From positions 1 to 32,148 of the IMG/VR virus record IMGVR_UViG_3300009164_000027: 32,148 nt of DNA. One strand, written 5' to 3'. The notes under the pieces were generated by a model, which was not told the origin of the DNA, searched no databases, and saw only the letters and a program-made list of their open reading frames with translations. This document shows positions 1-32,148 of this stretch, one piece after another (position 1 is the first letter of the stretch; every line of letters begins with the position of its first letter). The position numbers were made by a program, and so were the translations under genes. The stretch is from a virus.

Positions 1-108
1 ATAAGGAATTGGTTTGAAACTAAATATATTACTGCAAATGGCAAAGTGCTAAAAGGATTAGTTGATAGAAGAAAAACTGAATCAAATCTATACTATGAAA
101 AAAATTGA
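1..108 (+). CDS. Lysozyme, C-terminal 35 codons (partial, continues from window end)
   Basis: This is the tail of the GH24 lysozyme gene that starts at 31693. The frame is open from base 1 to the TGA at 106-108 and is identical to the end of the right-hand copy. It overlaps the phosphoesterase start by 14 bases. It is a copy produced by the terminal repeat, not a second gene. Confidence 0.9.
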   Translation: MRNWFETKYITANGKVLKGLVDRRKTESNLYYEKN

Positions 109-123
109 TATTGTAAAGGATTA
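1..123. repeat. Terminal direct repeat, left copy
   Basis: These 123 bases are identical to 32026-32148. The repeat lies inside the lysozyme gene and the start of the phosphoesterase gene, and both genes read through the junction without a break. That fits an assembly overlap of a circular or circularly permuted genome better than a defined physical terminal repeat, which would usually sit outside genes. The unit length is 32,025 bp. Confidence 0.95.
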
Positions 124-1087
124 TAGAACAAAACATCCTGAAATGCCAACTGCTAAATTAGCAAGGATTATATATAATGAACATAATCTTTTATTTGCTA
201 ATACTGAATCAGTAAGAACTACATTAAGAACTATTGAAGGCAAAAGTGGGGCTAAATTGAAAAAAATTTATGAAGATAAAACACCTGAATTTTACAGAGA
301 TAACAGACCATTAAATCCTTACAACTTACCAATTTCAGATGAAACTATTTATCATCCATTTATTATAAATGGATATAATAAAGTTGGAATACTATCTGAT
401 ATACATTTACCTTATCATAATTTAGATGCTTTAACTGAAGCATTAACCTATTTAAAAGAAAATAAAGTTGATGCAGTTTTATTGAATGGTGATACTATTG
501 ATTGCCATCAGTTAAGTAATTATTTAAAAGATCCCAAAAAAAGAGATTTTAAATATGAATTAGATTCATTAAAAAGGTTTTTTGAAATACTTGATGTAGT
601 TTTAAAATGCAAGATATTTTTTAAAATAGGAAATCATGAGGCAAGATATGAGCATTTTTTAATGCAAAAGGCAGGTGAATTAATTGGGATTGAAGAATTT
701 GAATTTAGCAATATTATCAAAGCAAGGGAAAAGGGAATTGATGTAATTACAAGCAATCAATACATGAAATTGAATGATTTGAATGGATTGCATGGTCATG
801 AGTATAAAGGTGGAATTTCAGCACCTGTAAACATTGCAAGGGGTTTATATTTAAAAGGAAAGGTTTCAGCATTTCAAGGACATAACCACCAAACAAGTGA
901 ACATACAGAATGTGACATGGATGGCAAGATTACAACAACCTGGAGTGTTGGTTGTTTATCTGAATTGAATCCTGCATATATGCCATTGAACAAATGGAAT
1001 CATGGGTTTGCAATGGTTGAATTGGATGAGAATGGAAAAGATTATAAATTCCATAATAAAAGAATATTTAAAGGTAAAATTTTATAA
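95..1087 (+). CDS. Calcineurin-like metallophosphoesterase
   Basis: This is a 330-residue protein with all the metal-binding motifs of the calcineurin-like phosphoesterase superfamily: SDIH (D102, H104), GDTID (D133, D136), GNHE (N180-H181-E182), HGH (233-235) and GHNH (H263, H265). Such enzymes use two metal ions to hydrolyse phosphodiester or phosphomonoester bonds; the substrate here is unknown. The first 60 residues are helical and basic and could be a small helix-turn-helix domain (inference). I start at the ATG at 95 rather than the upstream TTG at 62, because that leaves a 14-base overlap with the lysozyme stop. Through the circular junction it is the gene right after lysozyme, so it probably belongs to the late transcript. 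Confidence 0.9.
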   Translation: MKKIDIVKDYRTKHPEMPTAKLARIIYNEHNLLFANTESVRTTLRTIEGKSGAKLKKIYEDKTPEFYRDNRPLNPYNLPISDETIYHPFIINGYNKVGILSDIHLPYHNLDALTEALTYLKENKVDAVLLNGDTIDCHQLSNYLKDPKKRDFKYELDSLKRFFEILDVVLKCKIFFKIGNHEARYEHFLMQKAGELIGIEEFEFSNIIKAREKGIDVITSNQYMKLNDLNGLHGHEYKGGISAPVNIARGLYLKGKVSAFQGHNHQTSEHTECDMDGKITTTWSVGCLSELNPAYMPLNKWNHGFAMVELDENGKDYKFHNKRIFKGKIL

Positions 1088-1090
1088 AAC

Positions 1091-1264
1091 ATGAAAGAAC
1101 AAATTAAAGCCATTTTAAGCCAATTACACCCAAGTGAAGCAATTACCTTACTTGAATCAATTGGAAAGGAATTAAGGAAGAAGAATAGCATTAGGATTAA
1201 TAAAATTAATATTAGTAAGATAGACATGGAAAGACCTGATTTATTACAATTAAAATCTAAGTAA
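1091..1264 (+). CDS. Small hypothetical protein (57 aa)
   Basis: An open frame of 57 residues starts at the ATG three bases after the phosphoesterase stop and ends TAA, sharing bases with the next ATG (TAATG at 1262-1266). It begins MKEQIKAILSQLHPSEA, is mostly helical and is basic in its middle (KELRKKNS). I recognise no family. The tight spacing on both sides supports it as a real gene in the same transcript. Confidence 0.65.
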   Translation: MKEQIKAILSQLHPSEAITLLESIGKELRKKNSIRINKINISKIDMERPDLLQLKSK

Positions 1265-1527
1265 TGGAAAATGAAGAAGTAAAACTATTTATAGAAGAAG
1301 AACCAGTTGCAGAAGAAGTAGAAGGGATTGTTGAATTCACTACTTGTGCTGAATATATTTCATCAGCATATTTTAGTTTGTCAGCAGTTGAAGAAATAGA
1401 TACTGCAATTTTGAGCAAACAAGATGAAATGAGAATTAAAAGAATTAAAAGAAAAGCAATTAAAATAATTGATTCATGCATTGGTGATCTATACAATGAA
1501 TTGTTTGATGATGAATCTGAAGAATAG
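1264..1527 (+). CDS. Small acidic hypothetical protein (87 aa)
   Basis: The 87-residue protein is strongly acidic at both ends (many Glu in residues 1-22 and a Glu/Asp-rich end) with a basic stretch around residues 58-68 (KRIKRKAIK). I recognise no domain. It overlaps the preceding stop by one base and is the last gene before the terminator at 1551, so it closes the late/lysis transcription unit that wraps around the circle. Confidence 0.7.
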   Translation: MENEEVKLFIEEEPVAEEVEGIVEFTTCAEYISSAYFSLSAVEEIDTAILSKQDEMRIKRIKRKAIKIIDSCIGDLYNELFDDESEE

Positions 1528-1550
1528 GTTTTGGTTTTATGTTTTGTTCA

Positions 1551-1580
1551 CCCTAATGTTTCTACATTGGGGTTTTTTTT
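1551..1580 (+). terminator. Rho-independent terminator
   Basis: Stem CCCTAATG (1551-1558) pairs with CATTGGGG (1565-1572) with one G-T pair, around the six-base loop TTTCTA. Eight T residues follow (1573-1580). It lies 23 bases after the stop of the preceding gene and is one of the three strongest terminators in the genome. Confidence 0.9.
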
Positions 1581-1607
1581 GTCACATATTTAGGCAATAT
1601 TTGTGAC
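1581..1607. promoter_or_regulatory. Inverted repeat between terminator and promoter (possible operator)
   Basis: GTCACATATT (1581-1590) is matched by AATAT-TT-GTGAC (1596-1607): ten complementary bases interrupted by a two-base bulge, around a five-base centre TAGGC. It starts right after the terminator T-run and lies about 90 bases upstream of the promoter at 1698-1730. An operator role is inferred from position only. Confidence 0.4.
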
Positions 1608-1697
1608 AGAATACAAATATATTTTATTATTATAAGTCAATGTAGTATTGAGTTATATAAACAATTTAAAAAAAGTTTTAAAAAAGTATAAAAAAAA

Positions 1698-1730
1698 TTT
1701 GGTAAAATGATTTAAATGATATTATCTTTG
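1698..1730 (+). promoter_or_regulatory. Bacteroidetes-type promoter for the early region
   Basis: The -33 element TTTG (1698-1701) and the -7 element TATCTTTG (1723-1730, consensus TAnnTTTG) are separated by 21 bases, matching the published Bacteroides/Flavobacterium consensus spacing. Long A-tracts lie just upstream. Transcription would start near 1737, giving an A-rich leader of about 33 bases before the ATG at 1770. It follows a strong terminator and precedes the replication genes, so it is probably the main early promoter. Confidence 0.8.
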
Positions 1731-1769
1731 TGAAACAAAACAAATCAATAACAACTAAAACTTAAAAAC

Positions 1770-2030
1770 ATGAAAAAAGCAATTAATCAAGAAGTAACAA
1801 AAAGTGAATTATTAAATGACCAATATGTTATTTGTATGACAACAAATAAACAAACTTTTAATTTTCATTTTAAAAATATAGAAGAAGCACATAATGAGTA
1901 TTATGAATTTGTAATGCAACGTTCTAAACACAATTCTATGGTAGGTGGGAAAGTTATTATTGGTCTTTATGATATTTATGGCAATAAAATGGTTTGTGTT
2001 AAACAAATAAAAATTCAATCAATAGCATAA
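1770..2030 (+). CDS. Hypothetical early protein (86 aa)
   Basis: First gene after the promoter at 1698-1730. The 86-residue product looks like a small alpha/beta protein: a strand around residues 18-33, a helix 36-52 and strands in the second half, without a signal peptide or membrane segment. I recognise no family. First genes behind strong early promoters are often host-takeover proteins, but nothing in this sequence shows that directly. Confidence 0.75.
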   Translation: MKKAINQEVTKSELLNDQYVICMTTNKQTFNFHFKNIEEAHNEYYEFVMQRSKHNSMVGGKVIIGLYDIYGNKMVCVKQIKIQSIA

Positions 2031-2068
2031 TAAAAAAAAGGGTGAAGCATCTTACACTTCAATACAAT

Positions 2069-2242
2069 ATGCAAAGAGGAAGAAAAAAAATCACAGACAA
2101 AAAAAAAGCAATTACCATCTACGAAAAAGAATCAATCATTAATTCATTAGGTGGGTTAGACAAAACAAAAACATTTTTAATCAAAAAACTACAAACACAT
2201 GGTACTATCAACAACAGTAATGCACGACCAAGTTTATCTTGA
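2069..2242 (+). CDS. Small basic protein, possibly ribbon-helix-helix DNA-binding
   Basis: From the ATG at 2069 the product has 57 residues. It begins MQRGRKKITDKKKAITIY, followed by a predicted helix (EKESIINSLGG). A basic N-terminus, then a short strand (AITIY), then a helix is the usual beginning of a ribbon-helix-helix DNA-binding domain; this is inference from pattern only. A GTG at 2042 in the same frame would add nine residues. Its end overlaps the next frame by 44 bases, so one of the two boundaries may be wrong. Confidence 0.5.
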   Translation: MQRGRKKITDKKKAITIYEKESIINSLGGLDKTKTFLIKKLQTHGTINNSNARPSLS

Positions 2243-2432
2243 TTTAATCATTGACTATCCTTCAAATGAATTGATTTCAATCATTGCAGTAGATAGACAA
2301 GATTTAGCAGAGATAGATTTAACTGGAGTATTTCTTCATCACTTTCCAGGTCAACTTGATGAAATATTTGACAAAATTAATTGGGATGAAATTTATGAAT
2401 ATCAAAAACAACAATTCAATGAAGCAATCTAA
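2199..2432 (+). CDS. Small acidic hypothetical protein (77 aa)
   Basis: An acidic protein with hydrophobic strands (YLDLIIDY, LISIIAV) and a C-terminal helix rich in Asp, Glu and Gln. I recognise no domain. The ATG at 2199 overlaps the upstream frame by 44 bases; the ATG at 2220 (MHDQVYLDL) would cut the overlap to 23 and may be the true start. Confidence 0.55.
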   Translation: MVLSTTVMHDQVYLDLIIDYPSNELISIIAVDRQDLAEIDLTGVFLHHFPGQLDEIFDKINWDEIYEYQKQQFNEAI

Positions 2433-2508
2433 AACAACAACAATCGCAATTATAACAATTATCACATACTTATTTATGTGGTTTATCTATCAATTTCATA
2501 ATCTTTAA
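2419..2508 (+). CDS. Tiny membrane protein (29 aa)
   Basis: ATG at 2419, overlapping the previous stop by 14 bases; TAA at 2506-2508. The product is a basic N-terminus (MKQSK) followed by one hydrophobic segment of about 18 residues (IAIITIITYLFMWFIY). It looks like a single-pass inner-membrane peptide. Its function is unknown. It fills what would otherwise be an 88-base gap in a tightly packed region. Confidence 0.5.
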   Translation: MKQSKTTTIAIITIITYLFMWFIYQFHNL

Positions 2509-2520
2509 AACAAAACAAAC

Positions 2521-2736
2521 ATGAAACTACAACTAACAAAAGAAACATCAGAAGCAGGTTCAGTTTTCTACATGATTTACAAAGATGAAAAAATTCATTC
2601 TTGCATCTATGCAGGTAACATTTTAACTGATAGTGAAGATAAAATTCATGAAGGTTTTAATACTGCAATATTGAGATTTGCAGAAATCAAATCATGTAAA
2701 GAAACTAAAGAACTAATCTTTGAAGAAACTATATGA
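2521..2736 (+). CDS. Hypothetical protein (71 aa)
   Basis: This 71-residue soluble protein is preceded by the A-rich leader AAAACAAAACAAAC that is typical of starts in this genome. It has strands around FYMIYKDEKI and CIYAGNI, then a helix (FNTAILRFAEI). There is no recognisable domain. It sits just upstream of the ERF recombination gene and may be co-transcribed with it. Confidence 0.65.
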   Translation: MKLQLTKETSEAGSVFYMIYKDEKIHSCIYAGNILTDSEDKIHEGFNTAILRFAEIKSCKETKELIFEETI

Positions 2737-2805
2737 CATTAGCAAGAAAAATAGCCAAAACAAAACATTCTAAATTAATTTTATTACTTTTAAAACAACA
2801 AAAAC

Positions 2806-3363
2806 ATGATGAACAAATCAGAATCAATCAAAGAGATTTGCAAAGCATTAATCGTATTCTCTGTCAAAGTAGATACAATTCGCAAGGATGCCAAAAATCC
2901 ATTCTTCAAGAGCAGTTATGCAACTTTATCAAACATCATTGATAGCATTAAAGAACCATTAATTGAAAGTGGATTATCTTATGTTCAGTTTCCTAATGGT
3001 GAAAATGGATTGACTACTATGTTAATGCATGAATCAGGCGAATGGTTGTCAAGTGATTATATTATGACACCAGTAAAGAATGATCCACAAGGTAGGGGTT
3101 CAGCTATTACATATCAAAGAAGATATGCATTAGCATCTATATTAGGATTAAATATTGATGATGATGATGATGGCAACAAAGCAACTTATGGCAATGGTTC
3201 ACCTGATAAACCTGAGCAAGAATGGTTAAACAAAGGAACTGAATCATACAATAAAGCATTGGAATACATGAAGAAACAAGATGCTGATATTAACATCATC
3301 AAGAAAAAATACAAATTATCAAAAGAAGTAGAAACATCATTATTAAAAGCAAAATCTAACTAA
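2806..3363 (+). CDS. erf: ERF-family single-strand DNA annealing protein
   Basis: The 185-residue product matches the ERF (essential recombination function, P22 Erf-like) family. Landmarks are NPFFKSSYATLSNIID (about 31-46), GLSYVQFP (about 56-63), GEWLSSDY, and the hallmark GRGSAITYQRRYALASILGL (about 96-115) followed by an Asp-rich segment. ERF proteins bind single-stranded DNA and anneal complementary strands in phage recombination and genome circularisation. The C-terminal 50 residues are helical and less conserved. Start codons at 2806 and 2809 are both possible. It leads the replication block. Confidence 0.92.
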   Translation: MMNKSESIKEICKALIVFSVKVDTIRKDAKNPFFKSSYATLSNIIDSIKEPLIESGLSYVQFPNGENGLTTMLMHESGEWLSSDYIMTPVKNDPQGRGSAITYQRRYALASILGLNIDDDDDGNKATYGNGSPDKPEQEWLNKGTESYNKALEYMKKQDADINIIKKKYKLSKEVETSLLKAKSN

Positions 3364-3364
3364 C

Positions 3365-3829
3365 ATGGAACTAAAAATCACCAGTGAATTAACTAAAACA
3401 CAAATCAAAATAGTTGCTGATAATACAGTCAGCAACATATTAGAAAATGGAAATGTAATTGAAGTTGCTGATACTATTTCAAAGATGGAATTGTTTTTAA
3501 AAGAAATAAAAAGCAATACAAGTTATATTGGAATTCTTTATGATGAAGTTTCTAAATATGGAAAATCATATACAACTGCATCAGGAACTAAATTAGAACT
3601 TGCAGAAGTTGGTGTAAAATATGATTATTCAAAATGTCATGATGCTATATGGAATGAGTTGCAAAACAGTTTAGAAAGCATACAGGCATTGATTAAGAAT
3701 AGAGAAACATTTTTGAAAGCAGTACCAATTCATGGTTTAGATATAATCAATGAAGATGGTGAAGTTTTAAAGATATATCCACCAAGTAAAACATCAACAT
3801 CATCTGTTAAATGCACAATCCAAAAATGA
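3365..3829 (+). CDS. Hypothetical protein downstream of ERF (154 aa)
   Basis: A largely helical 154-residue protein that starts one base after the ERF stop. Helices cover most of residues 1-60 and 85-115; the end (IINEDGEVLKIYPPSK) looks like a beta hairpin plus a tail. I recognise no family. Its place directly behind the annealing protein suggests a role in recombination or replication, perhaps as an accessory to ERF (inference). Confidence 0.75.
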   Translation: MELKITSELTKTQIKIVADNTVSNILENGNVIEVADTISKMELFLKEIKSNTSYIGILYDEVSKYGKSYTTASGTKLELAEVGVKYDYSKCHDAIWNELQNSLESIQALIKNRETFLKAVPIHGLDIINEDGEVLKIYPPSKTSTSSVKCTIQK

Positions 3830-4002
3830 TAATAAACTATTTAAAAGAAGATGTTAAAGGTGCTGCAAGTAAAAAGGAATATGCCAAAAAGGGTGACAAA
3901 GTATATGTCATTGGTCATACAATTAATATGGTACTGGTGTCTGATTTTAGTGGGAATAAGTTTTGGGTTAATAAAAATAAATTAAGTAATGAAAAATTGT
4001 AA
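3826..4002 (+). CDS. Small SH3-like hypothetical protein (58 aa)
   Basis: I choose the ATG at 3826, which overlaps the preceding stop as ATGA, over the in-frame ATG at 3811. The 58-residue protein has a lysine-rich N-terminus and alternating strands (KVYVIGHT, MVLVSDFSG, KFWVNKNKL) that resemble a small SH3-like barrel. Its function is unknown. The 14-base overlap with the next gene suggests coupled translation with the DnaA-like protein. Confidence 0.65.
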   Translation: MIINYLKEDVKGAASKKEYAKKGDKVYVIGHTINMVLVSDFSGNKFWVNKNKLSNEKL

Positions 4003-4372
4003 ACCATGTATCATACATCCATTTCAAATAAGGGAAACATTATTAAAACCTGAAAAAATAATCAGATTATGTTGCAAAATATTACATAGAGATTATGAAA
4101 AAGTTATAAGCAGATGTAGGAATCAAGAATTAGTTGAAGCAAGATTTATGATTATGACACTTTTAAGAAATGATATGTCTTTAAGATTATCATTAAAACA
4201 AATTGCTAACCATTTTGGTTGCAAAGATCATACAACTGTTATAAATGCTTTGTATAAGAATGATATTTATTGTGAAACAATTCCTGAATACAATCAACTT
4301 TATTACAGATTGCATTTAGATATATATGGTCATGATAAATATTATAAGTATTCTTACAATTCAGAAATTTAG
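3989..4372 (+). CDS. Stand-alone DnaA domain IV-like DNA-binding protein
   Basis: The 127-residue protein carries a DnaA C-terminal (domain IV) fold with no AAA+ ATPase part. The domain spans about residues 22-92: an N-terminal helix, then LVEARFMIMTLLR, then LSLKQIANHFGCKDHTTV, which fits the DnaA signature with the DHTTV box at 80-84 that contacts DNA bases in DnaA. It could mark a phage origin, compete with host DnaA, or act as a regulator; which is unknown. It lies between ERF and the replication protein genes. Four cysteines lie in the N-terminal half (residues 4, 7, 28 and 29). Confidence 0.8.
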   Translation: MKNCKPCIIHPFQIRETLLKPEKIIRLCCKILHRDYEKVISRCRNQELVEARFMIMTLLRNDMSLRLSLKQIANHFGCKDHTTVINALYKNDIYCETIPEYNQLYYRLHLDIYGHDKYYKYSYNSEI

Positions 4373-4375
4373 TTG

Positions 4376-4397
4376 TATATTTGTTGATATAAATTTG
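4376..4397 (+). promoter_or_regulatory. Overlapping -7 boxes, probable promoter for the leader RNA
   Basis: Two exact TAnnTTTG boxes occur 14 bases apart: TATATTTG (4376-4383) and TAAATTTG (4390-4397). No good -33 TTTG sits 19-21 bases upstream of either; the nearest is TTTA at 4368-4371, 18 bases before the second box. The second box would start RNA near 4403, at the 5' edge of the complementary element GTACGAAC. Confidence 0.5.
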
Positions 4398-4400
4398 CAA

Positions 4401-4483
4401 ATGAAGTACGAACCATTTGCAGATTATTTTAGAGAAATCTAAATAAAAGCCATCTGTTCGTACCAGGTGGCTATCTTATTTTT
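4401..4483 (+). ncRNA. Structured leader or small RNA with a possible pseudoknot
   Basis: Three elements fit together. A 5' strand GTACGAAC (4406-4413) is the exact complement of GTTCGTAC (4456-4463). Hairpin 1 is TTTAGA-GAAA-TCTAAA (4428-4443) with a GNRA tetraloop. Hairpin 2 is GCCATCTG (4449-4456) with CAGGTGGC (4464-4471), whose seven-base loop TTCGTAC pairs with the 5' strand; a T-rich tail (4472-4483) follows. The fold would be a pseudoknot, or an alternative helix that breaks hairpin 2. The RNA also contains a 13-codon frame (ATG 4401 to TAA 4442, MKYEPFADYFREI), which allows an attenuation-like mechanism. The HNH start codon lies 12 bases past hairpin 2. I do not recognise a known RNA family. 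Confidence 0.5.
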
Positions 4484-4807
4484 ATGAAGTTAAACAATAG
4501 TAAAATTAGGTATTTGAGAGAAAAAAATGCAAAACAAAAAGGTGATCATACAAAAGTAGAATGGGAAGAAATGAAAGAATTTTTTAACAATACTTGTGTT
4601 ATTTGTTTTGGTGAAAGTAATTTAGAAAATGTTGAAAAAGACCACATAATACCTTTATATCAAAATGGTAGTAATTCATTACAAAACATACAACCTATTT
4701 GTGCTTTATGCAATACAAGAAAAGGTTATAGTAATACAGATTTTAGAGAATTTTTAGCTTGTTTTTTAGACAAAGAATTACCAAACAAATACAAAAATCC
4801 TTATTAA
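4484..4807 (+). CDS. HNH endonuclease
   Basis: The 107-residue protein has a complete zinc-type HNH motif: CVIC (C38, C41), DHIIPL (D53, H54), N68 in a SLQNIQP context, and CALCN (C73, C76, N77). HNH nucleases cut DNA with one metal ion in a beta-beta-alpha fold. The N-terminal 30 residues are basic and probably bind DNA. Position in the replication block suggests a DNA-processing or homing role (inference). Its start lies directly behind the hairpin at 4449-4471, so translation may be controlled by that RNA structure. Confidence 0.88.
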   Translation: MKLNNSKIRYLREKNAKQKGDHTKVEWEEMKEFFNNTCVICFGESNLENVEKDHIIPLYQNGSNSLQNIQPICALCNTRKGYSNTDFREFLACFLDKELPNKYKNPY

Positions 4808-4809
4808 TT

Positions 4810-5481
4810 ATGTCAAAAGATCCTGCATTTTTATTTTATTCAAATGATTTTCTTACTGGAACTTATTTAATGTCTGATGAACAAGTTGGAAAATATATTA
4901 GAATTTTATGTTTACAACATCAAAAAGGAAGTTTAAATGAAAAAGATATGTTGAAGATATGTAAAACATATGATGAAGATATATTTGCAAAGTTTAAAAA
5001 AGAAGGTGATTTATATTATAATACAAGATTAAAAGAAGAAACTGAAAAAAGAAAATCATATAGTGAAAGTAGAAAAAACAATAGAAAGAAGAAAGATATG
5101 TCAAACATATGTAAAACATATGTTCCACATATGGAAAATGAAAATGAAAATGAAAATGAAATAGTAAATAATATAATATTAAATGGTAAAAAATATTTAA
5201 ATTCTGATTTTAATGATTTACCTGAACAATACATTATTTCATCAATTGAGCAGATTAAAATTCAAAAGCAACAAACAATTACTAAAGACCAGGTACAAAA
5301 ACTTTGGGAAACTTTTAAACTTGAAAAATTAGTTGGTGAAGATTTTTATCAATCTGAATCAAAAGTTTATCAATACTTTGTAAATTGGATTAAGAAACAA
5401 AAATTTGAAAAAAATGAAACAAGAACTAATCAAGAAAGAACCATTGATGCCTACAACCAATTCCTTGACAGATATCGTTAA
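4810..5481 (+). CDS. DUF1376-like phage replication protein
   Basis: I start at the ATG at 4810 (MSKDPAFLFYSNDF), two bases after the HNH stop. Residues 1-75 resemble the DUF1376/phage replisome-organiser winged-helix domain: FLTGTYLMSDEQVGKYIRIL, then a helix and DEDIFAKF. A basic, repeat-rich linker follows (about 78-118: SRKNNRKKK, then a Glu-Asn run), then a helical C-terminal domain (about 125-223) containing VYQYFVNWIKKQKF. Proteins of this layout typically bind the phage origin and recruit the helicase loader. The linker DNA carries repeats that may be the origin itself, as in lambda O. It overlaps the next gene by 35 bases. Confidence 0.75.
   Translation: MSKDPAFLFYSNDFLTGTYLMSDEQVGKYIRILCLQHQKGSLNEKDMLKICKTYDEDIFAKFKKEGDLYYNTRLKEETEKRKSYSESRKNNRKKKDMSNICKTYVPHMENENENENEIVNNIILNGKKYLNSDFNDLPEQYIISSIEQIKIQKQQTITKDQVQKLWETFKLEKLVGEDFYQSESKVYQYFVNWIKKQKFEKNETRTNQERTIDAYNQFLDRYR
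4957..5122 (+). repeat. 16-base direct repeat ATATGTAAAACATATG, two copies (4957-4972, 5107-5122)
   Basis: The 16-mer occurs at 4957-4972 and again at 5107-5122, exactly 150 bases apart and in frame, encoding ICKTY both times. The second copy is flanked by more CATATG-like palindromic units (ACATATG 5105-5111, CACATATGG 5126-5134). Its location inside the replication gene linker makes it a candidate for initiator binding sites. Confidence 0.6.
5134..5163 (+). repeat. Hexamer tandem repeat (GAAAAT) in replication gene linker
   Basis: Four perfect GAAAAT units (5134-5157) and one variant GAAATA (5158-5163) encode a Glu-Asn run. They are followed by an AT-only-like stretch (about 5161-5220) that would melt easily. 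Since the unit is six bases long, slippage would change linker length without shifting the frame. Confidence 0.85.
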
Positions 5482-6154
5482 AGCATTAAATGCAACAAAA
5501 ATAGAAGATTGCAATGATATAATTATTCAGGAAACAATGCTTAAAATATTTGTTTTAATAGGATTAAGAAAAGAACATTATTTCAATGAGTATGAAAATC
5601 AATTTTTTATTAATTATGTTAGAAAGCATTATTCACACAAAACAATTGATGAACTTTACATTGCATTTGAGTTAGCTATTCAGGGTAAGTTGGATTTAGA
5701 TAATGTAAAAGTTTATGACCAGTTCAGTATTGCATACTTTGAACAGATCATGGGTGGATATAGAAGATGGCTAAAAGAAGAAAGCAAGAAGGTAGTATCT
5801 GCACCTATTGAACAGACAATGGTAGTAATTACACAAGAAGAAAAGTTGCAAGATATTGAAGATTGGAAGCAAAAGAAAGGTGTTAGAATGCACTTTATTC
5901 CTACATACATTTATGATTACATGGTTGAATTTGGATTAATAAATTTGACTAAAGAAGAAAAGCAACAGATATACAAACAAGCAGTAGAAATGAGAAAAGG
6001 TGAATTGTATAATAAGATGCAGTTTGGTGATAAGATAGCAAAGATTGATTATAGAGATTTTGTGAATAGTGTTGAAGCGAATGATGAATTAAGTGTATGT
6101 AAAAACATGGCAAAGAAAATAGCAGTATTTAATTATTTAAAATCAGCAAAATGA
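5447..6154 (+). CDS. Replication-block protein of unknown function, helicase-loader candidate by position
   Basis: From the ATG at 5447 (MPTTNSLTDIVKALNA) the product has 235 residues; ATG 5414 in the same frame would add 11. It is mainly helical. The segment LIGLRKEHYFNEYENQFF and the following YSHKTIDELYIAFELAIQGK look like a conserved domain that I associate with Bacteroidetes phages, with YFEQIMGGYRRWLKEE closing it. I cannot see a Walker motif, so it is not a DnaC-type ATPase loader. By position, right after the origin-binding protein, it may help load the host helicase (inference). Confidence 0.7.
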   Translation: MPTTNSLTDIVKALNATKIEDCNDIIIQETMLKIFVLIGLRKEHYFNEYENQFFINYVRKHYSHKTIDELYIAFELAIQGKLDLDNVKVYDQFSIAYFEQIMGGYRRWLKEESKKVVSAPIEQTMVVITQEEKLQDIEDWKQKKGVRMHFIPTYIYDYMVEFGLINLTKEEKQQIYKQAVEMRKGELYNKMQFGDKIAKIDYRDFVNSVEANDELSVCKNMAKKIAVFNYLKSAK

Positions 6155-6387
6155 AAAAAAAATTAGCAAAAGAATTGATTAGCAAACACTTTGAAATTGG
6201 TTCACTTATTATTGATGAAGCAATTCAATGTGCATTAGTTACTGCTCACTATCTTAATGACCAGGAACTGATAAATGAACTGAATGAGATAAAATTAAAA
6301 GAATATCAACCTGATTCTGCATTGGCAAAGTATTGGGAAAATAAATCAGCTGATAGAGTTGCTAAACAAATAGAATTATTTATATGA
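6151..6387 (+). CDS. Hypothetical protein (78 aa)
   Basis: A helical 78-residue protein whose ATG overlaps the preceding stop by four bases (ATGA); it hands over to the next gene in the same way. Its N-terminus is lysine-rich. I recognise no domain. Gapless coupling with both neighbours supports it as real and places it in the replication operon. Confidence 0.7.
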   Translation: MKKKLAKELISKHFEIGSLIIDEAIQCALVTAHYLNDQELINELNEIKLKEYQPDSALAKYWENKSADRVAKQIELFI

Positions 6388-6998
6388 GAAAATATTGGTC
6401 AAAAGAAGAAATTCAAGAAGTAAAAAAATTATATCCAAATAATTATACTATTGATATTGCAAAGCATTTTGATGTTGATGTTAGAAAAGTTTATTCTGTT
6501 GCATTCAAATTAGGATTAAAAAAATCTGCTGAATTTTTAAAGATGGAATTAACAAGACAAGCAGATAGATTAAAAGTTGCAGGTAAGGCATTTCATTTTC
6601 AACCTGGTCATGAATCACATAATAAAGGACAAAAAATGTCTAAAGAACTTTATGAAAAATGTTCAAAAACAATGTTTAAAAGTGGAAATGAACCACACAA
6701 TACAAAGTATGATGGATATGAAAGAACAACAGTTGATGGATATATTGAAGTAAGAATTAAAAAAGGTGTGTTTAAATTAAAGCATAGATTAATTTATGAG
6801 CAGCATTATGGGCAAATTCCTAAAAAGATGTATGTTATTTTTAAAGATAAAAACAAATTAAATTTTGATATTAATAATCTTGAATTAATATCTTTGAAAG
6901 AACACATGGTTAGAAATTCCATTCAAAGATTTCCAAAAGAACTAAAACAACTTATTCATTTAAACCAAAAACTAAAAAAATTAACTAATGAAAAATAA
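6384..6998 (+). CDS. HNH_3-type homing endonuclease
   Basis: The 204-residue protein has three parts. Residues 1-46 form a helix-turn-helix (YWSKEEIQEVKKLYPN, then IAKHFDVDVRKVYS). Residues 68-106 hold two FxxGxxxHN motifs (FQPGHESHN, FKSGNEPHN) typical of DNA-binding modules in phage homing enzymes. Residues about 118-172 are an HNH_3 nuclease: KLKHRLIYEQHYG, IFKDKNKLNFDINNLELI. Such enzymes nick or cut DNA and often spread themselves between phages. It overlaps both neighbours slightly, so it is well integrated into the operon rather than inserted into another gene. Confidence 0.88.
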   Translation: MRKYWSKEEIQEVKKLYPNNYTIDIAKHFDVDVRKVYSVAFKLGLKKSAEFLKMELTRQADRLKVAGKAFHFQPGHESHNKGQKMSKELYEKCSKTMFKSGNEPHNTKYDGYERTTVDGYIEVRIKKGVFKLKHRLIYEQHYGQIPKKMYVIFKDKNKLNFDINNLELISLKEHMVRNSIQRFPKELKQLIHLNQKLKKLTNEK

Positions 6999-7203
6999 AA
7001 TTGAAGATTTAAGGAATCATTTATTTGCTACAATTGAATCACTAATGGATGAAGATAAGCCAATGGATCTTGACAGAGCAAAAGCAATTGCTGATGTTTC
7101 ACAAGTAATTATTAATTCAGCAAAGGTTGAGATTGATTTTATTAATAAAGTTGGTGGAGTTGGTACTAACTTTATTCCACAAGAACAAAGAAAGTTAGAA
7201 TGA
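6988..7203 (+). CDS. Small conserved-looking hypothetical protein (71 aa)
   Basis: The 71-residue product has two helices (KIEDLRNHLFATIESLMDE and DRAKAIADVSQVIINSAK) and a short end (GTNFIP). It resembles small proteins I associate with Bacteroidetes phages, always of unknown function. It overlaps the HNH gene by 11 bases and the nuclease gene by four (ATGA), so it is translated in series with them. Confidence 0.7.
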   Translation: MKNKIEDLRNHLFATIESLMDEDKPMDLDRAKAIADVSQVIINSAKVEIDFINKVGGVGTNFIPQEQRKLE

Positions 7204-7484
7204 TAAAAAGAACTGATGCAAATCAAAAGCAGATTGTTGAAATGGTTAGGAAGTTACCAGGTGCATCCATAACATCAACACATACAATTGGGAAAGGATT
7301 TCCTGATTTGGTTATAGGTTATAAAGGAATAAATTATTTGATTGAATTAAAGGATGGTTCCAAGCCAAAAAGCCAAAAGAAGTTAACACCTGATGAAGTA
7401 GAATTTCACATGAAGTGGAATGGACAAATAGCAATTTGTGAAAATTTTGAAGATATTTTAAAAATATTAAAAAATATATCTTAA
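7200..7484 (+). CDS. VRR-NUC type nuclease (PD-(D/E)XK fold)
   Basis: The 94-residue product has the core of a VRR-NUC/Holliday-junction-resolvase-like nuclease: GKGFPDLVIGYKG (D36), YLIELKDG (E49, K51) and SQKKLTPDEVEFH with Q59 in the place of the usual conserved Gln. The full set of D-E-K residues is present, so it is probably active on branched DNA or in DNA repair during replication. Typical stand-alone family members are about 90-110 residues, so this one is complete. Confidence 0.85.
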   Translation: MIKRTDANQKQIVEMVRKLPGASITSTHTIGKGFPDLVIGYKGINYLIELKDGSKPKSQKKLTPDEVEFHMKWNGQIAICENFEDILKILKNIS

Positions 7485-7493
7485 TTTTAAATT

Positions 7494-8009
7494 GTGAATA
7501 ATTGCAATGAATATATTGAAAAGATATACTTGCACCCAGCAATTGAAGAATTGATTGGTAAGATTAAACCTATTGAAATTCAAGATGATTTAAGACAAGA
7601 ATTAGCCATTGCACTTTATGAGTATGACTGCAATAAGTTAATTGAAATGAGCAATAGGAATGAATTGATTTACTTTGCTTTAAGGATTGTTTTAAATATG
7701 GCTAAAGGTACATCCAATGATTTTTATAGGAAATTTAGAAAGCAATTATCAGATGATCAGTTGCAAGAATATCTTACAAAGAATCATGCAATTAACTTTA
7801 GATCAGTTGATATTGCTCAACAACTACTGGATAAGAAGTTAACAGAAAACAGTATATCAGCACATGAATCAATTATATTTTCAAAATATGTAGAATTAGG
7901 TTCAATGAGTGAAGTTGCTAAATTTTATAGCATTCCAAAAGCACATATTTTTCAAGTAATAACAAACATTAAAAAACAATTAAAAAACCAAATCAATGAA
8001 TCAATCTAA
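7494..8009 (+). CDS. Sigma-70-like transcription factor
   Basis: From the GTG at 7494 the product has 171 residues. Residues about 28-88 resemble sigma-70 region 2 as found in small phage sigma-like proteins: DDLRQELAIALYEYD, then LIYFALRIVLNMA, then a basic FYRKFRKQL. Residues about 120-163 look like a region 4 helix-turn-helix (IIFSKYVELGSMSEVAKFYS, IPKAHIFQVITNIKKQLK). A plausible role is to redirect host RNA polymerase to late phage promoters. The start is GTG, since no ATG lies nearby. The assignment rests on pattern, not on a search. Confidence 0.65.
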   Translation: MNNCNEYIEKIYLHPAIEELIGKIKPIEIQDDLRQELAIALYEYDCNKLIEMSNRNELIYFALRIVLNMAKGTSNDFYRKFRKQLSDDQLQEYLTKNHAINFRSVDIAQQLLDKKLTENSISAHESIIFSKYVELGSMSEVAKFYSIPKAHIFQVITNIKKQLKNQINESI

Positions 8010-8247
8010 AGAACAATTTATCAAAGCATTAGAAGTGTATTTCAATCAAAACTATGATGATTTTACAAAGCAAAGAATCAGCAGATTAATTGATGAATAT
8101 ACTAATGAACAAAAGCCAATTTTAATAAATGATGATTTTGCCTACAAGAAAGGATATAAGGCAGGTTACCAGGATGGCAAAGAATATTATTCACCTGAAT
8201 ACAGAAAGATAAAACATGATACAAGTATTAGCAAGTTTTCTATTTAG
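7996..8247 (+). CDS. Hypothetical protein (83 aa)
   Basis: A charged, mostly helical protein that overlaps the sigma-like gene by 14 bases. The middle has a GYKAGYQDGKEYY segment, a Gly-Tyr-Lys/Gln pattern common in short phage accessory proteins. I recognise no function. It overlaps the next gene by 32 bases. Confidence 0.65.
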   Translation: MNQSKEQFIKALEVYFNQNYDDFTKQRISRLIDEYTNEQKPILINDDFAYKKGYKAGYQDGKEYYSPEYRKIKHDTSISKFSI

Positions 8248-8452
8248 TTATTATTTTGTCAACATTGCAGGTTTTCCAAATGCAATTAAGAAAGGATTTG
8301 GATTAAAACCATTTCAAAGATTAAAACCATTTGATTGTGTTACTTGTCTTTCAGTATGGATTGCAGTTGTATTGTATTTCATTAATATTGAAATCAGTAT
8401 ATTTTTGGCAACAATATTTGGTGCAGGGTTTATAGGATATAAAATTAAATAA
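8216..8452 (+). CDS. Small membrane protein with CxxCLSxW motif (DUF1360-like)
   Basis: The 78-residue product has a hydrophobic N-terminus, the motif FDCVTCLSVWIAVVLYF (about 39-55) and a second hydrophobic helix (ISIFLATIFGAGFIGY). A Cys-x-x-Cys-Leu-Ser-x-Trp motif at the start of a membrane helix is like DUF1360 proteins, small integral membrane proteins of unknown function. It probably sits in the host inner membrane. It is the last gene before the control region at 8453-8680. Confidence 0.65.
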   Translation: MIQVLASFLFSYYFVNIAGFPNAIKKGFGLKPFQRLKPFDCVTCLSVWIAVVLYFINIEISIFLATIFGAGFIGYKIK

Positions 8453-8585
8453 GTGATAAGGGTTAGTTTAAAGAAAAAACCATCTGATTGTATGGATGAA
8501 ATGCAGGAATGAAAAGCACTGCACCACACTCACTTATTGTATCTTATATGTAAGGTTTAAACTGACAATTAAGATATAGTTTGCA

Positions 8586-8602
8586 GTTCACGAAACGTGA
8601 AC
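8586..8602. promoter_or_regulatory. Perfect palindrome, candidate operator
   Basis: GTTCACG and CGTGAAC form perfect 7-base arms around AAA. It contains two CpG steps in a genome where CpG is almost absent. Size and symmetry fit a binding site for a dimeric repressor. Confidence 0.6.
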
Positions 8603-8610
8603 AAAACATT

Positions 8611-8633
8611 ACTGGTCACAAATTGTTTCCAGT
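8611..8633. promoter_or_regulatory. Imperfect palindrome, candidate second operator
   Basis: ACTGG-TC-ACAA-A-TTGT-TT-CCAGT: nine of eleven positions per half are symmetric around the central A. It starts eight bases after the first palindrome but has a different half-site, so a different protein may bind. Confidence 0.45.
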
Positions 8634-8634
8634 T

Positions 8635-8670
8635 TACTAAATATACGTAATTATACTAAAATATACTAAA
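8635..8670 (+). repeat. Three TACTAAA direct repeats
   Basis: TACTAAA occurs at 8635-8641, 8654-8660 and 8664-8670. The start-to-start spacings of 19 and 10 bases are close to whole helical turns, so bound proteins would lie on one DNA face. The cluster ends 10 bases before the next start codon. Confidence 0.5.
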
Positions 8671-8680
8671 TAGATACAAA

Positions 8681-8836
8681 ATGAAACAAATTAACTATAA
8701 AATAAAAAAAGGTCATGTATCTTATTTGTGGAGAGGTGAAGGCATTAGATGGTTTAAGGCAAGGTTTAAAAACACAAAAAGGTTTATAAAAAATCATTTT
8801 ATAGAACTATTAGTAAAACATTACAACAAAATATAA
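8681..8836 (+). CDS. Small very basic protein (51 aa)
   Basis: ATG at 8681 follows the A-rich TAGATACAAA leader; TAA at 8834-8836, four bases before the next ATG. The 51-residue product begins MKQINYKIKKGHVSYLWRGE and continues with clusters of Lys, Arg and aromatic residues (WFKARFKNTKRFIKNHF). The high positive charge suggests nucleic-acid or membrane binding. I recognise no family. Confidence 0.55.
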   Translation: MKQINYKIKKGHVSYLWRGEGIRWFKARFKNTKRFIKNHFIELLVKHYNKI

Positions 8837-8839
8837 ACT

Positions 8840-9055
8840 ATGACATCTTTAGAATTTTTATTTAATGAATTATGGGAAACATCAAAAGATAAACTAACAT
8901 GGCATTCTATATTGAACAAAGCCAAAGTAATGCACAAGCAAGAGATAGAAGATGCATTTCAAGATGGTAAATGGGATTGGAACGAACATTTAACTAATGG
9001 TACTGAGTCAAAAGATTTAGTACAATACTATCAAGAAACATTTAAAAAAGATTAA
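8840..9055 (+). CDS. Small accessory protein, paralogue of the 9285 gene
   Basis: The 71-residue product has the layout MTSLEFLFNELW, AKVMHKQEIEDAF, then VQYYQETFKK. The same layout (MTSIEWLQEQL, AKEMHKQEIIKFA, AEQYYNETYE) begins the protein at 9285, so the two are paralogues. Proteins with this pattern are common in small-gene cassettes of Bacteroidetes phages and have no known function. The Glu/Lys-rich helices suggest a small helical oligomer. Confidence 0.7.
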   Translation: MTSLEFLFNELWETSKDKLTWHSILNKAKVMHKQEIEDAFQDGKWDWNEHLTNGTESKDLVQYYQETFKKD

Positions 9056-9057
9056 TT

Positions 9058-9282
9058 ATGAATAGAAGAAACCTATCAGGTATATACATCTTCCATAAAT
9101 TTGAAGATGAAGAACGTAGAGAACCTACGTGCTTTGAAGATTGTCCTGAAGAAAAACAAGATGAGTGGTTAAAAAGCTTAGAAGTAGAAGCACTTAGAAA
9201 TCTATCTAAACAGTTAGCAAAAACATTAAGAAACATTGGTGAGCAATTTGATTTAGCATCAGGTTCATCAGAAAATGATTAA
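9058..9282 (+). CDS. Small acidic accessory protein (74 aa)
   Basis: The product begins MNRRNLSGIYIFHKFEDEE, then REPTCFEDC and a helical, acidic second half. I associate similar openings (a short basic start, then IYIF and PTC-ED-C) with Bacteroidetes phage proteins of unknown function. Two cysteines four residues apart could bind a metal. It lies between the two paralogues at 8840 and 9285 with gaps of only two bases. Confidence 0.65.
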   Translation: MNRRNLSGIYIFHKFEDEERREPTCFEDCPEEKQDEWLKSLEVEALRNLSKQLAKTLRNIGEQFDLASGSSEND

Positions 9283-9284
9283 TT

Positions 9285-9842
9285 ATGACATCAATAGAAT
9301 GGTTACAAGAGCAATTAAATCCTGATATGAGAACTATGCAGGGTAATATAATACAAGGTTTACTTGAAGAAGCCAAAGAAATGCACAAGCAAGAGATAAT
9401 AAAATTTGCTAACGATTTTTGGAATTGGGCAAAAGGTGGAAATTTTGATATTTCTGATGCAGAACAATACTACAATGAAACTTATGAAAGTAAGGGAAGT
9501 GATGAACATATTGTTGACACCAACGAAATGATATCAGATGAAGAAATAATGATAATACCAGAAGCAATAAGTATTTTAAAGATACATCAGAAATGGAGAT
9601 TAGGTGCTGATATAGTAATGATAGAACCAAAAGAATTAACAAAAGCAATAGATATATTGATAAACTATCATATTAATATAATGAATGAACAACTATCTTT
9701 TAAAAAAGAAATATCAGATGAAGAAATACATGAAGGTATACATAATCATTGTAAAATAAAACATGATAGATTATGTGCAGAAATTAATGCAATGGTTGAA
9801 GGTGCTAAATGGTATAGAGAACAATTAAAAAATAAAATATGA
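9285..9842 (+). CDS. Two-part accessory protein (185 aa)
   Basis: Residues 1-70 are a paralogue of the protein at 8840. Residues 80-185 form a second, helical region containing SDEEIMIIPEAISI, the near-repeat SDEEIHEGIHNHC and the end MVEGAKWYREQLKNK. The final EGAKWYREQL motif recurs, in my experience, at the end of unrelated small Bacteroidetes phage proteins. This gene therefore looks like a mosaic of two modules that also occur alone. Function unknown. Confidence 0.65.
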   Translation: MTSIEWLQEQLNPDMRTMQGNIIQGLLEEAKEMHKQEIIKFANDFWNWAKGGNFDISDAEQYYNETYESKGSDEHIVDTNEMISDEEIMIIPEAISILKIHQKWRLGADIVMIEPKELTKAIDILINYHINIMNEQLSFKKEISDEEIHEGIHNHCKIKHDRLCAEINAMVEGAKWYREQLKNKI

Positions 9843-9946
9843 TAGCAATATTAATAACTTTAATAATTACAATCCCTATTTCAATATCATGGGCAAATGG
9901 CATTGATAAACACAAAGATTATAAAGGTGAAGATTTTTTAAATTAA
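9839..9946 (+). CDS. Tiny membrane protein (35 aa)
   Basis: ATG at 9839 overlaps the preceding TGA (ATGA); TAA at 9944-9946. One hydrophobic N-terminal segment (MIAILITLIITIPISISW) is followed by a charged tail ending GIDKHKDYKGEDFLN. It is a single-pass membrane peptide of unknown function, supported by the tight overlap. Confidence 0.6.
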   Translation: MIAILITLIITIPISISWANGIDKHKDYKGEDFLN

Positions 9947-9947
9947 C

Positions 9948-10010
9948 TTATGTAAAAAAAATAGATGTTTATCGAATCTTTTTCGATATTTTATGAAATA
10001 TTTTACATAA
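9948..10010 (+). promoter_or_regulatory. Nested inverted repeats, possible weak terminator or RNA element
   Basis: The outer arms TTATGTAAAA (9948-9957) and TTTTACATAA (10001-10010) match perfectly over 10 bases. Inside is a 7-base hairpin TATCGAA-TCTTT-TTCGATA (9970-9988) followed by TTTT. The two internal arms are both 12 bases long. The inner hairpin with T4 could terminate transcription weakly; the whole could fold as one RNA domain or act as a DNA binding site. Confidence 0.5.
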
Positions 10011-10026
10011 ACTATACAAAAAAAAT

Positions 10027-10113
10027 ATGAATATATTGTTGATAATAATTTGTTGGGAATTATTAAAGTATCTTTTAGGAAAACTTTGGGGCAAAATAAT
10101 AAACAATGAATAA
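10027..10113 (+). CDS. Tiny membrane-active peptide (28 aa)
   Basis: ATG at 10027, TAA at 10111-10113, directly abutting the next ATG at 10114. The product is a hydrophobic segment (MNILLIIICWELLKYLLGK) with a basic, tryptophan-containing end. It could be a membrane peptide or only a leader that couples translation to the glycosyltransferase. Short length keeps confidence low. Confidence 0.4.
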   Translation: MNILLIIICWELLKYLLGKLWGKIINNE

Positions 10114-11124
10114 ATGAAAATATTAGGATTAGGTTACCAACCAAGTGGATGTGCATGGCACAGAGTTACAATACCTTTAGGATTTATGAATGATGTTAAA
10201 GGAATAGTAACTGATGAACCTACACCTGAATTACTTTCAGAAGGGTGGGATATTGTTTTCTATAATAGATTCTGTACACTTGAAAAGGATTGGTCAAAGG
10301 TTAAAGAAATGCTTAATTGCAAAGTAGTAATGGACATTGATGATGATTGGCATTTACCACCTGACCATTTAATGTATAATGAATTTCAACAGTTGATTCC
10401 TATTCTTGAAAACAATATGAAATGTGCTGATTTAGTTACTTGCACAAATGAAAGATTGGCAAATAAAGTAAGAGGTATAAATCCAAATGTTTTAGTATTG
10501 CCAAATGCTTTACCTTATGGAAATCACCAGTATCAACTTGACAAAGTAGAAGATCAAAGAATTAGAATATTTTGGTCAGGTTCTATTTCACATGAGAAGG
10601 ATTTAGAAATATTAAAGTTCCCTATTAGAAAACTTAATATGCACAAGGACAAGATTAAAATGGTAATAGGTGGCTATAATGATACTGATGAAAATTCTAA
10701 AATGATTTGGGATAGAATGGTTAATTCATATACATTCAATAAGTCATTACCTTATATGAAACTATCCTATTTAATGCCTAACAACTATATGCAACTTTAT
10801 GAGTATGGGGATATTGGATTAGTACCATTAGAAAAATCAGATTGGCATGCAAGCAAATCAAATTTAAAGTTATTAGAATTAGCAAGTAAAAAAATTCCTG
10901 CAATAGTTAGTAAAGTAGAACCTTATTCACTTGATGAAGATGCACCAGTTTTATGGGTTGAAAGTCAAAAAGATTGGTTTAAGCATATTAACTTTTTCAT
11001 AAATAATCCTGAACAAATAAAGATATATGGCGAAAAAATCTATCAATGGGCAGTTGAAAAGTACAATATCAAAGATGTCAACGAAATTAGAAGAAAAGCA
11101 TTTGCAGACCTTATCAATGCATAA
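10114..11124 (+). CDS. GT4-like glycosyltransferase
   Basis: The 336-residue protein resembles GT-B fold (GT4-type) glycosyltransferases. The N-terminal half starts with a Gly-rich nucleotide-fold strand (MKILGLGYQPSGCAWHRV) and holds DIDDDWHLPPDH (about 75-86) and a CADLVTCTNERLANKV segment typical of the linker between domains. The C-terminal half has IRIFWSGSISHEKDLEIL, the YEYGDIGLVPLE acceptor/donor-site region and SKSNLKLLELASKKIPAI, where a conserved Glu contacts the sugar nucleotide in this family. It likely adds sugar to a phage or host component; the target is not visible. A methyltransferase follows after one small gene. Confidence 0.82.
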   Translation: MKILGLGYQPSGCAWHRVTIPLGFMNDVKGIVTDEPTPELLSEGWDIVFYNRFCTLEKDWSKVKEMLNCKVVMDIDDDWHLPPDHLMYNEFQQLIPILENNMKCADLVTCTNERLANKVRGINPNVLVLPNALPYGNHQYQLDKVEDQRIRIFWSGSISHEKDLEILKFPIRKLNMHKDKIKMVIGGYNDTDENSKMIWDRMVNSYTFNKSLPYMKLSYLMPNNYMQLYEYGDIGLVPLEKSDWHASKSNLKLLELASKKIPAIVSKVEPYSLDEDAPVLWVESQKDWFKHINFFINNPEQIKIYGEKIYQWAVEKYNIKDVNEIRRKAFADLINA

Positions 11125-11308
11125 GCATTTTTATGATTTCTTAATCAACACAAATAGTGTTGTAGGATTGACACCTGAAATAAGAAATGAAATAGTCAAT
11201 GCTTACAAAGTACATGATCCATATTTTCACTACAATGATAGATGCAATGCTTGTATTGCTGAAATGCTTCACATAATTTATAACTGGTATAATTCACAAT
11301 TAAAATAA
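11117..11308 (+). CDS. Small Cys-containing hypothetical protein (63 aa)
   Basis: From the ATG at 11117 the product has 63 residues and overlaps the glycosyltransferase end by eight bases. Longer in-frame starts at 11075 and 11027 would overlap more. It contains HYNDRCNACIAEMLHIIYNW, with CxxC before a helix. I associate this C-terminal motif with Bacteroidetes phage proteins. The function is unknown. Confidence 0.6.
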   Translation: MHKHFYDFLINTNSVVGLTPEIRNEIVNAYKVHDPYFHYNDRCNACIAEMLHIIYNWYNSQLK

Positions 11309-11312
11309 AAAA

Positions 11313-11837
11313 ATGGCACATCAACAACAACAAGATTTTTGTTTAAAAATTAAAAACAAGTTTCCTGAATTATTTAAAAATTGCAAAGTATTGGATATAG
11401 GCAGTTTAGATATTAATGGTAATAATAGATATTTATTTGAAAATAGTGAATATACAGGTATTGATTTATCAGAAGGGAAAAATGTTAGCATAGTAAGTAA
11501 AGGACATGAATTTATGAGTAAAACAAAATTTGATATTGTCATATCAACAGAATGTTTGGAGCATGATGAACATTGGAAAGAAACATTATTAAATGCTTAT
11601 AAACTTTTAAAAAAAGGTGGTTTGCTATTATTTACTTGTGCAACTACTGGTAGAGAAGAACATGGCACAACTGACAATCATTCTTTTGCTTCACCATTTA
11701 CAAACAACTATTATAAAAATTTAACCATTATTGACATTGAAGGTGTATTTGATTTTACATCTACATTTTCTGATTATGAAATAATTGAAAGTCATAATGG
11801 AATGGATGATTTATATTTTTATGGAATTAAAAAATAA
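11313..11837 (+). CDS. SAM-dependent methyltransferase (class I)
   Basis: The 174-residue protein has the class I methyltransferase core: motif I VLDIGSLDINGN (26-37), an acidic residue after the second strand (GIDLSEGKNV, D51), FDIVISTECLEHDEHW (73-88) and the KKGGLLLFTCA post-motif (about 100-110). It is of the Methyltransf_11 type, which acts on small molecules or sugars; I see no DNA-methylase DPPY or SPP motif, so DNA is an unlikely substrate. Pairing with the glycosyltransferase suggests joint modification of a glycan. Confidence 0.85.
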   Translation: MAHQQQQDFCLKIKNKFPELFKNCKVLDIGSLDINGNNRYLFENSEYTGIDLSEGKNVSIVSKGHEFMSKTKFDIVISTECLEHDEHWKETLLNAYKLLKKGGLLLFTCATTGREEHGTTDNHSFASPFTNNYYKNLTIIDIEGVFDFTSTFSDYEIIESHNGMDDLYFYGIKK

Positions 11838-11839
11838 CT

Positions 11840-12196
11840 ATGATACTAATTTCAGGACAAATAGAAGCACTTTCTACAAGAAAGGATAAAACTATCAAGA
11901 TAATATTTGGAAGCCAAGAATTAAGTCCTAATGAGTTTACAGAACTATTTAAACTTAATCAAGCGTTTTGTTATGTAGGAATTAAAGAAGAACCATTTAT
12001 AAAAGATGAAGTTTCACTATTGGATAACTTAAAAGCAGATTTAGACAATCTAAAGACACCATCACAAAGATTAAGAGGAATACTTTTCAGGAACTTTGAA
12101 CAAGACAATAAAGGATATAAAGATTTTAATAGTTACTATATAGCAGAAATGGAATTAATATGCAATCATTTCAAATCTAAACTGGATGGAATTTAA
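11840..12196 (+). CDS. Conserved-looking phage protein of unknown function (118 aa)
   Basis: Residues 1-55 form strands (LISGQIEALSTRKDKTIKII and FCYVGIKEE). Residues 74-118 are helical: TPSQRLRGILFRNFEQ and YYIAEMELICNHFKSKL. A similar C-terminal segment (SxRLRxxL..., then a Met-Glu helix and a basic end) occurs in phage proteins that share little else. It overlaps the next gene by 11 bases and precedes two nucleases, so a DNA metabolism role is possible (inference). Confidence 0.65.
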   Translation: MILISGQIEALSTRKDKTIKIIFGSQELSPNEFTELFKLNQAFCYVGIKEEPFIKDEVSLLDNLKADLDNLKTPSQRLRGILFRNFEQDNKGYKDFNSYYIAEMELICNHFKSKLDGI

Positions 12197-12608
12197 TGGA
12201 ACATTTGAACAAAGAATAAATGATAATTTTGCTGAAGTTATATTTATTAATTTCTGCAATAATAATGGTTGGAAATATAAGAAGATGGGTTTTGATAATG
12301 AAGAACATATAAAAAACATTTGGAACTTTAATAAAATTCTTCAAAAATTACCTGATTTTGTTATAGAAAAGAATAAAACAAATTATGTAGTAGAAGTAAA
12401 AGGATATAAAAGATTTAAAAAAGATGATTTTGATATGATTGATAAATTAATAAATGCTTATGATTCAGTAAAAGCACCATTGATTTATGCTTTTTGTTGG
12501 AATGATAAAGTAATATTTAAAAAACCACAACAAGTAAAGGAACTATATCAAGAAGGGATTGAGGATAAATATCATGATGGTAAAGTTTTTAGATTGTTGG
12601 ATATATGA
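12186..12608 (+). CDS. PD-(D/E)XK nuclease family protein
   Basis: The 140-residue protein has the PD-(D/E)XK nuclease core: an N-terminal helix (residues 7-24), LPDFVIEKN (D57), YVVEVKGYKRF (E70, K72) and a following helix DDFDMIDKLINAY. The E-x-K triad with the upstream Asp is complete. Likely substrates are DNA ends or junctions; the exact type cannot be told. It immediately precedes the packaging-module HNH nuclease with a four-base overlap (ATGA). Confidence 0.8.
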   Translation: MEFNGTFEQRINDNFAEVIFINFCNNNGWKYKKMGFDNEEHIKNIWNFNKILQKLPDFVIEKNKTNYVVEVKGYKRFKKDDFDMIDKLINAYDSVKAPLIYAFCWNDKVIFKKPQQVKELYQEGIEDKYHDGKVFRLLDI

Positions 12609-12844
12609 AGAAGCATACTAAAATTTACTTTGAGCATTATGGATATGATATATCAGATTTTATTGCTTGTGAAATATGTGGTACAAAAGCAGTTGATATT
12701 CATCATATAGATGCAAGAGGTATGGGTGGAACTAATAAAGACAATATCAATAACCTAATGGCACTTTGTAGAGTTTGCCATCTTTACTATGGGGATAAAA
12801 AAGAATATAAAGATTATTTAAAAAGTATTAAAAAGCATCGTTAA
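12605..12844 (+). CDS. HNH endonuclease next to terminase
   Basis: The 79-residue protein is almost only an HNH motif: CEIC (C22, C25), DIHHIDARGMGG (H33-H34), NINNLMALC (about 47-55) and CRVCH (C55, C58, H59). In phages with cohesive ends (for example HK97) an HNH protein encoded beside the terminase genes is needed for terminase cutting at cos. Location 10 bases before the small terminase gene fits that role and points to cos-type packaging (inference). Confidence 0.88.
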   Translation: MKKHTKIYFEHYGYDISDFIACEICGTKAVDIHHIDARGMGGTNKDNINNLMALCRVCHLYYGDKKEYKDYLKSIKKHR

Positions 12845-12854
12845 TACATCGTTT

Positions 12855-13235
12855 ATGGCAAAACAAGTACCTGCAAGAAATGGTGGAACATTGACAAGAC
12901 CTGATAAGGGTGAAACAATGAATCCATTTGGTAGACCAAGAAAGTTAGTATCAACATTAACTGGCATTGGCTACACATCTTCACAAATCAATGATACTAT
13001 ATTGAATATCATTGCATTAACTTTGGATGAAATAAAACAAATAGATGTTAATCCTACTTGTACTGCATTAGAAAGAACAGTTGCAAAAGCAATATTGAAT
13101 GGTGCCAAGAAAGGTAGTTTATATAATTTAGAAACAATCATTACAAGGGCAATGGGCAAACCAAGAGAAACACAACAAGTTGAGAATACTGGTAGAGTTG
13201 AAGTTGTATTTGTTGAAGGCAAAACCATATTATAA
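12855..13235 (+). CDS. terS: Small terminase subunit
   Basis: The 126-residue product has the N-terminal NPFGRPRK motif (about 23-30) of DUF5681-like small-terminase proteins, followed by helices (GYTSSQINDTILNIIALT, then ALERTVAKAILNGAKKGS) and TIITRAMGKPRETQQVE. The small terminase recognises phage DNA and loads the large subunit. The assignment rests on this motif and on the large terminase gene 128 bases downstream. The repeats in between are candidate recognition sites. Confidence 0.75.
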   Translation: MAKQVPARNGGTLTRPDKGETMNPFGRPRKLVSTLTGIGYTSSQINDTILNIIALTLDEIKQIDVNPTCTALERTVAKAILNGAKKGSLYNLETIITRAMGKPRETQQVENTGRVEVVFVEGKTIL

Positions 13236-13237
13236 TA

Positions 13238-13278
13238 CACATTAACCAATGATTTTGTGTAAAATATACCACATTAAC
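13238..13278 (+). repeat. CACATTAAC direct repeats upstream of large terminase
   Basis: CACATTAAC occurs at 13238-13246 and 13270-13278, with starts 32 bases apart (about three helical turns). Both lie in the terS-terL gap. Confidence 0.55.
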
Positions 13279-13318
13279 AAAGGAATCATACTTTAATGTA
13301 GGATTTAACCAACAATGA

Positions 13319-13351
13319 ATGAGGGATTAATGAGGGATTAATGAGGGATTA
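13319..13351 (+). repeat. Three tandem 11-base repeats ATGAGGGATTA
   Basis: Three perfect adjacent copies (13319-13329, 13330-13340, 13341-13351). A degenerate copy ATGTAGGATTTA lies about 20 bases upstream. They end 12 bases before the large terminase start. Tandem repeats between the terminase genes are a classic position for a packaging recognition site; each unit also contains an ATG and might influence translation start choice. Confidence 0.85.
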
Positions 13352-13363
13352 ATTAAATATTAA

Positions 13364-14524
13364 ATGAGAATAGAATTATCAAAGCCACATATTAATCAAA
13401 AAGCAATCATTGATTCAGATGCAAGGTTCAGGGTTGTTGCTTGTGGCAGAAGATTTGGCAAATCAGAATTAAGCCAGGTTGAGATAATAAAGGAAGCATT
13501 GAAAGGAAATAATGTCGCTTATATAACACCTACATATAAATTATCCAAGACCTTCTTTGAAAAACTAATTAAGGTCGTACCCTTTGAAAACAATAAATCT
13601 GATCTAATAATCAACTTTCCTAACAATGGCAAGATTCAATTCTTTACTGGTGAAAGATTGGATAATCTAAGAGGTTTAAAATTTCACTTTATTGTAGTTG
13701 ATGAAGCATCATTTATCCCTAATCTTGAAGATGGTTGGCTAAATTCAATCAGACCTACATTGACAGATTACAAAGGGAAGGCATTATTCCTATCTACATT
13801 TAAAGGCAAGAACTATTTCTATTCCTTATTTATGAAAGGATTAGGCAATGAAGAAGGTTGGCAATCATTTAAGTTTACTACTTATGACAATCCATATATT
13901 GACAAGAATGAGATTGATGATGCAAGGACACAATTACCTTCAGTAGTATTTGAGCAGGAATACATGGCTAATCCAATGGAAAATGCAGCTAATCCATTTG
14001 GTAATAATTTTATTGCTGCATGCACAAAGACATTGTCATCTGAACAAGTTGCTTTTTATGGGATTGATTTGGCTAAATCATTTGACTATACTGTTATAAT
14101 AGGTTTAACAATCAATGGTGATGTATGCCATTTTGAAAGGTTTCAGAAGGATTGGAAGCAGACAAAGGAAACAATACTAACGCTTGACAGAAGTAAACCA
14201 GTAATGATTGATTCAACAGGAGTTGGTGATGCTATTACTGAAGATTTGCAAAAGCATTTCAACAAAATGGATGGGTTTAAATATACATCTTCAAGCAAAC
14301 AACAACTAATGGAATTACTTGCATCTACAATTCACAAGGGTGAGGTTGGGTTTCCTGATGGATTGATTAAAGAAGAACTTGAAATCTTTGAATATCAATA
14401 TACATCAACTGGTGTTAGATATAATGCACCACAAGGATTCCATGATGATTGTGTTAATGCTTTAGCATTGGCAGTTAAGTGTAGGACAGAAAATAAGTAT
14501 GTGGGAATATATAGGTATATTTAA
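13364..14524 (+). CDS. terL: Large terminase subunit (ATPase-nuclease)
   Basis: This 386-residue protein is the DNA packaging motor and nuclease. ATPase: Walker A CGRRFGKS (27-34), Walker B FIVVDEAS (D113, E114), coupling motif LFLST (141-145). RNase H-like nuclease: YGIDLAKSFDYT (D235), VMIDSTGVGD (D283) and GFHDDCVNALAL (H360, D361, D362). All catalytic residues are present. It is somewhat shorter than many TerL proteins, mainly because the linker regions are compact. The start at 13364 lies just after the tandem repeats. Confidence 0.95.
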   Translation: MRIELSKPHINQKAIIDSDARFRVVACGRRFGKSELSQVEIIKEALKGNNVAYITPTYKLSKTFFEKLIKVVPFENNKSDLIINFPNNGKIQFFTGERLDNLRGLKFHFIVVDEASFIPNLEDGWLNSIRPTLTDYKGKALFLSTFKGKNYFYSLFMKGLGNEEGWQSFKFTTYDNPYIDKNEIDDARTQLPSVVFEQEYMANPMENAANPFGNNFIAACTKTLSSEQVAFYGIDLAKSFDYTVIIGLTINGDVCHFERFQKDWKQTKETILTLDRSKPVMIDSTGVGDAITEDLQKHFNKMDGFKYTSSSKQQLMELLASTIHKGEVGFPDGLIKEELEIFEYQYTSTGVRYNAPQGFHDDCVNALALAVKCRTENKYVGIYRYI

Positions 14525-14636
14525 AAATCCCAATGTGGAAACATCAGGATTAAACAAATTTAGAACATCTAACGAAATACTCGCTATTGTAAAATTAAAT
14601 AAAACAAACCACAAAAAAAAACATTTATTAGTATGA
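14499..14636 (+). CDS. Small bridging protein between terminase and tail genes (45 aa)
   Basis: A 45-residue frame starts at ATG 14499, inside the last 26 bases of terL in another frame, and ends at TGA 14634-14636 overlapping the next ATG (ATGA). It begins MWEYIGIFKNPNVETSGL and ends in a lysine-rich stretch. The ATGA junction and the filling of an otherwise empty 108-base gap support it. An RNA hairpin (14526-14551) lies within it. I recognise no family. Confidence 0.45.
   Translation: MWEYIGIFKNPNVETSGLNKFRTSNEILAIVKLNKTNHKKKHLLV
14619..14635 (+). repeat. Shared start context AAACATTTATTAGTATG, copy 1
   Basis: These 17 bases end with the start codon of the gene at 14633 and recur exactly at 23040-23056, ending with the start codon of the gene at 23054. 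The base pair after ATG differs only by G or A before AAG. Confidence 0.6.
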
Positions 14637-15256
14637 AGTTGAGCATTAAAAAGTTTCAAGAATTGTATAAGATATCATTAATGGATATTGATGAACTTGA
14701 AAAGAGCAGTTTATTGGTGCAATGTTTTACTGGTTTATCTGAAGAAAAGATAAATAAGATGAGCATTAAAAAGTTTAATTATTTATGTGCTTTGATTAAG
14801 AAGCAGTTTGAAGTATTAAACACAAAGATGCACAATGACAAGCCAAAAAACATGGTATATGTCAATGGATGCTTTTACAAGTTAAACTATGATTTGACAA
14901 AGAAGCCAAATAATTCAGGCACCTATGTAGAACTTGCAACATTTTCTGAAGATATAATAGGGAATTTGCACAAGATTATGGCATCAATGGTTACACCTTT
15001 AAAGTTAACATTGAAAGGATTAAAAGAAAAGGATCATGAAAGAGTTGCAACAGATATGCTTGAACTTGATTTCAATGTAGCATATCATTGTTGTGTTTTT
15101 TTTTGGGCAGTTTTCACCAGGTCAATAGTGGATTCAAAAGATTATTTGATGACTCAAACGAGTCAGAAGGAGTTACTGGAAATAGAACTTATGAATTTCA
15201 AAAATCGTTTGGATGGATTTACAACTGTAAAATGGTTGCAGAATTTGAAGGTTTAA
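14633..15256 (+). CDS. Tail assembly chaperone, short form (gpG-like)
   Basis: This is a 207-residue helical protein. Residues 8-45 and 43-60 repeat a SIKKF motif, encoded by a 17-base direct repeat (14640-14656, 14760-14776). It shows VYVNGCFYKLNYDL (about 74-87) and a helical second half. I call it the lambda G counterpart because a T9 slippery run at 15096-15104 leads into an overlapping -1 frame that has no ATG of its own until about 15234. Such chaperones bind the tape measure before tail assembly. A caution: here the tape measure gene is 5 kb away, not adjacent as usual. Confidence 0.6.
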   Translation: MKLSIKKFQELYKISLMDIDELEKSSLLVQCFTGLSEEKINKMSIKKFNYLCALIKKQFEVLNTKMHNDKPKNMVYVNGCFYKLNYDLTKKPNNSGTYVELATFSEDIIGNLHKIMASMVTPLKLTLKGLKEKDHERVATDMLELDFNVAYHCCVFFWAVFTRSIVDSKDYLMTQTSQKELLEIELMNFKNRLDGFTTVKWLQNLKV

Positions 15257-15378
15257 GTATGAATGAAACATGGGAATTACCAGTCATTCAGTTTTTAAAT
15301 GATTTGACATATATAAAGATTAAGAGTGAAATGGAATCAGAGCAAGAAAAGAAACTATTGGCTAAATATAAAAGATAA
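14633..15378 (+). CDS. Tail assembly chaperone, -1 frameshift product (gpGT-like)
   Basis: The frames join by a -1 shift at 15096-15104. The first 157 codons come from the 14633 frame (through 15103), then reading resumes at 15103-15105 (TTG) to TAA 15376-15378, giving about 248 residues. The added part includes FQKSFGWIYNCKMVAEFEGL and VIQFLNDLTYIKIKSEME, a credible conserved domain with a Lys/Glu-rich end. The TAA overlaps the next ATG (TAATG), which supports the -1 frame being translated. An alternative is a one-base error in the T9 run, which would make it a single gene. Confidence 0.6.
15096..15104 (+). other. T9 slippery sequence for -1 ribosomal frameshifting
   Basis: In the zero frame the codons are GTT TTT TTT TGG, which contains the canonical heptamer T-TTT-TTT. 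A one-base slip back gives TTG GGC AGT and enters the downstream frame. A short complementary segment follows (GACTCAAACGAGTC, arms GACTC/GAGTC, 15152-15165), about 47 bases after the run, rather far for a classical stimulator. Confidence 0.55.
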
Positions 15379-16007
15379 TGGCATTAAGTATAACACAATC
15401 ACAAGTTGCTAATTTAGATTGGTTAAATTCAACTGGTTCTGCTGATTATAATCCAGTAGAGATTATCAATAGTGTATTGGAACAATATGGATTGATTGCA
15501 ATATCTAATATTCAAAGGAACATAAAAGATAGACAAGTTGTTAATAGTGGGCAGATGTCAAGTACAATGTATCAGAAACTTGATGTTGAGAATGGACAAC
15601 AGAGTTTAAAGATATACATTAAAGATTATTATAGGTTTGTTGACAAGGGTGTAAAAGGTGTTGATTATGATAAGAATGCACCTAAATCACCTTATCAATA
15701 TAGAAGTTTATATAAGATGTCAAAAGAAGGTAGGGCATCAATTCAATCTTTAATTACAAGTGGGAAGGCAAAAGTTAGAGTTATTAGTCAGGCGAAAAGT
15801 AAAACAGAAAAAAGAGGGTTACAATTCAAAGGAACAAAGAAATCATTATTAGATAGACAAACAGACCAATTAATCTATAATATAAAAAAGCATGGTATTA
15901 AAACAACTAACTTTTTTAAGGATGGATTTGAGCAAACATTTAAAGATTTGCAAAAAGATTTAGGTGCAGCATTAAAAAAAGATATTAGTATAAATTTAAT
16001 AAAATGA
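15378..16007 (+). CDS. HK97 gp10-like tail completion/neck protein
   Basis: The 209-residue protein has the pattern of gp10-like head-tail connector proteins: an N-terminal helix with EIINSVLEQYGLIAISNI, NSGQMSSTMYQKL, strands, and YYRFVDKGVKGVDYD (about 86-100) followed by SPYQYRSLYKM. In this family the FVD-G-V-G segment precedes the region that joins head and tail. The C-terminal 80 residues are basic and helical. It overlaps the previous stop by one base. Confidence 0.65.
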   Translation: MALSITQSQVANLDWLNSTGSADYNPVEIINSVLEQYGLIAISNIQRNIKDRQVVNSGQMSSTMYQKLDVENGQQSLKIYIKDYYRFVDKGVKGVDYDKNAPKSPYQYRSLYKMSKEGRASIQSLITSGKAKVRVISQAKSKTEKRGLQFKGTKKSLLDRQTDQLIYNIKKHGIKTTNFFKDGFEQTFKDLQKDLGAALKKDISINLIK

Positions 16008-17200
16008 GCATAGATAATTTAATAATGCCTGATTCAGCCATAAAGCCATCTGTTCAGGATGATTTGTGGAATACTGCACAAAGCAGTAATAGTGCAATTA
16101 CAGACATGAAATATGTGTGGGATGTATATATAAATAATAATTTAGTTATTAGAAGCAAAACTTATCCTAATCCTGCAAATGGTAATGGTTATTTCAATGC
16201 ATCTGAAGTTGTAAGAAATTATATTTCATTTGATTATTTAAATAATAATGGAAATATTTTAGATTCATATCCATCAACAACTGGTGGCATATCAATTGAT
16301 TATACTTTAAGTGTTGGTGAAGATGTAAGTGGTGTGACATCATTAAATCAAATGTCAGGAACTACAACTGCATATAATTGGACACCAAACATATTTAAAA
16401 GACAACAAACAACTGAAGGCATTATTCAAAAGGATAATAAATTTGTTACAAATAGAGTAAGAGCAAAAGCAGGATTAACAGATAGAAATTTGTTTATTCC
16501 TTTGCATATAGATAGAGGAACTTATTATGATGGAGTTGATATAAGTGTTTTTACTTATGGTGAAAACAATGCACAAATAACATCACAAACAAGCACTTTT
16601 AATTTTTCATTTAATTATGTACAATTAAATATAAGTCCAGTTGCAATTAATGCTCAATGGGCAAGTTTGATTGATAGCAATGTTAAATATTATAAAGTAA
16701 GAGTTAGAGATCATATAAGTCCAAAACCAACAATTTGTGAAATTTATGTTGATATGGTTTGCAATCCTAAATTTGAATCTTCACAATTGCATTTTATAAA
16801 TCAATATGGAATGTTTGATACTGCAAGATTTGATTTAGTTAAAAGATTGTCATTGAATATAGAAAAGAAAACTTATCAAAGAAATGAATACAATTTTAGA
16901 CAAGCAGGAACAGAAGTAGAGTATTATAATAATGGAAAATATTATGAATCTAAAATTAACTATGGAAGCAAAATAGATCATAGCTATAAATTAACTATGA
17001 ATTATCCAAGTGATTCAGATTATCAATGGTTAGCAGAATTAATAACAAGTCCATTAGTATATTTTGAAAAGGATTCTTATTTATATCCAGTAAGCATTAA
17101 GGAAACAAACTATGAATATAGTGAGCATATATTTAATGGATTGAAAGTATTTGAAGTCAATATTGATTTAAACCAACAAAGATTTGGATTCAGAAGATGA
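16004..17200 (+). CDS. Putative tail-tip (distal tail-like) structural protein
   Basis: The 398-residue protein is rich in beta strands with few charged clusters, as expected for a virion component. The last third has a conserved-looking block (SSQLHFINQYGMFDTARFDL, about 257-276, then LSLNIEKKTYQRNEYNF) which I associate with Bacteroidetes siphophage tail proteins. It overlaps both neighbours by four bases (ATGA) and lies between the connector and the large tail protein. Distal-tail assignment is an inference from position. Confidence 0.5.
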   Translation: MSIDNLIMPDSAIKPSVQDDLWNTAQSSNSAITDMKYVWDVYINNNLVIRSKTYPNPANGNGYFNASEVVRNYISFDYLNNNGNILDSYPSTTGGISIDYTLSVGEDVSGVTSLNQMSGTTTAYNWTPNIFKRQQTTEGIIQKDNKFVTNRVRAKAGLTDRNLFIPLHIDRGTYYDGVDISVFTYGENNAQITSQTSTFNFSFNYVQLNISPVAINAQWASLIDSNVKYYKVRVRDHISPKPTICEIYVDMVCNPKFESSQLHFINQYGMFDTARFDLVKRLSLNIEKKTYQRNEYNFRQAGTEVEYYNNGKYYESKINYGSKIDHSYKLTMNYPSDSDYQWLAELITSPLVYFEKDSYLYPVSIKETNYEYSEHIFNGLKVFEVNIDLNQQRFGFRR

Positions 17201-20082
17201 TAAGAATATTTATTGAAAATAAGGAATTAGATGTATTGCAAGATTTTAGCCATCAAATAACATACAATATTGATGACATTGCAAACATTGATACAAAGAC
17301 AACATCATTTAGTAAGACAATTGTTTTACCTGGTACTGCTAACAATAATCAATTGTTGGGCAATATCTTTGAATTTAGCAATTCAAATTTTACTAATGAT
17401 TCAGGTGCAAATGTAGGTTATAATTTTAATGCAAGTAAATCAGCTAAAGTAAGAGTTGAAAGCAATGGATTGCAGATAATGAAAGGAGTTTTAAGATTAT
17501 TGGAAATAGTTATTGATGGGAACAATATAGAATATGAAGTAGGATTGTTTGGTGAATTAGGTGGGTTTGTTTCTGCATTAGGAACTAAAAGATTAGAAGA
17601 TTTAGATTTTAGTACTTATGACCATTTTTATAGTGAAAATTTTTGGGAACCAAGTTGGCAACAAGGAAGGAATTGGTCATTAAATAATGTAACATTTAAC
17701 ACTAATTATTTTCTTGTATATGGTAAAACATTTACTGAATTATATGAAAATGATATTATTACAATTACTAATAGTGATGGCAAAGATGGTTCATATTTAG
17801 TTGATCATATTGTAAATGGTGTATATAGTACTACTATTTACATAAAAAGTACATTCCCAAATAGAACAACAGATTCTTTTGATATTCAATTTCCAAGATA
17901 TTTAACAAGTGGTTATTATTATCCATTAATTGATTATGGAAAGGTATCAACTAATAAACATGATTATCAATATACTGCATTAAGACCTGCATTATTTGTT
18001 AGAGATTATATTAAAAAGATAATAGCAAATTCAGGTTATACTTATGAATGTGATTTTTTTAATACTGATGTTTTTAGAAGATTAGTCATTCCAAACAATG
18101 ATAAACAATTTGTAAATAAAAATCAAGCATCTTATGTTGATGCAACTTTAACAAATGATTATGTTAATACATTTCCAGGTTTCCCATATCAGAAAGTAAA
18201 TTTAAAATTTACAAATACAACATTAAATTTATTTACTTATGCAAGTGGAACTGGAATTTATACATATAATGAAGCAGCAGCAAGAAATGTAAAATTATCA
18301 GGCACATTAAAATATGATGGTGCTACATCAAATCAGCAAGTATTATTCCAAATATTTAAAAATGGTTCAGTTATTTATACTTATGAATTTGAAAGAGCAA
18401 CTAATATCATATTTAATTATTCTGTAAATGTATATATAGATACAAGGGATAGGTTAGAATTTGCAATAGTTGGACCAGTTGCAGATGGCACATCATACAT
18501 TAAAGTTTATAAAATTGGAAGTAGTTTCAACATTAAGAATGCAGCAAGTACACAACAAGTAATTAATTATGATGACATAGTTATAATGAATGATTCATTG
18601 CCATCAAACATATTTCAAAAGGATTTCTTTATATCTATTATGAAGATGTTCAATTTGATGGTTGTTGAAGATAAATATAGAGAAAAGCATTTAAAGATTA
18701 TACCATATACTTTGTTTTATGATTTAGATAATACTTCTTATTTAGATTGGACAAGTAAAGTTGATAGAAGTGAACCAATAAGAATTAAACCAATGTCTGA
18801 AGTCAATTCAAGATACTATGAATTGAAATACAAAAGTGATAGTGATTATTACAATGATAAATATAAGAAGAAATACAATCAAGGTTATGGGGATATAAAA
18901 TTTGACAACAATTTAGAGTTTGTAAAAGATACACAATCAAGTGAAGTAATATTTGCAAGTACACCATTAGTAGGTTATGAAGATGAAGATAAAATTGTTC
19001 CAACAATATTTAAATGGGATGGTAGTATAAACATTGATGGTGAGCAATCAAATGAAGATACAACTGCATCTGTTTTAAGGATTATGCAAATAAAAAATGT
19101 AACTGGTGTTACATCATGGGACATAAAAAATGATACTACTGTAATACAATCATATACAACATATCCTTATGCAGGACATTTGGATGATCCTGATGCACCT
19201 AATGCTGATATAAATTTTGGTGCTTTAAATGAATTATACTTTACATTAGCAAGTGGTGCATTAGGTAATAACTTATTTAATGCTTTCTATTCGCCATATT
19301 TAGCAGAAATAACAGATAAGGATTCAAGAATGGTTAGTTGTAAAATGAAGTTTACTGAAACAGATATTTTCAATCTTGATTTCAGTAAGTTTATTTGGAT
19401 TGACCAAGTGCTTTATAGATTAAATAAAATCTATGATTATACACCTAATGAGTTATGTAAAGTTGATTTGTTAAGAGTTATATATACAACTTATGAAGAT
19501 TTAGCATTTCAACAACAACCTGCATCTGTTCAGATAGGCACACAAAGATGGACAAGTGAGAATTTAAAGCAAACAAGTTTCTTAAATGGGGATGCAATTC
19601 CATTAGCAACTAATGGTATTGAATGGACTAATTATATATCTAACAACATTCCATGTTATGCATTTAGAGATTTTGATGAAAATAATTTTAATCAAGGATT
19701 ATTTTATAATATATATGCATTAAGAGATGAAAGAGGATTAGGATATTATGGATGGAGAATGCCAACTATTGCTGATAAAGATATTTTAAAAGCATTTGTT
19801 AGTGCTGCATATCCAAGTGAAAAATCATGGACATTGAAATCAACTACATCATGGGCAACTGCAAATGGAACAAATAGATATGGATTTAATGCAAAAGGAT
19901 TAGGTATTTGTTATAGTGGGGGATTTAATTATTATGGGGTAAATTCATTTTTTGCATTAAGCAATTCAAATTTTACAGAACAAGTAATAGATTTTGATGC
20001 AGACCAAGATACATTTGAATTTTTATGGAGTGGTTATGATCCAGAAAATTATGGAATAAATGTTAGATTAATAAAAATATAA
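17197..20082 (+). CDS. Large tail-tip protein with C-terminal FISUMP (lectin-like) domain
   Basis: A 961-residue tail protein. The N-terminal part contains TKTTSFSKTIVLPGTANNN (about 33-51), a motif I associate with Bacteroidetes phage baseplate/tail-tip proteins. The middle is beta-rich. Residues about 775-961 form a Fibrobacter succinogenes major paralogous (FISUMP) domain: VQIGTQRWTSENLKQ, IPCYAFRDFDENNFNQG, GYYGWRMPTIADKD, YGFNAKGLG and a terminal VRLIKI. This domain is usually on surface proteins of Fibrobacter and Bacteroidetes and has a C-type-lectin-like fold, so it may bind host surface glycans. It probably forms part of the tail tip, below the tape measure. Confidence 0.72.
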   Translation: MIRIFIENKELDVLQDFSHQITYNIDDIANIDTKTTSFSKTIVLPGTANNNQLLGNIFEFSNSNFTNDSGANVGYNFNASKSAKVRVESNGLQIMKGVLRLLEIVIDGNNIEYEVGLFGELGGFVSALGTKRLEDLDFSTYDHFYSENFWEPSWQQGRNWSLNNVTFNTNYFLVYGKTFTELYENDIITITNSDGKDGSYLVDHIVNGVYSTTIYIKSTFPNRTTDSFDIQFPRYLTSGYYYPLIDYGKVSTNKHDYQYTALRPALFVRDYIKKIIANSGYTYECDFFNTDVFRRLVIPNNDKQFVNKNQASYVDATLTNDYVNTFPGFPYQKVNLKFTNTTLNLFTYASGTGIYTYNEAAARNVKLSGTLKYDGATSNQQVLFQIFKNGSVIYTYEFERATNIIFNYSVNVYIDTRDRLEFAIVGPVADGTSYIKVYKIGSSFNIKNAASTQQVINYDDIVIMNDSLPSNIFQKDFFISIMKMFNLMVVEDKYREKHLKIIPYTLFYDLDNTSYLDWTSKVDRSEPIRIKPMSEVNSRYYELKYKSDSDYYNDKYKKKYNQGYGDIKFDNNLEFVKDTQSSEVIFASTPLVGYEDEDKIVPTIFKWDGSINIDGEQSNEDTTASVLRIMQIKNVTGVTSWDIKNDTTVIQSYTTYPYAGHLDDPDAPNADINFGALNELYFTLASGALGNNLFNAFYSPYLAEITDKDSRMVSCKMKFTETDIFNLDFSKFIWIDQVLYRLNKIYDYTPNELCKVDLLRVIYTTYEDLAFQQQPASVQIGTQRWTSENLKQTSFLNGDAIPLATNGIEWTNYISNNIPCYAFRDFDENNFNQGLFYNIYALRDERGLGYYGWRMPTIADKDILKAFVSAAYPSEKSWTLKSTTSWATANGTNRYGFNAKGLGICYSGGFNYYGVNSFFALSNSNFTEQVIDFDADQDTFEFLWSGYDPENYGINVRLIKI

Positions 20083-20088
20083 AAAGAT

Positions 20089-21999
20089 ATGGCAGATTTT
20101 ATAATTGGTGGTCAAGTTAATATTGATGGTGGCAATGCTGAAAAGAGTGTTGGTTCAATAAAACAACAATTAAGAGAAGCACAAAAAGAACTTGTTGCAA
20201 TGAGTGACAAGTTTGGTGCAACATCAAAGGAAGCAGTTATAGCAGCAAAGAAGGTTGCAGAGTTTAAAGATAAGATTGGGGATGCTAAATTATTGAGTGA
20301 TGCATTTAATCCTGATGCAAAGTTTAAAGCATTTAGCAATGCATTACAAGGTGTTGTAGGTGGGTTTGCTGCATTACAAGGTGCTCAGGCATTGTTTGGT
20401 AATGAATCAAAAGATTTGCAAAAAACACTTGCAAAGGTTCAAGGTGCAATGGCATTATCACAAGGATTAAATAGTGTATTAGAAGCAAAGGATGCTTTTA
20501 AATCATTAGGTGCAGTTATAAAAACAAATGTTACATCTGCATTTAGTAGTTTAAAGAGTGCAATTATTTCAACTGGAATAGGTGCATTAGTTGTTGGCAT
20601 AGGTTTATTGATTGCAAATTTTGAAGATGTTAAGAAAGTTGTATTAAATCTAATACCAGGTTTAGCAACAGTAGGTGATTTTATAGGCAATTTAGTAAAT
20701 AAAATTACAGATTTTATTGGAGTTACAAGTGAAGCAGAAAGAGCACAAAATAAATTCATTGAAAATACTGAAAAGCAAATTAAAGCAACTGAAAGATTTT
20801 TGGATATTAATGGTGACAAATTTGATGAGTTTACTAAAAGAAAGATACAAGCAAATTTAGATTACAATAAGAAAGCAGTTGAAATTTCAAAAGATGAAAC
20901 ATTAAATGAAAAACAAAAGCAACAATTATTAAAAGAATATAGAGATAAGGCAGATAGAGAAATCAATAAAGCAAGTGATGACAGACAAGCAAAGATTGAT
21001 GAAGCAAATAAAAAAGAAGCAGAAAAGGTTGAAAAGCACAAAAAAGAATTACTTGATAAAGAAAAAAAACACAATGAAGATATAGCTAATGCAAATAAAT
21101 CATTACAAGAAAAATTAAAAACTTTAAGAGAAGAAAACTATTTATCTACAATTAAAGATGAAGATGAAAGAGCAAAAGCAAAATTAATATTTGATTATGA
21201 GAATAAAAGAAAAGAAATAAATCAATCTATTGCTGATGAAACATTAAAGCAAGAAGCATTAAAAGAACTTGATTTAAATTATACAAATCAAAAGCAAGAA
21301 GTAGAACTTAAAAAAACAGAAAAGCAAATTGAAGCAACGAATAAAGAATTAGATGCTGAATTTGAATTTATTGACCAATTAATGAAATGGGATGCAGAAC
21401 TAACTGCAGATGAAAAAAAGAATGCAGAAGAAAGAATAAAAGCAAAACAAGCAGAAATAGATACAAAAGTTGCATTAGAGAATGCATATCTTGATGCTGC
21501 TTCAGCAGGTGTTGCAATTATAAAAATGTTTTCTGAAAAAAATAAAGCATTACAGAAAGCAGCATTAATAGCAGAAAATGCAATATCAATTGCAAAGATT
21601 ATTATAAATACACAAGCAGCTAATGCAGGTGTTCTTTTAAAATATTCAGCAGTACCAGGTGGACAAATACCAGCAGCAGCAGAAATTTTAACAAATAAAA
21701 TAAAAGCAGCTATTGGAATAGCAACTGCTATTGCTGCAACTGCAAAAGGTTTAGCAGGAATAGGTGCAGGTGGTGGTGGTGGAAATGGTGGTGGTGGTAA
21801 TTTGCCAGGTGGTGGTGGTAATGGGAATGCTGGTTCTACACAAGCACCCATTCAAGCACAATTGCAAACAACTACTTTAAATCAATCACAGATACAACAG
21901 ATGGGAAATGCAGCAGTAAGAAGTTTTGTTGTTGAAAGTGATGTTAGTGGAAATCAAGAAAGAATAAGAAGATTAAATAGAGCAGCAAGAATAAATTAA
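20089..21999 (+). CDS. Tape measure protein
   Basis: The 636-residue protein has an N-terminal helical part (1-140), a hydrophobic glycine-containing segment (about 159-178, IISTGIGALVVGIGLLIANF), a long Lys/Glu coiled coil (about 215-460), an Ala-rich hydrophobic stretch (about 520-560), and a Gly-rich linker (about 561-585) encoded by GGT repeats. This is typical of siphovirus tape measures, which set tail length; at about 0.15 nm per residue the tail would be near 95 nm. No sheath gene is visible, so the tail is probably non-contractile. Confidence 0.85.
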   Translation: MADFIIGGQVNIDGGNAEKSVGSIKQQLREAQKELVAMSDKFGATSKEAVIAAKKVAEFKDKIGDAKLLSDAFNPDAKFKAFSNALQGVVGGFAALQGAQALFGNESKDLQKTLAKVQGAMALSQGLNSVLEAKDAFKSLGAVIKTNVTSAFSSLKSAIISTGIGALVVGIGLLIANFEDVKKVVLNLIPGLATVGDFIGNLVNKITDFIGVTSEAERAQNKFIENTEKQIKATERFLDINGDKFDEFTKRKIQANLDYNKKAVEISKDETLNEKQKQQLLKEYRDKADREINKASDDRQAKIDEANKKEAEKVEKHKKELLDKEKKHNEDIANANKSLQEKLKTLREENYLSTIKDEDERAKAKLIFDYENKRKEINQSIADETLKQEALKELDLNYTNQKQEVELKKTEKQIEATNKELDAEFEFIDQLMKWDAELTADEKKNAEERIKAKQAEIDTKVALENAYLDAASAGVAIIKMFSEKNKALQKAALIAENAISIAKIIINTQAANAGVLLKYSAVPGGQIPAAAEILTNKIKAAIGIATAIAATAKGLAGIGAGGGGGNGGGGNLPGGGGNGNAGSTQAPIQAQLQTTTLNQSQIQQMGNAAVRSFVVESDVSGNQERIRRLNRAARIN

Positions 22000-22010
22000 A
22001 AATAAAAATT

Positions 22011-23018
22011 ATGAAATTACCAATTTATGAATTAAAGATTAATGATGCAATGACTGATGAAGCAGAAGTAAATTATGTTGCATTAGTAGATGCACCTGCA
22101 ATAAAAAAAGATTTCATTGCATTCAAAGAAGAATTTATTGAACCATCTAAAGGTGAGCATGAAACAGATTTTATTCCAAGATGTATTGCCTATGTAGTCA
22201 ATGAAGGCAAAGATACAGAACAAGCAACTGCTATCTGTTATTCTGTTTGGGAACAGCATTTTGCAGGAACTAAAGTTAGTATTGATTATGATGATACACT
22301 TTCAACTGATCGTGGCAAAGAACTTGCTAAAAGATTGATTGCAAATGGTGATGTAGTTTATATCATTTCTGCAAGACAAGACAAAGAAGGAATGCTATCT
22401 GTTGCAAAAGAGTTGGGAATTCCTGAAAGTAGAGTTTATGCAACTGGAAGTAATAAATCAAAAATTGCAAAAATTACAAGTTTGGATATTTCTAAACATT
22501 ATGATAATAATTCAGATGTCATTAAAGAATTAGGTTCTAAAGGTGAAAAGTTTAAGATGGGATTTGCCATAACAAATGAAGATGAGCATATCATATCAGG
22601 ATGTCTAATGGAAGCAGATTTGCCAATATATAGAAATAATGAAAAGTTTGGTGAGCATTATGTTGTTTTTTCTGCTGATACTATAAAACAAATTGCTATC
22701 AAGTTTGCAAAGAAACATTATCAAAGCAATGTAAATCTTATGCATGATGCTAACAAAGTTGTAGATGGTTGTACAATGTTTGAATCATTTATAGTAGATA
22801 AGAGTAGAGGTATTATGCCAATGCAAGGGTTTGAAGGTATTGCTGATGGTTCATGGTTTGGTTCTTTTTATGTTGAAAATCCTAAAGTTTGGGAACAAAT
22901 TAAGAGTGGTGAGTTGAAAGGATTTAGTGTTGAGGGAATGTTTGACTATGAAATACCATTAGATTCAGACCAACAGAAATTAAAAGAAATAGAACTTTTA
23001 CTTAATTCATTAATTTAA
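22011..23018 (+). CDS. XkdF-type prohead protease with inserted HAD-like domain
   Basis: A 335-residue composite. Residues 1-45: N-terminal part of the XkdF-like head protease. Residues 50-80: DFIPRCIAYV...ATAICYSVW, a motif seen in phage head proteins. Residues 87-175: a HAD-like hydrolase domain with motif I DYDDT (D92, D94, T96), motif II ISAR (S120), motif III NKSKIAK (K149/K151) and motif IV HYDNNSD (D165). Residues 180-312: the XkdF protease body (GFAITNEDEHIISGCLM, VNLMHDANKV with H245, MFESFIVD with E258, GELKGFSVEGMF). It should cleave scaffold during capsid maturation. Confidence 0.8.
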   Translation: MKLPIYELKINDAMTDEAEVNYVALVDAPAIKKDFIAFKEEFIEPSKGEHETDFIPRCIAYVVNEGKDTEQATAICYSVWEQHFAGTKVSIDYDDTLSTDRGKELAKRLIANGDVVYIISARQDKEGMLSVAKELGIPESRVYATGSNKSKIAKITSLDISKHYDNNSDVIKELGSKGEKFKMGFAITNEDEHIISGCLMEADLPIYRNNEKFGEHYVVFSADTIKQIAIKFAKKHYQSNVNLMHDANKVVDGCTMFESFIVDKSRGIMPMQGFEGIADGSWFGSFYVENPKVWEQIKSGELKGFSVEGMFDYEIPLDSDQQKLKEIELLLNSLI

Positions 23019-23039
23019 AAGGGAACGATATTCACAATT

Positions 23040-23056
23040 AAACATTTATTAGTATG
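23040..23056 (+). repeat. Shared start context AAACATTTATTAGTATG, copy 2
   Basis: Exact copy of 14619-14635, ending in the start codon of the scaffold-like gene at 23054. Confidence 0.6.
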
Positions 23057-23620
23057 GAAGCAAAAGAAATAATTGAAAAATTAAAAATCACATTCCAAGA
23101 ATTAGTTGGAAATCCTGCTGCACCTATGGCACCTGAAACTGCACCTGAAATGATTATGCCTACAAAAGCAAAGTTAGTTGATGGTACTGAGGTTGAAATT
23201 TCAGAAGTAGGTGTTGGTGGAATAGTAACAATTCAAGGAGCACCTGCACCAGTAGGTGAGCATCAATTAGAAGATGGAACTATTATTGTAGTAGGTGATA
23301 ATGGTGCTATTACAGAAATAAAACCATCTGCACCAATGGTTGAAGATATGAAGAAGATGAAAATGGAAGAAGTTTTTAATTCTTTCCAATCTTCTACAAA
23401 TGAAAAGTTTACATCTTATGAAGCAAAGTTTGCATCTTATGAAACAAGATTTGCTGATTATGAAAGTAAATTAAACAAGGCAACACAAGTTATTGAAGGA
23501 TTAATAAATCTAACAAAAACTTTAGCTGAAACACCAACTGGTGTAGCTGATGTTGCAGTAAAAACTGAATCAAATTTTAAAGCAGATACTAAGATATCTT
23601 ACGATATCCTTTTTTCATAA
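23054..23620 (+). CDS. Scaffold-like head protein
   Basis: The 188-residue product has a helical start (MEAKEIIEKLKITFQEL), a Pro/Ala/Met linker, a strand-rich central part (KLVDGTEVEISEVGVGGIV and GEHQLEDGTIIVVGDNG) and a coiled coil with repeats of the type SYEAKFASYETRFADYESKL (about 121-140). A coiled coil in a gene between the protease and the major capsid protein fits a scaffolding protein. Its central motif recurs in my experience in Bacteroidetes phage head modules. Confidence 0.65.
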   Translation: MEAKEIIEKLKITFQELVGNPAAPMAPETAPEMIMPTKAKLVDGTEVEISEVGVGGIVTIQGAPAPVGEHQLEDGTIIVVGDNGAITEIKPSAPMVEDMKKMKMEEVFNSFQSSTNEKFTSYEAKFASYETRFADYESKLNKATQVIEGLINLTKTLAETPTGVADVAVKTESNFKADTKISYDILFS

Positions 23621-23638
23621 TAAATAAAATAAAATAAA
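23621..23638 (+). promoter_or_regulatory. A-rich translation leader of the capsid gene
   Basis: The 18-base gap before the capsid ATG consists of AT-only repeats of TAAA(A). Bacteroidetes ribosomes favour A-rich unstructured leaders over Shine-Dalgarno motifs, and this is a likely strong start region for the most abundant protein. Confidence 0.55.
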
Positions 23639-24601
23639 ATGTCATTAAATTTATCAGGATTAACTTCATATACAAAACAACTTGTTAAACCTTTATTAAC
23701 AAGTGCAGTATTTGATGCAAAGACACAACAAATGATTAAGGACAATGGTATAGTAATACCAGGTGCTAAATCAGCAGTACAAATTCCTTTAATGGATACT
23801 GATGCTGCATTTCAAACAGATGCTTGTGGTTGGAATTATAGTGGTACAACTACTTTCACACAATCTACAATTACAGTAGGTAAAATCAAAATTGAAGAAG
23901 CAATTTGTGTTAAAGATTTAGAAGCATACTTTACACAAGAAGCATTAAAATCAGGTTCTACTTATACTGAATTTCAGAATGCAGATTTCCAAGCAGCATA
24001 TCTTGACAAGAAAAATAAGAGAATTGCAGCACAATTAGAAACAGCAATTTGGCAAGGTGATACAACTGGTAGTGGTGGTATGAACTTAAACAAGTTTGAT
24101 GGTTTCCAAAAATTAGTAGCATCAGCAGCAGTAAATGCAAATGTTAGTGGTTACAATGGAACAACTGGTGCAATTACAACTATTAATAAAGATACAGTTG
24201 TTCAAGCAACTGAAGGTATTTACAAAGCAATTCCTGTAGCAGTTTTGGCTAAGGGTGATGTTAAAATCTTTGTTGGAAATGATTGGTACAGATTATTAAT
24301 TCTTGCTTACAGAGCATTGAATTTATTTGCTTACAATCCACAAGATGTTAATTCAGCAAGTTTTGTTTTACCAGGTACAAATGTTGAAATAGTTTCAGTA
24401 AATGGTTTAAATGGAACTGGTGATGCTTATGCAGCAAGTTTATCAAACATGGCAATTGCAGTTGATTTAGTAGATGAAGATCAATCATATACAATGTTTT
24501 ATAGCCAGGATTTTAACGAGATAAGATTCAGAGCTGCTTTTAAATTGGGAGTTGGAACTGGATATGCTTCAGAGTGGGTTAAATTTGTAGCAGCAATCTA
24601 A
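23639..24601 (+). CDS. Major capsid protein (HK97-fold, by position and sequence)
   Basis: The 320-residue protein has an N-terminal segment (SLNLSGLTSYTKQLVKPLL), a helix-strand core (IPLMDTDAAFQTDACGWNY, TITVGKIKIEEAICVKDL) and a spine-helix-like region around DFQAAYLDKKNKRIAAQLET. The end (FRAAFKLGVGTGYASEWVKF) fits the P-domain edge of HK97-type capsids. It lies between the scaffold-like gene and a terminator, and its A-rich leader suggests high expression. It is a stand-alone shell protein, without a fused delta domain. Confidence 0.82.
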   Translation: MSLNLSGLTSYTKQLVKPLLTSAVFDAKTQQMIKDNGIVIPGAKSAVQIPLMDTDAAFQTDACGWNYSGTTTFTQSTITVGKIKIEEAICVKDLEAYFTQEALKSGSTYTEFQNADFQAAYLDKKNKRIAAQLETAIWQGDTTGSGGMNLNKFDGFQKLVASAAVNANVSGYNGTTGAITTINKDTVVQATEGIYKAIPVAVLAKGDVKIFVGNDWYRLLILAYRALNLFAYNPQDVNSASFVLPGTNVEIVSVNGLNGTGDAYAASLSNMAIAVDLVDEDQSYTMFYSQDFNEIRFRAAFKLGVGTGYASEWVKFVAAI

Positions 24602-24624
24602 TAATAAACAATAATTAAATAATC

Positions 24625-24654
24625 AAAGGGTGGTGCAATAAACACCACCTTTTT
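24625..24654 (+). terminator. Rho-independent terminator after the capsid gene
   Basis: AAAGGGTGGTG (24625-24635) pairs with CACCACCTTTT (24643-24653) over 11 bases with one G-T pair, around the loop CAATAAA; the T-run follows directly. It lies 24 bases after the capsid stop. Partial read-through would keep downstream genes at lower expression than the capsid. Confidence 0.9.
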
Positions 24655-24667
24655 AATACTTATAAAT

Positions 24668-25204
24668 ATGCCTTGTGTAATTTCTTCAGGATATACAATC
24701 AGTTGTAGAGAATCAATTGGTGGAATCCAAGCAATATGGGTTATTGAAAATGCTAACTTGTATGATGCAAGTGGCAATTCAAGAGTAACAGAAGTTAGTG
24801 GAACTGTTACTGCTATGACAAAAGCAAGTGGTAAAAGATTCTATAAAATAGAAGTACCAAGAGCAACTGCATCTTCTTCAAATGCTTTAACTGCATCACA
24901 AGAAAATGGAACTATTTACTACACACATCAGGTTATGTTCCCAATGAACTTAAGGGATGCAACAACAAGAAATCTTGTTAATACATTAGCAAAGAATAGA
25001 GTAACTGTTGTGACATTAGAAGGTGATGGTGTTTACAGAATGTTTGGTAAAGATTTTGGATTGATGGTTGATACTGCAGAAGCAGGTAGTGGAACTGCAT
25101 TAGGTGATAGAAATGGATATATGATTACTATGACTTCAATGGAATCAAATGATTTTCTTGTAGTTTCTTCAGCAGTTGCAGCGAATTTAGAAGTAGCAGG
25201 ATAG
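24668..25204 (+). CDS. Structural protein, tail-tube-like candidate
   Basis: The 178-residue protein starts MPCVISSGYTISCRESIGG and is beta-rich. The second half contains NRVTVVTLEGDGVYRMFGKD and GTALGDRNGYMITMTSMESN, similar to the strand layout of tube-forming phage proteins. It is bracketed by two strong terminators, which suggests a transcript level of its own and an abundant virion protein. Tail tube (major tail protein) is my best guess; a capsid decoration protein is an alternative. Confidence 0.5.
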   Translation: MPCVISSGYTISCRESIGGIQAIWVIENANLYDASGNSRVTEVSGTVTAMTKASGKRFYKIEVPRATASSSNALTASQENGTIYYTHQVMFPMNLRDATTRNLVNTLAKNRVTVVTLEGDGVYRMFGKDFGLMVDTAEAGSGTALGDRNGYMITMTSMESNDFLVVSSAVAANLEVAG

Positions 25205-25226
25205 TAAATAATAAATAATAAATGAG

Positions 25227-25258
25227 AAGCACCTGCCTATTGAGTAGGTGCTTTTTTT
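25227..25258 (+). terminator. Rho-independent terminator
   Basis: AAGCACCT (25227-25234) pairs perfectly with AGGTGCTT (25246-25253) around an 11-base loop, with a run of T to 25258. It lies 22 bases after the preceding stop. Confidence 0.9.
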
Positions 25259-25266
25259 GATTATAT

Positions 25267-25632
25267 ATGATAAATTTAACCAAAGGAAATACTGAATCAA
25301 TAATTGTTACACCATTAGAAAATAGTGCAACAACTTATTCAATATTTTATTTTAAATTTACATCAAGGATCACACAAGATGAAGTTGAAGTTTGGTTGAC
25401 TAATACAAGTACAACTGAAAGGTATCAGCAATTTTCATTAGTAGTAAATAGCAAGTTTTTAAATGAGGTTGAAGGGTTTTATACTTATGAAATTTATGGT
25501 GCAAATAATGGTTCAACATTTGTTAATACTTTATTAGAAACTGGGTATATGCATTTACATCCAACAACTAACTTTGAACCTACAACATATAATGACCAAA
25601 TAAACACTTTTAAAGTTTACAATGGACAATAA
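25267..25632 (+). CDS. Hypothetical structural protein (121 aa), beta-sandwich type
   Basis: A strand-rich 121-residue protein: MINLTKGNTESIIVTPLEN, then YSIFYFKFTSR, FSLVVNS, FYTYEIYGANNG and TGYMHLHP. The alternation suggests an immunoglobulin-like sandwich. I associate this pattern with small Bacteroidetes phage proteins near head genes. It overlaps the portal start by 11 bases, so it is probably made with the portal. Confidence 0.6.
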   Translation: MINLTKGNTESIIVTPLENSATTYSIFYFKFTSRITQDEVEVWLTNTSTTERYQQFSLVVNSKFLNEVEGFYTYEIYGANNGSTFVNTLLETGYMHLHPTTNFEPTTYNDQINTFKVYNGQ

Positions 25633-27622
25633 TTATAAGCACATAGTATTGCAGTTTGACCAAGCAGAGCAACCAATTTTCAGAGAGAAAAAGAAAGATG
25701 GATATGTTGAGTTTGGAAAGGATAACAATTATCCAACTTATTTACTCTCACTTTATAATGAAAGTCCAAAACATGGTGCGATAATAAAATCAAAGTGCAA
25801 TTATATTTATGGTAAAGGTTTTGAGGTACCAGGTAATGCAAACAGCAAAGGTGAAACATGGAATCAGATTGTAAAGAGATGTATTAAAGATGATGAACTT
25901 TACAGAGGTTATTATTTACAAGTTATTTGGAATAGAGCAAAGCAAGTAAGTGAAGTTTACCATATAGAATTTGCAAAGGTTAGGGTGAGCAAGGATATGC
26001 AAGAATTTTATGTTAAAAATGATTGGACTGATTTTAGAGAAAAAGCAAGATGTTACCAAGCATTCAATTTAAACAATCCAGTAGGTAGCCAAATATTCTA
26101 TTACAAAGAATACAATCCATCTTCAGAAATTTATCCTTTGCCATCATATTTTCAAGGATTAAATTACATTGAATCAGATATAAAGGTTTCAAGACATTTA
26201 TTAGGGTTGGCAAATCAAAGTTTTACTGGAACTACTTTAATCAATTTAAACAATGGGAATCCTTTAAATGAAGAACATAAAGGACAAGTTGAAAGAGATT
26301 TATTAAATAAATTTACTGGTGATTCAGGAAAGCGAGTTGTTATAATGTTTAACAATAGCAAAGATAATGCTGCTGAAATATTGCCATTAGGAACATCAAC
26401 ATTAACTAAAGAAGATTTTAATAATGTAAACAATTTGATTTCACAAGAAATAATGATTTGTCATCAAGTTGTATCACCTTCATTAATGGGTGTTAAAACT
26501 GAAGGTCAATTGGGTGGTAGGGGTGAAATAAGGGAAGCATACGAGATATTTAAGAATGTATATTGTGAAGAAAGAATCAATGAAATTGAAAGTATATTTA
26601 CAAAGTTTAGAAATCTTAAAGGTGAACAAGGTGAATTTAAATTGATTCCTATTGAACCATTGAAGTTTGAATTTAGTGAAAATATTATTGCACAGAATTT
26701 AACACAAAATGAGATCAGGGAATTAATGGGTAAAGAACCATTAAATGCAGGTCAAGTAACAAGTGATGGAGTTGTAGCAGTACAAAGTGAAGTACCTGCT
26801 AAAATGGAAACTAATGATGCTATAAAGAATTTATCAGGTAGACAATATCAGAATGTGATGCGAATTGTTAGACAATTTTCAATTGGTAAAATCAATAAGC
26901 AACAAGCATCATTGATGCTTAAAAATGGTTTTGGTTTTACAGATGCAGACATAAATACTTTTTTAGGAATTGATGACAATCCATTAACTGAAAATGAGAT
27001 TCAGCAGTTTTCAATGGATGATGAAGAAAGATTGATAAATGAGTTTGCAAATTGTGGTGAGGATTCAAGCAAGTATGAGATTCAACAAAGAATAAGATTA
27101 GCAGATAGTTTTGCTGATGTGAATGAAGATGAAGCAAAAGTGATTAAACTATTGACTGATAATAAGAATCTAACAAGTGAAGAAATTGCAAAGCAATTAG
27201 ATTTAGAAGTAACAAAGGTTAATAACATCATTGCAGGGTTAATAGATGCCAATATTTTGCTAACAAAATTAGTTAAGGTAGGTAATGATACAATCATAGA
27301 AACAAAGGTTTTAAAGCCATTAAGTGAGTTAGGAATTAAAAGTGGCAAAGCAGTATTTATAAGATACACTTATGAGTGGAGAGATATAGTATCAAATAGA
27401 AATATAAATACATCAAGAAAGTTTTGTCAAAGAATGTATGAAATGTCAGCACATAAAGGTAGTGCAGGAAAGTATTGGTCAATGACTGATATTCAAAACA
27501 TATCAATGAGATTGGGTTATGATGTATTAACGAGAGTTGGTGGATGGTGGACAATGCCAAATGGCGAACATTCAATTCAATGTAGGCATGAATGGTTTCA
27601 AAATCTTGTAACTGAAAAATAA
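25622..27622 (+). CDS. Portal protein fused to winged-helix and MuF-like C-terminal domains
   Basis: The 666-residue protein combines three parts. Residues 1 to about 380 are a portal: SPKHGAIIKSKCNYIYGKGF, LPSYFQGLNYIESDIKVSRH, then SQEIMICHQVVSPSLMGVK, typical of the HK97-type portal core. Residues about 502-550 form a winged helix (EAKVIKLLTDNKNLTSEEIA, then VTKVNNIIAGLIDANIL). Residues about 579-666 resemble the end of Mu gpF/SPP1 gp7-type minor head proteins: FIRYTYEWRDI, RVGGWWTMPNGEHSIQCRHEW. The portal forms the ring through which DNA enters the head. The portal comes after the capsid gene here, not before it. Confidence 0.78.
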   Translation: MDNNYKHIVLQFDQAEQPIFREKKKDGYVEFGKDNNYPTYLLSLYNESPKHGAIIKSKCNYIYGKGFEVPGNANSKGETWNQIVKRCIKDDELYRGYYLQVIWNRAKQVSEVYHIEFAKVRVSKDMQEFYVKNDWTDFREKARCYQAFNLNNPVGSQIFYYKEYNPSSEIYPLPSYFQGLNYIESDIKVSRHLLGLANQSFTGTTLINLNNGNPLNEEHKGQVERDLLNKFTGDSGKRVVIMFNNSKDNAAEILPLGTSTLTKEDFNNVNNLISQEIMICHQVVSPSLMGVKTEGQLGGRGEIREAYEIFKNVYCEERINEIESIFTKFRNLKGEQGEFKLIPIEPLKFEFSENIIAQNLTQNEIRELMGKEPLNAGQVTSDGVVAVQSEVPAKMETNDAIKNLSGRQYQNVMRIVRQFSIGKINKQQASLMLKNGFGFTDADINTFLGIDDNPLTENEIQQFSMDDEERLINEFANCGEDSSKYEIQQRIRLADSFADVNEDEAKVIKLLTDNKNLTSEEIAKQLDLEVTKVNNIIAGLIDANILLTKLVKVGNDTIIETKVLKPLSELGIKSGKAVFIRYTYEWRDIVSNRNINTSRKFCQRMYEMSAHKGSAGKYWSMTDIQNISMRLGYDVLTRVGGWWTMPNGEHSIQCRHEWFQNLVTEK

Positions 27623-28416
27623 TGAGTAAAAATATTTTATTTATATCTGCTGAAACTTTTAAGCAAAGAACTGGTGCTTCATCTGCAATAGATGATAAGC
27701 AATTATTTCCAATGATTAAGGTTGCAAGTGATATGAACATTCAACCTACATTAGGTTCTACTTTGTATAATAGATTATTGGCAGGAATTGATGCAGATAA
27801 TTTAAATGTTTATGAAAGTGCATTGATAAATGATTATATTACTGATGCAGTTATTTGGTACACTATGAGTATGTTACCAATAGGCATGGGTTATCAGTTA
27901 TTTAGCAAAGGGTTTCTTCAAAAAACTGCTGAAGAAAGTAATGCACCAAGCAGAAGTGATTTAGAATTGATTGCTGCTAATTATCTTTCAATGGCAGAAT
28001 TTTATAAGACAAGATTAATTAAATACTTGCAACAGAATTATATTTTATTTTATGAATATTATAATAATTCAGGTGCATTAGATGTAATATTTCCTGAAAG
28101 AAAAGGATATTCATGCCCAATTTATTTAGGAAATTCAACACCACCAAATGTATTTGGTTTGGTATCAAGTTATGGTGGTGGAGTAGGAGTTTCAAGAATG
28201 GCATATTATACTGCAACTGGTGGTGAAACTACATTTAATGTAACTGCATTATCATCAAGAACAACTATAATGGCAACAAGGAGTGGTTTGGTTAAGACAA
28301 TTACAACAAGTCCAACATCTGATACTGGTTTCATACAAATCAATAATGCATTAGTAACATTGCCAACTGGTGATGTAGCAGTAGCAGGTGAATTGTTTAC
28401 CTTTTTATACCAATAA
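27622..28416 (+). CDS. Head-tail adaptor-like protein (DUF6712-like)
   Basis: Residues 1-165 are helical: FISAETFKQRTGASSAIDD, LFPMIKVASDMNIQPTLGS, LIAANYLSMAEFYKTRL, which fits the DUF6712-type adaptor family of Bacteroidetes phages. Residues 185-264 form a separate Gly/Thr-rich strand region (SYGGGVGVSRMAYYTATGGE) like small tail-fibre or decoration domains. It probably docks below the portal. It overlaps the portal stop by one base. Confidence 0.6.
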   Translation: MSKNILFISAETFKQRTGASSAIDDKQLFPMIKVASDMNIQPTLGSTLYNRLLAGIDADNLNVYESALINDYITDAVIWYTMSMLPIGMGYQLFSKGFLQKTAEESNAPSRSDLELIAANYLSMAEFYKTRLIKYLQQNYILFYEYYNNSGALDVIFPERKGYSCPIYLGNSTPPNVFGLVSSYGGGVGVSRMAYYTATGGETTFNVTALSSRTTIMATRSGLVKTITTSPTSDTGFIQINNALVTLPTGDVAVAGELFTFLYQ

Positions 28417-28464
28417 TGAAAACTTACAAAAAAGAGTACATTCAAAAAGTAAAAGAAAAATTCA

Positions 28465-28899
28465 ATGACCTACAACCAAATCATAACAGAGTTGGAAACA
28501 ATATTGGGAAATCACAAGATGCTAAAAAGTGTGATTCCAAATGCCCCAGCAAGTTGGTTGTTTTGGACAAATCAACCTGAATTTCCTAATGCATCTTTTG
28601 ATTTGCAAAGTGGTTCATTAAATGCAGGTAGGGAATTAGTTTATAATTTAAGCATTTGGTTTTTAGATAAAAGTGGGGTTGAAGGTGAATTTGAAAGGGA
28701 TGTAACAAGTGATATGTTAGGAATTGCAAATGATTTTTTAAGCATATTAAGACAAGGATTTAAAACATATTCTATTGATACAACAATCAGATGGGATAAG
28801 GTAGAAGAAAAATTTGAAGATTATTTAACTGGAGTAACATTAAACTTTAATATAACAATAGCATCAGCATATGGTGCTTGTGATGTACCAACATTATGA
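28465..28899 (+). CDS. Tail terminator/completion-like protein
   Basis: The 144-residue protein starts MTYNQIITELETILGNHKML and continues with ASFDLQSGSLNAGRELVYNL and VTSDMLGIANDFLSILRQGF. Size, alpha/beta layout and position between adaptor and fibre genes fit a tail terminator (lambda U/HK97 gp10-type neck). It overlaps the next start by four bases (ATGA). Exact role is inferred from position. Confidence 0.5.
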   Translation: MTYNQIITELETILGNHKMLKSVIPNAPASWLFWTNQPEFPNASFDLQSGSLNAGRELVYNLSIWFLDKSGVEGEFERDVTSDMLGIANDFLSILRQGFKTYSIDTTIRWDKVEEKFEDYLTGVTLNFNITIASAYGACDVPTL

Positions 28900-30674
28900 G
28901 AAAATTAATAACTATTTTATTTGTCATTATTGGACAAGTTTCTTTTGGTCAAGTGTATCAGATTATGCCACAATATGGCTATTCTGCACCAAGATTCAAT
29001 ACAGATTCTACTTTGCAATTGCCAACATTTAATGGTGTGCCAACATTAAAGAGCAATAAAACTAATAAAGGTGCTATTGCAATAGATTCTACAAATGGTA
29101 GATTCTATTTTTATAACCCTAAAACAAGTGCATGGAATCAAATTACTGGTGGTGGTGGTGGTTCAACTGATACTTCATCTTTGAGTAATAGGATTAATTT
29201 AAAAATTGATTCTATAAAAAAAAGCAACGATTCAATTTACTATTATGCAAATGGAGTTAGGACATTTTCATATAAAGATATTGGTGGTGGTGGTGGTTCA
29301 ACTGATACAACTTCATTAAGCAATAGAATAAACCTTAAAATTGATTCATTAAAAAGATTTAATGATACAATTTACACTTATAAAAATGGCAATAGATCAT
29401 TTGCTTTCAAAGATTCAGTAGGCACTAATCCAGCTCCTGTAGGTTATTATGGAGCATTTAATGATACTACTACACAATCTGCTGCTGTCATCAATACTGC
29501 ATATCCAATTAAATTAAATAGGACAACATTATCTAATGCTGTGACTATTCAGAATAATGGAAGTGGGCAACCTACTAGAATAACAATTAACAATACTGGA
29601 ATATACAACATTCAATTTTCATTACAACTAGAAAAAACTGGGGGTAGTGGGAATATGACAGCAGATATTTGGTTAAGGGAAAATGGTATTGATGTACCAA
29701 ATTCAACAGGTAAGGTAGTATTAACAGGAAGTGCTAATGCATCACCAGTAATAGCATCATGGAATTATGTAATTAATGTTGTAGGTGGTTATTATTATGA
29801 GTTAATGTGGTCTGCATCAAATGTTAATATTGAAATAGTAGCATCTGTAGCATCTTCTCCACATCCTGCTATACCATCTGCAATTTTAACTGTTACACAA
29901 CAAAGTGGTATAATGGCAGGAACAGGAATTCAGGCAGCAGATACAACTGCAATGCTTATTCCATACATGAAAAAAAATGATTCAACTATTTATTATTCAA
30001 AATATAGAAGTGATACATCAAGAACAAACATTTATTCAGGAATAAATAGCAAGTTAAATACATCTGATAGTGCAATTTATTATACTAAATTTAGAAGCGA
30101 TTCTTCAAGAACAAACATTTATTCAGGCATAAATACAAAACTTGCTAAAAGTGATACATCAACACTTTCTTCAAGAATAGATTTAAAGTTAGATAAAAGC
30201 ATGTCATCATATACATTCATGGCTAATAATACAAATGCAACTGCTAATGCAAGTGCTAATACATTTAGAGATACAACTGGAGTTTATACAGTTACACCAG
30301 TTTGGACTGGAACTACACAACCAAGTGGAACAACAAATCATAGTTTTAGATATACACAAATTGGCAAAATGTGTGTAATAACTATAAATTTATTATATTC
30401 AAGTGCAGGTTCAGGTTTAACTATTGCTGAAATGCCATTACCAAGTTTTTGTGCTACACCATCAGATCCAACTGGTTTTACATCAACAAATGATTTTGTG
30501 TACAATGGTTCTTCAATGATATTTTCAAGTAAAACAATGGGAGCTACACCTAATGCACCAAGATTAGGATACATGAAAAAAACTGCAAGTGGTTATAGTT
30601 TAATTTCTCATTTTGGTGCAACTGGTGGTGCTTTAATATTTGCAAGTTGTACAGTAACTTATTATACTAATTAA
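28896..30674 (+). CDS. Tail fibre/receptor-binding protein with signal peptide
   Basis: The 592-residue protein begins with a Sec signal-like sequence (MRKLITILFVIIGQVSFGQ). Two copies of a 45-residue unit follow (85-129 and 130-174), each starting with five glycines and STDT, then SLSNRINLKIDS. Residues about 184-336 look like a C1q/TNF-like domain (GAFNDTTTQSAAVINTAYPI, TGIYNIQFSLQL, MTADIWLRENG). A second duplicated unit (361-390, 391-420) carries RTNIYSGIN. Residues about 440-592 are a beta-rich head domain with FRYTQIGKMCVITINLL. It should bind the host surface. Confidence 0.75.
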   Translation: MRKLITILFVIIGQVSFGQVYQIMPQYGYSAPRFNTDSTLQLPTFNGVPTLKSNKTNKGAIAIDSTNGRFYFYNPKTSAWNQITGGGGGSTDTSSLSNRINLKIDSIKKSNDSIYYYANGVRTFSYKDIGGGGGSTDTTSLSNRINLKIDSLKRFNDTIYTYKNGNRSFAFKDSVGTNPAPVGYYGAFNDTTTQSAAVINTAYPIKLNRTTLSNAVTIQNNGSGQPTRITINNTGIYNIQFSLQLEKTGGSGNMTADIWLRENGIDVPNSTGKVVLTGSANASPVIASWNYVINVVGGYYYELMWSASNVNIEIVASVASSPHPAIPSAILTVTQQSGIMAGTGIQAADTTAMLIPYMKKNDSTIYYSKYRSDTSRTNIYSGINSKLNTSDSAIYYTKFRSDSSRTNIYSGINTKLAKSDTSTLSSRIDLKLDKSMSSYTFMANNTNATANASANTFRDTTGVYTVTPVWTGTTQPSGTTNHSFRYTQIGKMCVITINLLYSSAGSGLTIAEMPLPSFCATPSDPTGFTSTNDFVYNGSSMIFSSKTMGATPNAPRLGYMKKTASGYSLISHFGATGGALIFASCTVTYYTN

Positions 30675-30675
30675 T

Positions 30676-30867
30676 ATGAAACATATAAGACAAAAGAATA
30701 GCAGCACAATACCTGGTGAAGTTTATGCAATAGTATTAACAAATAATTGGGATAAGGCATTAGAGGAACATCCATCTATTCTTGAGCATCCTGAAATATT
30801 TGAAATTGTTGATTGTGAAATTCCAAATCATGTTGAAACTTTAAATTACATAAGCGATGGTAACTAA
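30676..30867 (+). CDS. Small hypothetical protein after the tail fibre (63 aa)
   Basis: The 63-residue acidic protein starts one base after the fibre stop. It has VYAIVLTNNWDKALEEHP, then ILEHPEIFEIVDCEIP. The size and position could suit a fibre chaperone, but I recognise no family. It overlaps the next start by 11 bases. Confidence 0.6.
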   Translation: MKHIRQKNSSTIPGEVYAIVLTNNWDKALEEHPSILEHPEIFEIVDCEIPNHVETLNYISDGN

Positions 30868-31054
30868 CATTCTTTTAAGTTTTTTAATAGCTTTGCTTTC
30901 ATTTATGGGAAAGGCAATGTATGATAAGATTGAAAAGTTGATTGATGAAATCAGACAGATAATGATTGATTCAACAAGTGCAAAAAAAGATATTGATACA
31001 CTAAAAGATAGTGTAAAAGATCATGAAAATAGATTAATTAACCTTGAAAAATAA
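30857..31054 (+). CDS. Membrane-anchored coiled-coil protein
   Basis: The 65-residue product has one N-terminal membrane helix (ILLSFLIALLSFMGKAM) followed by an amphipathic coiled coil (MYDKIEKLIDEIRQI, then DIDTLKDSVKDHENRLINLE). The layout resembles XhlA-like or accessory lysis proteins but with the membrane segment at the N-terminus. It leads the lysis gene block, so a role in membrane disruption is likely. Confidence 0.6.
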   Translation: MVTNILLSFLIALLSFMGKAMYDKIEKLIDEIRQIMIDSTSAKKDIDTLKDSVKDHENRLINLEK

Positions 31055-31057
31055 AAT

Positions 31058-31225
31058 ATGAAAAATTTAAAAACGACAATTATTGGTTTATTATTATCAG
31101 TTTTGATTGGAGTGGAACCAATTCTATCAGGTAGTGGTTATCATTTAGATGCACCAACTACATTAAAATTGTTTGCAGCAGTATTAATTGCATTGAAGGG
31201 TTATCACACAGAAGATTCAAAATAA
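31058..31225 (+). CDS. Holin candidate (55 aa, two membrane segments)
   Basis: The frame runs from ATG 31058 to TAA 31223-31225. It holds two hydrophobic segments (IIGLLLSVLIGVEPIL, about 8-23, and LKLFAAVLIALKGY, about 36-49) joined by a short polar loop, with a basic N-terminus and a charged end. A small two-span protein between an anchored coil protein and the spanin is a good holin candidate, which would pore the inner membrane to release lysozyme. Confidence 0.65.
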   Translation: MKNLKTTIIGLLLSVLIGVEPILSGSGYHLDAPTTLKLFAAVLIALKGYHTEDSK

Positions 31226-31226
31226 T

Positions 31227-31706
31227 ATGAAATGTTACCTATTTTTATTTTGTGTTGTTCTATCATCTTGCTTTACCATGCAGAAGGCGAAGATGACAAT
31301 AGACAAAATAGAGGATAAATATCCTGAATTATTAGCAGATAAGTGTGCTGATAAGTTTCCAGTAGTTTACAAAATTGATACAATTAATTTTACAGATTTC
31401 ATAAATTCAGTAGATAGTTTTTATGATTTTAAATTAGACACAATAACAAAAAATGATACTATATACAAAACTAAACTTAAAGAAAGTAAAAGTTTTATTA
31501 AGAAGATTATTTACCAATATACACCAACCATTATCAAGGTAGTTACTGATAGTGCTAAGATTTTCAGTTGTCAAGTAAAACTTGACTCATCAATAAAAGA
31601 AAAAGAAAAGTATAAGAATCTTTATGATGTATGGTTTAAGATAGCCATTGCATTATTCATAATGTTGCTAATAAGCATTGCAATTAGATTATATGGTTCC
31701 AAGTAA
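31227..31706 (+). CDS. Unimolecular spanin
   Basis: The 159-residue protein has a lipoprotein signal at the N-terminus (FLFCVVLSSC, lipobox LSSC with C15) and a membrane helix at the C-terminus (about 139-153, IAIALFIMLLISIAI) with a charged end RLYGSK. The middle is polar and helical. This is the layout of a unimolecular spanin (as in T1 gp11), anchored in the outer membrane by lipid and in the inner membrane by the helix. It joins both membranes after peptidoglycan is cut, the last step of lysis in Gram-negative hosts. Overlaps lysozyme by 14 bases. Confidence 0.82.
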   Translation: MKCYLFLFCVVLSSCFTMQKAKMTIDKIEDKYPELLADKCADKFPVVYKIDTINFTDFINSVDSFYDFKLDTITKNDTIYKTKLKESKSFIKKIIYQYTPTIIKVVTDSAKIFSCQVKLDSSIKEKEKYKNLYDVWFKIAIALFIMLLISIAIRLYGSK

Positions 31707-32133
31707 AAAGTGCATAGATTTAATAAAGAAATATGAAGGGTGTCAATTAAAGGCATATAAATGCCCTGCAGGATTATGGACAATAGGATTTGGAAATACT
31801 TTTTATGAAGATGGAAGTAAGGTAAAAGAAGGTGATGTAATTACACAAGAAAGAGCAGAAAAACTTTTATTGAATTTATTACCTAAATTTGCTGATATTG
31901 TTAACAAAAAAATAAAGGTGGAAATTAATCAAAATCAATTTGATGCATTAGTTTCACATACATGGAATAGTGGGGGTTCAGATACATTATTTAAATTAAT
32001 TAATAACAAGGCGACAGAAGCAGAAATAAGGAATTGGTTTGAAACTAAATATATTACTGCAAATGGCAAAGTGCTAAAAGGATTAGTTGATAGAAGAAAA
32101 ACTGAATCAAATCTATACTATGAAAAAAATTGA
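31693..32133 (+). CDS. GH24 lysozyme (T4-type endolysin)
   Basis: The ATG at 31693 gives 146 residues; the in-frame ATG at 31678 would add five and overlap the spanin gene more. It has KKYEGCQLKAYKCPAGLWTI followed by GFGNT: E15, C24 and T30 match the spacing of T4 lysozyme E11, D20, T26. The middle catalytic residue is Cys instead of Asp, and D20C is reported active in T4 lysozyme. SHTWNSGG and GLVDRRKTE (RR motif) fit the family. No signal peptide: export would need the holin. The gene runs across the circular junction to base 108. Confidence 0.88.
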   Translation: MVPSKKCIDLIKKYEGCQLKAYKCPAGLWTIGFGNTFYEDGSKVKEGDVITQERAEKLLLNLLPKFADIVNKKIKVEINQNQFDALVSHTWNSGGSDTLFKLINNKATEAEIRNWFETKYITANGKVLKGLVDRRKTESNLYYEKN

Positions 32134-32148
32134 TATTGTAAAGGATTA
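32026..32148. repeat. Terminal direct repeat, right copy
   Basis: Identical to 1-123; includes the lysozyme 3' end and the phosphoesterase start codon (32120). Confidence 0.95.
32120..32148 (+). CDS. Metallophosphoesterase, first codons (partial, continues at base 124)
   Basis: Same sequence as 95-123. It is the beginning of the phosphoesterase gene across the junction, not a separate gene. Confidence 0.9.

Follow-up and report, generated by a model that had tools for sequence, protein, structure and literature searches.

In this work, a candidate phage RNA unit of ~90 nt was recognised, which would extend as a discrete element from a promoter box of the Bacteroidota type as far as an intrinsic terminator, and in which the pairing of two loops appears to be selected while the paired letters are free to change. 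From comparison of related sequences, we place the probability of this reading at roughly 0.93. The unit lies in the window (the whole 32,148-base IMG/VR virus record) at positions 4376-4484, from promoter box to terminator, between a gene with a DnaA_C domain (3989-4372) and an HNH gene (4484-4807). A Watson-Crick helix of 6-8 bp can form between the loop of its first hairpin (H1) and the loop of its terminator hairpin (H3). There are 37 instances in related uncultured phages, carrying 27 different loop codes, and a separate terL-adjacent variant (E-type) occurs in 20 contigs. Taken together with recognition between RNA copies in trans as the leading, unproven mechanism, the proposal stands at slightly better than even odds.

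Anatomy of the unit and its neighbours

The features of the unit and of the adjoining genes in the window are as follows.

3989 to 4372, plus strand: upstream gene, 127 aa, Bac_DnaA_C the only recognised domain (Pfam, E = 2e-14)
4376 to 4383, plus strand: promoter-like -7 box TATATTTG, TAnnTTTG, Bacteroidota type
4392 to 4425, plus strand: hairpin H1, 12 bp with a 10-nt loop AAGTACGAAC, arm 4392-4403 pairing with 4414-4425 (fold and relatives)
4406 to 4412, plus strand: kissing strand 1, GTACGAA, pairing with 4457-4463; C4413 can extend the helix to 8
4428 to 4443, plus strand: small hairpin H2, 6 bp, GAAA loop (fold)
4449 to 4471, plus strand: hairpin H3, the terminator hairpin, 8 bp with a 7-nt loop (fold and relatives)
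4457 to 4463, plus strand: kissing strand 2, TTCGTAC, the entire H3 loop, reverse-complementary to kissing strand 1 (GTACGAA)
4472 to 4483, plus strand: U-rich tail TATCTTATTTTT 3' of H3, up to the HNH start codon (sequence)
4484 to 4807, plus strand: HNH endonuclease gene, 107 aa, no other domain found (Pfam); not a constant partner
4810 to 5481, plus strand: next gene; in several other phages its relatives come immediately 3' of the RNA

All three hairpins are present in the predicted minimum-energy fold of the window sequence, and the 125-nt fold has a z of -4.96, with none of 200 shuffles equally stable. An earlier sequence-only reading had described an 8-bp hairpin, confirmed here at 4449-4471, and the exact reverse complementarity of GTACGAAC (4406-4413) to 4456-4463, which was likewise confirmed; this 8-mer has no other exact occurrence within the window. 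The complementarity had been placed between a loop and the 5' end of the RNA, but 4406-4413 sits in the H1 loop, so that the contact is a loop-to-loop kiss. The 6-bp hairpin of that reading is present at 4428-4443 with a GAAA loop, but the GNRA character of the H2 loop is not conserved. The terminator is present in all instances; its U tract is modest in the window, and the T runs are stronger in most relatives.

Two TAnnTTTG boxes had also been pointed out, TATATTTG at 4376-4383 and TAAATTTG at 4390-4397. Both are exact, but the second overlaps the 5' arm of H1 and is stem sequence, and relatives conserve the first. TAnnTTTG is the Bacteroidota -7 consensus (PMC7366714). The motif is not enriched across the window (42 found vs 66 expected), and thus the promoter claim rests on its positional conservation among relatives, where an exact TAnnTTTG stands immediately 5' of H1 in 30 of the 37 instances (for the window, the first box was counted). 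A TTG at -33 accompanies it in some instances only. The transcription start is predicted at ~4388-4392. With its own promoter box and intrinsic terminator, the unit is, by sequence and conservation, a putative independent small RNA gene. An antisense partner was considered and rejected, as no minus-strand TAnnTTTG is conserved downstream among the 37 instances.

The DnaA_C gene adjoins the RNA in most replication-module instances, and in several members the proteins encoded 3' of the RNA have matches to families of replication initiation or primosomal proteins. The protein of 4810-5481 has no family match in the window itself, while replication initiation families are matched by some of its relatives; in the window the HNH gene intervenes between the RNA and this replication-gene family. 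The special link to the HNH gene suggested by the sequence-only reading was not supported by comparison, since the downstream genes vary and in one locus (L004), with 97% identity in the DnaA_C protein, the same RNA is followed by a different gene. An HNH-linked RNA (homing element or omega RNA) was rejected for the same reason. From position 3494 of L004 onward, that other gene starts where the window has the HNH gene, and L004 matches the window's next protein from residue 28 only, as if the N-terminus had been exchanged. The nearest cellular relatives of TerL that were found belong to Pollutibacter soli. By these relatives and by the promoter type, the phage hosts are probably Bacteroidota.

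Relatives and covariation of the kissing helix

Among loci fetched by TerL similarity, the RNA was found after DnaA_C genes in twelve more, with quite different letters. Further instances were reached via a conserved H2 string, a second string, the downstream replication-gene family and a second DnaA_C query. Most instances came from searches blind to the loop match; a few (e.g. L012) are known only from a scan that demanded it, and for these the loop match is therefore circular. This descriptor scan gave 23 matches in 1.65 Mb of fetched loci vs 0 in a block-shuffled control. Nearly all of the 23 are real RNAs and two look spurious (L078, and the minus strand of L123, which is the reverse of a real instance). 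Over the 37 instances, the match within one RNA is 6-8 nt, whereas mismatched RNA pairs mostly reach 3-5 nt.

The E-type units in L073, L074 and L082 have the same architecture and lie downstream of terL. By a string search in which the loops were unconstrained, this type was found in 20 phage contigs, all of them matched; together with L082 these contigs hold eight codes, every one matched. L074 carries both forms with different codes, GTAGTGC at ~2870 and GTTGCGG at ~11567. Model R1, made without any E-type sequence, matches the E-type in at least 7 whole phage records, which supports a common architecture of the two forms, and they may also share descent. From the E-type unit to the next plus-strand gene (>100 codons) there are ~200-480 nt, so the unit is not always an immediate leader. 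The intergenic stretches of 200-480 nt that follow the E-type RNA, at L073:4220-4470 and likewise in L082, L217 and L224, contain blocks common to phages, e.g. TGCAAGTAGACCACTACCTC and GATTGGGTCTTAACACGGG, and may contain another RNA; Rfam gave no match in L073, L082 or L074.

Covariation was counted in three separate alignments with the kissing helix entered as a pseudoknot, because pooled alignments (A2, A3) shifted group A by one column in H3. In the window subgroup (n=8), 99.3% of cells are paired overall; H1, H3 and the kissing helix each reach 100%, with changes on both sides in 4 pairs of H1, 5 pairs of H3 and 4 of the 7 kissing pairs. Groups B/C (n=11) are 93.5% paired overall and again 100% in the kissing helix, where 4/7 pairs changed on both sides. 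For the E-type (n=12) the overall value is 98.0%; the kissing helix is 100% paired and all 7 of its pairs changed on both sides, while 15 of the 23 stem pairs are invariant. Apart from a single G-U in the E-type, beside an alignment gap, every kissing cell is Watson-Crick. H2 is usually part of the unit; it has different sequences in other subgroups and covaries in the E-type, whereas in group C the hairpin itself is absent or weak. The observed values, the covariation score among them, were reached by 0/500 shuffles on every measure in the three alignments, with the exception of the count of further pair types, which was reached in 16/500 (window subgroup) and 6/500 (E-type). Moreover, the signal is lost when the partner strand is slid by 1-3 columns. 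The idea of a pseudoknotted small RNA, put forward by the sequence-only reading, is supported by these data: the relatives keep the hairpin together with its loop-loop complement while the letters of that complement change, so that the refuting case named by that reading, a hairpin retained with its complement lost, did not occur.

The same reading knew of no family with such a layout, and the searches agree. Neither the window nor the RNA of 18 further loci matches any Rfam 15 family at gathering score; the best window match at a permissive threshold has E = 0.48. In cultured phages, comparison of the DNA and of the DnaA_C protein gave nothing more than chance-level pieces, and TerL matches only at <60% identity. 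A sample of ~690 Bacteroidota genomes gave 20 matches to R1, none with a convincing kiss, and the E-type string is absent from 395 genomes, searches by which divergent members can be missed. No description of such an RNA was found in open-licence papers. Extra copies in the window were also rejected, since R1 has weak matches at 24576 and 25183 but these are ordinary terminators that lack kissing loops. The stretches 24626-24655 and 25226-25258, weakly matched by R1, are ordinary intrinsic terminators in the structural-gene region.

Code changes and the possible roles of the kiss

By comparing the RNAs, some near-identical ones were found to have different codes. Between L016 and L113, 8 of the 16 kissing positions differ and all are re-matched, vs 0 of 72 compared positions elsewhere, in flanking DNA that is ~90% identical; the Fisher value of 3.6e-7 (on 8/16 vs 0/66) is descriptive, as this pair was picked after looking. 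For pairs with different codes, groups A, E and G, and modestly B, show more differences at the kissing positions than elsewhere, in a comparison that omits same-code pairs and is thereby biased upward. In group D, the kissing positions differ less than the rest, and the codes do not evolve faster than the stems. Recombination between already differing RNAs could explain some of the code differences.

Because several near-identical RNAs carry different and fully re-matched codes, the pairing would most likely be a self-specific tag. We hypothesize that infection gives rise to the RNA as a free small RNA, with the loop-loop pairing as its working part, and that copies from the same phage would recognise each other in trans through their loops. 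Such recognition would feed back on phage replication or gene expression, and the RNAs of related phages with other codes would be ignored. Trans self-recognition through a loop code is held tentatively, at odds clearly short of even. Its fuller version is a little more doubtful still; there, trans kissing would serve as an identity tag for copy-number sensing or same-code superinfection exclusion, with diversifying selection on the code. The place of the E-type beside terL fits replication control poorly, and one code is common to different phages (L014 and the window); both points speak against the trans reading, as do the result for group D and the possible recombination.

A kiss confined to one molecule was weighed about equally with trans self-recognition. 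By this account, H1 and the terminator hairpin would hold a single RNA in a compact and stable fold, it would not matter which letters form the kiss, and the RNA would act through a protein or another target. Both loops do lie in one short RNA and always match, and pairing that is kept while its letters are free is what a structural contact predicts. Covariation does not distinguish kissing within a molecule from kissing between molecules. On the other hand, the four paired code changes between L016 and L113 against an unchanged remainder are hard to reach by neutral drift. Furthermore, in L012, L123 and L079, a stacked helix of 33-37 bp would have to be bridged by 12-nt linkers, which by a geometry estimate demands a strong bend.

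It is rather unlikely that the unit is a cis attenuator, i.e. a 5' leader to the gene that follows, in most cases one for a replication initiator, in which H3 would set read-through and the H1 kiss would help or hinder H3 formation. In the replication-module form, the only one for which such a role is possible, H3 is followed at ~8-17 nt by the next start codon, too close for another promoter to fit, and initiator genes follow in several instances. The downstream genes nevertheless vary (HNH, 70-aa proteins), the spacing of the E-type units from the next gene does not suit a leader, no conserved antiterminator pairing was seen by eye, and the code changes would be left unexplained.

Much less probable is an oligomer-forming RNA, e.g. 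a packaging RNA, whose loops would link molecules into a ring or cage. In the phi29 packaging RNA, loops on one RNA match each other across molecules, and here too self-matching loops would permit rings and the E-type follows terL. However, Rfam, which includes the known packaging and ornate RNAs, gave no match, most instances are not near terL (only the E-type is, and the window type is far from it), and ordinary TerL proteins are present. Attenuation by a leader peptide can practically be dismissed: the 13-codon ATG frame noticed earlier exists in the window at 4401-4442, but its ATG is absent, by reading, in other subgroups and in L031, L041, L048, L049 and others, and within the subgroup the frame differs in length and sequence (e.g. 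MKYEPFTN* in L014).

Comparison with known systems and significance

The CI RNA of satellite phage P4 is also a small phage RNA in which pairing gives self-specific control. That RNA arises by processing of a long leader, and the target sites it pairs with are separate from it; no such sites were found for the present RNA. Type III toxin-antitoxin RNAs were rejected as a match, as the unit is single, without tandem repeats, and is followed by HNH, replication initiator or small unknown genes. HEARO / IscB omega RNAs were rejected on the lack of an Rfam match and on the 107-aa HNH protein, which has no further domain and is not conserved beside the RNA. A peptide-dependent leader was rejected with no conserved short frame over the 5' strand. 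In the ColE1 RNAI/RNAII system, short matched loops have codes that differ between related replicons and set compatibility (PMC9458437). The phage RNA resembles it in its short matched loops and its location near replication functions; however, ColE1 uses a sense-antisense pair from opposite strands, whereas the phage RNA carries both loops itself and has no conserved antisense promoter. GOLLD and ROOL, also phage RNAs, have kissing contacts that covary, and one of these contacts was proved intermolecular; the GOLLD contact thus illustrates that covariation does not separate the two modes (PMC12286853). These RNAs are hundreds of nt long and are in Rfam, in contrast to the ~90 nt of the present unit.

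The RNA is a compact family new to Rfam and to the cultured-phage records searched, found in environmental phages with Bacteroidota-type promoters, and its loop-loop helix, which links a hairpin with the terminator, covaries strongly. A code that changes more than the stems in several subfamilies is unusual for a purely structural contact. For RNA studies, the matched loops also offer a naturally occurring collection of kissing-loop pairs. It can be tested whether loop codes in RNA allow phages to distinguish self from non-self in co-infection or replication. If this is true, the unit would be a one-RNA counterpart of the two-RNA plasmid incompatibility systems, and the loop logic of plasmid copy control would be carried out by one self-complementary RNA.
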